This document shows positions 1-64,000 of a stretch of 64,000 nt of DNA, one piece after another (the stretch's first letter is position 1; each line of letters starts with the position of its first letter). Position numbers and translations under genes: made by a program. The notes under the pieces were generated by a model. That model made no database searches. It was not told where the DNA came from and saw nothing but the letters and a program-made list of their open reading frames with translations. Source of the DNA: Flavobacteriales bacterium (GTDB lineage: Bacteria > Bacteroidota > Bacteroidia > Flavobacteriales_D > Crocinitomicaceae); contig VEQH01000001.1 in NCBI GenBank assembly GCA_018883325.1, positions 105,986-169,985 of the forward strand. Reading direction: 5' to 3'.

Positions 1-294
1 CTTGATAAAATCCTCGAAAAAGTTAAATCCATCCATGGAGAACTCGTGAAAGAGCGAAAAAATAATTCTGATTTGGAAAACGAAATTCAACAACTTAGAG
101 CTTCTAATCTTGAAATTACTAATCAAGTTTTTTCATTAGAAACTGAAGTTGAAACATTACGTTCGGCATTGCATTTGGCTCAAAACAAAGTTGTTGAAGT
201 TCCTGTTCAGGTACCAATTATTGGAAAACGAGAAGAGGAAATTGATGAACTTGTAAGAGAAATTGAACACTGTATTGAACAGCTTAAGCAATAG
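1..294 (+). CDS. small coiled-coil protein upstream of zapA (5' partial)
   Basis: The reading frame is open to the left edge of the window, so the gene probably begins outside it; the GTG at 46 is only an internal possible start. The visible 97 residues are highly charged with heptad-like spacing (for example LENEIQQLRASNLEI), which predicts one long coiled coil. The stop lies 2 bases before zapA, so the two are co-transcribed. A small coiled-coil gene before zapA is common in Bacteroidota and suggests a cell-division role, by context only. I see no enzymatic motif. The family assignment is inference. Confidence 0.7.
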   Translation, partial: LDKILEKVKSIHGELVKERKNNSDLENEIQQLRASNLEITNQVFSLETEVETLRSALHLAQNKVVEVPVQVPIIGKREEEIDELVREIEHCIEQLKQ

Positions 295-296
295 AA

Positions 297-593
297 ATGA
301 GTAAAGTTTCATTGAAAATCACCATCGCGGGAAGAACATATCCTTTGAATGTTTTGGAATCAGAACAAGAAAAAGTATTAAAAGCCGCAGATGATATCAA
401 CAAGGCAATTGAATTGTTGAGTAAAAGTTATGCAGTTAAAGATACTCAGGACTTGCTTGCAATGTCTGCTTTACAATTAATTACGCGAAATGTCGCTCAA
501 AGTAAACCAGAAATAGTAACGATTCCTGCAGATTATACATCTATTGAGGCTTCATTAGAGGAGCTATCTAAGGAAATAGATTCGCTCAATTAG
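297..593 (+). CDS. zapA: cell division protein ZapA
   Basis: ZapA is a small cytoplasmic protein that bundles FtsZ filaments at the division ring. The 98 residues match the family in length and layout: an N-terminal beta-strand region with SLKITIAGRTYPLNV, then a helix with the AADDINKAIE segment, then a C-terminal coiled coil used for dimer and tetramer formation. The ATG follows the upstream coiled-coil gene by 2 bases, and rny follows 52 bases later. This ZapA-RNase Y order is common in Bacteroidota. Recognition is by motif and context, and the start is unambiguous. Confidence 0.9.
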   Translation: MSKVSLKITIAGRTYPLNVLESEQEKVLKAADDINKAIELLSKSYAVKDTQDLLAMSALQLITRNVAQSKPEIVTIPADYTSIEASLEELSKEIDSLN

Positions 594-610
594 TCTTACT
601 TTCATCCTTT

Positions 611-640
611 AACAACTGAATTATTAATTTATTAGTTGTT
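611..640 (+). promoter_or_regulatory. hairpin just upstream of rny
   Basis: A perfect 7-bp inverted repeat (AACAACT at 611-617, AGTTGTT at 634-640) encloses 16 AT-rich bases and ends 5 bases before the rny ATG. It is followed by TTATT rather than a clean U-tract. It could be a weak terminator after zapA or a structure over the rny ribosome-binding region. Only the repeat itself is observed. Confidence 0.35.
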
Positions 641-645
641 TTATT

Positions 646-2178
646 ATGGAAATTATTATTGGTTTATTAGTTGGACTTGTTGGTGGAGGAATTGCCACTT
701 TCTTGTTTCAACAAACGGCTCTAAAAAACAAAAGTCAGAAAATCGTTAAAGATGCTGAGTTAGAAGCTGAAAACATCAAAAAAGAACGCATCCTTCAGGC
801 TAAAGAGAAATTCTTAAAATTAAAAGAAGAGCACGAGGCTACTTCAAAAGAGCGCGAGCGAAAAATGCAATCAAATGAAGATCGTTTGAAAGCAAAAGAA
901 AAAACATTAACTCAAAAATTAGAAGAATTAAACCGTAAGGAAAAAGAAATCGAGAAAATTCAATCTGAATTTGAAACAAAACATACTGCGCTTGACATTC
1001 GAACACAAGAATTAGATAAAATGCAACAAAAACAAGTTGCTGAATTATCTAAAATTAGTGGCTTATCACCAGAAGATGCTAAAAATCAATTAATGGAAGC
1101 ATTAAAAGATGAGGCAAGAACTGGTGCAATGGCAACAATCAAAGAAATCACTGAAGAAGCTAAATTAAACGCAAATAAAGAGGCACGAAAAATTGTTATT
1201 CAGTCTATTCAACGTGTTGCAACAGAACAAGCAATCGAAAATGCAGTATCGGTGTTTAACATTGAATCCGATGAAGTAAAAGGTAGAATTATTGGTCGCG
1301 AAGGTAGAAACATTCGTGCATTAGAGGCTGCAACAGGTGTTGAAATCATTGTTGACGATACGCCAGAGGCAATTATCCTTTCTTGTTTTGATCCTGTTAG
1401 AAGAGAAATAGCTCGTTTGTCTTTGCATCAACTAGTTTCTGATGGTCGTATTCACCCAGCTCGTATTGAAGAAGTTGTTGCTAAAACAAAACGACAATTA
1501 GACGAAGAAATCGCTGAAACAGGTAAAAGAACCTGTATTGATTTAGGAATTCATGGTTTGCATCCTGAGTTAATGCGTATGATTGGACGTATGAAATACC
1601 GTTCTTCTTACGGTCAAAACTTATTACAACACAGCCGCGAAGTAGCCAATCTTTGTGCTATAATGGCTGCTGAACTTGGATTAAATGTTAAATTGGCAAA
1701 AAGAGCTGGTTTATTACACGATATTGGTAAAGTTCCTGACGAAGAACCAGAATTACCTCATGCTATCTTAGGGATGAAAATTGCTGAGAAATTTGGTGAA
1801 AAAGGCGATGTATTAAATGCTATTGGAGCTCACCACGACGAAATTGAAATGACTACATTAATTTCTCCAATCGTTCAAGTTTGTGATGCTATTTCTGGTG
1901 CTCGACCTGGTGCCCGACGCGAAATTGTTGAAGCTTACATTAAACGTATAAAAGAACTAGAAAACCTTGCATTATCTTATGACGGCGTTCAAAGCGCTTA
2001 TGCAATTCAAGCCGGTAGAGAGTTACGTGTTTTAGTAGAAGCTGAAAAAGTGAGTGACCAACGCTCTGAAGAATTGTCATTTACAATTTCTCAACGCATT
2101 CAAACTGAAATGACTTATCCAGGTCAAGTTAAAGTGACTGTTATCCGAGAAAAACGTTCTGTAAATTACGCGAAGTAA
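646..2178 (+). CDS. rny: ribonuclease Y
   Basis: RNase Y is a membrane-anchored endoribonuclease that starts mRNA decay. Its 510 residues show the full family architecture: an N-terminal membrane helix (about 3-21), a long charged coiled coil (about 30-150), a KH RNA-binding domain with GREGRNIR at 217-224, and an HD hydrolase domain with QHS at 328-330 and the metal-binding HDIGK at 358-362. Nothing is missing or truncated. It sits after zapA and before the aromatic-acid genes, from which it is separated by 44 bases. Confidence 0.97.
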
Positions 2179-2222
2179 TAAACGAACATAAGCTTTTTAT
2201 ACTTGTTTTTCATAAAAACAAA

Positions 2223-3263
2223 ATGAAACCTTCAACACTTATTGCTGGTCCGTGTAGCGCTGAAACAAGAGAACAAGTTTTAAAAACGGCAGAAGGATTA
2301 AGCCAAATTCCGCTTGATTATTTTCGTGCTGGTATTTGGAAACCAAGAACTCGTCCTGGAGAATTTGAAGGCATTGGTGATGCTGCAATTCCTTGGATGC
2401 AGGAAGTTAAGGCTAAATTCGGTTTGAAAATTTCCACAGAAGTTGCAAAAGCGGAACATGTTGAGGCAGTTTTAAGAGCTGGTTTTGATATGATTTGGAT
2501 TGGAGCTCGTTCAACTGCAAATCCATTTACTGTTCAAGAAATTGCAGACGCATTGCAAGGTGTAGATATTCCTGTGATGGTGAAAAACCCAACTAATCCT
2601 GACTTAAAATTGTGGATTGGGGCAATTGAAAGGGTTCAAAAAGCAGGTATTAAGGAAATTACTGCCATTCACAGAGGTTTTTCTGTTTATGAAAAAACAC
2701 TTTATAGAAACAATCCAAACTGGCAAATTCCAATTGATTTAAAACAAGAACTACCAACGATTCCTTTAATTTGTGACCCTTCACACATCGGAGGAAGAGA
2801 TTATTTATTATTGGAAATCGCACAAAGAGCATTCGATTTAAAGTACGATGGTTTGATGATTGAAACGCATTGTTCGCCAAAAGATGCTTGGACAGATGCT
2901 AAACAACAAATTACTCCAGTAGAACTTTCCAAGCTTTTAAATGCTTTGAAAATTCGTGGAAGACAGGAAATTGAAGAGGAAGAAATCCTAAACTTAAGAT
3001 CTCAATTAACTTCAAAAGACGAAGAAATAATCCGACTTCTAAGAGAAAGAATGGAGGTTTCTGGCTTAATTGGAGCGTATAAAAAACAGCATAACATTGC
3101 AATTCTTCAAAACAATCAATGGGAAGAATCCTTGCGAAAGAACCTTGACAGAGCAAAAAATGCTGACCTTTCACCTCAATTTTCAAATGATTTGTTTCGC
3201 TTAATACACCAAGAATCAATTCGCATTCAAGCAGAAATTCTTTCAGAAAAGAAAAATGAATAA
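2223..3263 (+). CDS. bifunctional DAHP synthase / chorismate mutase
   Basis: This predicted cytoplasmic enzyme combines two steps of the shikimate route. The N-terminal domain (about 1-245) is a type I, KDO8P-synthase-like DAHP synthase that joins phosphoenolpyruvate and erythrose 4-phosphate; IAGPCSAET at 7-15 and the KPRTRPGEFEG segment are family signatures. The C-terminal part (about 255-346) is an AroQ-type chorismate mutase, shown by the LRSQLTSKDEEIIRLLRERM helix. This fusion is typical of Bacteroidota and often allows feedback control through the mutase domain. The gene overlaps aroA by 8 bases, so translation is probably coupled. Confidence 0.93.
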   Translation: MKPSTLIAGPCSAETREQVLKTAEGLSQIPLDYFRAGIWKPRTRPGEFEGIGDAAIPWMQEVKAKFGLKISTEVAKAEHVEAVLRAGFDMIWIGARSTANPFTVQEIADALQGVDIPVMVKNPTNPDLKLWIGAIERVQKAGIKEITAIHRGFSVYEKTLYRNNPNWQIPIDLKQELPTIPLICDPSHIGGRDYLLLEIAQRAFDLKYDGLMIETHCSPKDAWTDAKQQITPVELSKLLNALKIRGRQEIEEEEILNLRSQLTSKDEEIIRLLRERMEVSGLIGAYKKQHNIAILQNNQWEESLRKNLDRAKNADLSPQFSNDLFRLIHQESIRIQAEILSEKKNE

Positions 3264-4524
3264 AACTATTTTTCCATTCAATTATCAAGGGCAACTGAAT
3301 GTAAATAGTTCCAAAAGCTATGCGCAAAGAGCTTTTATCTTAAGTCTCTTGGCGACAAACGAATCAATTATATATAATTCAGATAAATCAAAAGATGTAC
3401 TTGCTATCCAAAATTGTATTCGGCAATTAGGTTCAGAAATCATCCCTTTAGAAAAAGGACTTAAAATAATTCCTCCCGCAAGAAAAAAAATAGAATCGGT
3501 AACTTTGAATGTTGGAGAATCTGGATTAGCCTTACGAATGTTAGGGATTGTTGCTACTTTATTTTCCTCAAAAGTTCAACTTATAGGAGAAGGTTCAATT
3601 TTAAACCGTTCTCAAAAACAACTAATTGAAATATTGGAACAGTTAGGTTTTTTAGTGACACATCAAAACTATAAACTACCAATAAAAATTGAAGGACAAA
3701 TTAGGAACCAAAACTTAGTTATAGATGCGAGTGAAGGTTCGCAAGTTATTAGTGGGCTTTTAATCACTCTGCCCTTACTCAATAAATCGTCAAAAATTGA
3801 ACTAAAAAATATTACTAGCCTACCCTATTTGGAAATGACGAGTTCAATTATGGCAAATTTTGGTGTTTCTATCTCTCAAGAATTTAACAAAACGCTTTCA
3901 TTTGAAGGCAATCAAGCTTATAAACCAAGTCTTTATACAATTGAAGGTGACTGGAGTGGTGCTGCAAATCATTTGGTTGGAGCGGCAATTTCAGGAAATA
4001 TTAAGTTAATTGGACTTAATTCAAAATCAAAGCAGGCAGATGCAGTGGTGCTTTCTGTTCTGCAAGAATTTGGTGCTGAACTAAAAATATATGAAACAAT
4101 TGAAGGAGCTGAAATTATTAAAGTAAATGAAAAACAAATCAAGAAATCCTTTGAAGTTGATTTAACAAACGCACCCGATTTATTTCCTATTCTTTCCATT
4201 TTGGCCTGTGCAGCAATGGGTAAATCAACTTTAATTGGAACGAATCGATTATTGAACAAAGAGTCTAATCGATTGCAAGCAATATCTTCAATGTTGGATT
4301 CATTTTCTGTTAATTATGAAATCGGTGATAATTCAATTTCAATAAATGGATCTGGAAGCATACAACCAACTCAAACTATAAATACTTACAATGACCATCG
4401 AATTGCAATGGCCGCTACTATTGCTGCTTGCTTGAGTAAAAATCCAATTGAATTAACTGAACCAAGTTGTGTAGAAAAATCATACCCTAATTTCTTCAGA
4501 GATATTGAAAAGTTAACAAATTAA
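3256..4524 (+). CDS. aroA: 3-phosphoshikimate 1-carboxyvinyltransferase (EPSP synthase)
   Basis: EPSP synthase transfers the enolpyruvyl group of phosphoenolpyruvate to shikimate 3-phosphate. The 422 residues show the N-terminal substrate loop NSSKSYAQR (17-25), the central DLTNAPDLFP segment and the C-terminal NDHRIAMA motif (378-385). The usual KE(S/T)DR motif reads KESNR here, one conservative change in an otherwise well-kept region. It overlaps the DAHP synthase gene by 8 bases and forms an operon with it. Length is normal for the family, slightly divergent as in other Bacteroidota. Confidence 0.94.
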   Translation: MNKTIFPFNYQGQLNVNSSKSYAQRAFILSLLATNESIIYNSDKSKDVLAIQNCIRQLGSEIIPLEKGLKIIPPARKKIESVTLNVGESGLALRMLGIVATLFSSKVQLIGEGSILNRSQKQLIEILEQLGFLVTHQNYKLPIKIEGQIRNQNLVIDASEGSQVISGLLITLPLLNKSSKIELKNITSLPYLEMTSSIMANFGVSISQEFNKTLSFEGNQAYKPSLYTIEGDWSGAANHLVGAAISGNIKLIGLNSKSKQADAVVLSVLQEFGAELKIYETIEGAEIIKVNEKQIKKSFEVDLTNAPDLFPILSILACAAMGKSTLIGTNRLLNKESNRLQAISSMLDSFSVNYEIGDNSISINGSGSIQPTQTINTYNDHRIAMAATIAACLSKNPIELTEPSCVEKSYPNFFRDIEKLTN

Positions 4525-4526
4525 AA

Positions 4527-4542
4527 ACAACTTTAAAGTTGT
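4527..4542. terminator. palindrome between convergent genes
   Basis: ACAACTTTAAAGTTGT is a perfect 16-base palindrome lying between the aroA stop and the end of the convergent minus-strand gene, overlapping the latter's stop codon. It could act as a weak terminator in both directions, but there is no strong U-tract and the loop would have to open. Low confidence. Confidence 0.35.
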
Positions 4543-5168
4543 AGGTTTACCAAGTATTCATCCAAACTATCCAATTGAGAAAGACCAATCTTATTTTTGA
4601 TTTTATTTTTGTAAACTCGAACTGTACCGTCGGTAATACCTTCTAGAATAGCAATCTCTTTAGATGGTGTATTTTGTCTAAAATAATTACATAAACCAAT
4701 TTCTTGTTCCGTTAGCAAAGGATGTTTATTTCTCAAAATATTATCAAATGCTAATTTATCAACCTCCACATTTTCATTTGAACCCTTAATTGACTTTGAA
4801 TTTTTGCTACTATTAATTTCTTCAATTTTTGACTTTAATTTCTCAATTAAAACAGAATAATCACTCTCTGAAGTAAGTTTTGAGTCTTTGATTTCTTTAA
4901 TAAAGCTATTTTCAAACTCCATATACTTTTGTAGTAAATGCTTCAATTCCTTAATTTCTTTTTCCTTGTTTTGAAGAGATTCATTTAGTTTCACTTCATT
5001 TTGAGAACTTTTAATTTGAGATTTTCTAATACTGCGTTTTTTTGCAGCATTTATTATATTCCTTCTTCTTATCAAAATATATGATAGAATAATTAAGGAT
5101 GAAATTGAAAAGAAAAAAGATAAAAATGTGAACAATTCAAACACACTAAACGATATAACATTTGCCAT
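4533..5168 (-). CDS. membrane-anchored protein with C-terminal LuxR-type HTH
   Basis: The 211 residues begin with a hydrophobic membrane helix (about 8-33), continue through a lysine- and glutamate-rich predicted coiled coil (about 55-130), and end in a LuxR/GerE-like helix-turn-helix (about 150-208). The HTH shows LTEQEIGLCNYF, then SKEIAILEGITDGTVRVYKN and KIGL. This layout suggests a cytoplasmic DNA-binding domain tethered to the membrane by a coiled-coil stalk. There is no receiver or ligand-binding domain, so the signal is unknown. It is a single-gene unit, convergent with aroA, and 290 bases separate its start from the end of rpoC. Similar TPR-coiled-coil-LuxR regulators are common in Flavobacteriales; the target is not predictable. 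Confidence 0.75.
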   Translation of the reverse strand: MANVISFSVFELFTFLSFFFSISSLIILSYILIRRRNIINAAKKRSIRKSQIKSSQNEVKLNESLQNKEKEIKELKHLLQKYMEFENSFIKEIKDSKLTSESDYSVLIEKLKSKIEEINSSKNSKSIKGSNENVEVDKLAFDNILRNKHPLLTEQEIGLCNYFRQNTPSKEIAILEGITDGTVRVYKNKIKNKIGLSQLDSLDEYLVNLQL

Positions 5169-5404
5169 TTTCTCTGGATTTAAACTACTTTCTTGGTTTT
5201 TTAATTACGTTGAAAAAAGCTATGCTAACACTGTTTGTTGATTTTTTTTGAATTTTAATTAAGTTAAAGATAATACAAAAAATCATAAATGGTCTTTGAA
5301 AAAACACTTAATTCTTCATTAAAACTTACTCAATTAGTTTTCAAAGTATTACGAAACAATAAAAAATTGCATTATAAAAAATTCTATTGAAAAGATTTTC
5401 ATTC

Positions 5405-5435
5405 AAACAAAAAGCCCAACCTTTCGATTGAGCTT
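5405..5435 (-). terminator. rpoC terminator
   Basis: Read on the minus strand, AAAGCTCAATCGAAAGGTTG and the following GGCTTT form a stem of about 9 bp (one G-U pair) with a CGAAAG-type loop, followed by TTTTTG. It lies 22 bases after the rpoC stop and is a convincing intrinsic terminator for the RNA polymerase operon. The rest of 5169-5457 is AT-rich and holds only the upstream region of the regulator gene. Confidence 0.8.
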
Positions 5436-5457
5436 TCATGTTTAAATTATAGTTTTG

Positions 5458-8400
5458 TTATGCTTCCACTAATTCATCATAAGCTTCTTGTGAACCTACA
5501 ATCATTTTTTGGAATTCACGAACACCTGTACCAGCAGGAATTAAATGTCCAACGATAACGTTTTCTTTTAATCCTTGTAAGTGATCTTCTTTTCCTGAAA
5601 TGGCAGCCTCATTCAATACTTTAGTTGTCTCCTGGAAGGAAGCAGCTGAAATAAATGATTGAGTTTGAAGTGAAGCACGTGTGATACCTTGTAATAATGG
5701 AGTTGAAGTTGCAGGAATTGCTTCTCTCGCTTCCACTAATTTTTTGTCCTCACGTTTCAATCTTGAATTTTCGTCACGTAAACGTCTTACTGATACTAAT
5801 TGTCCTTTTTTCAATTCAGTTGAATCACCAGCATCTTTAACGAACATCATTCCATAAAGTGCATCGTTTTCTTCCATAATGTCTGCTTTATGAACTGATT
5901 GGCCTTCTAGGAAACGTGTATCTCCAGAGTCAATAATTTCAGCTTTCAACATCATTTGACGAACAATTACCTCAAAATGTTTATCGTTAATTTTTACCCC
6001 TTGTAAACGGTAAACCTCTTGGATCTCATTTACAATGTATTCTTGAACTTTAGTTGGACCTTCAATATTCAAAATGTCGTTTGGAGTGATTGCACCATCA
6101 GATAATGGTTGACCAGCTCTTACAAAGTCATTTTGCTGTACCAAGATGTGTTTTGACAATGATACCAAATATTTTCTCACTTCACCTAACTTAGATGTTA
6201 TGATAATTTCTCTGTTACCACGTTTAATTGCTCCAAATGAAGCAGTTCCGTCAATTTCAGAAACTACAGCAGGATTTGAAGGGTTACGTGCTTCGAATAA
6301 TTCAGTTACACGTGGAAGACCTCCAGTGATATCCCCTGTTTTACCTGCTAGTCTTGGAATTTTAACCAAGATTTCACCAGCTTCTAAAGAATCACCTTCA
6401 TTTACAGAAATATGTGCATTTACTGGAATAGAATATTCACGTAATTTCTCTTTCGTTTTAGGATCGATAATGTGAATTGCAGGGCTTTTCTTTTTATCTC
6501 TCGTTTCGATAATTACTTTTTCAGTAAATCCTGTTTGCTCATCGACTTCTTCACGGAAAGTAATATTTTCAATAATGTTATCAAAAACAACTTTTCCTGA
6601 AACTTCAGCAACGATTAACGCATTGTATGGATCCCACTTACAAATAACATCACCTTTTTTGACTTTAGAATTTGGAGTAACAACTAACTCAGAACCGTAA
6701 GGTACATTTGCTGTCATCACAGTAATTCCTGTTTTCTCATCAGTGATTTTTAATTCAGCTGAACGTCCAACAACAATAACTTTAGTTGTACCATCTGAAT
6801 TTGTTTTCTCAATTGTTCTTAATTCGTCGATTTCGATTTTACCATTTGCTTTCGCTTTCAAGTCAGAGATATCAGCAATATTCGAAGCTGTACCACCCAC
6901 GTGGAATGTACGAAGTGTTAACTGTGTTCCTGGCTCACCAATTGATTGAGCTGCAACTACACCAACAGCATCACCGCGTTGTGCTAATCTGTGATTAGAA
7001 AGGTTACGTCCATAACATTTTGAACAAACTCCTCTTCTCATTTCACACGTTAATACTGAACGAATTTCTACTTCATCAATTCCTGATTTCTCGATAATTT
7101 TTGCAACATCCTCAGTAATTAATTCACCAGCAGCAACAACAAGTGTTTCAGAATCTGGAAGATAAACATCATGTACAGACGTTCTACCTAAAATACGATC
7201 GTATAAAGGTTCAACAATCTCATCATTTTTCTTCAATGCTGTAGCAACAATTCCTCTTAATGTTCCACAATCGTTAGAATTGATAACAACATCTTGAGCA
7301 ACGTCAACCAAACGACGTGTTAAGTAACCTGCATCAGCTGTTTTTAAGGCTGTATCCGCCAAACCTTTACGCGCACCGTGAGTAGAAATAAAGTACTCTA
7401 AAATCGATAATCCCTCTTTAAAGTTAGATAAAATCGGATTTTCAATAATTTCTTGAACTGATGCACCAGATTTTTGTGGTTTCGCCATCAATCCACGCAT
7501 ACCAGATAACTGACGAATTTGTTCTTTAGATCCACGAGCTCCAGAGTCAAACATCATATAAATTGAGTTGAATCCTTGACGGTCAGATTTCAATTGATCC
7601 ATCAATGTTGCAGTTAATCTTGAATTTGTATGCGTCCAAATATCAATGATTTGGTTGTAACGCTCGTTGTTCGTAATAAGACCCATATTATAGTTCATCA
7701 TTACTTCTTTAACGTCGCCATCAGCTTTAAGAACTAATTGTTCTTTTTCTTTCGGAATGATAATGTCATCAAGATTGAAAGATAAACCTCCTCTAAATGC
7801 CATTTCATAACCTAAACCTTTGATATCGTCTAAGAATTGAGCTGTGCGAGAAGTTCCACACACTTTCAATACTTCACCGATAATATCTCTAAGTGCTTTT
7901 TTAGTCAATACATCATTGATGTAACCAACTTCTCTTGGCACTTTTTCGTTGAATAAAACACGTCCACAAGTTGTTTCAATGATCATTAATTCAGGAATAC
8001 CTTCTTTGTTTAGATCGTAAGATTTAACTTTGATGTGTGCGTGTAAGTCTAATTTTTTTTCGTTGTAAGCAATAATTACCTCAGTTGGAGAATAAAAAAT
8101 ACTTCCTTCACCTTTAACGATTTCTGTTTCCGTTGATTTCTTACCTTTAGTAATATAGTATAAACCTAATACCATGTCTTGAGAAGGTACAGCAATCGGT
8201 GCACCATTAGCAGGATTCAAGATATTATGAGAAGCTAACATTAACATTTGAGCTTCCAAAATTGCAGCGTTACCTAAAGGTAAATGCACCGCCATTTGGT
8301 CACCATCGAAATCGGCGTTGAATGCCGTCGTTACAAGTGGATGTAAACGAATCGCTTTTCCTTCAATTAATTTAGGCTGGAATGCTTGAATACCAAGTCT

Positions 8401-9747
8401 GTGTAATGTAGGAGCACGGTTAAGTAAAACTGGATGTCCTTTTAATACATTTTCTAAGATATCCCAAACTACAGGCTCTTTGCGATCAACGATTTTCTTT
8501 GCAGATTTTACCGTTTTAACGATACCACGTTCAATCATTTTACGAATGATAAACGGTTTGTATAGCTCAGCAGCCATATCTTTTGGTAAACCACATTCGT
8601 GTAATTTCAAATCTGGTCCAACAACAATTACCGAACGTGCTGAATAATCCACACGTTTACCTAATAAGTTTTGACGGAAACGACCTTGTTTACCTTTTAA
8701 TGAATCTGAAAGTGATTTTAAAGCTCTATTTGATTCAGTTTTAACAGCACTTGATTTTCTTGAGTTATCAAACAATGAATCAACTGACTCTTGCAACATA
8801 CGTTTCTCATTACGCAAGATAACTTCCGGTGCTTTGATTTCAATTAATCTTTTCAAACGGTTATTACGAATAATTACACGTCTGTACAAGTCGTTCAAAT
8901 CTGAAGTTGCGAAACGTCCACCATCAAGAGGAACTAAAGGACGCAATTCAGGTGGAATAACAGGAACAACCTTAACAATCATCCATTCTGGACGGTTGTC
9001 AATACGCGTTTGAGAATCCTTCATTGCTTCCACAACTTGTAATCTTTTTAACGCTTCGTGTTTTCTTTGAACCGATGTTTCATGTTCTGCTTGATCTCTC
9101 AATGCATAAGATAAATCTTCTAAGTTCAAACCTTTAAGCAAATCATAAAGTGCTTCTGCACCCATTTTAGCGATGAACTTATTTGGGTCAGAATCATCTA
9201 AATATTGATTATCCTTCATTGCAGGATTATCGATAATATCTAAATATTCTTCCTCAGATAAAAAGTCCATTTTTTTCAAATCTAAACCTTCTACTTCAGC
9301 AGTTGCTCCAACTTGGATTACAACATAACGCTCGTAATAGATGATTTGATCTAATTTTTTAGTTGGTAAACCTAACAAATAACCAATTTTGTTTGGTAAT
9401 GAACGGAAATACCAGATATGTGCAACTGGAACAACAAGAGAAATGTGTCCCATGCGCTCTCTACGAACTTTCTTTTCAGTAACTTCTACACCACAACGGT
9501 CACAAACGATTCCTTTGTATCGAATTCTTTTGTATTTTCCACAGTGACATTCGTAATCTTTAACAGGTCCAAAAATTCTTTCACAAAATAAACCGTCACG
9601 TTCAGGTTTATAAGTTCTGTAATTAATAGTTTCCGGTTTCAAAACTTCACCACTTGAGTTCTCCAGAATTACTTCTGGAGAAGCCAATGAAATGGTAATT
9701 TTATTGAAGCTACTTTGTTTTTTTGGTGTTTCTTTTTTGAAAGCCAT
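5458..9747 (-). CDS. rpoC: DNA-directed RNA polymerase beta' subunit
   Basis: This is the catalytic beta' subunit of RNA polymerase. The 1429 residues carry the N-terminal zinc-binding cysteines C67, C69, C82 and C85, the active-site NADFDGDQ motif at 477-484 that holds the catalytic magnesium, the trigger-loop region, and the second cysteine cluster around [15 protein letters not shown]. Length is normal for Bacteroidota. It lies 30 bases after rpoB and ends at a clear terminator, so it is the last gene of the ribosomal protein-polymerase operon. Confidence 0.98.
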
Positions 9748-9777
9748 TTTTTATAACGATTTCGTTTACTAATTCAA

Positions 9778-12700
9778 TTAATCCATGCTTACATTCAAGC
9801 AAAGTCCTCTCAACTCATGTAACAATACATTGAAAGATTCAGGAATTCCTGGTTCAGGAATATTGTCTCCTTTAACGATTGCTTCGTAAGCTTTTGCACG
9901 ACCAGTTACATCATCCGATTTAACAGTTAAGATTTCTTGTAGGATATTAGATGCACCAAATGCTTCTAATGCCCAAACCTCCATCTCACCAAATCTTTGA
10001 CCTCCAAATTGCGCTTTACCACCCAAAGGCTGTTGCGTAATTAAAGAGTATGGTCCGATTGAACGTGCATGCATTTTATCATCAACCATGTGTGATAATT
10101 TCAACATGTAAATTACACCAACAGTTGCAGGTTGATCAAAACGTTCACCTGTTCCACCATCATGTAAATATGTTTTACCTGATTTTGGCACACCTGCTTT
10201 TGCAGTCCACTCATCAATTTCGTGAGGTTTAGCACCATCAAAAATTGGGGTTGCAAATTTAACACCTAATTTTTCACCTGCCCATCCAAGAACTGTTTCA
10301 TAAATCTGACCTAAGTTCATACGAGATGGTACACCAAGTGGATTCAATACGATATCAACAGGAGTTCCATCAGATAAGAATGGCATATCTTCCGCACGAA
10401 CGATATTGGCAACAATACCTTTATTTCCGTGACGTCCGGCCATTTTATCACCCACTTTTAACTTACGTTTTTTAGCAACATAAACTTTCGCTAATTTCAC
10501 GATTCCTGCAGGAAGTTCATCTCCAACTGAAATGTGGAATTTACGACGTTTGTAGTTTCCTAAAATATCATTTGATTTGATGTTAAAGTTGTGGATCAAA
10601 CGACTGATTAATTGATTGATTGCTGTATCAGCAGTCCAATTCAAAGGATTTACGATTGAATAATCTAAAGCGAATAATGCTTTGTGAGTAAATTTCGTTC
10701 CTTTTTTAATCAACTCTTCCTTAAAGTTATTGAAAACTCCAGAAGATTTATTTTCACCTAAAATCAACAATAATTTTTCTACCAATTTTTCTTTCAAATC
10801 AGCGAAGTCTTTTTGGTACTCTGCGTCAATTGTTTCAAGAACTGGTTTATCTTGATTTTTAGATTTTCTATCTTTAATTGCTCTTGAGAACAATTTTTTC
10901 TGAATAACTACACCTCTTAATGACGGTCCTGCTTTTAATGAAGCATCTTTTACATCACCAGCTTTATCACCAAAGATAGCACGTAATAATTTTTCTTCTG
11001 GTGAAGGATCAGTTTCTCCTTTTGGAGTAATTTTTCCAATTAAAATATCACCTTCTTTGATTTCTGCTCCAATTCGGATTAAACCGTTTTCATCAAGATC
11101 TTTTGTTGCTTCTTCACTTACGTTTGGAATATCTGAAGTTAATTCTTCCATTCCACGTTTAGTGTCACGAACTTCCAAAGAATACTCATCAATGTGAATA
11201 GAGGTGAATATATCGTTACGAACAACTTTTTCTGAAATCACAATCGCATCCTCAAAGTTGTATCCTTTCCAAGGCATGAATGCTACTTTCAAGTTTTGAC
11301 CAAGAGCTAATTCTCCTGCTTGTGTTGCATAACCTTCACATAAAACTTGCCCTGCTTCCACTCTATCACCTTTTTTAACAATCGGTTTCAAGTTGATACA
11401 AGTACTTTGATTTGTTTTTTGGAATTTCGTTAATGGATAGCGACTAACCTCACTGTCAAAACTTACAAGTTTATCTTCATCCGTCCAATCATAACGAATT
11501 ATGATTTCGTTTGCATCAACGTATTCAACTACTCCATTTCCTTCTGCATTGATTAATACGCGAGAATCTCTTGCAACTAATCTTTCGATTCCAGTTCCTA
11601 CAATTGGAGAATTTGGTCTCAATAATGGAACTGCTTGACGTTGCATGTTAGATCCCATCAAAGCACGGTTGGCATCATCATGCTCCAAGAATGGAATTGA
11701 AGATGCTGCAATCGATGCAATTTGATTTGCTCCAACATCCATTAAATGTAAATCTTTTGGAGGAAGAACTGGGAAATCACCTTCAAATCTAGCTTTCACT
11801 AAATCAGATAAGAAATTACCATTGTCATCTATAATCGCATTTGCTTGTGCAATTGTTTTTGAATCTTCTTCTTCAGCTGCTAAATAAATTGGCTCTTCGT
11901 GTAAAGCAACTTTACCATTTTCAACTTTACGGTAAGGAGTTTCAATGAAACCTAATTTATTCACTTTCGCAAATACACACAAAGAAGAAATCAAACCAAT
12001 GTTTGGACCTTCCGGTGTTTCAATCGTACACAAACGACCGTAATGCGTGTAGTGAACGTCACGTACCTCAAATCCTGCTCTTTCTCTAGATAAACCGCCT
12101 GGCCCTAGAGCAGACAATCTTCTTTTGTGAGTAACCTCAGAAAGTGGATTTGTTTGATCCATAAACTGAGAAAGCTGATTCGTTCCGAAGAATGAATTAA
12201 TTACGGAAGATAATGTTTTCGCATTGATCAAGTCAATTGGTGTAAATACTTCATTGTCACGAACATTCATACGCTCACGAATTGTTCTAGCCATACGAGC
12301 TAAACCAACACCAAATTGAGAATATAATTGCTCACCAACAGTTCTTACACGACGATTTGATAAGTGGTCAATATCATCAATATCTGCTTTTGAATTAATT
12401 AATTCAATTAAATATTTAATGATTTGAAGGATATCGTTTTTCGTTAAAACTCGAGAATCTTCTGAACTGTCTAAGTTTAATTTTTTATTTAAACGGAAAC
12501 GTCCAACTTCACCTAAATCGTAACGAGCATCTGAGAAGAATAATTTGTCAAATACACTTTTCGCCGTTTCATAGTCGGGTGGATCTGCGTTTCTTAATTG
12601 ACGGTAGATATGTTCAACCGCTTCTTTTTCAGAGTTAGAAATATCTTTTTGAAGCGTGTTGTAAATAATTGTATAATCAGTAGAATTTGCATCTTCTTTG

Positions 12701-13587
12701 TGTAAAATCAATGATTTTGCACCAGAATCTAAAATTGCATCTAAGTGATCGTCTGTAATCACAAGTTCTCTATCTAAGATTACTTCATTACGCTCAATAG
12801 ATACAACCTCTCCAGTATCTTCATCTACGAAATCCTCAATCCATGTTTTAAGAACTCTTGCAGCTAGACGACGTCCTACTAATTTTTTAAGATTTGCTTT
12901 GCTAACCTTAACTTCATCAGCAAGACCAAAAATCTCTAAGATATCTTTATCTGTTTCATAACCAATTGCACGGAACAATGTAGTTACAGGTAATTTTTTC
13001 TTTCTATCGATGTATGCATACATGATGTTATTGATATCAGTAGCAAATTCAATCCAAGAACCTTTAAAAGGAATAATTCTTGCTGAATATAACTTTGTAC
13101 CATTAGCGTGACGGCTTTGACCGAAGAAAACACCAGGTGATCTGTGTAATTGAGAAACGATAACACGTTCTGCACCATTTACAACAAATGAACCTTTCGG
13201 CGTCATATATGGAATTGTACCTAAGTAAACATCCTGAACGATTGTTTCAAAATCCTCATGTTCAGGATCTGTACAATATAATTTCAATTTTGCTTTTAAC
13301 GGAACGCTATAGGTTAAACCTCTTTCAATACATTCCTCTATTGAATATCTTGGTGGATCAATAAAATAATCCAAGAATTCTAATACGAATTGATTTCGAG
13401 TATCTGTGATAGGAAAGTTTTCAGCGAAAACTTTGAATAGACCTTCACTATCTCTGTTTTCAGGAGTTGTTTCAAGTTGAAAAAACTCTCTAAATGATTT
13501 TAACTGAATCTCCAGAAAATCTGGGTATTCAAATTGGTTTTTGCTTGAAGCAAAATTAATTCGGGTTGAATTATTTGATGTTGCCAA
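9778..13587 (-). CDS. rpoB: DNA-directed RNA polymerase beta subunit
   Basis: The beta subunit of RNA polymerase is complete at 1269 residues. Recognisable parts include the protrusion and lobe, the rifampicin region with [18 protein letters not shown] and [13 protein letters not shown], the [17 protein letters not shown] segment, and the C-terminal clamp region [20 protein letters not shown]. The start is a TTG at 13585-13587: it gives the expected N-terminus ([20 protein letters not shown]), no in-frame ATG occurs upstream before a stop, and the next methionine is too far inside. A terminator-like hairpin separates it from rplL. Confidence 0.97.
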
Positions 13588-13635
13588 GGCTTTATTTTTT
13601 TAGGTTATTGTATTCTTTGTAACAAGATAAATGCT

Positions 13636-13680
13636 TAAAAACAGAACAAGGCATCCGCAAAATTGCGATGCCTGTTCTGT
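13636..13680 (-). terminator. rplL-rpoB intergenic hairpin (terminator/attenuator)
   Basis: On the minus strand ACAGAACAGGCATCGCAA and its partner TTGCGGATGCCTTGTTCTGT form a stem of about 18 bp with one bulged base, followed directly by TTTT. It lies 15 bases after the rplL stop and about 55 before the rpoB start. Enterobacteria have a partial terminator at the same place that sets the ratio of L7/L12 to polymerase; the same role here is inferred from position and form. Confidence 0.8.
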
Positions 13681-13695
13681 GTATGAAGAGGTAAA

Positions 13696-14070
13696 TTACT
13701 TAACTTCTACTTCTGCTCCAGCTTCTTCTAGAGACTTTTTAAGCCCTTCAGCTTCGTCTTTAGAAACTCCTTCTTTCAAAACAGAAGGTGCAGCATCAAC
13801 TAGGTCTTTAGATTCTTTCAAACCGTTACCTGTTAATTCTTTTACAAGTTTGACAACTGCAAGTTTGTTAGGACCACCAGCTTTAAGAATTACGTTGAAT
13901 TCTGTTTGCTCTACTACTTCTTCAGCAGCAGCAGCTCCACCTGCCATCATAACCGGTGCCGCAGCCGCTGGTTCGATTCCGTATTCATCTTTAAGAATTG
14001 TTGCCAACTCATTTACTTCTTTAACCGTTAGGTTTACTAATGTTTCTGCAATTTGCTTTAAATCAGCCAT
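13696..14070 (-). CDS. rplL: 50S ribosomal protein L7/L12
   Basis: L7/L12 forms the flexible stalk of the large subunit that recruits translation factors. The 124 residues show the N-terminal dimerisation helices ([20 protein letters not shown]), an alanine-rich hinge (about 35-52, [17 protein letters not shown]), and the globular C-terminal domain with the factor-binding [20 protein letters not shown] helix. It follows rplJ by 32 bases and is separated from rpoB by a strong hairpin, which allows more L7/L12 than polymerase to be made. Confidence 0.98.
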
Positions 14071-14102
14071 TTTATTTTATTTTAAAAAGGGTTTAATAAT
14101 AA

Positions 14103-14624
14103 TTATGCTCTTTCTTCGAGCGTTTTAAGGATACCTGCAATTTTACTTCCAGCACCTGTAAGACCAGATAATACATTCTTAGCAGGACTTTGTAACAATC
14201 CGATGATTTCACCAACCAATTCTTCTTTGCTTTTCAACGATTCAAGAACTGATAACTGATTGTCACCAATAAACACTGCTTCATCAATGTATGCACCTTT
14301 CAAGATTGGTTTTGCGTTTTTCTTACGAAAATCTGCAATCAATTTTGCTGGAGCGTTTGCAACTTCACTGAACATTACTGAAGTAGAACCTTTCAATGTA
14401 TCTCTCAATCCACCGAAATCTTTTCCTTCAACACGATCCATTGCTTTTTCTAACAAAGCATTTTTAACCACTCGCATTTGGATGTTAGATTGAAAACATC
14501 TTCTACGAAGCGTGTTAATAGTATCAACTGTTAATTCTGCAGTATCTGTTAAATAAACAACATTGTTCGCTGTTAAATCAGCTGCCAAATCGTCTATGTA
14601 TTTTGCTTTTTCTTCTCTTGTCAT
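14103..14624 (-). CDS. rplJ: 50S ribosomal protein L10
   Basis: L10 anchors the L7/L12 dimers to the ribosomal stalk base. The 173 residues fit the family: the N-terminal RNA-binding domain with TREEKAKYIDDLAADL and RRRCFQSNIQMRVVKNALLE, and the C-terminal helix that binds L7/L12. It starts only 11 bases after the rplA stop. The long leader that carries the L10 autoregulatory site before rplJ in enterobacteria is therefore absent here, and any autocontrol would have to act elsewhere. Confidence 0.97.
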   Translation of the reverse strand: MTREEKAKYIDDLAADLTANNVVYLTDTAELTVDTINTLRRRCFQSNIQMRVVKNALLEKAMDRVEGKDFGGLRDTLKGSTSVMFSEVANAPAKLIADFRKKNAKPILKGAYIDEAVFIGDNQLSVLESLKSKEELVGEIIGLLQSPAKNVLSGLTGAGSKIAGILKTLEERA

Positions 14625-14635
14625 TTTCTTAAGTA

Positions 14636-15331
14636 TTAAGCATTAACAGACTTAGCGTCAATTTGAATACCAGGACTCATTGTTGCGCTTAGATAAACAC
14701 TTTTGATGTAAGTACCTTTTGCAGCTGATGGTTTCAACTTGATTAAAGTTTGAATCAATTCATGAGCATTCTCACGGATTTTTTCTCCTTCAAAACTAGT
14801 TTTACCTATAGAAGAGTGAATGATACCGTATTTATCAACTTTAAAGTCGATTTTACCAGCTTTCACTTCTTGCACTGCTTTACCTACTTCCATTGTTACA
14901 GTTCCAGTTTTTGGATTCGGCATTAATCCACGAGGTCCTAAAATACGACCTAATGCACCAACTTTACCCATTACTGAAGGCATAGTAATAATTACGTCAA
15001 CTGATGTCCATCCTGCTTTAATTTTAGCAATATAGTCATCTAAACCAACGAAATCAGCACCTGCTTCAACTGCTTCAGCTTCTTTGTCTGGCGTACACAA
15101 AACAAGAACCTTAACATCTTTACCTGTACCATGTGGAAGGGCTACTGTACCTCTTACCATTTGATTTGCTTTTCTAGGATCTACACCTAAACGTACACAA
15201 ATATCAACGGAAGCATCAAATTTAGTGGTTGAAATACCTTTTACCAAATCACATGCTTCTGTTAGAGTGTAAGCTTTTGACAAATCAAATTTTGCCAAAA
15301 TCTCTTTTCTTTTCTTTGAAACTCTTTTCAT
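14636..15331 (-). CDS. rplA: 50S ribosomal protein L1
   Basis: L1 binds 23S rRNA at the mobile stalk near the E site and in many bacteria also represses its own operon. The 231 residues include the characteristic [19 protein letters not shown] segment and the [13 protein letters not shown] region. It follows rplK by 9 bases. A possible mRNA binding site for it lies in the nusG-rplK gap (see 15790-15865). Confidence 0.98.
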
Positions 15332-15340
15332 ACCACTAAA

Positions 15341-15787
15341 TTATTTGGATTTTGGTGCTTCACCACCTTTAACTGTAACTCCCATACTTCTTGCAGTACC
15401 TGCAACCATACGCATCGCTGCGTCAACTGTGAAACAATTCAAATCAGGAAGTTTATCTTCAGCAATTAGACGTACTTGATCCCAAGAAATGGCACCAACT
15501 TTAACTCTATTTGGTTCAGATGAACCTTTTTTGATTTTTGTGTGTTCAATAATTTGAACAGCTGCTGGGGGAGTTTTTAAAACAAAATCAAAAGATTTAT
15601 CACCGTAAACAGTGATAACAACTGGAACAACTTTCCCCATTTTGTCTTGTGTTCTAGCATTAAACTGCTTACAAAACTCCATGATGTTCACACCTTTCGC
15701 ACCTAATGCAGGACCGATTGGCGGAGATGGGTTAGCTGCACCACCTTTGACCTGTAATTTGATCAATGCTGCTACTTCTTTAGCCAT
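15341..15787 (-). CDS. rplK: 50S ribosomal protein L11
   Basis: L11 binds the GTPase-associated region of 23S rRNA. The 148 residues begin with the conserved proline-rich switch ([20 protein letters not shown]) and contain [15 protein letters not shown], then the C-terminal RNA-binding domain ending in [12 protein letters not shown]. It is the first gene after an unusually long 82-base gap in an otherwise tightly packed operon, which suggests a leader with a regulatory role. Confidence 0.98.
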
Positions 15788-15789
15788 AT

Positions 15790-15865
15790 ATATAAATTTG
15801 TGTAGTCAAACGTGAGTAATTAATGGGAAGCTTTAATCATCGTTCTCACTCCTACGGGTTAATAC
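15790..15865 (-). promoter_or_regulatory. nusG-rplK leader, candidate L1 autoregulatory site
   Basis: The 82 bases between nusG and rplK read, on the minus strand, GTAGGAGTGAGAACGATGAT then TAAAGCTTCCCATTAATTAC and TCACG. GTGAG and CTCAC can close a short stem around an internal region. L1 represses rplKA by binding the leader of this unit in several bacteria. The spacing, and the presence of structured, non-AT-rich sequence in a dense operon, make this a candidate, but I cannot match it to a covariance model by eye. Confidence 0.4.
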
Positions 15866-15869
15866 AATT

Positions 15870-16421
15870 TTATCCTTCTTTTTCTACTTGCATGTAACTT
15901 AACTCAAGAAGATTTTTTCTACCGAAAATTTTAACCATAACTTTCAGTTTCTTTTTATCTTCATTGATTTCGTCAATTACACCAGAGAAATTATTGAACG
16001 GACCGTCGATAACTTTGACAGATTCTCCAATAACGAAAGGTATTTTTAATTCTTCTTCGTTTTCTGCTAATTCGTCAACTTTTCCAAGTATTCGATTAAC
16101 TTCAGATAAACGCATTGGAACAGGTTCTCCTCCTTTTACGGTTCCTAAAAATCCGATAACATTTGGAATTCCTTTTATAACGTGCGAAACCTCACCTACA
16201 AGTGCAGCTTCGATTAAAACATATCCTGGAAGAAAGGCTTTTTCCTTGTTTACTTTTTTTCCGTTTTGAATTTTGAAAACTTTCTCCGTTGGGATTAGAA
16301 CTTGATTCACGTAATCGTTCAACTTCATTCTAGTGATTTCCAACTCTAGGTATTCTTTCACCTTCTTCTCTTTCCCACTAACAGCGCGAACGACATACCA
16401 TTTTTTAACTATTTCTCCCAT
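15870..16421 (-). CDS. nusG: transcription termination/antitermination protein NusG
   Basis: NusG couples RNA polymerase to ribosomes or Rho. The 183 residues have the N-terminal NGN domain (KKWYVVRAVSGKEKKVKEYL, then VLIPTEKVFK and FLPGYVLIEA) and a C-terminal KOW domain (GESVKVIDGPFNNFSGVIDE). It is 9 bases downstream of secE, the usual pairing. No insertion or truncation is visible. Confidence 0.97.
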   Translation of the reverse strand: MGEIVKKWYVVRAVSGKEKKVKEYLELEITRMKLNDYVNQVLIPTEKVFKIQNGKKVNKEKAFLPGYVLIEAALVGEVSHVIKGIPNVIGFLGTVKGGEPVPMRLSEVNRILGKVDELAENEEELKIPFVIGESVKVIDGPFNNFSGVIDEINEDKKKLKVMVKIFGRKNLLELSYMQVEKEG

Positions 16422-16430
16422 TTGTTATTC

Positions 16431-16652
16431 TTAGAAAGTTCCGTAAATAAATCCAATTAGTCCTTTCCAAAGTGAATCAGCTTCACCTGTAATACCGAAG
16501 ATATAATCCATTAAGAATATAACGAGGGAAATCAATACAGAGGATACAACTACAAGAATTGTATTATTCTGTAATTCTTTCCATGTAGGCCAAGTAACAT
16601 TGTGAACCATTTCATGGTATGTATCTTGGAAATATGTTCTAATTTTTGACAC
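16431..16652 (-). CDS. secE: preprotein translocase subunit SecE
   Basis: SecE is the small clamp of the SecYEG channel. Starting at GTG 16652 it is 73 residues (start SKIRTYFQDTYHEMVHNVTW) with the family signature VTWPTWKELQNNT and one membrane helix (about 38-62). A longer reading from 16730 would run through the tRNA-Trp gene and is rejected; the GTG fits the usual SecE N-terminus. It lies 20 bases after tRNA-Trp and 9 before nusG. Confidence 0.93.
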   Translation of the reverse strand: MSKIRTYFQDTYHEMVHNVTWPTWKELQNNTILVVVSSVLISLVIFLMDYIFGITGEADSLWKGLIGFIYGTF

Positions 16653-16672
16653 GTACTTTGTATTATGTTGTG

Positions 16673-16745
16673 CACGGGCGGTAGGGCTCGAACCCACGAC
16701 CAATGGTTTTGGAAACCACCACTCTACCAACTGAGCTACACCCGT
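16673..16745 (-). tRNA. tRNA-Trp (CCA)
   Basis: The minus strand folds into a full cloverleaf of 73 bases: acceptor ACGGGTG with CGCCCGT, D arm from GCTCAGTTGGTAGAG, anticodon loop TTCCAAA giving CCA, and the T arm around GGGTTCGAGCCC. The discriminator is G and the 3' CCA is not encoded. A tRNA-Trp between tuf and secE is a widespread bacterial arrangement. Confidence 0.97.
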
Positions 16746-16746
16746 T

Positions 16747-16777
16747 TAAAAAGGGGAGTTTGATTAAAAACTCCCCT
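16747..16777 (-). terminator. tuf terminator
   Basis: On the minus strand AGGGGAGTTT and AAACTCCCCT form a perfect 10-bp stem with a 6-base loop, followed by TTTT, ending 2 bases before tRNA-Trp. This should separate tuf transcription from the tRNA-Trp-secE-nusG unit or act as a partial terminator. Confidence 0.85.
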
Positions 16778-16802
16778 AGTATTAATTTATGTTTTTTACT
16801 TA

Positions 16803-17990
16803 TTATGCTACGATTTCAGTAACCTGACCAGCACCTACAGTTCTACCACCTTCACGGATAGCGAAACGTAAACCTTTGTCCATTGCTACTGGAACGATCA
16901 ATTTAACATTGATTGTAACGTTATCACCTGGCATAACCATTTCACGACCATCAGTTAAAAGGATTTCACCTGTAACGTCAGTTGTACGGAAATAGAATTG
17001 AGGACGATATTTGTTATGGAATGGTGTGTGACGACCACCTTCTTCTTTTTTCAATACGTAGATCTCAGCTTTAAACTCTTGGTGAGGTTTAACAGATCCT
17101 GGTTTACAAATAACCATTCCACGTTTGATTTGAGATTTCTCAATACCTCTTAATAATAAACCAACGTTATCACCTGCTTCACCACGGTCAAGGATTTTAC
17201 GGAACATCTCAACACCTGTTACAGTAGAAGTTAATTTCAATTCACCCATTCCTAAGATTTCAACTGGCTCACCTGAATTGATAACACCTGTTTCGATACG
17301 TCCTGTTGCTACTGTACCACGACCTGTAATCGTAAATACGTCTTCAACTGGCATTAAGAAAGGCTTATCAACATCACGTGGAGGAAGTTCGATATATGTA
17401 TCAACTGCATCCATTAAATCTTCAACAGTTTTAACCCATTTTTCTTCACCATTCAATGCTCCTAAAGCAGAACCTTGAATAACTGGAGCGTTGTCACCAT
17501 CGTAGCTGTAGAAAGAAAGTAACTCACGTACTTCCATTTCAACTAACTCTAATAACTCAGCGTCATCAACCATATCCACTTTATTCATGAATACAACCAA
17601 TCTAGGAACACCAACTTGTTTTCCTAAAAGGATGTGCTCACGTGTTTGAGGCATTGGTCCATCAGTTGCAGCAACAACCAAAATAGCACCGTCCATTTGA
17701 GCAGCACCAGTAACCATGTTCTTTACGTAATCCGCGTGACCTGGACAGTCAACGTGTGCGTAATGACGGTTTGCCGTTTCATACTCGATGTGAGATGTGT
17801 TAATAGTGATACCACGTTCTTTTTCTTCAGGTGCATTGTCAATTGAAGAGAAATCACGAACTTTTGCTAATCCTTTAGAAGCTAATACGCTTGAGATAGC
17901 TGCTGTTAACGTAGTTTTACCGTGGTCAACGTGCCCGATAGTACCAATGTTAACGTGCGGTTTGGAACGGTCAAAATTTTCCTTAGCCAT
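16803..17990 (-). CDS. tuf: elongation factor Tu
   Basis: EF-Tu delivers aminoacyl-tRNA to the ribosome. The 395 residues contain the GTPase motifs GHVDHGKT (19-26), DCPGH and NKVD, followed by domains 2 and 3 ([13 protein letters not shown] and [16 protein letters not shown]). It is the only tuf in the window and sits between a four-tRNA cluster and tRNA-Trp, in the same order as the tufB locus of enterobacteria. Confidence 0.99.
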
Positions 17991-18036
17991 TTTTGTTATT
18001 TGTTACTTAGTTAATAATATACTTATTTTATAATAG

Positions 18037-18051
18037 ATCCGATGTTCGGAT
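18037..18051 (-). promoter_or_regulatory. small hairpin in the tuf leader
   Basis: ATCCGA-ACA-TCGGAT is a perfect 6-bp stem with a 3-base loop, 46 bases upstream of the tuf start and 18 after tRNA-Thr(GGT). It may help processing of the tRNA-tuf transcript. Only the inverted repeat is observed. Confidence 0.35.
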
Positions 18052-18069
18052 TTAATCCTTTTTATCTTG

Positions 18070-18141
18070 AGCCAATGACGAGATTTGAACTCGTGGCCTC
18101 TTCCTTACCAAGGAAGCGCTCTACCCCTGAGCTACACCGGC
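18070..18141 (-). tRNA. tRNA-Thr (GGT)
   Basis: This 72-base cloverleaf has acceptor GCCGGTG with CATTGGC (two G-U pairs), D arm GCTCAGGGGTAGAGC, anticodon stem CTTCC/GGAAG with loop TTGGTAA giving GGT, and T loop TTCAAAT. The discriminator is T and CCA is not encoded. It is the last tRNA of the cluster before tuf. Confidence 0.96.
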
Positions 18142-18171
18142 GCTCAATTTTATTTTTTTTCTTTGAAAGTG

Positions 18172-18244
18172 AGCGGGAGACGAGATTCGAACTCGCGACG
18201 TTCAGCTTGGAAGGCTGACGCTCTACCAACTGAGCTACTCCCGC
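18172..18244 (-). tRNA. tRNA-Gly (TCC)
   Basis: This 73-base cloverleaf has acceptor GCGGGAG with CTCCCGC, anticodon stem TCAGC/GCTGA with loop CTTCCAA giving TCC, and T arm GCGAG/CTCGT around TTCGAAT. CCA is not encoded. Confidence 0.97.
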
Positions 18245-18261
18245 TTTTTTAAACTTTCCTG

Positions 18262-18343
18262 TGGGGGTGGATGGACTCGAACCAACGATACCTTACGGTG
18301 ACAGATTTACAGTCTGCTGCAATAGCCACTATGCGACACCCCC
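18262..18343 (-). tRNA. tRNA-Tyr (GTA)
   Basis: This is an 82-base class II tRNA with a long variable arm (CACCGTAAGGT region). The acceptor GGGGGTG pairs with CACCCCC, and the anticodon loop CTGTAAA between GCAGA and TCTGT gives GTA. The T stem contains one T-T mismatch as I fold it. Discriminator A; CCA is not encoded. Confidence 0.95.
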
Positions 18344-18354
18344 AACAATTTCCG

Positions 18355-18428
18355 AGCCGATGGAGGGATTCGAACCCCCGACCAGCTGATTACAAATCAG
18401 CTGCTCTGGCCAACTGAGCTACATCGGC
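18355..18428 (-). tRNA. tRNA-Thr (TGT)
   Basis: This 74-base cloverleaf has acceptor GCCGATG with CATCGGC, anticodon stem GCTGA/TCAGC with loop TTTGTAA giving TGT, and T arm GGGGG/CCCTC around TTCGAAT. It is the first tRNA of the cluster and so lies next to the likely promoter. Confidence 0.97.
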
Positions 18429-18446
18429 AAATTAATGTTGATACAT

Positions 18447-18474
18447 CAAATAAAAGAACTTGTTTAACCCTCAA
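18447..18474 (-). promoter_or_regulatory. candidate promoter of the tRNA-tuf cluster
   Basis: Upstream of tRNA-Thr(TGT), the minus strand shows TTGA (18474-18471) and, about 17 bases later, TTTATTTG (18454-18447), close to the Bacteroidota TTTG / TAnnTTTG form. The -7 match is imperfect, so this is a candidate only. Confidence 0.4.
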
Positions 18475-18600
18475 CTGTTGTTTTTGGGAATGCAAATGTA
18501 TGAATCTTTTTTTTATCTCAAAGAACTTTTTTAAAAATATTTTAATTTTTTTTTTCTTCTGCTCATTTTTCAAGTTAATCACTCGTTAATATATTTAATT

Positions 18601-19728
18601 TTGGAAACCTTGAAAATAAAAACAGCAATAGTAACAGTTTCAAACGATTTAGCAACAGACAATCGTGTTAATAAGACATGTAACGTACTGAAAGAAAGTG
18701 GATATAAAGTTATTCTCATTGGTAGAAAACGTAAAAATAGCATTCCTCTAAAGTTGCAAAATCACCAATGTATTCGCCTAAATTTATTGTTTGATAAAGG
18801 TCCTTTCTTTTATGCTGAATTAAATATTAGATTTTTCTTTTTTTTACTTTTTTCTTCCGTTGACCTCATTTTTTCGAATGATTTAGACACTTTACCTGCA
18901 GCTTTTTTGGCTCACAAACTAAAATTTAAGTCAAAACTTGTCTATGATTCGCATGAATTGTTCACCGAAGCCCCCGAACTAGAAGGACGTTTTGTAAAAA
19001 AAATATGGGAACGAATTGAAAAAATAATATTTCCAAAGTTGAATTATATAATTACAGTGAATGATTCGATTGCAGCAATTTTTAAGTCAAAGTACAATAA
19101 AGAATTGGTGGTCGTTCGAAATATTGGTGAACAAATAAATCTAACGAATATCAAATCGAAGGAAGAGTTGGGACTGCCTACTGATAAAAAAATTATTATT
19201 ATCCAAGGTTCGGGATTGAATGTGGAACGTGGAATTGAGGAAGCGATTGAAGCTATGTTATACGTTCATGGCGCTGTTCTTGTAATTGTAGGTGACGGAG
19301 ATGTAATTCCAAACGCTAAAATCCTGGTTGAAAAACTGAAACTTTCGAGTAGAGTCTTGTTTTTTGGGAAAAGACCTTATACTGATTTAATGCAATTTAC
19401 TCATTACGCAGATATAGGTTTAGCCTTGGACAAGCCAAAATCTTTGAATTATAAATTCGCTTTACCGAATAAGCTTTTTGATTACATCAATACACAAACA
19501 GCAGTTATTTCGTCTAATTTGATTGAAATTGAGAAAATAGTAAAACGCTACGAGATTGGATGTGTGATCGAACAAACGGAACCTAAATTAATAGCATCAG
19601 CGATTAATAGCTTGATTGAGAACCCAGAATTGTTAGCTAACTATCAAAATAATTGTAAAGCAGCAGGAAAAATTGAAAACTGGGAAAACGAAAAAATCAA
19701 AATGAAAGCACTGATTGATGGATTGTAA
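18601..19728 (+). CDS. glycosyltransferase (GT-B fold, family 4-like)
   Basis: The 375 residues look like a two-domain GT-B glycosyltransferase. The N-terminal acceptor domain holds VTVSNDLATDNRVNK and KLVYDSHELFTEAPELEGR; the C-terminal nucleotide-sugar domain holds GSGLNVERGIEEAIEAM, then VLFFGKRPYTDLMQFTHYADIGLA and the family glutamates. There is no ATG near the start. TTG at 18601 and TTG at 18610 are both possible; a perfect -7 box (TAATTTTG, 18596-18603) overlaps the first, which favours 18610. The sugar and acceptor cannot be read from sequence. It is the first gene after the minus-strand tRNA cluster. Confidence 0.85.
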   Translation: METLKIKTAIVTVSNDLATDNRVNKTCNVLKESGYKVILIGRKRKNSIPLKLQNHQCIRLNLLFDKGPFFYAELNIRFFFFLLFSSVDLIFSNDLDTLPAAFLAHKLKFKSKLVYDSHELFTEAPELEGRFVKKIWERIEKIIFPKLNYIITVNDSIAAIFKSKYNKELVVVRNIGEQINLTNIKSKEELGLPTDKKIIIIQGSGLNVERGIEEAIEAMLYVHGAVLVIVGDGDVIPNAKILVEKLKLSSRVLFFGKRPYTDLMQFTHYADIGLALDKPKSLNYKFALPNKLFDYINTQTAVISSNLIEIEKIVKRYEIGCVIEQTEPKLIASAINSLIENPELLANYQNNCKAAGKIENWENEKIKMKALIDGL

Positions 19729-19767
19729 GGCAAAAATCAATTACATTTACTTGAAAATCAAATTAGA

Positions 19768-20367
19768 ATGAGGTTTACATCTTTATCATTAAATGCTATT
19801 CGTTCTTCAAAAGCGTACGAATTTGAAGAAAAATTAATTCAAAAAGATACCATAGGTGCAATTGATAAAATAACTGAATTTCAACCCACTTCTGAAATGG
19901 AATCTTTCCATAAAACGACTAAAGAAATTTATTCTCACTCTTGGTTGATTAATAAATCCAGTTTAAGTATTGATGATAGTTTAGCTTTGTTTTCAATTGC
20001 TTATCAAAGTCCACGAGTAAGTGGAAATGCTGTGTATCAAGCAAGAGCAATGCTAGGTTTGATTATCCTTGATACAGAGACATACTCAGCAAAATCATCA
20101 AGTATTAGTATTGAAACAATAGATAACATAAAACTATACCCAAATCCAGTAAGTGATGTATTAAACTATGAATTTGAAATAGAGTATCCTGAAAAAGGTA
20201 ATGTTAAAATTTATTCAATTTTGGGGCAAACGTTAAAAGAATTCAAGGTTAATCACAAACTTTCTGCGGGAACTGTTGATATTAGTTCATTTTCAAAAGG
20301 AGTTTATCTTTTTGAATTAAACATTGAAGGCAATCAAAAGATAACAAAACAGTTTATCGTTAATTAA
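19768..20367 (+). pseudogene. remnant of a T9SS-secreted protein (C-terminal part with sorting domain)
   Basis: The 199-codon frame ends in a clear type A T9SS sorting domain (about 122-199: NIKLYPNPVSDVLNYEF and SKGVYLFELNIEGNQK, ending KQFIVN). It has no signal peptide, which a T9SS cargo needs. The frame is open back to the TAA of the preceding glycosyltransferase and lies in the same frame as it, so the ATG at 19768 is probably not a true start. This looks like the tail of a larger secreted protein whose front was lost. It could still be a short cytoplasmic product, but I consider that unlikely. Confidence 0.65.
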
Positions 20368-21632
20368 TGAAATCTTACTGTAATAATTTTTTTGTGAAGA
20401 AAATCCTATTTGCAATTTTTATTTTTTCATTTTCTATTTCAAGCTCATTTGCTCAATTAAATTTGGTTCCAAATCCTGGATTTGAAATTTATGATACTTG
20501 CCCCTATATATCAGGAAATCCTTCTCTAAGCGGAGCGAATAAGATTTGTAGGGCAGTTCCATGGTTTTCTCCAGCACAACCTGAACCAATAAATTGTGGG
20601 GGGAGTAGCACTGACTTTTGGCATTCTTGTAATGGTACAGTTCCTTCAAATTTTCTTGGATTTAATTATCCTAAAACTGGAAATGGATATGCCGGAGCAG
20701 GGGTCGTTTATGCTTCCGAATCCAATTTTGGAAGAGAATACCTAGAGGTACCATTAATTTCAAAATTAAAACAAAAAAAATACTGTGTTTCTTTTTATGT
20801 TGTGAATCCAAGTTCAGATGCTTCTTCTTCTAATTGTTTACAAGCGAGATTTACTGCTGATTCAGTGATTCAAAATGATTTTGATAGGCTGATATTAAAT
20901 GATGGTATTAATTGTAATTATATTGTTAGAGATACTGTAAATTGGGTAGTTGTTAAGGGGATTTATGAAGCGAAAGGGAATGAAAAATTTATGACAGTCG
21001 GCTGTTTTGATATTATAAGTGAAAACGATTTTATTTGTTCTGAAACAATTGGTTGTGGTTATGCCTACTACTATTTCGACGATTTCGGTGTGTACGAACT
21101 TCCAGAAATTTCCGCAGGTATGGGAGGAGAAATTGATTCTTTGGGAGAAAGTGTTTCACTGCAAGCCAATTGTGAGGGTTGTTGGAACGATTTGGTCTAT
21201 CGTTGGTGGCCCAGTGAGGGTTTGAGTGATACAACAGTGCTCAATCCAATCGCCACACCTGAGGTAACTACCACCTATTATTTTGGTTTAATCGATACTT
21301 CAGAAACGGTTCCTTGCATTGTCGATTTAATGGATAGTGTTACGGTTTTTGTTACCATTCCGCAAGATACAGTCACGCCACCGCCAACGAGTTTTTCATG
21401 GTTGGTGTATCCTTCACCTACAAACAGTTCTGTAACAATACAATTTTCCGCTTTAGAGTTGGATAGTCAACTGCTTATCATTGATGCTCGTGGCAGGTTG
21501 GTACGCAAAATTTCCATTCCCAAAAACACACAAAGCCTGCCTTTAGATGTTTCTGCTTTGGCAAGTGGCGAGTATTTTTTGCAGTTGGAGAATGGGAGTT
21601 TGAAGGAACGGAGGAAGGTTACGAAATTCTAA
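20367..21632 (+). CDS. T9SS-secreted surface protein
   Basis: The 421 residues begin with a signal peptide (hydrophobic core about 14-29, cut after SSSFAQ) and end in a T9SS C-terminal sorting domain (about 345-421: WLVYPSPTNSSVTIQF, then SGEYFLQLENGSLKER). The middle has a Bacteroidota-type N-terminal region beginning NLVPNPGFEIYDTCP, paired cysteines, and a PKD-like segment (YRWWPSEGLSDTTVLNPIAT). The start overlaps the previous stop by one base. It should cross the outer membrane through the T9SS and have its tail removed by PorU, which is encoded at 53.3 kb. The function of the central part is unknown. Confidence 0.8.
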   Translation: MKSYCNNFFVKKILFAIFIFSFSISSSFAQLNLVPNPGFEIYDTCPYISGNPSLSGANKICRAVPWFSPAQPEPINCGGSSTDFWHSCNGTVPSNFLGFNYPKTGNGYAGAGVVYASESNFGREYLEVPLISKLKQKKYCVSFYVVNPSSDASSSNCLQARFTADSVIQNDFDRLILNDGINCNYIVRDTVNWVVVKGIYEAKGNEKFMTVGCFDIISENDFICSETIGCGYAYYYFDDFGVYELPEISAGMGGEIDSLGESVSLQANCEGCWNDLVYRWWPSEGLSDTTVLNPIATPEVTTTYYFGLIDTSETVPCIVDLMDSVTVFVTIPQDTVTPPPTSFSWLVYPSPTNSSVTIQFSALELDSQLLIIDARGRLVRKISIPKNTQSLPLDVSALASGEYFLQLENGSLKERRKVTKF

Positions 21633-21635
21633 TTT

Positions 21636-21655
21636 AAAATGTAGAATGTAGAATT
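21636..21655. repeat. short tandem intergenic repeat (ATGTAGA)
   Basis: The sequence AAAATGTAGAATGTAGAATT right after the T9SS gene holds two ATGTAGAAT units. The same words recur at 51350-51372 in another intergenic region, so this may be a small genome-wide intergenic repeat. Confidence 0.45.
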
Positions 21656-21735
21656 GGGAGTTATTTCTTTGAATGAAAATTTTTGGTAGTTCTATTTTTT
21701 GGTTACGGTATCTAATTGTCACCCTCCTTAATCTC

Positions 21736-21751
21736 TCCGTCAACTGACGGA
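21736..21751. repeat. REP-like palindrome
   Basis: TCCGTC-AACT-GACGGA is a perfect 6-bp hairpin followed by AGGAAAAAG. A similar element with the same right flank (CGGAAGGA) is at 25049-25070. No U-tract follows, so a terminator is unlikely. The rest of 21656-21863 shows no gene. Confidence 0.45.
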
Positions 21752-21863
21752 AGGAAAAAGCTCTTGTGAAACGAATAATTTATTGGAAAACAAATAATTA
21801 AACCTTTTTACAAGATTCTATATCGAAGTGAGATAAATAAGGATGACTTATAAAACCTCCACC

Positions 21864-22757
21864 CTACTTTTCCATCTTTTCAAACTGAATCAACTTATAC
21901 AAATCAAACATGCGAAGGGTGAAAAATCCTTTTTTCAAGCAAAGAGTGAGCAAGGGCAAAGTGAACATTGAAATTGAAAGTAAGAAATTCAAAAGTAGAT
22001 TTTTTTTGATTTGTGCGTGAATGCGGATGAGTTGGATGTTTTTGGTAAATTCTTCGTTGTGTTGAACGATTTCTAAAACTTGCAACAGACTTTTTAAGCC
22101 TTCGTTGGTTTTAGCTAAAAATGTACTATTGTCGTCCAAATTTTTATTCAAAACGGGGTTGTCAATGTGATGAACAGTCACCTTATTTTGAGCTAATTCA
22201 AAGCCAAACAAAGTATCTTCATGGCCGTAACCTTTGAGAGATTCGTTGAATTTCACTTTTTCAAATACCGTTTTTCGGATGAGGAAATTATTGGTTTTAA
22301 ATCCTAAACTTGGGTTTTTCAAGCGTTCTTGAAGGGATTTACTTTCTCGAACGACACTGTATTTCCAACGCAATAAGTGATTTCTGTCGGGTTTGTTTTT
22401 TTGATAAATACTCGCTCCACAAAGAACTTCAATCTCGTTGTTTTCGATAAAATCAAGATAGTTTTTTAAAAAATTGTCCGAAATAATTTGTGAATCTCCA
22501 TCGATAAACAATAAAAAAGGCAAAGTCGCTAGTTCAAAAAATTGATTTCGAATCCGCGCTCTGCCTTGATTTTTTTTATTTTCTAAGTAATTTATTTTCG
22601 ACGCTAAAACCGCATTGAGTTGTTTGGTTTCATTCGTTGAACAATCGTCGATTACAATAATTTCGATTGCAGTTGATAAATGTTTTCCTTGTTCTAAGAG
22701 AGCTGTTACCAAACTTCTTACATCCGAATTGTAAACAGGGATACAAACGCTTATCAT
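21864..22757 (-). CDS. family 2 glycosyltransferase
   Basis: The ATG at 22757 gives 297 residues starting MISVCIPVYNSDVRSL; a TTG 9 bases upstream is a less likely start. The GT-A fold is clear: IPVYN, then IIVIDDCSTNET, the metal-binding DGDSQ near 90 and the GYGHEDTLFG acceptor motif. The C-terminal 50 residues contain a hydrophobic stretch (LLLNFLLSISMFTLPLL) that suggests a membrane contact. It is 17 bases after the DUF3467 gene and probably co-transcribed with it. The acceptor is unknown; cell-surface polysaccharide or glycoprotein is likely. Confidence 0.88.
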   Translation of the reverse strand: MISVCIPVYNSDVRSLVTALLEQGKHLSTAIEIIVIDDCSTNETKQLNAVLASKINYLENKKNQGRARIRNQFFELATLPFLLFIDGDSQIISDNFLKNYLDFIENNEIEVLCGASIYQKNKPDRNHLLRWKYSVVRESKSLQERLKNPSLGFKTNNFLIRKTVFEKVKFNESLKGYGHEDTLFGFELAQNKVTVHHIDNPVLNKNLDDNSTFLAKTNEGLKSLLQVLEIVQHNEEFTKNIQLIRIHAQIKKNLLLNFLLSISMFTLPLLTLCLKKGFFTLRMFDLYKLIQFEKMEK

Positions 22758-22774
22758 TTTCAGCAAAAGGAAAT

Positions 22775-23080
22775 TTAAGCCATTGTGCTTGGAGTACCGA
22801 AATTCATTGGTGGAATTCCAGCTTGAGGATCGTCAATCATCCCAAAGGTTTGCTCATATTTATTAACATTATCGGCTAAAGCTTGTAAAAAACGTTTTGC
22901 ATTTTGAGGTGTCATCAACACGCGAGATCTTACTTTTCCTTTAGGCATTCCTGGCATAACTTGAATAAAATCACAAACAACCTCAGCAGGAGAATGTGTG
23001 ATAATTGCAAGATTTGAATAAACTCCTAAAGCAATTTCTTCAGAAAGTTCAATGTTCATTTGGTTTTCGTCGTTTTCCAT
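22775..23080 (-). CDS. DUF3467 family protein
   Basis: This 101-residue protein matches the small DUF3467 family of Bacteroidota: IELSEEIALGVYSNLAIITH, then SPAEVVCDFIQVMPGMPKGK and VRSRVLMTPQNAKRFLQAL are its typical blocks. There is no signal peptide or membrane segment. Homologues often lie near rpoC, but here it is within a separate unit after the saccharopine dehydrogenase gene (25-base gap). The family function is not known to me. Confidence 0.85.
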   Translation of the reverse strand: MENDENQMNIELSEEIALGVYSNLAIITHSPAEVVCDFIQVMPGMPKGKVRSRVLMTPQNAKRFLQALADNVNKYEQTFGMIDDPQAGIPPMNFGTPSTMA

Positions 23081-23105
23081 TATTTCTAGTTTTAAAAATG
23101 TGTAA

Positions 23106-24443
23106 TTACAATGCTATTTCGTGTTCTTCGAAGCGAATATTAAACTGTTCCAACTCTTCTAATATTGGTTCATAAATCGCTGCGTGAATAGGTAAAGTTA
23201 CGCCTTTTTCGAGTAATTGACCTTTCAAAATCATTTTTGCTGCAATCGCAACAGGCAATCCAACCGTATTCGACATCGACGTATAAGTTTGGTCTTCTCC
23301 AATATTTATCATCGAAGAAATAACTTTGTGGTGTTTGTTGTTAAGTTCATATTCAAATTCGTGATACATCACCAACATATCTTTGTCGCCTTCTTCTAGT
23401 TTCCATTTTTCAGCTAACAATTTTTCTAATAATTGCGCCGGACTTGCATTTTCAAATCCAAAATTTGAATCCTTTTCAAAAATCCCAATTGAATCAAATA
23501 AAGGATATAAATACATTCGGTCTTCGCGTAAAAACAATTTCAATTTGTCTTCAACAGATAAATCACGATTATAAGGTAAAAATGCATTTAAAAATGAACG
23601 AGGCGATAGTTCCTCCGAGTTTGCCATTTTGTAGGAATCATCTGTCATTCCTAATTCAATAAAAACGTCCCAACCTTGACAGTAATTTGGTCTGCGTAAT
23701 GTTCCTCTGTATATCGTGGGAATATCTTCCAGACCATACGTTTTTCTATAAGATAATGAATCGCGATTGGCGTAACCATCAAATTCGCCATAAGATCCGA
23801 TCGAAAAACGCTCTGTTCTACTGAATAAACGGTTATAAGGAATGTATTTATACTCGTCATTTTGCTTGAAGCATGCTGCGCCCCCTTGTCCGGCGAGGAT
23901 TACATTTCTTGGATTCCAAGTGAATTTATAATGCCAAGGATTATTGTCACTTTCCGGTGCAATTAGTCCACCACAGAAAGATTTAAAACTCGTTACCTTC
24001 CCTCCCTTATCTTGAATTGAATGAATTATTTTCATTGCACTCATGTGATCAATTCCAGGGTCAACACCAATTTCGTTCATTATCACAATTCCAGCTTCTT
24101 TAGCTTCAGAATCTAATGCTCGCATTTCTGGAGAAATATAAGATGGTGTGATTAAATCCACTCGTAAATCAATACAATCTTTCGCAACTTCAACATGAAA
24201 ACGAGCAGGCAACATAGAAATCACTAAATCAGAATGACCAATTGCAGGTCTTCTTTCATGTGGATTCAAAGCGTTAAAAGATAATGCTTCCGCATTGGGA
24301 TGATTGTTGATTTTTCGTTTAACTAACTCAATATCTTGATCTACGATTTTTATGTGCCAATTATTTTCCTCTGCAATTGACAAAAGGTATCTAATCATTG
24401 ACGAAGCAGACAATCCTGCACCAAGAATTAAAATGTTTTTCAT
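23106..24443 (-). CDS. saccharopine dehydrogenase family protein
   Basis: The 445 residues open with a Rossmann NAD(P)-binding motif (ILILGAGLSASSMIRYLLS) and continue with the saccharopine dehydrogenase C-terminal domain; DLVISMLPARFHVEVAKDCI and MNEIGVDPGIDHMSAMKIIH are typical. The closest known activity is glutamate-forming saccharopine dehydrogenase in lysine metabolism, although no partner lysine-pathway gene lies nearby, so the substrate is uncertain. It is probably the first gene of a three-gene unit with DUF3467 and the glycosyltransferase. Confidence 0.87.
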   Translation of the reverse strand: MKNILILGAGLSASSMIRYLLSIAEENNWHIKIVDQDIELVKRKINNHPNAEALSFNALNPHERRPAIGHSDLVISMLPARFHVEVAKDCIDLRVDLITPSYISPEMRALDSEAKEAGIVIMNEIGVDPGIDHMSAMKIIHSIQDKGGKVTSFKSFCGGLIAPESDNNPWHYKFTWNPRNVILAGQGGAACFKQNDEYKYIPYNRLFSRTERFSIGSYGEFDGYANRDSLSYRKTYGLEDIPTIYRGTLRRPNYCQGWDVFIELGMTDDSYKMANSEELSPRSFLNAFLPYNRDLSVEDKLKLFLREDRMYLYPLFDSIGIFEKDSNFGFENASPAQLLEKLLAEKWKLEEGDKDMLVMYHEFEYELNNKHHKVISSMINIGEDQTYTSMSNTVGLPVAIAAKMILKGQLLEKGVTLPIHAAIYEPILEELEQFNIRFEEHEIAL

Positions 24444-24499
24444 TTTTTTAAATTTTTTATTGTGTTAAAACAAGCGATTTTATGCTCATTTTTCCGCGC

Positions 24500-24507
24500 C
24501 AAATGTA
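24500..24507 (-). promoter_or_regulatory. candidate -7 element for the saccharopine dehydrogenase unit
   Basis: TACATTTG on the minus strand is an exact match to the Bacteroidota -7 form TAnnTTTG and lies about 57 bases before the start codon. No clear -33 element is visible, so confidence is moderate. Confidence 0.45.
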
Positions 24508-24597
24508 AACATATTATTGCAGTGACTTGAGAATGATTGTGAGATAAATAAGAGTCAACAAAAAAGAAGTTCTACACAAAAAGTATTACATTGAAAA

Positions 24598-24906
24598 TTA
24601 GAATTTTATATTTAATTCAAGTCTTCCGCCAAATCCTAATTCAATAATTTTTTGCAAGGTAGAAATACGTGCTTCTTTTAAATTGTTCTCAATCTTAGAA
24701 ATGTATGATTTTGTTGTACCAACTTTTTCTGCAAGTTGCTCTTGAGTCATTCCCAATTCTAAACGAGTGTCGTGAATCAATGCTCCAATTTTGAAAGTTT
24801 CATAACCATCCTCTAGTTCTTCTCTTTCCTTTGTTCCACGTTTTCCATAATTCTTTTCTTTGAATTCATCTAGTGTCACTAAATTGATGTTTTTTGATTT
24901 ATTCAT
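24598..24906 (-). CDS. XRE/HigA-type HTH regulator without visible toxin
   Basis: The 102 residues contain a Cro/CI helix-turn-helix at about 40-95 (LIHDTRLELGMTQEQLAEKV then GTTKSYISKIEN) preceded by an N-terminal segment (LVTLDEFKEKNYGKRGTKER) typical of HigA antitoxins in Bacteroidota. Such genes normally follow a HigB toxin. The 400 bases upstream hold no HigB-like frame, so this is an orphan antitoxin or a stand-alone repressor. A near-perfect 20-base palindrome 44 bases upstream is a good autoregulatory operator candidate. Confidence 0.8.
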   Translation of the reverse strand: MNKSKNINLVTLDEFKEKNYGKRGTKEREELEDGYETFKIGALIHDTRLELGMTQEQLAEKVGTTKSYISKIENNLKEARISTLQKIIELGFGGRLELNIKF

Positions 24907-24950
24907 GATTTTTTATCTGTATTCAATTCGTCAGTATTATAATTTAAAAA

Positions 24951-24970
24951 TGTTTCCCTAAAGTGAAACA
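24951..24970 (-). promoter_or_regulatory. operator palindrome upstream of the HigA-type gene
   Basis: TGTTTCCCTAAAGTGAAACA pairs in 8 of 10 positions across its centre, with a perfect TGTTTC/GAAACA outer arm. Its position just upstream of an XRE regulator is typical of an autorepression site. Binding is inferred. Confidence 0.55.
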
Positions 24971-25301
24971 AAAATAATAATTTGTCTTTTGATAAAATAA
25001 TAATTTTGATTAATGGATTAGTGAATGTACACAATTGTACCAATAGATTCCTCCCGATTGGTCGGAAGGACTTTCCAAGGGATAATAATGCGAAAATGCT
25101 TTGCATTTTCGCTGAAACATTTACACAAATAGTCTTTTCGACTGAAAGGAGACCGCATAGCAGCTCCAGAGGAAAATCTACAGGTATGAAAGCGAATACC
25201 CAAAATGGATTATTTAAATTACTTTAAATTCAATTATTGGAGAATCTTTAATGTACAAAAACAAAATGCTGTTAAAAATGTCATTTAGATTAGGTATTGA
25301 T
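24971..25301. repeat. non-coding stretch with a cluster of hairpins
   Basis: No credible gene is present in about 330 bases. The stretch holds several inverted repeats: TCCTCCCGATTGGTCGGAAG (with the following GA, 25049-25070, one internal mismatch); the perfect GCGAAAATGC-TTT-GCATTTTCGC (25090-25112, 10-bp stem); GGAG/CTCC (25149-25166); and GGTAT/ATACC (25183-25200). The middle is richer in G+C than the flanks. It may be a REP/BIME-like mobile palindromic element or a structured RNA; there is no U-tract to call terminators. Confidence 0.5.
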
Positions 25302-25309
25302 TAATTTTG
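25302..25309 (+). promoter_or_regulatory. -7 promoter element of ccsBA
   Basis: TAATTTTG matches the Bacteroidota TAnnTTTG consensus and ends 7 bases before the ATG, which would leave a very short or absent 5' leader. Confidence 0.5.
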
Positions 25310-25316
25310 CATCCGC

Positions 25317-28300
25317 ATGAAACAAACATTATTACAAAAGATAGTTGACATTTTTTTCTCAATGAAAAGTATGTCTTTAGCCCTAATTTTATTCCTTGTT
25401 GGGATTGGCGTTGCAACATTTATAGAATCAATTTATGGCATTCAAAGTGCTAAAATCATTATTTACAATGCAACTTGGTTTGAGTTATTGTTGCTGTATT
25501 TGACATTGAACTTAATCGCAAATATCTTCAAGTACAAAATGTTTGTACGTGAGAAAATCGCCATGTTGACCTTCCATTTATCCTTCATTATTATTCTTAT
25601 TGGTGCTGGCGTGACGCGCTACATTAGCTTTGAAGGATTGATGATTATTAACGAGGGAACAAGTTCTGATTTTATTTTCACTTCCGACCCTTACTTGTTG
25701 GTTTACTTGGAAAATCCTGAAACAAAATCTACCAAAATCGACGCTTCGAAAAAGTATTTTTCAGTGATTACTGATAATTATTTTAAAAACGAAGTAGCAA
25801 TCGACAACAAAAATTTCTCCTTTGAATATGTTGATTTTCAAACAAGAATGAAAGACACTTTTGTGATTAACAAACGCTTTAAAACAAGTGCTTTGGAATT
25901 AGTTACGGATGGTATGCAATCAAATTACCTGTGCGAAAATGAAGTGTTTATGGTTGGAAACGTTCCTTTATCGTACAATAAAACACTAGCAACACCAGGA
26001 ATTGAAACAAGATTAGTTGGTGATTCAGTTCAAATTAAAACAATGTTACCCGTTCGCTATTTACCGATGACTGAAATGCAAAAAGCACGTCAATCTGGAT
26101 TGGAAGTTGCTGATTCATTGTATAAGGAAGTGAAAATAAATACGTGGGAAACATTTAAAACTAAGACATTGTATCAAGTTGGAAATCAACAATTTGTTTT
26201 CAAGCAAAAAATTAAAAATGCTAAGAAGATGTTAGTTTCCACAGGAAAGAAAAATGAAGGATCAGATTACCTAACAGTAAAAGTGAGTGATGGAAAAAGC
26301 TCCAAAATCGTTCGTTTAGAAGGTGGAATGAGTGCAATCCCAACTCCCGTTCGCTTTGACATGAATGGTATTATTTGCCAACTTGAATATGGTTCAATTA
26401 GAAAACCAATGCCTTTTAAAGTTGCTTGTCGTGATTTCAGATTAGATAAATACCCAGGTTCTGAGTCTCCATCTTCTTTTGAAAGTGATTTAACAATTCT
26501 CGACGAGGAAATGAAATACAAACGCAATCAAACTGTATTTATGAATAATGTGATGGACTATCGTGGTTATCGCTTTTTTCAATCGAGTTACAACTTAGAC
26601 GATCCTTCAACACCTGAAAATGAAGAAGGAACTAAGTTAAGTGTAAACCATGATTGGTGGGGAACGAACATTACTTATGTAGGTTATTTATTAATGGCAA
26701 TCGCAATGATTTTATCGCTTTTCGCACCTGTTGGACGCTTCCAATATTTGAACGAAAGATTAGCAATTCTAAAGGAGAAAAGAAAAGAATTGATGCTCAT
26801 TTTAGTTCTACTAGCAACAAATTTCACTGCTAATGCTCAACACAATGAGCACGACGGACACGACCACAGTGGACACGATCACGCAACACATGAAGAAGTT
26901 GAAGTTCCAACTGATAACACACATAAAAATCACCCGTCAAAAGGAATTTATCGTGTTGTTTCTGCTGAACATTCAGATGAATTAGCATCCTTATTGGTTT
27001 TGGATTACGACGGACGAGTTGTGCCTTTTCATACTTTGTGCGACCAATTATTACGCAAGATTTACCGCGACAACAAATACAAAAACTTCAACGCTGTTCA
27101 AACGATTTTGAGTATGCACATGTATCCTCAATATTGGATGGAGCAAAAAATGATTCAAGTACCAAGTGTTTTGAGAGAGCCGCTTAAATTGGGAGAATAC
27201 GCTTCAAGTTTAGAATTGTTAAGTAAAGATGGAAATTTTAAATGGTTGGCTGAATATGAAAAATCACACCAAAAACTAGAATCAAAACGCTCTGAATTTG
27301 ATAAAAAGCTAATTAAATTGAATGAGAAATTTGAGGTCGTTCAAGGTGTATTTATGTGGCAATACATGCGATTGATTCCTAAAAAACAAGACCCAAATAA
27401 TCAATGGTACGTTCCAATGAGTTCAGAATTACTTGAAAAAGATACAAGTGCATCGCTTCAAGTTTTTAAATATCTAAACGCTATTGACCAAGCAGCGAAA
27501 AACAAAAATTATAAAGAGGCAAGTACTCTTTTATCCTCGATTAAAGAAATGCAAAGAACTGTTGGCGAAAAAGTTGTTCCTTCAGAAAGATTAGTAAAAA
27601 TTGAAATCAGCTACAATAAAATGCAGATTTTCAAAAATTCATATAGAATGTATGGTTTGGTGGGATTGTTGATGTTGGTTTTATTCTTCATCCGCGTGTT
27701 CACGAATCCAAATTCTAAATCGAATTCAATTATCGATAAAATCCGAAAATTCTTTGTTTTTACATTAATCGTTGCATTTATTTATCATGGCGTTGGTCTT
27801 AGTTTTAGATGGGCAATTTCTGGTCACGCACCATGGAGTAATGGTTACGAAGCAATTATTTTTATTTCTTGGGTAACGATGATTGCAGGTTTTGCTTTCT
27901 CTCGAAAAAATGCAGTCGTTATTGCAGGAACAGCAATTTTAGCTTCTTTGATGATTTTTGTTTCTGAAATGAATTTATTGGATCCAGAAATCACACCTTT
28001 GGTTCCTGTACTTAAATCTTATTGGTTAATGATTCACGTTGCTATCATCACTGGAAGTTACGGTTTTCTTGGCTTGGCTTGTATTTTGGGGCTTTTCAAC
28101 CTTATACTTTACACCTTTAGAACAAGTAAAAAAAGTGAAATTATTACCATTAACATCAACGAATTAACTTATGTCTCTGAAATGACAATGACAATTGGTT
28201 TGTTTATGCTCACAATTGGTACTTTCCTCGGTGGAATTTGGGCGAATGAATCGTGGGGACGTTATTGGGGTTGGGATCCAAAAGAAACATGGGCTTTGGT

Positions 28301-28589
28301 TTCTGTTTTAGTTTATGCAGTAATTCTTCACTTGCGATTCATTCCTGGACTGAAAGGAAAATTCTTTTTCAATGTTGTTTCTTTTTGGGGTTATTCTGCC
28401 ATTTTATTTACCTTTTTTGGTGTAAACTTTATGCTAGTTGGTTTACATTCTTATGCGCAAGGAGATGGACTTGGAAAATTCCCAACTTGGTTAATCTGGA
28501 CAATTATTGGATTTTTGATCTTCACTCTAGTTGCAGCATTTAGAAGTAATCAATACAACAAAGCTAGTAAGCTGAAAATAAATCAATAA
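25317..28589 (+). CDS. cytochrome c biogenesis protein CcsBA (ResB-CcsA fusion)
   Basis: System II cytochrome c assembly needs CcsB (ResB) and CcsA; here both are joined in 1090 residues. Residues 1-480 have the ResB-like part: membrane helices near 17-35, 55-70 and 80-100, then a large periplasmic region and a helix near 450. Residues about 690-1080 form the CcsA part with several membrane helices and the haem-binding WWD motif (WGRYWGWDPKETWALV, about 980-995). A histidine-rich segment (HNEHDGHDHSGHDHATH, about 508-524) lies at the fusion junction and could bind metal or haem. The fused form is common in Bacteroidota. The RluA-type gene follows after 2 bases. Confidence 0.92.
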   Translation: MKQTLLQKIVDIFFSMKSMSLALILFLVGIGVATFIESIYGIQSAKIIIYNATWFELLLLYLTLNLIANIFKYKMFVREKIAMLTFHLSFIIILIGAGVTRYISFEGLMIINEGTSSDFIFTSDPYLLVYLENPETKSTKIDASKKYFSVITDNYFKNEVAIDNKNFSFEYVDFQTRMKDTFVINKRFKTSALELVTDGMQSNYLCENEVFMVGNVPLSYNKTLATPGIETRLVGDSVQIKTMLPVRYLPMTEMQKARQSGLEVADSLYKEVKINTWETFKTKTLYQVGNQQFVFKQKIKNAKKMLVSTGKKNEGSDYLTVKVSDGKSSKIVRLEGGMSAIPTPVRFDMNGIICQLEYGSIRKPMPFKVACRDFRLDKYPGSESPSSFESDLTILDEEMKYKRNQTVFMNNVMDYRGYRFFQSSYNLDDPSTPENEEGTKLSVNHDWWGTNITYVGYLLMAIAMILSLFAPVGRFQYLNERLAILKEKRKELMLILVLLATNFTANAQHNEHDGHDHSGHDHATHEEVEVPTDNTHKNHPSKGIYRVVSAEHSDELASLLVLDYDGRVVPFHTLCDQLLRKIYRDNKYKNFNAVQTILSMHMYPQYWMEQKMIQVPSVLREPLKLGEYASSLELLSKDGNFKWLAEYEKSHQKLESKRSEFDKKLIKLNEKFEVVQGVFMWQYMRLIPKKQDPNNQWYVPMSSELLEKDTSASLQVFKYLNAIDQAAKNKNYKEASTLLSSIKEMQRTVGEKVVPSERLVKIEISYNKMQIFKNSYRMYGLVGLLMLVLFFIRVFTNPNSKSNSIIDKIRKFFVFTLIVAFIYHGVGLSFRWAISGHAPWSNGYEAIIFISWVTMIAGFAFSRKNAVVIAGTAILASLMIFVSEMNLLDPEITPLVPVLKSYWLMIHVAIITGSYGFLGLACILGLFNLILYTFRTSKKSEIITININELTYVSEMTMTIGLFMLTIGTFLGGIWANESWGRYWGWDPKETWALVSVLVYAVILHLRFIPGLKGKFFFNVVSFWGYSAILFTFFGVNFMLVGLHSYAQGDGLGKFPTWLIWTIIGFLIFTLVAAFRSNQYNKASKLKINQ

Positions 28590-28591
28590 GG

Positions 28592-29278
28592 ATGTTTGCT
28601 GATCAAGTGATTTATGAAGACAATCATGTTATTGTAGTAAATAAACGTGCATCTGATATTGTTCAAGGAGACAAAACTGGAGACAGAACACTTCCTGATG
28701 AAATTAAAGATTATTTAAAAGAAAAGTACGACAAACCTGGAAATGTTTTTTGTGGAGTGGTTCACCGTTTGGACAGACCTACAAGCGGTGCAGTTGTTTT
28801 CGCTCGAACAAGCAAAGGTTTAGAACGATTAAATGCACAATTTCGCGACAAGGAAACGAATAAAGTGTATTGGGCGATTGTAGAAAATTTACCAGAAAAT
28901 ACAGAAGGCAAGCTTGTTCATTACTTGAAAAAGAATGAAAATCAAAATAAAAGTTATGTTTCAAAAGCAGCAGTTGTTGGTGCAAAAGAAGCAAAACTGA
29001 AATACAAATTGATTGCCTCCTCCGACCGCTATCATTTATTGGAAATTGAATTAGAAACAGGTCGTCACCATCAAATTCGTGCGCAATTGGCACGCATTGG
29101 CTGTTACATTAAAGGCGACGTAAAATACGGAGCAAAACGACCAAATGAAGATGGTTCTATCTGTTTACACGCTCGAAAATTATCATTTAACCACCCTACA
29201 ACAAAAGAACTTTTGCAGTTCGTTGCGCCTTGTCCGTCAGATGCTATTTGGCAGTTTTTTGAGAAGATTGTTGGGTAG
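28592..29278 (+). CDS. RluA family pseudouridine synthase
   Basis: The 228 residues match the RluA family of enzymes that convert uridine to pseudouridine in rRNA or tRNA. The catalytic-aspartate motif HRLDRPTSGAVVFARTS begins near residue 58, and the ELETGRHHQIRAQLA motif is present. The S4 domain of larger RluC/D proteins is missing, as in short RluA-type members. It follows ccsBA by 2 bases and is probably co-transcribed. The exact RNA target is not predictable. The 234 bases after it are AT-rich and show no gene. Confidence 0.92.
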   Translation: MFADQVIYEDNHVIVVNKRASDIVQGDKTGDRTLPDEIKDYLKEKYDKPGNVFCGVVHRLDRPTSGAVVFARTSKGLERLNAQFRDKETNKVYWAIVENLPENTEGKLVHYLKKNENQNKSYVSKAAVVGAKEAKLKYKLIASSDRYHLLEIELETGRHHQIRAQLARIGCYIKGDVKYGAKRPNEDGSICLHARKLSFNHPTTKELLQFVAPCPSDAIWQFFEKIVG

Positions 29279-29512
29279 AAGGTTGTAAAATCAAAATTCT
29301 AACATTAGGTTAGTGATAAAAATTTTTAAATTGCATTACTTACTTTTTTTCATATTTAATAAAATTTCATCATTTGACTAGATATCTAAAATGAAAGATT
29401 ATCTTTGAAAAAATCCTTGTCTACAAATTTTAAGTGAATAAAAAGAAATTTCTTTATCAATTAAATTGATATTAAACTTAGGTTTTAGAGTCTGGCATTT
29501 AAAATTAACAGA

Positions 29513-30121
29513 ATGAATTTCAAACTAATTCTTTTTATTTTAATCTCTTTTGGGATATCGTCAACTTCATTTTCACAAGATTATGAAACATACAATTCTG
29601 GCTCAAATAATTGTTTGACAATAAAAATTCCAACTACTTGGACAATTTATGATGACGACTGGAATAACTATATGAAGAAAACATTTAGTCCAGAAAGTCA
29701 AAGAGTAACAATAATAAGAGCATCTGATTATGATATTTCAACATTTTATTTTAAAATTTCATACATAAATATGGGCAAAAAATACAAAAAAGAAGAAATA
29801 TCCTCAGATAATTTTGATCTACTAAATAATTATAATGCTTCATTATTAGATGTGATTAAACAATTAAAAAGTTCTGGAAATACAATAATATCGAATAAAA
29901 AATCAGAATTTGTTTCTATTGACAAAGCTTATGGTTGCTACTATTCATATACCTATACAAATTCCAATGAACAAACAAGAACTTCTGAAATATATTACGT
30001 AATTGTTGGTCAAACAGGTTACTTCATAACCATTTCTTGGAATGTTGAAAATAGTTCTAAACCAGAAACAATTAAATCAAAACTAATATCAAATTTAAAA
30101 TTATGTGACTTATTTAACTAA
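29513..30121 (+). CDS. secreted protein of unknown function, first gene of the accessory cassette
   Basis: The 202 residues start with a signal peptide (core about 4-19, cut after TSFSQ). The mature part is rich in Ser, Tyr and Asn and contains the phrase LTIKIPTTWTIYDDDWNNY, which loosely recalls Mog1/PsbP-like folds (a beta-sandwich opening with an IP..W segment); this is only an impression. Codon use is strongly AT-biased, like the next three genes, and the gap to the next gene is 17 bases. I do not recognise a family. Confidence 0.65.
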   Translation: MNFKLILFILISFGISSTSFSQDYETYNSGSNNCLTIKIPTTWTIYDDDWNNYMKKTFSPESQRVTIIRASDYDISTFYFKISYINMGKKYKKEEISSDNFDLLNNYNASLLDVIKQLKSSGNTIISNKKSEFVSIDKAYGCYYSYTYTNSNEQTRTSEIYYVIVGQTGYFITISWNVENSSKPETIKSKLISNLKLCDLFN

Positions 30122-30138
30122 AAATATAAAACTAAAAT

Positions 30139-30294
30139 ATGCAAGTACTAAATTTAATAATATTAAATACTCAAACAAATCCAGAAGTTAGACTCTTAGG
30201 TTTTTTCATTGCTATGATTATTCTCTTTATTTATTGGAGTAAAAAAAAAGAGAAAAACAATGATGAAAACAATGATGAAAACAATGATGTGTAA
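30139..30294 (+). CDS. 51-residue single-pass membrane microprotein
   Basis: ATG 30139 to TAA 30294 encodes 51 residues: a hydrophilic N-terminus (MQVLNLIILNTQTNPEVR), one membrane helix (LLGFFIAMIILFIYW) and a charged tail with KKKEK followed by a repeated ENND unit. The tail comes from a direct 12-base repeat (AATGATGAAAAC, two copies plus a partial). The gene sits 17 bases after the secreted-protein gene and 11 before the nuclease-like gene, in a tight same-strand series, which supports its being real. Positive-inside charge places the tail in the cytoplasm. Confidence 0.6.
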   Translation: MQVLNLIILNTQTNPEVRLLGFFIAMIILFIYWSKKKEKNNDENNDENNDV

Positions 30295-30305
30295 AAAAAA
30301 ATAAT

Positions 30306-31934
30306 ATGTTAACAGCAATTATTGTGAGTGGTTTTGCTTTTATTGTTGCACAAATAATAATGAGTTTTGGTAAAAATAAAAATGAAGATAAAACTAAAAT
30401 AAAATCCGATAATTATAATTTAAGAAGAAAAGAAGAAAATTATCAATTAAATGTTGACGAAAAATATGATTTAAATAAAATAGAAGAAGAAGAAGAAGAA
30501 GTTGATAAAGACAAAAAAACAAAAAAAATCATAGATGTTACTAAAGTATATACAACAGAATCATTAATTTCAGATGAAATCAAGGGTAGTGAAATAATAT
30601 CTATGAAAGCAATTAAAGTAGATGATATTTTAATGCTTAATCCAAAAATAACATTTCAGGATGCAGAGGAAGAAAATCAAAACAAATTAAAATTTATTGG
30701 TTATGAACCTTCTACAAAATTTGAACAAAAAGTACCATTAAATTATCCAATGGTATTTATGCCAAAAAGTGGTAGCGTTATTAAATACCCTAGAAAAGGG
30801 AAACAAGGTTTAAAGGGTTTTACTGAGAATTTATTTAAAAAAAGTATTCTTGAAAATTTTAATAACTTATTTCAAATTTATGATGATAGATTTGTCTTGT
30901 ATAAATCAAATCAAAATCCATTTGAACCAGATTTTACATTAATTGACGAAACTAATGACATTAACCTATTTATTGACATTGAAATAGATGAACCTTATGA
31001 TGGTATATCACGACAACCAATTCACTTTATGGGTTTTGATAAACAAAGAAATTCTTTTTTCAAAAATCGGGGATGGATTGTTATAAGGTTCGCTGAATAT
31101 CAGGTATTTAAAGAAACAATGAGTTGTTGTAAATTTATAGCAGAAGTTATAAATTCTGTTAATCCAAATTTTACTATTTCTGAAAAACTTTCTAAAATAA
31201 AAGATATTGGAACAATAAAACAATGGACAAAAGGACAATCAATTAAATGGGCAATAGAAAAATATCGTGAAAAATACTTAGGAATAAATGAATTTGAAAA
31301 ACATTTCAACAATGTTATTTTACTAAAGCTAAACGAAACTGAAATCGGTAGTGAAATTGAAAATTATGTAATAGAAGATCAAACAAATAGTATTAAAAAT
31401 AAAAAAACATTGATTGATTTTGCAATAAATCATAATGGTTTTATTTCTTTAAAAACTTCAGGCAAATACTCTATTATTAAACCAAATAAAATCGAAAACT
31501 CAATTTTATTTGGTTTTTGTTATCTAAAAAATTTGGAAGTAAAATACGATATTAACAAATTAAATGATATCGTATTCAGAGAAAAACCATTTTTAATTAA
31601 AATTAATGGAGTAACAGAAAGAAAAGACATTAAATCATTTATAATCAAATATATAGGAAGTAAAAATCCAATTAGAATAAAATATGCAAAAAGTACATAT
31701 AGGTTAAACATTAGTTATGGAGAAACAGGTGAAATTATATTATCAGAAGATGAAAGAGATAGTTTGAGAACAATTACAAATTTTGATTTTGTTTCTCGAG
31801 TTTACTCATTTGATAAGATTAAACAATATAAATTAAATGATGAGGATTACATTTCGGGATTTTGTAATTCTAAACAGGAACTACGTACCTTTAAATTTGA
31901 TAGGATAAAAGACTTAGAAATATTGAATATTTAA
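30306..31934 (+). CDS. membrane-anchored PD-(D/E)XK nuclease-like protein with WYL-like repeats
   Basis: The 542 residues begin with a membrane helix (about 2-20), then a charged linker (about 23-75). Residues 170-290 resemble a DUF559/REase-like PD-(D/E)XK fold: FEPDF (206-210), then a strand IDIEIDEP (223-230) giving D209, E226 and D228, and a later RGWIVIRFAE strand (255-264). Residues about 365-425 and 440-540 look like two tandem WYL-type barrels, the second ending EDYISGFCNSKQELRTFKFD then RIKDLEIL. WYL domains often sense ligands in defence and DNA-damage regulators. The combination, with a membrane anchor and a J-domain neighbour, is unfamiliar to me. Fold assignments are by eye. Confidence 0.65.
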   Translation: MLTAIIVSGFAFIVAQIIMSFGKNKNEDKTKIKSDNYNLRRKEENYQLNVDEKYDLNKIEEEEEEVDKDKKTKKIIDVTKVYTTESLISDEIKGSEIISMKAIKVDDILMLNPKITFQDAEEENQNKLKFIGYEPSTKFEQKVPLNYPMVFMPKSGSVIKYPRKGKQGLKGFTENLFKKSILENFNNLFQIYDDRFVLYKSNQNPFEPDFTLIDETNDINLFIDIEIDEPYDGISRQPIHFMGFDKQRNSFFKNRGWIVIRFAEYQVFKETMSCCKFIAEVINSVNPNFTISEKLSKIKDIGTIKQWTKGQSIKWAIEKYREKYLGINEFEKHFNNVILLKLNETEIGSEIENYVIEDQTNSIKNKKTLIDFAINHNGFISLKTSGKYSIIKPNKIENSILFGFCYLKNLEVKYDINKLNDIVFREKPFLIKINGVTERKDIKSFIIKYIGSKNPIRIKYAKSTYRLNISYGETGEIILSEDERDSLRTITNFDFVSRVYSFDKIKQYKLNDEDYISGFCNSKQELRTFKFDRIKDLEILNI

Positions 31935-31958
31935 AGGTCTTAAATAAATTAAAAAAAA

Positions 31959-32477
31959 ATGAAAGATTATTACAAAATATTGAAAATTGATTGCAAAGCC
32001 ACTGAAAGAGATATTAAAAAAGCTTATAGGAATTTAGCTATGAAATGGCATCCAGACATTAATAAAAATCCTTCTGCTCATTCAATTTTTATTGAAATTA
32101 ACGAAGCATATGAAATTCTTATTAATCCAAAAAAAAGAGCTGAATATGACTTGATATTTTCTGAAAAACAACATACAAACACTTCAAATGAATTTAAATC
32201 TTGGCAGGAAGAAGCTCAAAAAAAAGCAAACTCTTACGCTACAATGACAATTGAAGATTTTAAAAATAAAATTATCATGGAAATTAAACTTGTTGGTAGT
32301 TATAGTGCTTCATTTGGGTGTTTTATTTTTCTAATATTTGGAATTATTATTAATCTTTCGGCTGTTTCTATTCTTGGACCTTCTGTTTTAGTTAGTGTTG
32401 TTGTATTTATAATTGTTGCTATATGGCTGTATAACAAATCTTTAAAAGACTACTTTGAAGAAAGAAGAAAACTCTAA
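31959..32477 (+). CDS. membrane J-domain (DnaJ-like) protein
   Basis: The 172 residues start with a complete J domain (about 2-67: [20 protein letters not shown], the HPD motif at 31-33, then [10 protein letters not shown]). It lacks the Gly/Phe and zinc regions of true DnaJ. A short linker is followed by two membrane helices (about 116-138 and 140-158) and a charged tail. The J domain would recruit an Hsp70 (DnaK) to the membrane. It lies 24 bases after the nuclease-like gene and ends the four-gene cassette. Confidence 0.85.
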
Positions 32478-32777
32478 TTGATTAAGCACATAATAACTAA
32501 ATCCAAACAAAGAATTATTAAATTCAAAATCTTCAAAAAATAAAATCAACGATTATAAATTAGTGGTCTTAGAATTAAAAAATATTAACTTGATATATAA
32601 AGCTAAGCTGTTGAACAAAATATTTTTAAATTTGGGTAATATATTTTATCGAAGGTGTTAAGGTATTAATGATGGTTAAAATTTTAGCTATTTAGATTAT
32701 TTAGTATTTACAAAAAATCAAATCAATTTCTTAATTTCAACTTAAAAACTTAGCTTTGTATAAGTAATATTTATTCT
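32478..32777 (+). promoter_or_regulatory. AT-rich gap with promoter of the YoeB module
   Basis: These 300 bases hold no gene I can support. Near the right end TAGCTTTG (32751-32758) is an exact match to the Bacteroidota -7 form and lies 19 bases before the antitoxin ATG. No convincing -33 box, terminator or repeat is visible in the rest. Confidence 0.5.
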
Positions 32778-32993
32778 ATGGCTACCATTAAATTAAAAAT
32801 CAATGAACGAACTGGCAAAGGAAAAGAATTCATGCAGTTTTTAAAAGAATTCTTAAAAGATGATAAGTCTATTGAAATTCTTGAAGAAAAATCTCCTTAT
32901 AATCCAGAATTTGTAAAAATGGTTAAAAAATCAGCAGCGAGTAAAAAAAGATACAGCGTTGATAATGTTGATGACCTATGGGAAAGTTTGTAG
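32778..32993 (+). CDS. antitoxin partner of the YoeB-type toxin
   Basis: The 71 residues are small and lysine-rich and overlap the toxin gene by 16 bases, the standard antitoxin-first layout. The sequence (ATIKLKINERTGKGKEFMQF; SPYNPEFVKMVKKSAASKKR) does not look like the usual YefM/Phd antitoxin; it resembles the small DUF2683-like antitoxins found in Bacteroidota. The N-terminal strand and following helix could form a ribbon-helix DNA-binding region and the C-terminal part would wrap the toxin. The family is inferred from position. Confidence 0.78.
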   Translation: MATIKLKINERTGKGKEFMQFLKEFLKDDKSIEILEEKSPYNPEFVKMVKKSAASKKRYSVDNVDDLWESL

Positions 32994-33259
32994 TAGTTTT
33001 AACAGAAAAGGCGAAAAATGACATTTCACTCCACAAACGCTCTGGAAATAAAGCAATTGAAAGAAAAATAAAAACTTTTCTTGAAGAATTAAAAGTACAT
33101 CCATTTACAGGAACGGGTCAGCCTGAATCGCTCAAGCATGAACTTCAAGGTTTTTGGTCACGAAGATTGAACCAAAAAGATAGAATGATTTATTCAGTTG
33201 ACAAAGAAATTGTAACCGTTGAAGTTGTTTCAGCAATGGGACATTATTTTGATAAATAA
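32978..33259 (+). CDS. yoeB: YoeB/Txe-type toxin (ribosome-dependent mRNA endonuclease)
   Basis: The 93 residues follow the Txe/YoeB pattern closely: LTEKAKNDISLHKRSGNKAI, then LEELKVHPFTGTGQPESLKH, FWSRRLNQKDRMIYSVD and the C-terminal SAMGHY. The catalytic residues expected for YoeB (the first glutamate region, the RR pair, and the terminal His and Tyr) are in place, so the toxin looks intact. It would cleave mRNA in the ribosome when freed from its partner. Confidence 0.9.
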   Translation: MGKFVVVLTEKAKNDISLHKRSGNKAIERKIKTFLEELKVHPFTGTGQPESLKHELQGFWSRRLNQKDRMIYSVDKEIVTVEVVSAMGHYFDK

Positions 33260-33270
33260 CTTTTGCAACA

Positions 33271-33473
33271 CTTCCCCTATTTTCTATAAACGATTATCTC
33301 TGTTTTGATGGAAAAACAATTTATTCTTGATGCCAAACATTTGGAACTTACATTGAAGCGACTTTCCCATGAATTGATTGAATCCCATAATGATTTTTTA
33401 GATACAGTTTTTGTTGGTTTACAACCATATGGAATTCAAATTGTTGCTTGATTAAAAGAAAATCTAGAAGAAA
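33271..33473 (+). repeat. direct repeat copy 1: promoter and 5' end of pyrR (decayed)
   Basis: This 203-base segment aligns without gaps to 34131-34333 (constant offset of 860) with about 28 mismatches by hand count, near 86% identity. It covers the pyrR promoter region and the first 55 codons. Alignment is lost abruptly at 33474. Confidence 0.9.
33308..33473 (+). pseudogene. truncated, nonsense-bearing 5' copy of pyrR
   Basis: The frame starts with ATG and reads MEKQFILDAKHLELTLKRLS and on, very like PyrR at 34168, but codon 48 is TGA (33449-33451) where the intact gene has CGT, and homology stops at 33473. It lacks the PRPP-binding and catalytic parts. Changes include PYG for the conserved PRG segment, as expected after loss of selection. 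The -7 box is TATCTCTG, one base off the TATCTTTG of the intact copy. Confidence 0.9.
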
Positions 33474-33490
33474 AAGACATTCAAAATTAT

Positions 33491-33521
33491 TTTGTAAACT
33501 TAATGAAAAGATATACTTTTG
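33491..33521 (+). promoter_or_regulatory. promoter of the MazF-type module
   Basis: TTTG (33491-33494), a 19-base spacer and TACTTTTG (33514-33521) form a full match to the Bacteroidota -33/-7 promoter. It lies inside the upstream in-frame extension of the antitoxin, so transcription would begin near 33527 and the real antitoxin start should be the ATG at 33539. Confidence 0.65.
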
Positions 33522-33538
33522 ATATATACTATCAAGAC

Positions 33539-33769
33539 ATGAAAACAGTATCTTTAAAAATTGATGAATCCATTTTTGTTGAAACAGAAAAAATTCTTTC
33601 AAACATTAGTATTCCACGAAATCGTTACATCAATGAGGCTTTAGATTACTACAATAAAATTCAAAAAAGACAACTTTTACAACAAAAACTAAAGAAGGAA
33701 TCGGAGTTAGTAAAAAAAGATTCAATGGATATTTTAAAGGATTTTGAAGATTTAGATTATGCAGATTAA
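33539..33769 (+). CDS. antitoxin of the MazF-type module (ribbon-helix-helix-like)
   Basis: Starting at ATG 33539 the protein has 76 residues. The N-terminal half (MKTVSLKIDESIFVETEKIL then ISIPRNRYINEALDYY) is a ribbon-helix-helix-like DNA-binding domain, and the lysine- and acid-rich tail (about 40-76) would bind the toxin. An ATG at 33503 gives 12 more residues but lies upstream of the best promoter -7 box. The gene overlaps the toxin gene by 11 bases. Confidence 0.8.
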   Translation: MKTVSLKIDESIFVETEKILSNISIPRNRYINEALDYYNKIQKRQLLQQKLKKESELVKKDSMDILKDFEDLDYAD

Positions 33770-34106
33770 GCAATTTGAAGTTTGGATAGCTGACTTAAAT
33801 CCACAATTAGGAACCGAAACAGGAAAAACACGACCTGTACTTATTGTGCAAACAAATTTATTGAATCAAATTCCACATCCTTCTTCTATCATTTGTCCGA
33901 TTACTACGAATGTAAAACTGGAAGCAGAAATTTTAAGAGTTCACCTTACAAAAGGAACTGCAAATCTGAATGAAAATTGCGATGTAATGATTGACCAACT
34001 TAGGGCAATTGACAACAAACGTTTAATTAGAAAAATTGGGACTCTTCCAGAAAATTTGATTCAAAAAGTAAAAGAGAATATTGGAGTGATTTTGGATTTA
34101 GAATGA
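33759..34106 (+). CDS. MazF/PemK-type toxin
   Basis: The 115 residues match the MazF/PemK endoribonuclease family: an opening FEVWIADLNPQLGTETGKTR (family pattern G.E..G.(R/T)RP), PVLIVQTNLLN, the central SSIICPITTNV strand and CDVMIDQLRAIDNKRLIRKI. The conserved arginine after GKT and the Thr/Ser of the active-site strand are present, so it looks intact. It probably cleaves RNA free of ribosomes. The end lies 24 bases before the second pyrR repeat. Confidence 0.9.
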   Translation: MQIKQFEVWIADLNPQLGTETGKTRPVLIVQTNLLNQIPHPSSIICPITTNVKLEAEILRVHLTKGTANLNENCDVMIDQLRAIDNKRLIRKIGTLPENLIQKVKENIGVILDLE

Positions 34107-34130
34107 AATTAACCCATTTTAATTCTTTTG

Positions 34131-34333
34131 CTTCCCCTATTTTCCAAAAACAATTATCTTTGCTGTGATGGAAAAACAAGTTATTCTCAATGCCAAACAT
34201 TTGGAACTTACATTGAAGCGACTTTCCCATGAATTGATTGAATCCCACAATGATTTTTCGGACACCGTTCTTGTTGGTTTACAGCCTCGAGGAATACATG
34301 TTGTCGCTCGTTTGAAAGAAATTCTAGAAGAAA
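34131..34333 (+). repeat. direct repeat copy 2: promoter and 5' end of intact pyrR
   Basis: This is the functional partner of 33271-33473. The segment contains CTTCCCCTATTTTC shared by both copies, the -7 box and the first 55 codons of pyrR. The 657 bases between the copies hold the MazF module. Confidence 0.9.
34155..34162 (+). promoter_or_regulatory. -7 promoter element of pyrRB
   Basis: TATCTTTG matches TAnnTTTG and ends 5 bases before the pyrR ATG, so the message is probably leaderless or nearly so. TTTTG at 34126-34130 could be the -33 element with a 24-base spacer. No room is left for a PyrR-type RNA attenuator. Confidence 0.55.
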
Positions 34334-34716
34334 TCTTAGGGAAAAAAATCACTTGTGGAAATCTCGACATTACCTTTTATCGCGACGATTTCAGACGACG
34401 TGAACGACCAATTATTCCAAGTATTACCAACATTGATTTCAGTATTGAAAACAAAAAAGTCGTACTTATCGATGACGTTCTTTATACAGGAAGAACCATT
34501 CGTTCAGGACTAGATGCCTTGTTGACATTTGGTCGCCCATCAAAAGTTGAATTGTTAGTTGTTATCGACAGAAGATTCTCTAGAGACTTACCCATCCAAG
34601 CAGATTATACAGGAAAAGCCATCGACACCTTGATTTCAGAACGCGTTTCAGTCGAATGGAAAGAAACCGAAGGAGCAGATAAAGTAGTTTTGTTTACAAA
34701 AGAAAGTAATGAATAA
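34168..34716 (+). CDS. pyrR: PyrR-type uracil phosphoribosyltransferase / pyrimidine regulator
   Basis: The 182 residues (ATG 34168; a GTG 3 bases upstream is not needed and is not kept in the decayed copy) match PyrR: LTLKRLSHELIESHNDF, VGLQPRGIHVVARL, the RDDFRRRERP segment and the PRPP-binding VVLIDDVLYTGRTIRSGLDA (about 98-117). It overlaps pyrB by 8 bases. In Firmicutes PyrR controls attenuation; here the very short leader makes that mode unlikely, so the enzyme activity or another mode of control is more likely. Confidence 0.93.
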   Translation: MEKQVILNAKHLELTLKRLSHELIESHNDFSDTVLVGLQPRGIHVVARLKEILEEILGKKITCGNLDITFYRDDFRRRERPIIPSITNIDFSIENKKVVLIDDVLYTGRTIRSGLDALLTFGRPSKVELLVVIDRRFSRDLPIQADYTGKAIDTLISERVSVEWKETEGADKVVLFTKESNE

Positions 34717-35638
34717 TTTAAGTGTAGATCATCTTACCGGAATCAAAGATTTGACGCGTGAAGATATTGAATTGATTTTCAAAACTGCGGATAGCTTTAA
34801 AGAAGTAATCAATCGCCCGATTAAAAAAGTTCCTTCTCTTCGCGACATTACAATTGCTAATGTTTTCTTTGAAAATTCAACACGTACACGTCTTTCTTTT
34901 GAGTTAGCAGAAAAAAGACTTTCAGCTGATGTTGTTAATTTCAGTGCTTCTGGCAGTTCTGTCAAAAAAGGCGAAACGCTGATTGATACCGTAAACAATA
35001 TCTTGGCAATGAAAGTGGACATGGTCGTAATGCGCCATCCCAACCCAGGAGCAGCTTTGTTTTTATCTAAGAAAATTAAAGCTAAAGTGGTAAATGCTGG
35101 TGACGGAACCCACGAACATCCGACTCAAGCATTGTTAGATGCTTATTCTATTCGAGAAAAACTTGGAAGCGTTGAAGGAAAAAAAGTAGTGATTGTAGGT
35201 GATATTTTACATTCACGTGTGGCACTTTCAAACATTTATTGCCTTCAAAAATTAGGCGCAGAAGTGATGGTTTGTGGTCCAACTACTTTGATTCCAAAAT
35301 ACATAAGCGAATTAGGAGTGAAAGTTTCGCACAACCTCATCGAAGCTTTAGAATGGTGTGATGTAGCCAATATGTTGCGTATTCAATTAGAACGTCAAGA
35401 CATCAAATATTTCCCATCATTACGTGAGTATTCTATGCTTTTTGGTTTGAACAAAGAAATCTTGGATTCGCTTTCTAAAGAAATTGTGGTCATGCATCCT
35501 GGACCAATTAACAGAGGTGTAGAAATCACAAGCGACGTTGCAGATTCTAAGCAAAGTATTATTTTACAGCAAGTTGAAAATGGCGTTGCCGTGAGAATGG
35601 CTGTGATTTATTTACTTGCCGCAAAGATTGAACGTTAA
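34709..35638 (+). CDS. pyrB: aspartate carbamoyltransferase catalytic subunit
   Basis: PyrB makes carbamoyl aspartate, the first committed pyrimidine intermediate. The 309 residues show the carbamoyl-phosphate site FENSTRTRLSFE (about 54-65), MRHPNPGA, GDGTHEHPTQALLDAYS (about 131-147) and the aspartate loop GPINRGVEI near the C-terminus. The 8-base overlap with pyrR indicates coupled translation. No pyrI regulatory-subunit gene follows. Confidence 0.97.
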   Translation: MNNLSVDHLTGIKDLTREDIELIFKTADSFKEVINRPIKKVPSLRDITIANVFFENSTRTRLSFELAEKRLSADVVNFSASGSSVKKGETLIDTVNNILAMKVDMVVMRHPNPGAALFLSKKIKAKVVNAGDGTHEHPTQALLDAYSIREKLGSVEGKKVVIVGDILHSRVALSNIYCLQKLGAEVMVCGPTTLIPKYISELGVKVSHNLIEALEWCDVANMLRIQLERQDIKYFPSLREYSMLFGLNKEILDSLSKEIVVMHPGPINRGVEITSDVADSKQSIILQQVENGVAVRMAVIYLLAAKIER

Positions 35639-35659
35639 AATTCTTTTCAAAAATTCTGT

Positions 35660-35705
35660 AAATTACCAAAACTTGCAAAAATTACAAGTTTTGGTAATTT
35701 TTGCA
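35660..35705 (+). terminator. pyrRB terminator with two alternative hairpins
   Basis: A perfect 16-bp stem (AAATTACCAAAACTTG with CAAGTTTTGGTAATTT, 9-base loop, 35660-35700) lies 22 bases after pyrB and is followed by TT. A second perfect 12-bp stem, TGCAAAAATTAC with GTAATTTTTGCA (35674-35705), uses overlapping bases, so the two are mutually exclusive. A terminator is the simplest reading. Confidence 0.6.
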
Positions 35706-35777
35706 GATTTGCTATCTCAGTTGAAATAAGAGAAGCAACGTCTTCTTAACTTCAAAAAAATCGAACTGTTCACAATA

Positions 35778-35795
35778 GAAAATTGGTCAATTTTC
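35778..35795. promoter_or_regulatory. palindrome upstream of the STAS gene
   Basis: GAAAATTG-GT-CAATTTTC is a perfect 8-bp inverted repeat about 33 bases before the -7 box of the next gene. It could be an operator; there is no further evidence. Confidence 0.3.
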
Positions 35796-35827
35796 AACTC
35801 GAATAAAAAGTGTTGCTAAAATATATT

Positions 35828-35835
35828 TATATTTG
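35828..35835 (+). promoter_or_regulatory. -7 promoter element of the STAS-rnz unit
   Basis: TATATTTG is an exact TAnnTTTG match, 16 bases before the STAS-protein ATG. No good -33 element is at the usual spacing. Confidence 0.5.
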
Positions 35836-35851
35836 ACAAAACAGATTCGCT

Positions 35852-36193
35852 ATGAACTTTTCAAATGAACAAAACGGAAACATCATCATTGTTCAATCTC
35901 ACGTTGAAAAATTGGATGCGGGCAATGCTCCTGAATTGAAAGCTCATTTTTTGCACATCAATAAAAACGGTCAAAATCAAATCGTTTTGGATTTGTCAAA
36001 AACAAAATATTGCGATTCCACAGGCTTGAGTGCTATTTTAGTGGCAAACAGATTGTGCAAAGACACAAACGGATCATTCGCGATTTGTGGTTTGCAATCG
36101 AGTGTCAAAAAAATGATTGAAATTGCACAATTAGACAAAGTTTTCACTATCTGTAACGAAAAAGAAGAAGCTGTTTCTGCCTTGACATTGTGA
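35852..36193 (+). CDS. STAS-domain protein (anti-sigma factor antagonist-like)
   Basis: The 113 residues form a single STAS domain: VQSHVEKLDAGNAPELKAHF, then QIVLDLSKTKYCDSTGLSAI, where the serine of DSTGL is the site phosphorylated in SpoIIAA-type antagonists. No kinase or phosphatase partner lies nearby. The stop overlaps the RNase Z start (GTGA), so the two genes are coupled. In Bacteroidota such single-domain STAS proteins are often found before rnz; their role is unclear. Confidence 0.88.
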   Translation: MNFSNEQNGNIIIVQSHVEKLDAGNAPELKAHFLHINKNGQNQIVLDLSKTKYCDSTGLSAILVANRLCKDTNGSFAICGLQSSVKKMIEIAQLDKVFTICNEKEEAVSALTL

Positions 36194-37110
36194 GTTTTAA
36201 TGTGACCATTTTAGGAAGTGGCGCAGCTTTACCAACCGCAAAAAGAGCCACCACAGCGCAATACATCGAATGTAATAATCGCTATATTTTAATTGATTGT
36301 GGCGAGGGCACACAAAACCAAATACGCAAATTCGGGCTTAAACTCCAAAAAATTTCCCACATCCTTATTTCGCATTTACACGGCGATCATTTTTTTGGCT
36401 TACCCGGATTGCTGAGTACCATGAATTTATTGGGAAGAAATCAAGGAATTACCGTTTACGGACATCCTGAATTGGAAACTTTAATTCGCGGGATGTTAGA
36501 AGTAGGGAAAAACAAAATGACTTTCAATGTTGATTTTGTTCCACTTCAATATAAGGATGAACAAGTTATTTTTGAAGATAAAATCATCACAATTAGTAGC
36601 TTTCCACTTAAACATAGAATTGAAACCTGTGGATTTAAAATTCAAGAAAAACCGAAGGAATTTCAACTAGATAGCGAAGCAATAAAAAATTCAGGCTTAT
36701 TGATTCAGCACTATCCTTTGCTTAAAAAAGGGGAAAATATTCAGCTTGAAAATGGCGAAATACGCAATTTTGAGGATTATACTTTTCCTCCCAAAGCTTC
36801 CCATTCATATGCTTTTTGTTCAGACACAAAACCTTACCAACCGCTGATTCCAAGCATCACAAATGTAGATGTGTTGTACCACGAAGCGACGTTTACTGAA
36901 GCTGACGTAGAACGGGCAAAAACTACATTTCACTCCACTGCAAAACAAGCAGCAAGTATAGCGAAAACAGCAAAAGTGAAAAAATTGATTCTTGGACATT
37001 TTTCAACGCGCTACGAGAATACTGAAGTTCATTTGTCTGAAGCTAAAACTATTTTTGAAAACACGATTTGTGCCGAAGATGGATTGATTGTGAATTTGGA
37101 GAAACTTTAA
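36190..37110 (+). CDS. rnz: ribonuclease Z
   Basis: RNase Z removes tRNA 3' trailers before CCA addition. Its role fits this genome, whose tRNA genes in this window do not encode CCA. The 306 residues show the metallo-beta-lactamase fold: LIDCGEGTQNQIRKFGLK, HLHGDHFFGLPGL (62-74), the later SHSYAFCSDTKP strand and H, D and H ligands including LGHFSTRY. The start is GTG, overlapping the STAS stop by 4 bases; there is no better ATG. Confidence 0.95.
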   Translation: MSFNVTILGSGAALPTAKRATTAQYIECNNRYILIDCGEGTQNQIRKFGLKLQKISHILISHLHGDHFFGLPGLLSTMNLLGRNQGITVYGHPELETLIRGMLEVGKNKMTFNVDFVPLQYKDEQVIFEDKIITISSFPLKHRIETCGFKIQEKPKEFQLDSEAIKNSGLLIQHYPLLKKGENIQLENGEIRNFEDYTFPPKASHSYAFCSDTKPYQPLIPSITNVDVLYHEATFTEADVERAKTTFHSTAKQAASIAKTAKVKKLILGHFSTRYENTEVHLSEAKTIFENTICAEDGLIVNLEKL

Positions 37111-37877
37111 TTCAAGCCCAACTGAAAACCTAAAGTAGTATTGTAAGCCGATTTATTTACCGTTAGTGCAGGATCGGAATCCCAATAAATTGAAGCGTCC
37201 CAACGTAAACTTAGATTTTTTCGCAACTTATAATTCAAAGAATATTGACCTAAAAAACGCGAATCAGACAATAAATCTACGCGGGGTTGGTAGTAACTCA
37301 CACCTGAAAAACTCCATTTTCCATCAAAATTCATGAACCAAGATAAATAAGAACTTGACCTAAAATCTTGATTGAGAATACCATCCAACAAATCTTCGTG
37401 TTCATAATAAACAGATGTACCAACGAATAAACGTACTTTCTTGGTTTCCAATATTTTCAAGCGTGGACCCATTCCAAAAATATAGCGCATTCGCTGACGC
37501 AACAATTGATTGTATTGAATTTGAGAATAAATTTCCCACTTCCAAGGACTTTTATATGAATGGTGAGGTAAGAAATTCAATCGGTATGTATATCTAAAAT
37601 GAATCATTCCCCAATTAGCAAAAGTCTGATTATCACCTCTTGAATAACCCAAATCTCCCAAAAGCAAAAAATAATGCATTTTCGTTTTATACTGAATCAA
37701 TGGGCGCAAACTTGTATTGATTAACAAAACTTGATTTTTAACGGCACTGAACGATGCACCAATTGAACCACTAAATCCCGAAGTGTCATCGTAAATTCGT
37801 TTGTTTTCAATATTTACAACTTGTGCAGAAATTGAAGAACCGATAAATAAAAGTAAAATCAGACTGACTATTTTCAT
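37107..37877 (-). CDS. DUF481-like outer-membrane beta-barrel protein
   Basis: The 256 residues begin with a signal peptide (KIVSLILLLFIGSSISAQ) and then show alternating hydrophobic and polar strands with aromatic girdles (for example HYFLLLGDLGYSRGDNQTFA and SLRWDASIYWDSDP) and end in a short hydrophobic residue, typical of an outer-membrane barrel of the DUF481 type. Its start overlaps the stop of the permease gene by 4 bases, so the two are co-transcribed; its 3' end overlaps rnz by 4 bases convergently. The function is unknown. Confidence 0.75.
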   Translation of the reverse strand: MKIVSLILLLFIGSSISAQVVNIENKRIYDDTSGFSGSIGASFSAVKNQVLLINTSLRPLIQYKTKMHYFLLLGDLGYSRGDNQTFANWGMIHFRYTYRLNFLPHHSYKSPWKWEIYSQIQYNQLLRQRMRYIFGMGPRLKILETKKVRLFVGTSVYYEHEDLLDGILNQDFRSSSYLSWFMNFDGKWSFSGVSYYQPRVDLLSDSRFLGQYSLNYKLRKNLSLRWDASIYWDSDPALTVNKSAYNTTLGFQLGLN

Positions 37878-38950
37878 TTTTGAGCAAATCGATATAAAAA
37901 GAAAGCGACTAAACTAAAAAGTAAATTCGGAATCCAAACGGCAATTAAAACTGGAAAACCAACATTCAAGGAAGCTACTGTCATCATTTTCATTGCGAAA
38001 ATATAGACAAAAACGAATCCAAGTCCAATTGCGATATTCATTCCAATTCCTCCTCGTTTTTTTTGTGAAGAAACTGAAACGCCGATGATTGTTAAAATAT
38101 ACGTCGCAAATGGATAAGAAGTCCGCTGATGTAATTCAATTTCATAAAACGGAACAAGCGACGAACCTTTGATTTTTTCACGCTCAATTAATTCTTTTAA
38201 TTCTGAGTAAGTCATTGATTCAGCGAGATTTTCACGCTGTGCCATCTCGTTCATTTTGAAGTAAAAAATCGTATCTTTTTTCTGTCCATGTATAATTTTT
38301 CCCTTCGGAAAAGCAATACTTTTTTCGTAATAATCAATCAATTTCCATTCAAAAGTCCCTGGTTTGTTGATAGCTGTTTTTGCCTTTAAAAAATAAACCG
38401 GCTGATTGGAGTCGTTCCATCTTTGAACGGTTAAATCATTGATTCCAACTTGTGAATTTGAATAATTTGAAAAAAAAACGGTTTGATTTCCTGGGTAATC
38501 CGCGTGATAATCTTCCACTTGAATGGCATCTCGGTAGTATTTTTCTTCAAAATCCAAACGTACTTTATTAGCACGAGGAATCACAAAATGATTTAAAACT
38601 AAAGCCATTGCTGTCAAAATCGTAGCGCCAATCATATAAGGCCGAATAAAACGAGTGATTGGCTTTCCGCTGAACCACATCGGAATAATCTCTGTGTCTT
38701 GCGCCAATTTCGCCGTGAACCAAATAACCGAAATGAAAATAATCATCGACGAGAACATATTGCCATAGAAAAGCAAAAAGGTCAAATAGTATTCAAAAAG
38801 TATCGCTGAAATTGGTGCTTGATTCGAAATAAATTCACTCAGTTTTTCGGAAACATCAAAAACCATCGCAAACAACATTATAATCCCCAACATGAAGAAA
38901 AAAGTAGATAAAAACTTCTTTATAATGTATTTATCGAGGATCGAAAGCAT
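37874..38950 (-). CDS. LptF/LptG family permease
   Basis: LptF/G proteins are inner-membrane subunits of the transporter that moves lipopolysaccharide to the outer membrane. The 358 residues have the YjgP/YjgQ layout: LDKYIIKKFLSTFFFMLGII at the N-terminus, helices near 12-30, 55-80 and 100-120, a periplasmic beta-jellyroll region (about 130-260), and three more helices near 270-355. The gene is 4 bases upstream of the barrel-protein gene overlap and 3 bases after tgt. Whether it is the LptF or LptG partner cannot be decided. Confidence 0.88.
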   Translation of the reverse strand: MLSILDKYIIKKFLSTFFFMLGIIMLFAMVFDVSEKLSEFISNQAPISAILFEYYLTFLLFYGNMFSSMIIFISVIWFTAKLAQDTEIIPMWFSGKPITRFIRPYMIGATILTAMALVLNHFVIPRANKVRLDFEEKYYRDAIQVEDYHADYPGNQTVFFSNYSNSQVGINDLTVQRWNDSNQPVYFLKAKTAINKPGTFEWKLIDYYEKSIAFPKGKIIHGQKKDTIFYFKMNEMAQRENLAESMTYSELKELIEREKIKGSSLVPFYEIELHQRTSYPFATYILTIIGVSVSSQKKRGGIGMNIAIGLGFVFVYIFAMKMMTVASLNVGFPVLIAVWIPNLLFSLVAFFLYRFAQK

Positions 38951-38953
38951 GGT

Positions 38954-40084
38954 TTACAAACGCTGTTTCAAAATTGGAATCAATTGATCTTTCCATGCTT
39001 TGAAAGTTCCTGCTTGAATTTGTTTTCTGGCTTCTTTTACCAATTGCAAATAGAACGCTAAATTGTGGATCGTAGCAATTTGAATTCCTAAATACTCACC
39101 AGATTTTATCAAATGGCGCAAATAGGCTTTCGTATAAACTTGATCAACATAAGCTTCACTTCCAGCATCAATTGCAGAGAAATCTTTAGCCCATTTTTCA
39201 TTCTTGATGTTAATTGTACCATTCCATGTGAAAAGTAAACCATGGCGTGCATTTCTGCTTGGCATTACACAATCCATCATGTCAATTCCAAGTCCAATAC
39301 TTTCTAAAATATTCCAAGGTGTTCCAACTCCCATTAAATAACGCGGTTTATCTTTTGGTAAATACTGACAAACATGCTCTGTCATTTCATACATTTCAAG
39401 CTCCGGCTCACCAACAGACAAACCACCAATTGCGTAACCATTTGCTTCATACGAGGCAATTGTTTCTGCAGATTCAGTTCGCAAATCTTTGTAAGTACTA
39501 CCTTGAACAATTGGAAATAAAGATTGCTCGTATCCATACTTTGGTTCGCTTGCATTCATTGCTTCAAAACAACGTTTTAACCAACGATGTGTCATTTGCA
39601 TAGAGCGTTTTGCGTAACCGTACTCGCAAGGATAAGGCGTGCATTCATCAAAAGCCATTATGATATCTCCACCAATTGAACGTTGAATTTCAATCGCACG
39701 TTCTGGCGTAAAAAAATGATAACTTCCATCTAAATGAGATTGAAATTTCACTCCTTCTTCGTTAATTTTTCGTGAGCCAGACATCGAATAAACCTGATAA
39801 CCACCACTATCGGTCAAAATTGGTCGCTCCCAACCAATAAATTGATGCAAGCCACCAGCCGCTTCAAGCACTTCTGTGCCCGGACGTAAAAACAAATGAT
39901 AGGTATTTCCTAGAATGATTTGCGCCTGAACATCGTCGCGCAATTCTTGTTGGTGGACACCTTTTACGGTACCACCAGTTCCAACAGGCATAAAGATTGG
40001 AGTTTCAATACTTCCATGTTCTGTGTGAAGAATACCTGCTCTTGCATTTGTATCCTTGTCGTTACTCAACAACTCAAAGTGCAT
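38954..40084 (-). CDS. tgt: tRNA-guanine transglycosylase
   Basis: Tgt exchanges guanine 34 for a queuine precursor in tRNAs with GUN anticodons. Starting at ATG 40084 it has 376 residues; an ATG at 40111 adds 9 residues but would lie in the -7 promoter box. Family motifs are clear: HGSIETPIFMPVGTGG, LTDSGGYQVYS, SVGEP and the nucleophile region GIDMMDCVMPSRNARHG. The usual zinc motif CxCxxC before YxRAYLRHL is absent: the segment reads SEAYVDQVYTKAYLRHL, while the last ligand histidine (IHNL) is kept. I recall the same loss in other Bacteroidota Tgt proteins. Confidence 0.93.
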   Translation of the reverse strand: MHFELLSNDKDTNARAGILHTEHGSIETPIFMPVGTGGTVKGVHQQELRDDVQAQIILGNTYHLFLRPGTEVLEAAGGLHQFIGWERPILTDSGGYQVYSMSGSRKINEEGVKFQSHLDGSYHFFTPERAIEIQRSIGGDIIMAFDECTPYPCEYGYAKRSMQMTHRWLKRCFEAMNASEPKYGYEQSLFPIVQGSTYKDLRTESAETIASYEANGYAIGGLSVGEPELEMYEMTEHVCQYLPKDKPRYLMGVGTPWNILESIGLGIDMMDCVMPSRNARHGLLFTWNGTINIKNEKWAKDFSAIDAGSEAYVDQVYTKAYLRHLIKSGEYLGIQIATIHNLAFYLQLVKEARKQIQAGTFKAWKDQLIPILKQRL

Positions 40085-40108
40085 AAATATGTCAAAAATT
40101 AGATGCGA

Positions 40109-40116
40109 CAAAGATA
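40109..40116 (-). promoter_or_regulatory. -7 promoter element of tgt
   Basis: TATCTTTG on the minus strand matches TAnnTTTG exactly, with TTTG at 40136-40133 (spacer 16) as possible -33. It lies 24 bases before the ATG at 40084 and overlaps the alternative start at 40111, supporting the shorter protein. Confidence 0.6.
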
Positions 40117-40161
40117 CATCTATTTAACTTCGCAAATCAACTTTGAACTGAAGAAGCAAAT

Positions 40162-41298
40162 ATGATTTGGATTCCAGAATTTAAGCAACTCCTCCCAAAC
40201 ACGATTTTTATCGTTTTTTGTAGCTTCGTTCTGATACAATTTCTTTACGTTTTCTTCATTCACCGCAAACTCGCTTTTTATAAGGAGCAACCTATTTCTA
40301 CAGAAACAAAGCTCCCTCCAGTAAGTATCATCATTGCAGCGAGAAACGAATCGGATAATTTATACGAAAACCTACCTTCGATTTTAAGTCAGAATTATCC
40401 TGAGTTTGAAGTGATTGTTGTGAATAATCAATCCATCGATGATAGTGGATGGTTACTAACTGCTTTTTGCCAGCAATTTCCGAACCTTCGCGTGGTTGAA
40501 TTGGGAAGAAACAGACATTTGCGTCCTGGTAAAAAATTACCAATAACCTTAGCGATTAAAGCGGCCAAATACGAACATTTTGTATTGACCGATGCGGATT
40601 GTAAACCAACAAGCACAAATTGGTTGCGTTTGATGGCCTCCAAATTTAATGACCAAAAACAAATCGTTATTGGTTATGGTCCTTTCATTAAAAGCAAAGG
40701 AATCATCAACAAAATCATACGTTTTGATACCGCTTGGATTGGTGTCAGTTATTTGTCAATGGCTTTAGCAAAATTGCCATATATGGGAGTTGGGAGAAAT
40801 ATTGCGTATACAAAAAGTGTTTTTAATTCTGTAAACGGTTTTAAATCCCACTACTCTATTCCATCCGGCGACGATGACTTATTTATTCAAGAAGCGGCAA
40901 AAAAAAATAATTACACCATTCAAATTGATCCTGATTCGCATTGCTATTCGCCTGCAGCACCGAGTTGGTCGCGTTGGGTTTATCAAAAATCAAGGCATTA
41001 TTCCACTTCGAGTCGTTACAAAAAATTTAAAAAATTTCTACTGGGCATTTATCCTTTGACTTTAGTTTTCATGTGGATTTCATTCATTCCCTTGATGCTT
41101 TTTAAGGATTTCATATTTTTGAGTAGCTGTATTTTCTTTATTATACTTTTATTCAAATGGTGGATTCAAGGTCGTTGTTTGAATCAACTTAAGGAACATA
41201 AATTTGCACGGTTTTTTATCTTTTGGGATTTATTCTATGCACTTTTAATTCCCGTTTTATATTACATTTCAGAACGCAAAAAATATTATAAATGGTAG
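40162..41298 (+). CDS. membrane-bound family 2 glycosyltransferase
   Basis: The 378 residues start with a membrane helix (about 13-34), then a GT-A catalytic domain: VSIIIAARNESDNLYENLPS, VNNQSIDDSGW, the DADCKP metal motif, the SGDDDLFIQEAAKKN acceptor motif and a QxxRW-like segment (SRWVYQKSRHYS). Two more membrane helices lie near 295-330 and one near 350. It is likely to act at the inner face of the membrane. It overlaps the sigma factor gene by 7 bases. Confidence 0.88.
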   Translation: MIWIPEFKQLLPNTIFIVFCSFVLIQFLYVFFIHRKLAFYKEQPISTETKLPPVSIIIAARNESDNLYENLPSILSQNYPEFEVIVVNNQSIDDSGWLLTAFCQQFPNLRVVELGRNRHLRPGKKLPITLAIKAAKYEHFVLTDADCKPTSTNWLRLMASKFNDQKQIVIGYGPFIKSKGIINKIIRFDTAWIGVSYLSMALAKLPYMGVGRNIAYTKSVFNSVNGFKSHYSIPSGDDDLFIQEAAKKNNYTIQIDPDSHCYSPAAPSWSRWVYQKSRHYSTSSRYKKFKKFLLGIYPLTLVFMWISFIPLMLFKDFIFLSSCIFFIILLFKWWIQGRCLNQLKEHKFARFFIFWDLFYALLIPVLYYISERKKYYKW

Positions 41299-41897
41299 AA
41301 AACGAGCATTTATCAGACAAAGCCAAAGCAGATTTAGTACTTGTCGAATTGGCTAAGCAAGGTAAACAAAGCGCTTATGCTGAGCTAATGGATCGCTATC
41401 GTGATTCTATTTATTTTATGATGTTGAAAATGGTTAAAAATCCAGACGATGCCGACGATTTAACAATTGAAGCGTTTGGTAAAGCGTTTAGCCGATTGGA
41501 ACAATATTCTCCCAGTTTTGCATTCAGTACCTGGTTATTCAAAATTGCTTCAAATAATTCAATTGATTTCATCCGAAAAAAACGAATCCAAGTAACTTCA
41601 ATCGACGCAGGTTATGTTACGGATGACGGTGAACGAATGCACGTGGATGCTAAAGCAATGACTTTAAATCCTGAAGAAACAATCATGCAAGGTCAACGTG
41701 TTACACACATGCGTCTCTTGGTGAGTAAACTCAAACCGAAATACCGCGAGCTTGTTGAAAAACGTTACTTTGAAGAAATGAGTTATGAGGAAATCGCAGA
41801 AGAATTAAACCTTCCTTTAGGAACTGTTAAAGCACAACTTTTTAGAGCAAGAGATTTCTTGGCGGCAATGATTGAAAAAACAAAAGATTCTATTTAA
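41292..41897 (+). CDS. RNA polymerase sigma factor, ECF/sigma-70 family
   Basis: The 201 residues hold sigma region 2 (YAELMDRYRDSIYFMMLKM, PDDADDLTIEAFGKAF, FSTWLFKIASNNSIDFIRKK) and region 4 with a C-terminal HTH (LVEKRYFEEMSYEEIAEELN, LPLGTVKAQLFRARDFL). There is no region 3 or 1.1. No anti-sigma gene is adjacent. Closely similar sigma factors lie with a glycosyltransferase and rsmG in other Flavobacteriales as far as I recall; the regulon is unknown. Confidence 0.92.
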   Translation: MVENEHLSDKAKADLVLVELAKQGKQSAYAELMDRYRDSIYFMMLKMVKNPDDADDLTIEAFGKAFSRLEQYSPSFAFSTWLFKIASNNSIDFIRKKRIQVTSIDAGYVTDDGERMHVDAKAMTLNPEETIMQGQRVTHMRLLVSKLKPKYRELVEKRYFEEMSYEEIAEELNLPLGTVKAQLFRARDFLAAMIEKTKDSI

Positions 41898-42518
41898 GTG
41901 AAACAGATATTACATTATTTTCCAGCATTAAGTCCAACTCAAATTAAACAATTTGAAGCCTTGGAAGAACTCTATAAGTTTTGGAATGAGCAAATCAATG
42001 TAATTTCAAGAAAAGACACCGAGAACTTCTACGAACGTCACGTTTTGCATTCTTTAGGTATTGCAAAAATTCAAAGTTTTGAACCGGGAAGTGAAATTCT
42101 TGATGTTGGCACAGGTGGCGGATTTCCTGGAATTCCTTTGGCTATTTTATTTCCTGAAAGTAATTTCACCTTGGTAGATTCCATCGGTAAGAAAATAAAA
42201 GTTGTAAATGAAGTCTCTAAAGCAATTGGACTAAGCAATGTGAAAGGGATTCATTGCAGAGCTGAGCAGGTTGAAGGGAAATTTGATTTTGTGGTGAGTC
42301 GTGCAGTTACTCGAATGCCTGATTTTTTAGTTTGGGTGAAAGGAAAAATTAAAAGCAAATCAAATCACGAGCGTAAAAATGGAATTCTGTATTTGAAAGG
42401 TGGAGATTTGACTGAGGAAATGAGCACTGTTAAGCAGAAATACAAAGAATTTCTTCTCTCAGAAATTTACACAGAAGAATTCTTTGAAACGAAGAAAGTG
42501 ATTCATGTGGTGATTTAA
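41898..42518 (+). CDS. rsmG: 16S rRNA (guanine 527-N7) methyltransferase
   Basis: RsmG methylates G527 in 16S rRNA. The 206 residues show the N-terminal helical region with WNEQINVISRKDTENFYERH, then the SAM-binding site ILDVGTGGGFPGIPLAIL and ALVD-like TLVDSIGKKIKVVNEV, and VVSRAVTRM. The start is GTG directly after the sigma-factor stop, so translation is probably coupled. The end overlaps apaG convergently by 4 bases. Confidence 0.95.
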   Translation: MKQILHYFPALSPTQIKQFEALEELYKFWNEQINVISRKDTENFYERHVLHSLGIAKIQSFEPGSEILDVGTGGGFPGIPLAILFPESNFTLVDSIGKKIKVVNEVSKAIGLSNVKGIHCRAEQVEGKFDFVVSRAVTRMPDFLVWVKGKIKSKSNHERKNGILYLKGGDLTEEMSTVKQKYKEFLLSEIYTEEFFETKKVIHVVI

Positions 42519-42901
42519 TTCAACAATCCTGGATAAATCAATTGAAAGCTAGGAATTTCAACTGGAAATTGTTCTCCTGTTACTAAGTCTTGAAAAGTAT
42601 AAAAACCACTCATTCTTCCGATTGGGACGATAATCTGACAACCTGAAATGTATTCGTGGTATTCAAATTGTTTTAAAATCGGTTGCTCGCCAACAACGCC
42701 GTCTCCACTAACAATTGAAGATCCGTGGTTTAAATGTTCTATTTTCCAATAACGTCTTAACAACTGTACAGGATTTGAACCTAAATTTTGAATTCTAATC
42801 TGATAATTATACAAAAAAGAGTTACTGTCAATATTCGAAACATCAGCTCTGAATGTTGTTTTAACTTGAATTTTAACAGAATTAATTGTCTTTTTTGACA
42901 T
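42515..42901 (-). CDS. apaG: ApaG family protein
   Basis: ApaG is a small fibronectin-III-like protein of unclear role, linked by genetics to cobalt and magnesium resistance and Ap4A levels in enterobacteria. The 128 residues hold the family signature YNYQIRIQNLGSNPVQLLRR, YWKIEHLNHG, VVGEQPILKQFEYHEYISGC and MSGFYTFQD. It is convergent with rsmG. Confidence 0.94.
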   Translation of the reverse strand: MSKKTINSVKIQVKTTFRADVSNIDSNSFLYNYQIRIQNLGSNPVQLLRRYWKIEHLNHGSSIVSGDGVVGEQPILKQFEYHEYISGCQIIVPIGRMSGFYTFQDLVTGEQFPVEIPSFQLIYPGLLN

Positions 42902-43021
42902 TCTAAAAAGTTTACGAATACAAAGAAAACAAATGGTTTTAAATATAGTTTAGAATCATTCTAAATTAGCGTAATAAGCTAATTTAAATTCACAAGAATT
43001 AACAATGGCGAATCATTTTTA

Positions 43022-43029
43022 TATTTTTG
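43022..43029 (+). promoter_or_regulatory. candidate -7 promoter element of the nqr operon
   Basis: TATTTTTG matches TAnnTTTG and lies 24 bases before the nqrA ATG. No clear -33 box is visible. Confidence 0.45.
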
Positions 43030-43053
43030 TTGGTCAATTTAAACAATTAATGC

Positions 43054-44412
43054 ATGTCCAAAACAGTAAGTATCCGTAAAGGTTTGGATATCAGATTAGA
43101 AGGAGAGGCAGCGAAGAATATTTCTTCTTTACCTCTCTCTCCGACTATTTGTATATCTCCGTTGGATTTTCATGGCTTAAACCCAAAATTGGTTGTGAAA
43201 GAAGGTGACGCAGTAAAAGCTGGTGACGCTATCTTCTTTGATAAAGCGAATGAATCCGTAATGTATTGTACCACTGCAAGTGGAATTGTGAAAGCAATTG
43301 TTCGAGGTGAGAAAAGAAGAATTCTTCAAGTGCTAATCGAAACGGGAGCTGAACAAGTTTATCGTCAATCAGATCCGATTAACGTTGCAAGCGCTTCAGC
43401 AGATGAAGTGAAAGCTAAAATGTTAGCAAATGGATTATGGTCTCTTGTTAAGCAACGTCCGTTGGATGTAGTCGCTGACCCAAATCAAAATCCAAAAGCA
43501 ATTTTTGTTACTGCATTTGATTCTTCTCCTCTTGCACCAGATTTCAATTTTGTGCTTGAAGGAAGAGAGAAAGATTTACAGGCTGGTTTACTTGCTTTAA
43601 CGAAATTAACTTCTGGCAAAGTTCATTTCAACATCAATCCAAATCAAAGCAGTGCTCTATCAGGAGTTTCAGGAGTTGAAATCAATAAATTTTCAGGAAA
43701 ACATCCTGCAGGAAATGTTGGGACGCAAATTCACCACATAGACCCTGTAAACAAAGGAGAATTCGTTTGGACTTTAAATGCTATTGACGTTGCGATTATT
43801 GGACACTTTTTCAATACTGGAAAATTCGATTTAACTAGAACAATCGCATTGACAGGTTCAGAAGTTTCCAATCCGCAATACTACAAAGTGCTTCCGGGAA
43901 CATCAATGGAAACGATTGTTAATGGAAAAGTAAAAGGCAATCACGTTAGATATATCTCTGGAAATGTTTTAACTGGTGATAAAAAAGCGTTGAACGAATA
44001 TTTAGGATACTATCACAATCAAGTGACTGTTATTCCTGAAGGAGATCAATACAAATTTTTCTTAACAACAGGATGGTTAGGTTTAGGTTTTGATAAATTC
44101 TCAAATTCCAGATTGTTCCCAACTTTCTTAATGCCGAAATCTAAAAAGTTTGTTTTAGATACAAATACAAATGGTGAAGAAAGAGCATTTGTTGTTACTG
44201 GAGAGTTAGACCGTGTTTTCCCTTTCGATATTTTGCCAATGCAACTTGTAAAAGCTGCGATTACAAACGATATTGATGGAATGGAAAATCTTGGTATTTA
44301 CGAAGTAGCACCGGAAGATTTTGCGCTGTGTGAATACGTTTGTACTACGAAGATTGATATTCAAGACAAAATTCGTCAAGGATTAGATGTTATTGCTAAA
44401 GAATGTATGTAA
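43054..44412 (+). CDS. nqrA: Na+-translocating NADH:quinone reductase subunit A
   Basis: NqrA is the quinone-binding cytoplasmic subunit of the sodium pump. The 452 residues show the family start (KTVSIRKGLDIRLEGEA), the RnfC-like barrel region with HFNTGKFDLTRTIALTGSEV, and the C-terminal LGIYEVAPEDFALCEYVCTT segment. It is the first gene of a complete nqrABCDEF set with 18 bases to nqrB. Confidence 0.96.
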   Translation: MSKTVSIRKGLDIRLEGEAAKNISSLPLSPTICISPLDFHGLNPKLVVKEGDAVKAGDAIFFDKANESVMYCTTASGIVKAIVRGEKRRILQVLIETGAEQVYRQSDPINVASASADEVKAKMLANGLWSLVKQRPLDVVADPNQNPKAIFVTAFDSSPLAPDFNFVLEGREKDLQAGLLALTKLTSGKVHFNINPNQSSALSGVSGVEINKFSGKHPAGNVGTQIHHIDPVNKGEFVWTLNAIDVAIIGHFFNTGKFDLTRTIALTGSEVSNPQYYKVLPGTSMETIVNGKVKGNHVRYISGNVLTGDKKALNEYLGYYHNQVTVIPEGDQYKFFLTTGWLGLGFDKFSNSRLFPTFLMPKSKKFVLDTNTNGEERAFVVTGELDRVFPFDILPMQLVKAAITNDIDGMENLGIYEVAPEDFALCEYVCTTKIDIQDKIRQGLDVIAKECM

Positions 44413-44430
44413 TTAAATAAATAGAAAACA

Positions 44431-45624
44431 GTGAAATTCTTAGAAAACATATTACACAAAATGGAACCCAACTTCGTAAAAGGAGGGAAATATGAAAAAT
44501 GGAATCCATTATTTGAAACTATAGCTACTTTCGCTTTTACGCCGAAATTAGTTACAACCAAAGGTGCACATATCCGCGACGGTGTGGATTTGAAAAGAAC
44601 AATGATGACAGTTATCATCGCAATGATTCCTTGTTTACTTTTTGGTATTTACAACACAGGCCATTGGGAAATGGTGGCTTCAACAGGAGATAGAAATTTG
44701 GCGTATTTCGCTGATTTTGCAGATAAATTCATGAACGGATTAATTATCGTTCTTCCTTTAATCGTCGTTTCTTACGGTGTTGGTTTAGGAGTTGAATTTT
44801 TATTTGGTATGTTAAGAGGTCACTCGTTGCACGAAGGTTTCTTGGTTTCAGGGATGTTGATTCCGTTAACAATGCCTGCTGATGTTCCATTATGGATGGT
44901 TGGTGTAGCAACTGCTTTTGCGGTAGTTATTGGTAAAGAAATTTTCGGTGGAACAGGAATGAACGTTGTGAATATCGCACTTACTGCAAGAGCGTTTTTA
45001 TTCTTTGCTTATCCAACATCGATGTCTGGTGACAAAGTTTGGTTAGCAGGAACTGAAACTGACGGTGTTTCTGGAGCAACAGCTTTGGGAGATTTAGCAA
45101 CATTTATGTCTGACAAGCCCGTTTTTGAAAACTTAAATGGATTCACAAATGAATATTCCGCTTGGGAAGCATTTACAGGAATGATTCCTGGTTCAGTTGG
45201 TGAAACTTCAACTTTAGCTTGTTTAATTGGAGCTGGAATTTTGTTAATTACAGGAGTTGGATCTTTGAGAATCATGGCTTCGTTCTTTGCAGGAGGATTA
45301 GCAATGGGATTGATATTAAATGCAGCTGGCGGAAACGCATATTTTGACTTACCAGCCTACTTCCATTTAATCTTAGGAGGATTTGCATTTGGTGCTGTGT
45401 TTATGGCTACAGATCCTGTAACAGCAGCTCAAACGGCAACGGGTAAAATAATTTACGGTTTCTTAGGAGGTTTCCTTGCAATTCTTATCCGAGTATTGAA
45501 TCCTGCCTATCCAGAAGGAGTTATGCTAGCTATTCTATTCATGAATATCTCAGCACCTTTGATTGATTACTATGTAATTCAAGGAAATATTAATAGAAGA
45601 TTAAAAAGAACTAAAACTGCTTAA
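44431..45624 (+). CDS. nqrB: Na+-translocating NADH:quinone reductase subunit B
   Basis: NqrB is a multi-helix membrane subunit carrying riboflavin and covalent FMN. The 397 residues begin with a GTG start and the KFVKGGKYEKWNPLFE region, then several membrane helices. The flavinylation motif SGAT lies at 214-217 (GVSGATALGD) with threonine 217 as the likely FMN site. The ApbE flavin transferase needed for this is not in the window. The gap to nqrC is 2 bases. Confidence 0.97.
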   Translation: MKFLENILHKMEPNFVKGGKYEKWNPLFETIATFAFTPKLVTTKGAHIRDGVDLKRTMMTVIIAMIPCLLFGIYNTGHWEMVASTGDRNLAYFADFADKFMNGLIIVLPLIVVSYGVGLGVEFLFGMLRGHSLHEGFLVSGMLIPLTMPADVPLWMVGVATAFAVVIGKEIFGGTGMNVVNIALTARAFLFFAYPTSMSGDKVWLAGTETDGVSGATALGDLATFMSDKPVFENLNGFTNEYSAWEAFTGMIPGSVGETSTLACLIGAGILLITGVGSLRIMASFFAGGLAMGLILNAAGGNAYFDLPAYFHLILGGFAFGAVFMATDPVTAAQTATGKIIYGFLGGFLAILIRVLNPAYPEGVMLAILFMNISAPLIDYYVIQGNINRRLKRTKTA

Positions 45625-45626
45625 TA

Positions 45627-46364
45627 ATGGCTATCAATAAAGAAAGTAACACTTATACAATTCTCTTTGCCACGATTATGGTTGTGGTAGTTGGTGGAAT
45701 TTTAGCTTTTCTGTCGCTGAGTTTAAAACCTATGCAGGAAGCGAATGGAAAGATTAAAAAGAAAATGGAAATTCTTAAAGCGCTTTTGACAACTGAAGAA
45801 TTCCAAACTATTTCAAGATCAAATGCTGATGCTAAATATGCAGATTACATAAAAGCTGAAATCGTTTTAGATCAAAGTGGAAAAGTTATTCAAGAAGGAA
45901 AAGACGCTGCATTCAATGTAGATATTAAATCTGAATACAAAGACAAAAATCTTCCTGCAGTTAAAAGAAGTTTTCCAATGTTTATTGCTGAGAAAAACGG
46001 CAAGAAACTGTATGTAATTCCTATTATCGGTAAAGGACTTTGGGGGCCAATTTGGGGTAATGTTTGTATTGCTGAAGACAAACGCTCAATTTCTGGTGCA
46101 TCTTTTGGACACCAAGGAGAAACTCCAGGTTTAGGTGCTGAAATCTCACAAGGTTTCTTCATTGATCGTTGGACTAAAGGAGATGAAAAAATTTCTGATG
46201 ACAATGGGGACTTTACACCTTTTGAGGTTGTAAAAGATGGAACTGGTCCGAACCCTACAAAAATTGATGGAATTTCAGGTGGAACAATCACTTCAAAAGG
46301 AGTTGAAGAAATGGTTAACAGATGTTTAGTTCCTTACACTATTTACTTTAAATCATTAAAATAA
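45627..46364 (+). CDS. nqrC: Na+-translocating NADH:quinone reductase subunit C
   Basis: NqrC carries a second covalent FMN on the outer side of the membrane. The 245 residues have one N-terminal helix (about 9-29), then a periplasmic FMN-binding domain with FGHQGETPGLGAEISQGFF and the flavinylation motif SGGT at 217-220 (threonine 220), a normal variant of S(G/A)(A/G)T. It lies 2 bases after nqrB and 5 before nqrD. Confidence 0.97.
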   Translation: MAINKESNTYTILFATIMVVVVGGILAFLSLSLKPMQEANGKIKKKMEILKALLTTEEFQTISRSNADAKYADYIKAEIVLDQSGKVIQEGKDAAFNVDIKSEYKDKNLPAVKRSFPMFIAEKNGKKLYVIPIIGKGLWGPIWGNVCIAEDKRSISGASFGHQGETPGLGAEISQGFFIDRWTKGDEKISDDNGDFTPFEVVKDGTGPNPTKIDGISGGTITSKGVEEMVNRCLVPYTIYFKSLK

Positions 46365-46369
46365 AAAAA

Positions 46370-47059
46370 ATGAGCGAATCAATTGCAAAAGTAAAAGCTC
46401 CAAGTGAGCCACTATTCTCAAAAAAGAATAGAAAATTAATAACAGATCCTCTTACTGACAATAATCCTGTTACTGTTCAGGTTCTTGGTATTTGTTCTGC
46501 ATTGGCAATTACTGTAAAAATCGACACTTCTTTGGTTATGGGATTGTCGGTAATATTTGTTACAGCTATAGGTAATTTTGTTATTTCTGCTTTAAGAAAT
46601 ATTATGCCTCCACGAATTAGAATTATTGTACAATTAGTAGTTGCAGCTGCACTTGTTATTATTGTAAATGAAATCTTAAAAGCATTTCTTCCTGATATTT
46701 CTGAACAATTATCCGTTTTCGTAGGATTAATTATCACTAACTGTATTATCATGGGTCGATTTGAAGCATTTGCTATGGCAAATAAGCCTTGGCCTTCATT
46801 TTTAGACGGTATCGGTAATGGTTTAGGTTATGCAGGTTTATTACTAATTGTTGGCTTTTTCAGAGAACTTTTTGGATCTGGAAGTTTATTAGGTTTTAAA
46901 ATCTTTGGTTCTGCTATCCCAGGAGAAGAATGGGGGCTTTACACAATGGGATATGCAAATAATAACTTAGTAATTCTTCCACCAATGGCTTTAATTATTG
47001 TTGGAATTATTATTTGGATTCAACGTTCAAGAAACAAAAATCTTCAAGAAGAAATTTAA
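46370..47059 (+). CDS. nqrD: Na+-translocating NADH:quinone reductase subunit D
   Basis: NqrD is a six-helix membrane subunit homologous to RnfE/NqrE. The 229 residues show PLTDNNPVTVQVLGICSALA, then helices with IVQLVVAAALVIIVNEILKA, the GLIITNCIIMGR motif (Fe-S cysteine) and KPWPSFLDGIGNGLGYA. It is spaced 5 bases from nqrC and from nqrE. Confidence 0.97.
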   Translation: MSESIAKVKAPSEPLFSKKNRKLITDPLTDNNPVTVQVLGICSALAITVKIDTSLVMGLSVIFVTAIGNFVISALRNIMPPRIRIIVQLVVAAALVIIVNEILKAFLPDISEQLSVFVGLIITNCIIMGRFEAFAMANKPWPSFLDGIGNGLGYAGLLLIVGFFRELFGSGSLLGFKIFGSAIPGEEWGLYTMGYANNNLVILPPMALIIVGIIIWIQRSRNKNLQEEI

Positions 47060-47064
47060 AAAAA

Positions 47065-47775
47065 ATGGAAACTACATTAGATATATTTGTAAAAGCCATA
47101 TTCTCAGAGAATATGATTTTTACCTACTTTTTAGGAATGTGCTCTTATTTAGCAGTTTCTAAAACAGTAAAAACTGCTGTTGGTCTTGGTGCTGCGGTAA
47201 TATTCGTTTTAGTTGTTACTGTTCCTATAAATTGGTTATTGGAAAATTATTTATTAAAAGCTGGTGCTTTAGAATGGTTAAATCCTGCTTGGAAAGAAAT
47301 TGATTTAAGTTTTATTTCTTTCATTATGTTCATTGCTGTTGTTGCATCTATCGTACAATTGGTTGAAATGATAGTAGAAAAATTCTCCCCAGCTCTTTAC
47401 GGTGCACTTGGGATATTTTTACCATTGATTGCTGTTAACTGTTCTATTTTAGGAGGTGCGCTATTTATGCAAGAAAGACAATATTCAACATTTATGGATG
47501 TTACTGCGTTTTCTATGGGTTCTGGAATTGGTTGGGCAATCGCAATCGTTCTTATTGCAGGTATCCGTGAAAAAATTAGATATTCACATATTCCAGCTCC
47601 ATTGAAAGGTTTAGGTATCACTTTTATTCTTACAGGTTTAATGGGGATTGCATTCATGAGTTTTTCAGGAATCAAATATGTTGATGAACCTAAGAAAGAT
47701 AAAAAAGAAGCTACAACAGAAACAGCTTCTAATAAAGTAGCTGAATTATCCACTTCAAATAAAATCGCAAAATGA
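47065..47775 (+). CDS. nqrE: Na+-translocating NADH:quinone reductase subunit E
   Basis: NqrE pairs with NqrD around a membrane Fe-S centre. The ATG at 47065 gives 236 residues starting METTLDIFVKAIFSENMIFT; an upstream reading overlaps the nqrD end and adds only basic residues unlike the family. Helices and the LIAVNCSILGGALFMQERQY motif are present. The C-terminus carries a charged tail of about 30 residues (PKKDKKEATTETASNK and on) beyond the usual end near 200. It overlaps nqrF by 4 bases. Confidence 0.95.
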   Translation: METTLDIFVKAIFSENMIFTYFLGMCSYLAVSKTVKTAVGLGAAVIFVLVVTVPINWLLENYLLKAGALEWLNPAWKEIDLSFISFIMFIAVVASIVQLVEMIVEKFSPALYGALGIFLPLIAVNCSILGGALFMQERQYSTFMDVTAFSMGSGIGWAIAIVLIAGIREKIRYSHIPAPLKGLGITFILTGLMGIAFMSFSGIKYVDEPKKDKKEATTETASNKVAELSTSNKIAK

Positions 47776-49076
47776 GTTTAGGTGTTTTAATGACCGTAAC
47801 GGTTATCATTTTCCTTTTTGTTACCCTTTTGCTAACTGCAATGTTATTATTTGCAAAAGCAAAGTTATCTCCTAAAGGAAAAATTACTATTGATATTAAT
47901 CATGGTGAGCGAATTCTTGAAGTTGACGGTGGAGGTACATTACTTGGAACTTTAGGTAATGCAGGTGTATTTCTTCCTTCCGCTTGCGGTGGTGGTGGTA
48001 CATGTATTCAGTGTAAATGCCAAGTTTTAGAAGGTGGTGGTGAGATTTTACCAACTGAAATTCCGAACTTTTCTCGTAAAGAAATTGCTGATAAATGGCG
48101 TTTAGGATGCCAAGTAAAAGTAAAAGAAAACATGAAAATTCATGTGGAAGAAGAAGTACTTGGTATTAAAGAATGGGAAGCGACTGTGGTTTCTAATTAC
48201 AATGTTGCAACTTTCATCAAGGAGTTTATTGTAGAAATCCCTGAGGATATGGACTACAAAGCAGGTGGTTATATTCAAATTAAAATTCCTGCTTGTACGG
48301 TAAAATATTCAGAAATGGATATAGCAGCTCATCCGCAAGATCACCCAGGAGAACCTGATAAATTCAGAAAACATTGGGATAAATTCGGAATGTGGGATTT
48401 AGTAATGAAAAACGAAGAAGAAGTTGTAAGAGCTTATTCAATGGCTTCATACCCAGCTGAAGGTCGCAGAATTATGTTAAACGTTCGTGTTGCTACTCCA
48501 CCTTGGGATAGAGCTAGAAATGGTTGGATGAATGTAAACCCTGGAGTTGCGTCTTCGTTTATTTTTAACTTAAAAGTTGGCGACAAAGCTATTATTTCAG
48601 GACCTTATGGAGAGTTTTTTATTAACGATTCTAATGCTGAAATGCTTTACATTGGTGGTGGTGCTGGTATGGCTCCAATGCGTTCTCACTTGTATGAATT
48701 ATTTAAAACGATTAAAACGGGTAGAAAAGTTACTTATTGGTATGGTGGTCGTTCGAAAGAAGAATTGTTTTACATTCACTACTTTAGAGACTTAGAAAGA
48801 GATTTTCCAAACTTCAAGTTTTTCTTAGTTTTATCTGAACCATTACCTGAAGATAATTGGGTAGCGAAAAAAGATATTAACGATACGAATGGTGATGGAT
48901 TCGTAGGATTTGTACACCAAGCGGTAATCGATCAATATTTATCAAAACACGATTCTCCAGAAGACATTGAATTCTACTTCTGTGGTCCTCCAATGATGAA
49001 TAACGCAGTTGTAAATATGTGTGATGAATGGGGAGTTCCAAAAGAAAATGTTCGCTTCGACGACTTTGGAGGATAA
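47772..49076 (+). CDS. nqrF: Na+-translocating NADH:quinone reductase subunit F
   Basis: NqrF is the NADH-oxidising subunit. The 434 residues have an N-terminal membrane helix (about 5-27), a [2Fe-2S] ferredoxin domain with C72, C78, C81 and C113 (SACGGGGTCIQCKC), an FAD domain (RAYSMASYP) and an NADH domain (YIGGGAGMAPMRSHLYE; FYFCGPPMMNNAVVNM). All cofactor residues seem present. It ends the operon before a strong terminator. Confidence 0.98.
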   Translation: MSLGVLMTVTVIIFLFVTLLLTAMLLFAKAKLSPKGKITIDINHGERILEVDGGGTLLGTLGNAGVFLPSACGGGGTCIQCKCQVLEGGGEILPTEIPNFSRKEIADKWRLGCQVKVKENMKIHVEEEVLGIKEWEATVVSNYNVATFIKEFIVEIPEDMDYKAGGYIQIKIPACTVKYSEMDIAAHPQDHPGEPDKFRKHWDKFGMWDLVMKNEEEVVRAYSMASYPAEGRRIMLNVRVATPPWDRARNGWMNVNPGVASSFIFNLKVGDKAIISGPYGEFFINDSNAEMLYIGGGAGMAPMRSHLYELFKTIKTGRKVTYWYGGRSKEELFYIHYFRDLERDFPNFKFFLVLSEPLPEDNWVAKKDINDTNGDGFVGFVHQAVIDQYLSKHDSPEDIEFYFCGPPMMNNAVVNMCDEWGVPKENVRFDDFGG

Positions 49077-49093
49077 TCCAAATTAGAAAGTTT

Positions 49094-49123
49094 AAAATCC
49101 TACTTCGGTAGGATTTTTTTTTA
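49094..49123 (+). terminator. nqr operon terminator
   Basis: AAAATCCTAC-TTCG-GTAGGATTTT is a perfect 10-bp stem with a UUCG tetraloop followed by more T residues, 18 bases after nqrF. The convergent bioF ends at 49121, so it may also act for that strand, although the U-tract is better on the plus strand. Confidence 0.92.
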
Positions 49124-50200
49124 CAATAAAGATTTTAAAAGGGAAATTTCTTCTTGAGAATTAAAGGAATGTAAACAAATACGAACACATTCTTTACCTT
49201 TTGGAACGGTTGGAGAAAATATTGGTTTCGTATAAATCCCCTTATTTTTAAGTCTTTCGGCTAAAGCAATTGTTTGTTCTAAATCAGCAGTTTGAATAAT
49301 TTGTATTGGAGAATTTAAGTCCGATGGAAAACAGCTGCTATCAATTAAATCCTTTCTGAAATATTCAATGTTCGTTTGTAAAGCTGATTGTCTTATTTGA
49401 ATCGAATGATTATTAACTAAACTTTCAATGATTGAATAATCACTTGGAGGTAAACCTGTTGTGTAAATAAATGGTCGTGCAAAATTTACAAGAAAGTCAA
49501 TTAAGCTTTTTGAACCGAGAATTGCAGCACCGTGAAACCCGTAAGCCTTACCAAAAGTAATTACACGTGCAAAAACTTCAGTGTCAAGGTTTAATTCGTG
49601 AACTAAGCCTCTACCTTCACTTCCAAAAACCCCAACCGAATGAGCTTCATCGACGATTAAAAAGGAATTATTTTTTGCACAAATACTTGCTATTTCTTTA
49701 AGCGGACTTATGTCGCCGTTCATCGAATATAATGATTCAACGACCACATAAACCGAACCCGATATTGTTTTTATTTTCGACTCTAAATCGTTTAAATCAT
49801 TGTGATTAAAGCTAATCGCTTTAGCAAATGACAATCGAATTCCATCGCGAATACTAGCGTGAACCAAATCATCATATAAAATAGTATCACCCCGTTGAGG
49901 AATTGTACTTAATAAAGATAAATTAGCGGTGTAACCTGAATTAAAAACCAAAGAAGATTCAACATTAAAATGCTTCGATAAAAATGTTTCACAACTTAAG
50001 GCTTCTTTAGAATTTCCAGAAAGTAAACGCGAACCAGTTGCACCAATGGAAAGATTTGTGCTTTTTATTGAAATACTATCTCTTGCAAAACCCAAATAAT
50101 CATTTGAAAAAAAATCGATTGCTGAGTTCGAAAGCGACAAATAACGAAAAGTACCTTCTTCTCTTCTCTTATTTAGTTTTTCAAGAAGTTTATAATCCAT
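49121..50200 (-). CDS. bioF: 8-amino-7-oxononanoate synthase-like aminotransferase
   Basis: BioF condenses pimeloyl thioester with alanine in biotin synthesis. The 359 residues are a PLP-dependent alpha-oxoamine synthase: FFSNDYLGFA, GATGSRLLSGNS, NSGYTANLSLLS, VDEAHSVG (D184, H187) and the PLP lysine K218 in VITFGKAYGFHGA. It starts immediately after bioB, which supports a biotin role over the related KBL or SPT enzymes. Confidence 0.9.
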   Translation of the reverse strand: MDYKLLEKLNKRREEGTFRYLSLSNSAIDFFSNDYLGFARDSISIKSTNLSIGATGSRLLSGNSKEALSCETFLSKHFNVESSLVFNSGYTANLSLLSTIPQRGDTILYDDLVHASIRDGIRLSFAKAISFNHNDLNDLESKIKTISGSVYVVVESLYSMNGDISPLKEIASICAKNNSFLIVDEAHSVGVFGSEGRGLVHELNLDTEVFARVITFGKAYGFHGAAILGSKSLIDFLVNFARPFIYTTGLPPSDYSIIESLVNNHSIQIRQSALQTNIEYFRKDLIDSSCFPSDLNSPIQIIQTADLEQTIALAERLKNKGIYTKPIFSPTVPKGKECVRICLHSFNSQEEISLLKSLL

Positions 50201-51310
50201 TTACAATGAATCAACAGAACTTACTTTTCTTGGCGAAAATCCTTTTTCAATAGCTTCTAATCGCGCTGCTTCTAATTCCTTCTCTCTTTGAAGTTCATTT
50301 GCTTTTCTAGCTTCGATTTTTTCGTCAGGAATTGAAATTGGTTGTTCAGCATCTTTAAATGGTTCTTTTGGGATCAAACCTAAAATATCAAACATTTCTT
50401 TATCCTCGTTGAAATCTGGATTTGGCGTCGTTAATAATTTATCACCAGCAAAAATAGAACCTGCTCCTGCCATAAAACATAAAGCTTGTGCCTCCATATT
50501 CATTTTTGTTCTTCCTGCCGATAATCGAACGACAGCCTCAGGGAATACAATTCGAGTGGTAGCAACCATTCTTATCATTTCCCATTGTTCAATTGGTTTT
50601 TGATCCTCTAAAGGCGTACCTTCAACAGCAACCAATGCGTTAATTGGAATTGATTCTGGAGGAGTTTCCATTTGCATATAGCTCAATAATAATCCCATTC
50701 TATCTTCAACAGCCTCACCCATTCCGATAATACCTCCTGAACAAACAGTAATTCCAGCTTTACGCGCATTTTCAATCGTATTCAAACGATCTTCATATTC
50801 TCTTGTAGAAATAACATCACCATAAAACTCTGGAGAAGTATCCAAGTTGTGATTGTAAGCAAATAAACCTGCGTTTTTCAATCTTTTAGCTTGTTCTTCG
50901 TTCATCATACCAAGCGTACAACAAACTTCCATTCCCAAGTCATTTACAGACTGAACCATTTCAATCACATTATCAAAATCTTTGTTGTCGCGAACCTCAC
51001 GCCAAGCAGCACCCATACATAATCTAGAAGAACCGTTTGCTTTGGCATTTTTTGCTTGTTCAATAACAGATTCTACCGTCATCAATTTATGCGCCTCGAC
51101 ATCTGTATGATAACGAGCCGCTTGAGGGCAATACCCACAATCTTCAGCACAACCACCAGTTTTAATGCTTAACAAAGAAGACATTTGTACTTCACGAGGA
51201 TTATGATATTGACGGTGAATTGTAGCTGCCTCAAAAACAAGTTCTAACAATGGCTTATTGTATAATTCAACAAGTTGTTCTTTCGTTTGATAGTTTGGAT
51301 TTACTTTCAT
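50201..51310 (-). CDS. bioB: biotin synthase
   Basis: BioB is a radical-SAM enzyme inserting sulfur into dethiobiotin. The 369 residues show the 4Fe-4S motif C54, C58, C61 (TGGCAEDCGYCPQ), the CMGAAWR and YNHNLDTSPEFY segments, and the second cluster region (GGIIGMGE; RLSAGRT). A charged C-terminal extension of about 40 residues (KIEARKANELQREKELEAAR and on) follows the usual end. The -7 box lies 4 bases before the ATG, so the message is likely leaderless. No bioD or bioA is in the window. Confidence 0.96.
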   Translation of the reverse strand: MKVNPNYQTKEQLVELYNKPLLELVFEAATIHRQYHNPREVQMSSLLSIKTGGCAEDCGYCPQAARYHTDVEAHKLMTVESVIEQAKNAKANGSSRLCMGAAWREVRDNKDFDNVIEMVQSVNDLGMEVCCTLGMMNEEQAKRLKNAGLFAYNHNLDTSPEFYGDVISTREYEDRLNTIENARKAGITVCSGGIIGMGEAVEDRMGLLLSYMQMETPPESIPINALVAVEGTPLEDQKPIEQWEMIRMVATTRIVFPEAVVRLSAGRTKMNMEAQALCFMAGAGSIFAGDKLLTTPNPDFNEDKEMFDILGLIPKEPFKDAEQPISIPDEKIEARKANELQREKELEAARLEAIEKGFSPRKVSSVDSL

Positions 51311-51314
51311 AGTG

Positions 51315-51322
51315 CAAATATA
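51315..51322 (-). promoter_or_regulatory. -7 promoter element of bioBF
   Basis: TATATTTG on the minus strand matches TAnnTTTG exactly and stops 4 bases before the bioB ATG, predicting a start of transcription at or beside the start codon. Confidence 0.6.
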
Positions 51323-51342
51323 AGAACTGAACAGAATAATTA

Positions 51343-51420
51343 ATTGAAAATGTAAAATTGAAAATGTAGAATTAACACTTCGACCTGCTCAATGTAAAAG
51401 CTCAGTGTAAAAAATGTAGA
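51343..51420. repeat. short intergenic repeats between ispF and bioB
   Basis: The segment holds AATTGAAAATGTA twice in tandem (51343-51368 region), then AATGTAGAATT, and later two GCTCA(A/G)TGTAAAA units. The words overlap those at 21636-21655. They are too irregular for a CRISPR array. The rest of 51311-51477 shows no gene. Confidence 0.5.
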
Positions 51421-51477
51421 CTGACAAATTAGAGTGAAAAGTTGAGAACGAAGAGTTTAAAGAAAAATGATTCTAAT

Positions 51478-51957
51478 TTACTTTTTCTCTAATAAACAAG
51501 CCGCGTAAGCTTTCACAGCACGTCTTTCACCAAATGAATCTACTTTTTCGTGAGTGGTTGCTTTAATTGAAACCGCATCTTCCTCTATCATTAAAATTTC
51601 AGCAATAACCTTTTGCATTGCTGGAATATGTGGATTTAATTTAGGCTTTTCTAAAATAACAGTGGAGTCGATATTAATTACTGAATATCCTTTTTCGCTC
51701 ACTTTTTTATAAACCTCTTTTAATAATATTTTGGAATCAATTCCTTTAAATTGAGGATCTGTGTCTGAAAAATGGAAACCAATATCACGAAGGTTTGCAG
51801 CTCCTAGTAAAGCATCACAGATAGCGTGTAAAAGAACATCTGCATCAGAATGACCAACTGCACCTAAATCTGATTCGATTTTTAAACCACCAATCCACAA
51901 AGGGTAATTTACTGCTAATTGGTGAACATCAACTCCGTAACCTATTCGGATAATCAT
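51478..51957 (-). CDS. ispF: 2-C-methyl-D-erythritol 2,4-cyclodiphosphate synthase
   Basis: IspF closes the ring of the MEP-pathway isoprenoid intermediate. The 159 residues show the metal-binding GYGVDVHQL (Asp and His), GHSDADVLLHAICDALLGA, DIGFHFSDTDPQFKG, and the C-terminal VSIKATTHEKVDSFG. It begins right after the porV stop, so it is co-transcribed with porV and porU. Confidence 0.97.
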   Translation of the reverse strand: MIIRIGYGVDVHQLAVNYPLWIGGLKIESDLGAVGHSDADVLLHAICDALLGAANLRDIGFHFSDTDPQFKGIDSKILLKEVYKKVSEKGYSVINIDSTVILEKPKLNPHIPAMQKVIAEILMIEEDAVSIKATTHEKVDSFGERRAVKAYAACLLEKK

Positions 51958-53238
51958 TTATTCTCCTGCTGATGTTGAACCTCCGCCTTGACCAAGATAC
52001 AAACGAATTGTAAATCTCAAGGTATTTGCCAATGGACTTTGACGACCACTAATTGAAGCTAAATAAGAGAAATCAAAGGCAAACATATTGTATTTTAAGC
52101 TTGCTCCAAAATTTAAAAATTGACGATTTCCTTTGTTTTTACTTTCAATAAATACACCTGAACGTACAGCGAAAACATCATTGTACCACCATTCAACTCC
52201 AGCTGCGATATTGATTTCAGTTAATTCTTCTTTGAATCTTGAACCTTTTACAATTTCGAAAGAACCATCAGTATTTTGAATAAAGTTTCCATCTTCATCT
52301 TTTGCCAAAGCGCCCGGTGCATCATAAAATGATTGAATCATTCCACTGATAACACCAACATCGCTAGGTCTACCAATGAAAGCGTCGCTAGGTAAACTGC
52401 CATATCCAACTGTAGATTTTGTAATTCCAGGAGTTGGAACTAATAATTTTTGTAAATCCAATGCAAATGTTACGTGATTGTATCTATCAAATTCAGCTTT
52501 GAAAGAGTTACCAATTTTCATATTCATTGGAATAAAATCTCTTTGTGACAATTCAGAATAAGCAACTTTGTTTCCAATGTTATTGAAAGTCGCTGCAAAT
52601 GTGTAAACTCCATCTAATTTTCCGATTTTCGCATCGTCATTGAAATAAGTAAACGATAAATCTGCTGCACCAACAACTCCAGGTTTTGTATTTACACCTC
52701 CAACTGTCAATCCACCTGTTAAATTAGAATAAGCGAATTTTCCATTCAAACCAATACTTAATTTATCTGCTAATTTAAAAGCATAAGCACCTGTCAACTC
52801 AAATTCACTTGGTTTATCGTCGCGAATTACATTTCCTGAAGCGTCAGTAAAAGTAATTTCACCCAAACTAAAAAATCTTAAAGCTCCACCAATTGTATGT
52901 ATTTTATTCAATTGAACATATCCTGAAAGATAAGATAAATGAATATCATTAGTAAGTTGTCTTAACCAAGGAACATAAGATAAGCTGACTTCAGACTTAG
53001 TTTTGGAAAAGCTCAATGCAGAAGTATTCCAATAAACAGATGAAGAACTAGGACTTAAAGCTGTTCCTGCATCCCCCATTCCACCTGCTCTTGAATCAGG
53101 CGTAATTGACATAAAAGGTAAAGCCGTAGTTATTGTATTTAATTGTAAATCATTATCTGTAACCCCAGAACCTGTTGGTTGAGCGAATGTTATAAACGAA
53201 ATGATTGAAAAGAAGAGTATTAGACCAGTATTTTTCAT
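51958..53238 (-). CDS. porV: T9SS outer-membrane shuttle protein PorV
   Basis: PorV (LptO) receives T9SS cargo at the outer membrane and hands it to PorU. The 426 residues have a signal peptide (LILFFSIISFITFAQ) and a 14-strand FadL-like barrel; the family start LPFMSITPDSRAGGMGDAGT and SSVYWNTSALSF are diagnostic. It is 59 bases after porU on the same strand, with ispF after it. Confidence 0.95.
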   Translation of the reverse strand: MKNTGLILFFSIISFITFAQPTGSGVTDNDLQLNTITTALPFMSITPDSRAGGMGDAGTALSPSSSSVYWNTSALSFSKTKSEVSLSYVPWLRQLTNDIHLSYLSGYVQLNKIHTIGGALRFFSLGEITFTDASGNVIRDDKPSEFELTGAYAFKLADKLSIGLNGKFAYSNLTGGLTVGGVNTKPGVVGAADLSFTYFNDDAKIGKLDGVYTFAATFNNIGNKVAYSELSQRDFIPMNMKIGNSFKAEFDRYNHVTFALDLQKLLVPTPGITKSTVGYGSLPSDAFIGRPSDVGVISGMIQSFYDAPGALAKDEDGNFIQNTDGSFEIVKGSRFKEELTEINIAAGVEWWYNDVFAVRSGVFIESKNKGNRQFLNFGASLKYNMFAFDFSYLASISGRQSPLANTLRFTIRLYLGQGGGSTSAGE

Positions 53239-53297
53239 TAAGAATTGTTCAAATATAGATTTATAATATACGTTAATGTGTAAGGTTTATTGTTTAA

Positions 53298-56200
53298 TCA
53301 GCGCAAAATAACCAATTTTTCTGTTTTCTCTGTCGTTAATCCATCAGAATTTTTAATTTTTAATCGATAAACATAAACTCCTTTTGCCAATTGATCTTCG
53401 TATTCATCTTTTCCATCCCACTCTATTCCCTCTGAACGGAAACCAGTTGTTGGTACAATTGTATTGATTGTTTTCACTAATCGACCAGAAACTGTGAAGA
53501 TTTGAATTTGTGTTTCTAAACTGTTGCAAGCTTGATTATGTTCAAACATAAAGGATGTTTTTGTTGTAAAAGGATTTGGATAATTGTAAACGTGATCTAA
53601 TTTAGGTTCTTCCTTTTCTTGCACAACAAAGTCAACAATTACCGTTGAGGAATTATTATTTACATCCCAAACTTTAATTTCTAAGGTGTGTTTTCCTTTT
53701 TCCAAACCTTTCAATTGGTATCGAATTTCTCCTCTTTGAAAATTATCTAATTCAGAAACATAAAAATCATTCAGATTAATTGGATTTGCAATGTCGCCAT
53801 CTAAAATTGCAAGAATATCGTGACCAATTCCATTTCCAACCGTGTTTATTCCATTTTCATCAAAAGCTTTTAATAACAATACAGGTTCAGTATCAGTCAC
53901 GCTTCCATTGATGAATTTTTCATCATTCATAAATGCTTCTAAGGTTGGTCCTTGATTATCTTCAATTCCACTTGGGTCGATTCCTCCGATTACAAAAGTT
54001 GTATCATAACCAAAAGCATCATCGTTGTCATTAAAGGCGTAATAACTAATTTTTCCGTCGCCATAATTTAAGGCAATATCCTTAGGTACAACAAATGAAA
54101 ACTCAAAATAACCATTCTTTATTGAATCTTTTCCTTTGTAAACAATGTTTCTTTGAAGTTCATAACTCATCACAGGCGACGATGGGTCTTGCCCTAGCGT
54201 TTTTTGTGTTTTAATTTTATCGAAAATGGAAGGTACAACAACACCTGAAAAATCATTCAAAACATCACCATTGAAATTTTCTAAATGACCTTTAATTGTT
54301 ACTTTACTAAGCGCTTTCAGCGTATCAACTTGAACAAGAGGATTTTTTCCATTAATGCTATCAGTAACAATTTTAAATTTTGGTAATGCAATTTTTAGTG
54401 CAGGATCACCAATCAAAGTAAAACTTCTTTTATTATCGCTATTACCAGCTTCATTTTTTGTTCTTCTAACAATTTCGCCAAAAGTTCTCGGATTTCCTTG
54501 TGCATCGCGTTGAAAAACATTTCTGTAAAAAGCTAAGCCTGTATTGGAATTGACACCAAAATAAACAGAGCGTGTAGTTGTCATCAATGCAATTGCAGCA
54601 CCATTTGGATTCAATGAAGCCCATTCTCCTGCTGAAACCCTTGAAGGATCATCGTATTTTGTGAATTCACAAGTTGCAGAAACAAATAAATTCATTGCGT
54701 TTATGTTATTCCAAGATTGGATTTGTGGAATCGTAACAACTCTTTCTTCTGCTAATCCAACTTCGCCACCATGACCAACATAATTTACTATTAAAGCTCC
54801 TCTTTGCACTCGATCAGTAATCGCATTGAAAACATCTGGATAGCGTTGACCACCAGCAGAAGTTTGTTGAGGAAAAGCATCCATGTAAAGTTTATCACAA
54901 TTCATTTCTCTGTGATTTTTCTTCACCCAATTGTATTGAGGCTCTGTATCATATTTTAAGAAATAAGCTCCTTCTTCATCGTCTGCAACTTGAACATATT
55001 TTAGTCGCCAATCACCATAAGTATTTGCACTATTATCGCCCAAACAACATGATGCACCTTGATTTGCAAACAAACTCGAACCATTTTTCATATAGTGTTC
55101 AATTTTGTCAACTTGTTGCTTTGCTTGCGTCACATTACTTGCTAGAATTCTACCAATTCCAATGTCTAACATATCCGTAGATTCAATAGATTCATTATCG
55201 TCTAGCATTCCAAAGAAATCATCTGTAACTAAAGCTGCAATATGGTTTTCACTATTTTCAACTTGATAAGTTAGCACATAATTATTATTGTTAGAAACTC
55301 TGTCTTTTGGGTCGAATGTTCCATCGCCAAAAAGCAATAAATATTTCGGTCTTGTTGACGGATTCGTAGCTCCTCTGTCGTAAAACATTTTAGCAAACAT
55401 TCGTATTGCACCAGCGTCTTTTGCTCCTGAACTAAATTCATTAAAGATTGCATCCGTCGTTGCCACATGAACAGTCAAACCTTCTTCACGGTGTAAATCA
55501 GCCAATCGATTCGCCTGCGAAATAAAATCTGAATGTGTAACAATGAGATAATCAGCTTGTGGTAAACCGTGTAAGTTTTGATAGGCAACCGGACCTACAA
55601 GTTCGGGAGTAAAAAAAGAAGAACCATTTGACGCTACATATTCTTTATATTCTAAACTAGTTTTAAACGTAAAATTTGAGCCAGCAACAACACCTGTAAC
55701 TCTTTTTGGCTGTTGTCTGTCAGATACATCCCAAACAAATCCATTACTTGGGAAATTAGAAATTGTGTACGCTGCAACTTTCGTAGGTTGATTGATAATC
55801 AAAGACCTAAACCCAAATTGAGTTCCATAAAAAACTAATTTTCTTTTCGTGTTTAACAGAATTCTATCCAAATAGGTAAGCATATTCGGATTGTTTCTTG
55901 TTACTGTTATTTTCAATGGAATTGTTGATGGTGGATTTGCCAAAGTGAAAGATTTTGTTGATCTCGAAAAGTCAGTTCCACCTGTTCCTGGTAATAATTC
56001 ATCGAGTAAGATTTGATTATTTACAGAAAAACGTTGACTTGTTCCACTTGAAGAAACAGCATTTGACGCCATTGCAGATTTAAAACGTATCGGTGCTGTA
56101 TCAATATTTGGAATTGAAAAATTTATCGTTCTTTCAAGCTCTATATCAAATAATTCACCATACCAACGTTGACCTCCACTTACTAAATTCAACAAATCAT

Positions 56201-57128
56201 TTTCATAAACATCACGAAAATCATAATTTGTAAAAGTTGTATCTGCATTGTTGTCATTTAATGGCAAAGTAGCGATTCTATTCGGTGAAATAGATGAATT
56301 TATATTTATGAAATAATAAGAAAAGTCGGAATAAGGATTTCTAAGTTGCTCAAATTCTGCCGTTCCATTTGGATTCCATTTATGCGGTCCCCAAGCATTG
56401 AATAAAATATAATCATTGGCATCAAAACTACCATCTTGATCTCCAGCAATAAAAATAGAATTATTGACTAAATCATCTGGTCTATAAACTGAGTTTAATT
56501 CAGGAATCACACCATCGCCATTCCCATAAATATGAATATGGTTGGGATTCAAATTTGAGGTATTAATTCCACATGATTCTAGAAAAGACTTGTCAATTTT
56601 ATAAATACCATCTCTTTGAACAGAAATTTTAAACCACGTACCAGATCCTTCACGTAGAACAGAATTTTCAACAAAATCTTTTTGACTTGAAATCGCTTCA
56701 GTTTTTGTGATTTCAAACGAAATATTTTTTAATCTAAATAGCTGATTATTAACTTTTTTATAAGGAATTGCATGAACAACAAAATAATTTTGATTTCCAG
56801 CTGCTGTAACTTTGTAAGTTATTTTTAAATCCTCAGGAACATTAAAATTAACCGAATTCAAGTGATTTTTATCTATTTCTGGAGCTAGTTCAAAATCAAT
56901 ACTTTTAATTTTAACGGTAGCATTTTTAAATTTCACTTCTTCTTTAGCATAAAAAAAAGGAACTCCGTTATCAAGACCGCAGTCTTTAAGCTCAGAATAA
57001 ATTAATTTTTCACCTGTTTCTTTTTGCAAAGACTGTTGTTGCCACTCCAAATTATACTTAATCTCCTGAGCAAAACCTTTTAGATTTATGAGGAAGAGAA
57101 AAATAATTAAGATTTTTTTATACTTCAT
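53298..57128 (-). CDS. porU: T9SS sortase-like protease PorU
   Basis: PorU removes the C-terminal signal of T9SS cargo and attaches it to lipopolysaccharide. The 1276 residues begin with a signal peptide (ILIIFLFLINLKGFAQ) and contain a gingipain-like C25 protease domain with histidine 786 (NYVGHGGEVGLAEERV) and cysteine 820 (FVSATCEFTKYDDPSR), spaced as in the family. A C-terminal sorting domain (YNYPNPFTTKTSFMFEHN; LAKGVYVYRLKIKN) is present. It is divergent from porP/sprF. Confidence 0.95.
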   Translation of the reverse strand: MKYKKILIIFLFLINLKGFAQEIKYNLEWQQQSLQKETGEKLIYSELKDCGLDNGVPFFYAKEEVKFKNATVKIKSIDFELAPEIDKNHLNSVNFNVPEDLKITYKVTAAGNQNYFVVHAIPYKKVNNQLFRLKNISFEITKTEAISSQKDFVENSVLREGSGTWFKISVQRDGIYKIDKSFLESCGINTSNLNPNHIHIYGNGDGVIPELNSVYRPDDLVNNSIFIAGDQDGSFDANDYILFNAWGPHKWNPNGTAEFEQLRNPYSDFSYYFININSSISPNRIATLPLNDNNADTTFTNYDFRDVYENDLLNLVSGGQRWYGELFDIELERTINFSIPNIDTAPIRFKSAMASNAVSSSGTSQRFSVNNQILLDELLPGTGGTDFSRSTKSFTLANPPSTIPLKITVTRNNPNMLTYLDRILLNTKRKLVFYGTQFGFRSLIINQPTKVAAYTISNFPSNGFVWDVSDRQQPKRVTGVVAGSNFTFKTSLEYKEYVASNGSSFFTPELVGPVAYQNLHGLPQADYLIVTHSDFISQANRLADLHREEGLTVHVATTDAIFNEFSSGAKDAGAIRMFAKMFYDRGATNPSTRPKYLLLFGDGTFDPKDRVSNNNNYVLTYQVENSENHIAALVTDDFFGMLDDNESIESTDMLDIGIGRILASNVTQAKQQVDKIEHYMKNGSSLFANQGASCCLGDNSANTYGDWRLKYVQVADDEEGAYFLKYDTEPQYNWVKKNHREMNCDKLYMDAFPQQTSAGGQRYPDVFNAITDRVQRGALIVNYVGHGGEVGLAEERVVTIPQIQSWNNINAMNLFVSATCEFTKYDDPSRVSAGEWASLNPNGAAIALMTTTRSVYFGVNSNTGLAFYRNVFQRDAQGNPRTFGEIVRRTKNEAGNSDNKRSFTLIGDPALKIALPKFKIVTDSINGKNPLVQVDTLKALSKVTIKGHLENFNGDVLNDFSGVVVPSIFDKIKTQKTLGQDPSSPVMSYELQRNIVYKGKDSIKNGYFEFSFVVPKDIALNYGDGKISYYAFNDNDDAFGYDTTFVIGGIDPSGIEDNQGPTLEAFMNDEKFINGSVTDTEPVLLLKAFDENGINTVGNGIGHDILAILDGDIANPINLNDFYVSELDNFQRGEIRYQLKGLEKGKHTLEIKVWDVNNNSSTVIVDFVVQEKEEPKLDHVYNYPNPFTTKTSFMFEHNQACNSLETQIQIFTVSGRLVKTINTIVPTTGFRSEGIEWDGKDEYEDQLAKGVYVYRLKIKNSDGLTTEKTEKLVILR

Positions 57129-57233
57129 ACATTGTTTGTTTTCGAGGATGAACTAAGAAAAAACGAATAAACATCTTTTTTATTTCAATAAATATTCGAT
57201 ATTTGTAACCTTAAAACCAAAACCTCGTTAAGA

Positions 57234-58238
57234 TTGTTCGTGCTTAAACCTAAGTTTGTGAAGACATACGGCTCTAAATTATTTATACTCGCAATGATAT
57301 TCATTGCATCTCTCAGTAATGCAAGTTGGTCCCAAGACCCCACTTTTACTCAGTTCTATTCTAATCCAGTGTACTTAAACCCTGCACTTGCTGGTTCAAC
57401 AGGCTGTCCGAGGATAGCATTGAACTACAGAAATGAATGGCCTCAATTGACGGGTAATTATGTAACTTACAGTGCTGCATTTGACACCTATGCTAAAAGT
57501 ATTTCTGGCGGAATTGGTATAATTGCTTTGCATGACCAACAAGGACAAGGTACAATTCAAACTACAATGATTGGTGGTGTTTATTCCTATAACTTAAAAG
57601 TAAATCGTAAATTTTCCTTGATGTTTGGTGCAAGAGCAGCTTATTTTCAAAAGTTTTTAGATTGGGACAAATTGACTTTTGGTGATATGATTGATGCTAG
57701 AAGAGGTTTTATTTATCAGACTGGCGACGTACCAAGAGGAAATGGAAGAAGAGGTTTCTTTGATGCTTCTGCAGGATTTGTAGGTTTTGGTAAAGGGTTT
57801 TATTTTGGTGGCGCTGTTCACCATTTAAATCGTCCTGATGAATCAATGATTCTTGGTCAATCAAGACTTCCAATGCGTTTCACTGGTCACGCAGGTGCTG
57901 ACATCGCAATTGGATCTAAAGGACGATATGCAAGTACAACGAGTATCATGCCTAACATTATTTACCAATACCAAAATGGTTTTCAGGAATTAAGTATTGG
58001 TACTTACATTAAATATGGAAACTTTACTGTTGGAGCTTGGTACAGAAATAGAGATGCATTTATTTTGTGCTTTGGAATTACAACTGAGAAATTTAAAATT
58101 GGTTACAGCTACGATTTAACAGTATCAAAATTAGGAAACGGTATCTCCGGTGGTTCACACGAAGTATCAATGGGACTTAACCTAAAATGTAAAAAGAAAG
58201 CTAAGAATTTTAGAAAAATTTCTTGTCCTTCATTTTAA
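57234..58238 (+). CDS. PorP/SprF family outer-membrane protein
   Basis: PorP/SprF proteins are T9SS-associated outer-membrane barrels. The family opening QDPTFTQFYSNPVYLNPALAG is present after a signal peptide (LFILAMIFIASLSNASWSQ), followed by RNEWPQLTGNYVTYSAAFDT and barrel strands through about 334 residues. The start is uncertain: TTG 57234, GTG 57240 or GTG 57255 all precede the signal peptide, and 57255 gives the most usual N-terminus. It stands between porU and gldJ. Confidence 0.9.
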   Translation: MFVLKPKFVKTYGSKLFILAMIFIASLSNASWSQDPTFTQFYSNPVYLNPALAGSTGCPRIALNYRNEWPQLTGNYVTYSAAFDTYAKSISGGIGIIALHDQQGQGTIQTTMIGGVYSYNLKVNRKFSLMFGARAAYFQKFLDWDKLTFGDMIDARRGFIYQTGDVPRGNGRRGFFDASAGFVGFGKGFYFGGAVHHLNRPDESMILGQSRLPMRFTGHAGADIAIGSKGRYASTTSIMPNIIYQYQNGFQELSIGTYIKYGNFTVGAWYRNRDAFILCFGITTEKFKIGYSYDLTVSKLGNGISGGSHEVSMGLNLKCKKKAKNFRKISCPSF

Positions 58239-58303
58239 TTTTAATAATAGTTTGTAACTTTTTAATGTTTTTGAATTTATTTTCTACATCTAGACATCAT
58301 ATT

Positions 58304-60733
58304 ATGAAAATAACTAAGTTAAATTTATTTGGATTAACACTAATTGGATTAGTGCTTATTTCATCTTGTGCTAAAGAAACATCTTCTTCTACAGGCTGGG
58401 AATATAACAACTACGAAAATGGTGGTTTTGAAAAATTCGATGCTAGGGAACAAGAAACTGGTCCTGGATTAGTTATGATCGAAGGGGGAACATTCACAAT
58501 GGGTCGTACAGAACAAGATGTGATGCATGATTGGAATGCAAGAGCAGCTAGAGTTACTGTTTCTTCTTTCTACCTTGATAGAACAGAGGTTACGAACCTA
58601 CACTGGTTAGAATACATGTATTGGATGAAACGTGTTTACTACAAAACATACCCTCATGTTTACAAAAAAAGCTTACCAGATACTTTAGCGTGGAGAACTG
58701 CTTTAGGGTATAGAGAAAAATATGTAACTTATTACTTACGTCACCCATCTTACCGTGATTATCCAGTTGTTGGAGTGTCTTGGTTGCAAGCAAATGACTT
58801 TTGTAAATGGAGAACTGACCGTGTTAATGAAGCAATTTTAGTTCGTGAAGGTGTTATCAAATGGCATTTTTCTGATAATTCAAACCACTTGAACACGTTT
58901 AAAGGTGGTAGTGACATGGGAGATGTTGGAGCAGCAAATGCACCTCAAAAAGATTTCCAAAAAATGGTATCTACACCTCAAAATATGTTCACTACTGAAA
59001 ATTATTTGAATGGTGCTTATAACATTGAAACAGGTACAGTTGATGAAAACGGTGTTGCAAAAGGAGGATATACTTTAGATAATGGAACTAAAAAAATTCC
59101 TTTAGATAAGAAAACAGGACGTGGAATTCCAAGAGATCCATATCAATTGGAAAACTTTGACCCAGTTATGGCAGATGTTGAAACAGGACGTTTAGGTTCA
59201 AGACCTGTTAAATTGGAAGATGGTATTCTTTTACCAAACTACCGCCTACCAACTGAAGCTGAATGGGAATTTGCTGCGCTTGGATTAATTGGAAACCTTG
59301 ACCCAAATTCAGAAAACATTAACGACAGAAGAATTTATCCTTGGGATGGACATTATGTACGTCAAGCTGAGCAACAATTTGCAGGAGCAATTCAAGCTAA
59401 CTTTGTAAGAGGAAAAGGTGACATGATGGGTGTTGCTGGAAACTTAAATGACGGTGGCGACATTACTGTTAGAGTTGATGATTTTTGGCCTAACGACTAT
59501 GGTTTATATCACATGGCCGGTAACGTTTCAGAATGGGTAATGGATGTTTACCGTCCAATGTCAAGTGAAGTTTTTGAAGAATTTATGCCATTCCGAGGAA
59601 ATGTTTACAAAACGCAATTATTAGTTCCAGACGGTCTTTATGATAAACCTGTAAAAGCAACAGAAAACGTTTATGACGTTCATGGAATGAAAGAATTCGT
59701 AAATGAATTTGCTCGCGTTAAATACTTGGCTTATGCAAATTCTGCTTACCAACAAGGTAAAGGTTCAGCATACCAAACTAACGTTCCTTCTGGAGCTACT
59801 GCAACTAAAAATGATTCTATTATCAATAATAATCCAATGAACTCTAGAATCTATTCAAGACAAGATCCTAGAAAATATCAATTCAATTCACCTAGCGCAA
59901 GTTATGTTTCTAATAAAAACAAATTTACAGATCAAGAGAGACTACAATTTGAATTCCTTGATACTTTGAATATGTTATTAGATACGTCAATCGCTCTTTA
60001 TAATCAAGGAAGAACAGTTGCTGCATCTGCATACATTGAAAGAGTTCTATTTAATAAATTATTACCTGTTGATATTAAAGATGGAGCTACAACTGTAAAC
60101 TTACTTGAAAACATTATGATGCCAGCATTTAATATGGCAGCGCCTCCAGCTTACATGGGTATTGCGGTTGCAGGTGATCCAAATCATATATTCAGTAAAG
60201 AATACCTTGAGTATAAATTCCAATCTTATTACTTAGATCCAACAATTACAACTTGGATTATAACTCTAAGAAATGGTTTAACTGAATTTGTGACTGAAAC
60301 TAAAGGAAAACAACGATGGAGAAATGTAACAGTTGAAGAAAATGCTGGACGTTTAAATTATCGTCAAGATGATTACCGAGATGCTTTAGATGGTGATTTG
60401 GAATCTTCTATTTTCTACAACAACCCTACTCGCAAAAATGACATTAACCAAGGTAGAAGAAATACCAAACAAGTAATGTATCAAAGTGAACACGAAAATG
60501 AAGACCTTGAAGGTAATGCAATTAATAATTCTTCAAGTGGATGGCCAACAACATTAATCTCTGATAAATCAAGAGTTTACAAAGGAGGTTCTTGGGCAGA
60601 CAGAGCTTACTGGTTATCTCCTGGAAACAGAAGATTCCTAGATGAGGACAAAGGTTCTGCAATGATTGGTTTCAGATGTGCAATGGATAGAGTTGGAAGT
60701 TCAAGACCAAACTCCAAGAAAGGAAAAAAATAA
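58304..60733 (+). CDS. gldJ: gliding motility / T9SS lipoprotein GldJ
   Basis: GldJ is an outer-membrane lipoprotein of the formylglycine-generating-enzyme fold needed for gliding and T9SS function in Flavobacterium. The ATG at 58304 starts a lipoprotein signal (KLNLFGLTLIGLVLISSC); an upstream frame reaching 58223 overlaps the previous gene and is not used. GPGLVMIEGGTFTMGRTEQD, VSSFYLDRTEVTN and the C-terminal YKGGSWADRAYWLSPGNRRF match GldJ rather than GldK, and synteny with porU and murF agrees. At 809 residues it is longer than the roughly 560 I recall for F. johnsoniae, the excess lying between about 430 and 730. Confidence 0.88.
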   Translation: MKITKLNLFGLTLIGLVLISSCAKETSSSTGWEYNNYENGGFEKFDAREQETGPGLVMIEGGTFTMGRTEQDVMHDWNARAARVTVSSFYLDRTEVTNLHWLEYMYWMKRVYYKTYPHVYKKSLPDTLAWRTALGYREKYVTYYLRHPSYRDYPVVGVSWLQANDFCKWRTDRVNEAILVREGVIKWHFSDNSNHLNTFKGGSDMGDVGAANAPQKDFQKMVSTPQNMFTTENYLNGAYNIETGTVDENGVAKGGYTLDNGTKKIPLDKKTGRGIPRDPYQLENFDPVMADVETGRLGSRPVKLEDGILLPNYRLPTEAEWEFAALGLIGNLDPNSENINDRRIYPWDGHYVRQAEQQFAGAIQANFVRGKGDMMGVAGNLNDGGDITVRVDDFWPNDYGLYHMAGNVSEWVMDVYRPMSSEVFEEFMPFRGNVYKTQLLVPDGLYDKPVKATENVYDVHGMKEFVNEFARVKYLAYANSAYQQGKGSAYQTNVPSGATATKNDSIINNNPMNSRIYSRQDPRKYQFNSPSASYVSNKNKFTDQERLQFEFLDTLNMLLDTSIALYNQGRTVAASAYIERVLFNKLLPVDIKDGATTVNLLENIMMPAFNMAAPPAYMGIAVAGDPNHIFSKEYLEYKFQSYYLDPTITTWIITLRNGLTEFVTETKGKQRWRNVTVEENAGRLNYRQDDYRDALDGDLESSIFYNNPTRKNDINQGRRNTKQVMYQSEHENEDLEGNAINNSSSGWPTTLISDKSRVYKGGSWADRAYWLSPGNRRFLDEDKGSAMIGFRCAMDRVGSSRPNSKKGKK

Positions 60734-60743
60734 ATAAACTAAT

Positions 60744-60771
60744 AAGCTCGATTTAATCGGGCTTTTTTTTT
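60744..60771 (+). terminator. gldJ terminator
   Basis: AAGCTCGAT-TTA-ATCGGGCTT (9-bp stem with one G-U pair) is followed by eight or more T residues, 10 bases after the gldJ stop and 11 before the murF ATG. Confidence 0.9.
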
Positions 60772-60782
60772 GAAATTTGTTC

Positions 60783-62060
60783 ATGGAAAATTTATTTCAA
60801 CTTTTTTATCAAACTACTGGAGTTTCAACAGATACTCGAAAAATAACCAAAGATTCACTTTACGTAGCTCTGAAAGGAGAAAATTTTGATGGGAATAAGT
60901 TTGCAACGCAAGCAATTGAATTAGGTGCAAAATTTGCAATTGTTGATGATAAAAACGTTGAAAATCAATCCACTATTTTCTACGTTGAAAATGCTTTAAT
61001 CTTTCTTCAAAAATTAGCCAATTATCACAGAAGAAAATTCAATATTCCATTGATTGGAATAACAGGAAGTAATGGAAAAACAACCACTAAAGAATTAATC
61101 AATGCTGTACTTTCAACAAAATACAATACATTGTGTACAGTTGGAAATCTAAATAACCACATTGGAGTTCCTTTGACTTTACTTCGTCTAAACGAGGAAC
61201 ATCAGATTGCGATAATTGAAATGGGGGCAAATAAGCCCAAAGACATAGAAGAATTATGCCTTATTGCGGAACCAACCATTGGAATTATTACAAATGTTGG
61301 TAAAGCTCATTTACAAGGATTCTTAAGCTTTGAGGGAGTTCTAGAAACAAAGAGTGAACTTTATTCGTCACTGCTTAAAAATGAAGGTAAAATTGTTATA
61401 AACGGAGACGATGAAATTCTTAAAAACAAAGTAAATTCATTTAACCTAGAAAAAATATTTTATGGAATTTCAGAACTAAATCAAATCAAAGGAGAACTTA
61501 TAAGACTAAATCCTTTTGTTGAATTAATCTGGAAAAAAGATGAATATTGCTCCCCTCCTATTCAAACTAATCTAGTTGGGAAATACAATTTCTTTAATTT
61601 TTTGGCCGCTATAACATTTGGAACAATTTTTAAGGTTGAAAATGAAAAAATAAACAAAGCTATTGCCGATTATATTCCAACCAATAATCGCTCACAGATT
61701 CAAAAAACGGAGCAAAATACCTTAATCATAGATTGCTACAATGCAAATCCTTCGAGTATGCACGTTGCATTAGAAAGCTTTTATGAAATAGAAAATCCAA
61801 AAAAGCTTGCGATTCTTGGTGATATGTTTGAATTAGGAGAAGAAAGCGACCTCGAACATAAAAAAATCATCGATTATTGCATTGATAAAAAGATCAATTT
61901 CCTAACAGTTGGTACTTACTTTAAAAAACACAACTCTTCAGGATTTATAGACACAGGCGCAATAATTGAATATTTAAAATCAAAAGAATTGACGAATAAT
62001 TTGATTCTACTTAAAGGTTCAAGAGGAATTGCATTGGAGAAAATCATTGAATTCCTGTAA
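60783..62060 (+). CDS. murF: UDP-MurNAc-tripeptide--D-Ala-D-Ala ligase
   Basis: MurF adds D-Ala-D-Ala to the peptidoglycan precursor. With the ATG at 60783 there are 425 residues (a TTG 6 bases upstream is an alternative). The N-terminal STDTRKITKDSLYVALKGEN, the ATP site GITGSNGKTTTKE (about 92-104), NNHIGVPLTLL, IEMGANKPKDIEEL and DCYNANPSSM are all family signatures. A terminator lies just upstream, so it needs its own promoter or readthrough. Confidence 0.96.
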   Translation: MENLFQLFYQTTGVSTDTRKITKDSLYVALKGENFDGNKFATQAIELGAKFAIVDDKNVENQSTIFYVENALIFLQKLANYHRRKFNIPLIGITGSNGKTTTKELINAVLSTKYNTLCTVGNLNNHIGVPLTLLRLNEEHQIAIIEMGANKPKDIEELCLIAEPTIGIITNVGKAHLQGFLSFEGVLETKSELYSSLLKNEGKIVINGDDEILKNKVNSFNLEKIFYGISELNQIKGELIRLNPFVELIWKKDEYCSPPIQTNLVGKYNFFNFLAAITFGTIFKVENEKINKAIADYIPTNNRSQIQKTEQNTLIIDCYNANPSSMHVALESFYEIENPKKLAILGDMFELGEESDLEHKKIIDYCIDKKINFLTVGTYFKKHNSSGFIDTGAIIEYLKSKELTNNLILLKGSRGIALEKIIEFL

Positions 62061-62156
62061 TTCCAAACGGAATGTTTTTTAGATAAAATCGAAATTTAAT
62101 TTGAAAATCGAAACCTTATAAAATAAATACCGTTCTAAAGCTCATAACAACAAGTT

Positions 62157-63041
62157 ATGAAAGCAGTTGGTTTATTTGTTTTTGGTTTAACATTTTCTTT
62201 AAGTCTTAATGCGACAAGCAATCTTTCTAAAAAAGAATATGTTTCTGTTTATGAGAAAATCGCCATTCAACAAATGACGCAATATAAAATTCCCGCAAGC
62301 ATAACAATTGCTCAAGGAATTTTAGAATCAGGTAGCGGAAATTCAACACTTGCTAAAACTGCAAATAACCATTTTGGAATAAAATGCCATACTGATTGGA
62401 AAGGCGAAAAAGTATATCTTGATGATGACGCGAAAAATGAATGTTTTCGTTCTTATCCTAAAGTTGAAGATTCATATATTGACCATAGCATGTTTCTTAG
62501 TACTCGCAAACGTTATGAATCTCTTTTTACCTTAACCATTACTGATTACAAAGGTTGGGCGTATGGATTAAAGTCAGCTGGATATGCAACAAATCCAAAA
62601 TATGCAGAAGAATTGATTAAATTAATTGAAGAATTAGAACTTTATAAGCTAGACGGCACTGCTACAACTCCAATAAGTTCAAGCAATTCAGAACTTATTC
62701 TAACGAAGAAAAAACACGAGAATAATGTAGATTATATCGTAGTTAAAAAAGGTGACTCTTTTTATCAAATTGCTAAAAGATACGGTTTGACACTAAGTCA
62801 ACTACATGCATACAACGATTTTAATCCAGAAAAAGACATTTTGGAAGAAGATGATATTGTTTACTTGGAACCAAAAAGATTTTATTCAAGAGCAAAAAAC
62901 ACAATTGTTCTTGAACGTTCAATGAGCTTGCGAGAAATATCGCAGAAAGAAGCTGTTAAGCTTAAAAAACTGATGAGAAAGAATCAAGTTTCTTCTCCTG
63001 ACGAACAACTTCCAAAAGGAGAAAAGATATTCCTTCGTTAA
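62157..63041 (+). CDS. secreted glucosaminidase (GH73) with LysM domain
   Basis: The 294 residues have a signal peptide (VGLFVFGLTFSLSLNA), a GH73 glucosaminidase domain (about 30-165) with the catalytic glutamate E57 in AQGILESGSGNSTLA and NNHFGIKCH, then a LysM peptidoglycan-binding module (about 195-240: YIVVKKGDSFYQIAKRYGLT). It should cleave cell-wall glycan in the periplasm. A further LysM-like repeat near 245-290 is weaker. Confidence 0.92.
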   Translation: MKAVGLFVFGLTFSLSLNATSNLSKKEYVSVYEKIAIQQMTQYKIPASITIAQGILESGSGNSTLAKTANNHFGIKCHTDWKGEKVYLDDDAKNECFRSYPKVEDSYIDHSMFLSTRKRYESLFTLTITDYKGWAYGLKSAGYATNPKYAEELIKLIEELELYKLDGTATTPISSSNSELILTKKKHENNVDYIVVKKGDSFYQIAKRYGLTLSQLHAYNDFNPEKDILEEDDIVYLEPKRFYSRAKNTIVLERSMSLREISQKEAVKLKKLMRKNQVSSPDEQLPKGEKIFLR

Positions 63042-63082
63042 TGTAATTAAAGAAGGGATTTGTTTGTTGTTGTTTGTTTATG

Positions 63083-63110
63083 AAAGTCCTGATTCGTCAG
63101 GACTTTTTTT
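63083..63110 (+). terminator. bidirectional terminator after the glucosaminidase gene
   Basis: AAAGTCCTGA-TTCG-TCAGGACTTT is a perfect 10-bp stem with a UUCG loop and a U-tract on the plus strand. It lies 41 bases after the glucosaminidase stop and just beyond the end of the convergent lipoprotein gene, so it probably serves both. Confidence 0.9.
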
Positions 63111-63339
63111 ATTCCTCTTCCGTACAATCGAGCACTTGTTTATTCCAAATCTCACGCTTTTTTTCGCTTAAGTTTAATACGTGTTCCCTGCATCGAAGCT
63201 CTAAATCTTGATTTACTTCACTATACGATTTTGACAAATTACGACCACACTCACAAGGAGTTAACTTGCTTTCACAAGCGAAAAAGAAAAAAGACAAAAA
63301 AATAAAACAACTTGTGTTTATCCTACTATTTGACCGCAT
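63109..63339 (-). CDS. small lipoprotein of unknown function
   Basis: The 76 residues begin with a signal ending in a lipobox (SCFIFLSFFFFAC), predicting a lipid-anchored protein of about 55 residues. The mature part carries four further cysteines (CECG, C, C), which may form disulfides. It is convergent with the glucosaminidase gene and divergent from the DUF6702-like gene. I do not recognise a family. Confidence 0.7.
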   Translation of the reverse strand: MRSNSRINTSCFIFLSFFFFACESKLTPCECGRNLSKSYSEVNQDLELRCREHVLNLSEKKREIWNKQVLDCTEEE

Positions 63340-63394
63340 GTCACGAAGTTAATTAATCTATTAGTAACATGCTAATGTTAAAAAATAAAATGCT

Positions 63395-63402
63395 TATATT
63401 CG
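63395..63402 (+). promoter_or_regulatory. candidate -7 element of the DUF6702-like gene
   Basis: TATATTCG is one base off TAnnTTTG and ends 8 bases before the ATG at 63411; it supports that start over an earlier ATG at 63369. Confidence 0.45.
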
Positions 63403-63410
63403 CTACACAC

Positions 63411-63917
63411 ATGTTGAAAAAATTGACAATCATTTTATTTCTCTTTTTTGCAAGCAATTTTTCATTTGCTCACAATTACTATTTTTCCTTTGCAGAAGTA
63501 GAATACAACGATTTTTGTGGTTGCTTTGAATCATCTATTACAGTTACTACACATGATTTTGAACAAGTATTAAGAAAGAAAAATCTGCTCAACAAAAACC
63601 TAGAATCCTCTTTAAACGATTATCAGTTGAAGCAAAAAATTGAATCTTTGATAAACGAAGGATTTCAAATAAAATTAGACAACAAAAATGTTGAATTTCA
63701 TTTGGAAGGAAACGAAATTGGACTAAATGGTTTAACGACCTTTTATTTTAGTTCAAAACCAATTCAACTTTCAAATGAGCTTCATTTCTCCTATTCATTA
63801 CTAATGAATGAATTCCCTGAAGAACAAAATAAACTCACTTTTATTTTTAGAGGTGAGAAAACTACTTTAAATTTCATAGCCAATCAATTCTCCCATTCTA
63901 TTAAACTAGAACAATGA
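63411..63917 (+). CDS. DUF6702-like secreted protein
   Basis: From ATG 63411 the protein has 168 residues with a signal peptide (KKLTIILFLFFASNFSFA) and the family opening HNYYFSFAEVEYNDFCGCFE, then TTHDFEQVLRKKN. The residues added by an ATG at 63369 have no family similarity. In Flavobacteriales this protein often precedes an M1 peptidase gene; here the next ATG overlaps its stop by 4 bases. The function is unknown. Confidence 0.8.
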   Translation: MLKKLTIILFLFFASNFSFAHNYYFSFAEVEYNDFCGCFESSITVTTHDFEQVLRKKNLLNKNLESSLNDYQLKQKIESLINEGFQIKLDNKNVEFHLEGNEIGLNGLTTFYFSSKPIQLSNELHFSYSLLMNEFPEEQNKLTFIFRGEKTTLNFIANQFSHSIKLEQ

Positions 63918-64000
63918 AAAAAATACTTTTAATTACATTTCTTCAATTTATTTCTCTAAGCATTTGTGCTCAGAAAAAATTTGCTCAACTAGATCAAGAA
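63914..64000 (+). CDS. probable M1 family metallopeptidase (3' partial)
   Basis: Only 29 codons are in the window: a signal peptide (KKILLITFLQFISLSICAQ) followed by KKFAQLDQE. This opening and the position after a DUF6702-like gene fit the M1 aminopeptidases of Bacteroidota that begin with a KFxQLDxELPTP segment. The catalytic part lies beyond the edge, so the assignment rests on position and 10 residues. Confidence 0.5.
   Translation, partial: MKKILLITFLQFISLSICAQKKFAQLDQE

What the first reader, a model, noticed from the sequence alone, without database searches (positions are those of the whole stretch)
29513..32477. Four-gene membrane cassette with a PD-(D/E)XK nuclease-like protein, WYL-like repeats and a J-domain partner
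Four same-strand, tightly spaced AT-rich genes encode a secreted protein, a 51-residue membrane protein, a membrane-anchored protein combining a DUF559-like nuclease core (D209, E226, D228) with two WYL-like domains, and a two-helix membrane J-domain protein. WYL domains often sense ligands in phage-defence and SOS regulators. A nuclease tethered to the membrane next to an Hsp70 recruiter is not a system I recognise. It lies beside two toxin-antitoxin modules, as defence genes often do. The fold calls are seen by eye; the defence role is inference.
Basis: partly seen in the sequence, partly recalled or inferred. Interest (0 to 1): 0.78.

Follow-up and report, generated by a model that had tools for sequence, protein, structure and literature searches.

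The report
Membrane-tethered nuclease gated by WYL sensors
A bacterium carries a compact, likely acquired four-gene cassette whose main protein joins a predicted DNA-cutting domain and two WYL sensor domains to a predicted membrane anchor; relatives of that protein in other bacteria sit beside known anti-phage systems, so it likely destroys invading DNA at the cell membrane.

Summary
Four same-strand genes, 11-24 nt apart, lie in 23.5% GC DNA that is absent from a close relative at the same rluA-pyrR site. The 542-residue protein has a predicted N-terminal membrane anchor, a DUF559-type PD-(D/E)XK core (E174, D209, E226, D228 in at least 119 of 120 homologues) and two WYL domains; the second keeps the basic pair that PafC uses for single-stranded DNA. 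The anchor is a family trait (109 of 120). All 10 WYL-type relatives whose neighbours I scanned have a defence gene within 4 kb: 8 a known system (Zorya, Argonaute, McrBC, type I restriction, AbiE), 2 a candidate only. The likely role is a membrane-tethered, WYL-gated nuclease that cuts invading DNA as it enters; it would work like SNIPE but is not a SNIPE. The four-part system is not supported: no relative's locus held the secreted or small J-domain protein, and the 51-residue protein resembles the family's own anchor. In a sister branch a second, RecB-like nuclease replaces the WYL pair. Activity, ligand and defence are untested. New variant of a known kind.

The parts
29275..32742 (+). stretch missing from close relative G003 at the same site; it holds exactly the four cassette genes
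   Evidence: blastn of the G003 rluA-pyrR spacer matches the window up to 29274 and again from 32743; GC 0.235
29513..30121 (+). 202-aa protein with a signal-like N-terminal hydrophobic segment, predicted secreted; not found beside relatives of the nuclease
   Evidence: no Pfam family; one partial homologue, 72% over 56%, on a 1.1-kb contig; absent from L020-L099
30139..30294 (+). 51-aa single-span membrane protein; likely a detached copy of the nuclease family's N-terminal anchor
   Evidence: 21 of 97 family N-termini score 8 bits or more against it, 0 of 60 control membrane N-termini do
30306..31934 (+). 542-aa protein: predicted membrane anchor, disordered linker, DUF559-type nuclease core, two WYL domains
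30306..30368 (+). predicted transmembrane helix, residues 1-21
   Evidence: hydropathy 2.32 over 19 residues; helix 2-21 in the model, residues 22-109 below pLDDT 50
30729..31340 (+). nuclease core region, residues 142-345; E174 codon at 30825, D209 at 30930, E226 at 30981, D228 at 30987
31377..31592 (+). first WYL domain, residues 358-429; lacks the basic pair
31653..31928 (+). second WYL domain, about residues 450-541; keeps R457, Y460, R527, F529, K530 and R533
   Evidence: Pfam WYL 513-539; aligned to PafC R201/R204 by HMMER; conservation
31959..32477 (+). 172-aa J-domain protein with two predicted C-terminal membrane helices; likely accessory
   Evidence: Pfam DnaJ 1.2e-24; hydrophobic segments at 109 and 137; nine full-length relatives

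Best explanation
The gene at 30306-31934 encodes a protein with a predicted membrane anchor, a DUF559-type PD-(D/E)XK nuclease fold and two WYL domains, which likely guards the inner face of the membrane and would cut invading DNA there once its second WYL domain binds single-stranded DNA. Shown by calls: the architecture and its conservation, the near-invariant acidic core residues and WYL basic residues, an anchor-like segment in most homologues, and defence genes beside relatives in other genomes. Inferred: catalytic activity, topology (short N-terminus outside, then a flexible linker of about 85 residues, enzyme in the cytoplasm), gating by the WYL pair, and the ligand. Proposed order of events: the tether keeps the enzyme off the chromosome; DNA that enters at the membrane, or that first-line cutters such as restriction enzymes, Zorya or Argonaute open, exposes single strands; binding in the WYL domain frees the core, which then cleaves the foreign DNA. 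The secreted and J-domain neighbours are probably accessories of this lineage.
Confidence: 0.5

Rival explanations
1. Same enzyme, other trigger: the WYL pair binds a nucleotide messenger, RNA or a phage protein at the injection site, and the nuclease acts on phage or on host DNA as an abortive effector.
Against: WYL2 keeps the very positions used for ssDNA in PafB and PafC.
Confidence: 0.27
2. The four genes form one system in which the membrane J-domain protein recruits Hsp70 to the nuclease, perhaps as a guard of a chaperone that phages need.
For: The four genes are tightly spaced and make up one stretch missing from G003. The defence protein bNACHT25 needs DnaJ to sense phage (PMC12169576, abstract).
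Against: Neither partner occurs in L020-L099. A search with the J protein's C-terminal 104 residues found only weak matches in 3 other genomes of 399 (order) and 7 others of 395 (class), none near-identical.
Confidence: 0.12
3. A DNA-repair or chromosome-maintenance nuclease attached to the membrane, with WYL sensing of DNA damage, unrelated to defence.
For: WYL proteins PafBC and DriD act in DNA damage responses (DriD from the abstract in the listing). In the same genus 8 soluble dual-nuclease cousins abut a gene that I read by eye as pyruvate kinase.
Against: WYL-type members are sporadic: in the order sample only this genome and G093 carry one; 10 of 10 scanned relatives lie by defence genes.
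Confidence: 0.1

Closest known systems
SNIPE (membrane-bound GIY-YIG nuclease with DUF4041)
   Same: single N-terminal membrane span, variable N-terminal region, cytoplasmic middle and a conserved nuclease; proposed to use location to spare the chromosome
   Different: here the nuclease is DUF559-type and precedes the sensor; WYL pair instead of DUF4041; no DUF4041 or GIY-YIG match
DUF559 / MTES_1575 PD-(D/E)XK endonuclease-like proteins (3hrl NGO0050; I-Bth0305I catalytic domain)
   Same: fold and conserved acidic core
   Different: here fused to an anchor and sensors; small proteins otherwise (recalled)
WYL regulators PafBC, BrxR, CapW, DriD
   Same: WYL fold and, in WYL2, the basic ligand positions
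   Different: no winged helix-turn-helix matched; output is a nuclease, not transcription
WYL-enzyme fusions listed in 2014 (Mrr-like REase, HNH, exonuclease, helicase)
   Same: WYL joined to a nucleic-acid enzyme (PMC4012209, passages)
   Different: that passage does not name a DUF559-type core or a membrane anchor
Zorya
   Same: membrane-based, proposed to cleave DNA at injection; two relatives, L068 and L079, sit beside Zorya genes
   Different: no ZorA/ZorB motor at this locus

Membership tests
PD-(D/E)XK nuclease, DUF559-type | sequence match to DUF559 | tested here: met
   56 of 58 cores at E<=0.05, best 1.5e-5; L033 and L018 at the curated cut-off; the window protein alone only 0.044 / 0.018
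PD-(D/E)XK nuclease, DUF559-type | fold | tested here: met
PD-(D/E)XK nuclease, DUF559-type | conserved acidic active-site residues | tested here: met
   E174, D209, E226, D228
PD-(D/E)XK nuclease, DUF559-type | metal-dependent DNase activity | not testable with these tools
   needs purified protein
WYL domain | Pfam WYL match and Sm-like barrel | tested here: met
WYL domain | conserved basic ligand residues | tested here: met
   met in WYL2, not in WYL1
WYL transcription regulators (BrxR/CapW/PafBC) | N-terminal winged helix-turn-helix | tested here: not met
   no HTH family among Pfam matches up to E 1; nuclease core and anchor instead
SNIPE | DUF4041 and GIY-YIG nuclease | tested here: not met
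   neither among Pfam matches up to E 1
SNIPE | N-terminal membrane span | tested here: met
   hydropathy only
Zorya | ZorA and ZorB genes in the locus | tested here: not met
   no PADLOC match at 1e-20 in 48 other window genes, nor in the four genes
   0 of 80 loci; metagenome contigs not scanned
J-domain protein | J domain with HPD | tested here: met

The most novel reading that the evidence does not exclude
A single-strand checkpoint at the membrane: a tethered nuclease that is switched on by ssDNA in its own WYL domains and so destroys DNA that enters, or is opened by first-line cutters, at the inner membrane. It would make WYL a direct allosteric switch of a DNase rather than of transcription, act as a second line behind restriction, Zorya or Argonaute, and define a Bacteroidota family with exchangeable back ends (WYL pair or RecB-like nuclease) and a choice between membrane anchor and helicase partner.
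Probability: 0.3. Interest if true: 0.82.

Novelty: new variant of a known kind. Interest (0 to 1): 0.62.

Why it matters
Few anti-phage nucleases are known to tell self from non-self by where they sit. A second, unrelated membrane-tethered nuclease family would show that tethering evolved more than once, and the WYL pair offers a direct test of whether ssDNA can gate a DNase at the membrane. The family is large (518 homologues scored) and its members sit in defence islands without a name in the libraries searched.

Tried and rejected
Rejected: a conserved four-gene system. A phage origin: no match in 50,697 phage records; 4 relatives, nuclease part only, in IMG/VR. Plasmid relatives: 42 records, none covering 80% of the query, nuclease part only, mostly cyanobacteria. 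A first genome-contig scan with the single sequence found nothing; the alignment scan found 288, of which 80 were kept. The viral-structure search gave no useful match. Terminal repeats of a transposon: none convincing at the cassette ends. The 202-aa protein's weak PADLOC MTase_II match (6.9e-6) is taken as chance, since no Pfam family matched. The 80 IMG/VR J-domain loci were not examined further; nearly all match only the J domain. 27 of the 29 other pyrR loci of the genus show no rluA within the 1.5 kb fetched, so the insertion comparison rests on two genomes.

Not in print, as far as searched: searches listed no paper describing a DUF559-WYL membrane protein; in the 15 papers listed the word DUF559 occurs nowhere. 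Subscription journals and preprints are largely not held.

Full report
What is there. The four genes are real and tightly spaced. The central protein has a hydrophobic helix at residues 1-21, a low-confidence stretch 22-109, a nuclease core and two WYL domains (mean pLDDT 76.1). The coding DNA is 23.5% GC against 34.5% for the rest of the window outside the island.

How it got there. In the two nearest genomes that show the site, pyrR is 97% and rluA 92% identical at protein level. G034 has about 110 nt between rluA and pyrR. G003 has the DUF2683-YoeB pair there (84% identical DNA to the window's) and nothing more. The window has, beyond that, 29275-32742, which is exactly the four-gene cassette, and a MazF module framed by a 203-nt direct repeat of the start of pyrR (33271-33473 and 34131-34333, 86% identical). 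Neither G034 nor G003 has a nuclease match elsewhere (one search lists all 11 genomes of 150 that match). So the cassette is likely one acquisition; its carrier is unknown. The other 27 pyrR loci fetched from the genus show no rluA nearby, so the comparison rests on two genomes.

The anchor. 109 of 120 homologues carry an N-terminal hydrophobic segment, median start 25; in 104 of 109 the charge pattern fits an outside N-terminus. Of the 11 without, at least three (P0076, P0093, P0104) begin inside the nuclease domain and P0025 is a shorter reading of L021, whose longer frame has the segment. A few members have a domain before the anchor (P0005, L078, L079), as SNIPE homologues have varied N-termini.

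The back ends. Grouping the C-terminal parts gave 54 proteins with a segment of about 275 residues and 11 with WYL, plus 3 singles (16 proteins lacked the motif used for cutting). The 275-residue segment matches PDDEXK_1 weakly (E 0.0034-0.09 in four of the five such proteins, none over the cut-off), and reads by eye as a RecB/Cas4-like nuclease. Among 59 proteins classed as RecB-like by a pattern, 30 have an anchor and 29 do not; an SF1 helicase gene (AAA_11/AAA_12) starts within 50 nt in 2 of the 30 and 19 of the 29. Some of the 29 are cut by contig ends. So anchor and helicase partner look like alternatives.

The company. I scanned neighbours of 10 WYL-type loci (L018, L020-L024, L033, L068, L078, L079; L025, cut 31 nt after the gene, was not scanned). 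Type I restriction: L018 (3 nt away), L020, L033, L068, L078. McrC: L022. AbiEi and AbiEii: L024. Zorya I (ZorA 5.4e-27, ZorB 2.4e-77, ZorC 1.7e-13, ZorD 3.7e-262), starting 49 nt after the gene: L068. Zorya II (ZorA, ZorB, ZorE), ending 0.9 kb before it: L079. Argonaute (1.1e-260), 12 nt before it: L078. Candidates PDC-S26 (L021) and PDC-S68 (L023) complete the ten. At E<=1e-20, 237 PADLOC models matched among 93 neighbours and none among 48 other genes of the window. The control is from one genome, and it also shows that the window's cassette does not lie in a defence island.

The partners. The J protein belongs to a small family of nine full-length relatives with no clear orthologue in the 398 other genomes of the order sample or the 394 others of the class sample (weak matches in 3 and 7). 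The 202-aa protein has one partial homologue. The 51-aa protein scores 8 bits or more against 21 of 97 family N-termini and 0 of 60 control membrane N-termini, so it is likely a detached anchor.

How it likely works, and what is known. A membrane-bound nuclease that cuts phage DNA at injection is established for SNIPE, where loss of the anchor made the enzyme toxic (PMC13190303, abstract, passages, Discussion). A review groups Zorya, Kiwa and SNIPE as membrane-localised DNA-targeting defences (PMC12904381, passages). The present family shares the plan but none of SNIPE's domains. The 2014 WYL survey already lists WYL joined to Mrr-like nucleases, so WYL-nuclease fusion as such is not new; the DUF559-type core, the anchor and the exchangeable back ends appear to be. 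Catalysis, gating, ligand and protection all remain to be tested.

The host. The window's genome shares its genus group with G074, whose first contig has the length of CAJJBU010000001.1, a Flavobacteriales UBA952 record; the taxonomy is inferred from that.

Noticed in passing
33271-33473 and 34131-34333: A MazF toxin module is framed by a 203-nt direct repeat (86%) of the pyrR promoter and start, leaving a pyrR 5' fragment (ORF 33305-33451) upstream and an intact pyrR downstream.
   Followed up: partly
32743-33259; L134: The DUF2683-YoeB pair is also present between rluA and pyrR in close relative G003, so it predates the cassette at this site.
   Followed up: yes
L011-L017 and L081: Eight soluble dual-nuclease cousins in the same genus overlap the end of a gene read by eye as pyruvate kinase; in seven a gene read by eye as riboflavin synthase follows.
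   Followed up: partly
L034, L036, L041, L042, L045 and others: Anchor-less dual nucleases lie 0-7 nt before an SF1 helicase gene, in several loci between genes that read by eye as type I restriction subunits; possibly an unnamed restriction-type system.
   Followed up: partly
L071:1216-3987: A dual nuclease with a metallo-beta-lactamase domain (Pfam 1.7e-22) in front.
   Followed up: no
L019:109-1743; L076:6321-6821: The same WYL type occurs at the end of a protein that reads by eye as a DnaQ-like exonuclease, and as a small separate protein near a dual nuclease.
   Followed up: no
L020:9804-11207: A 467-aa neighbour without any Pfam match (E<=0.01) or PADLOC match (E<=0.001) follows the WYL-type gene.
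   Followed up: no
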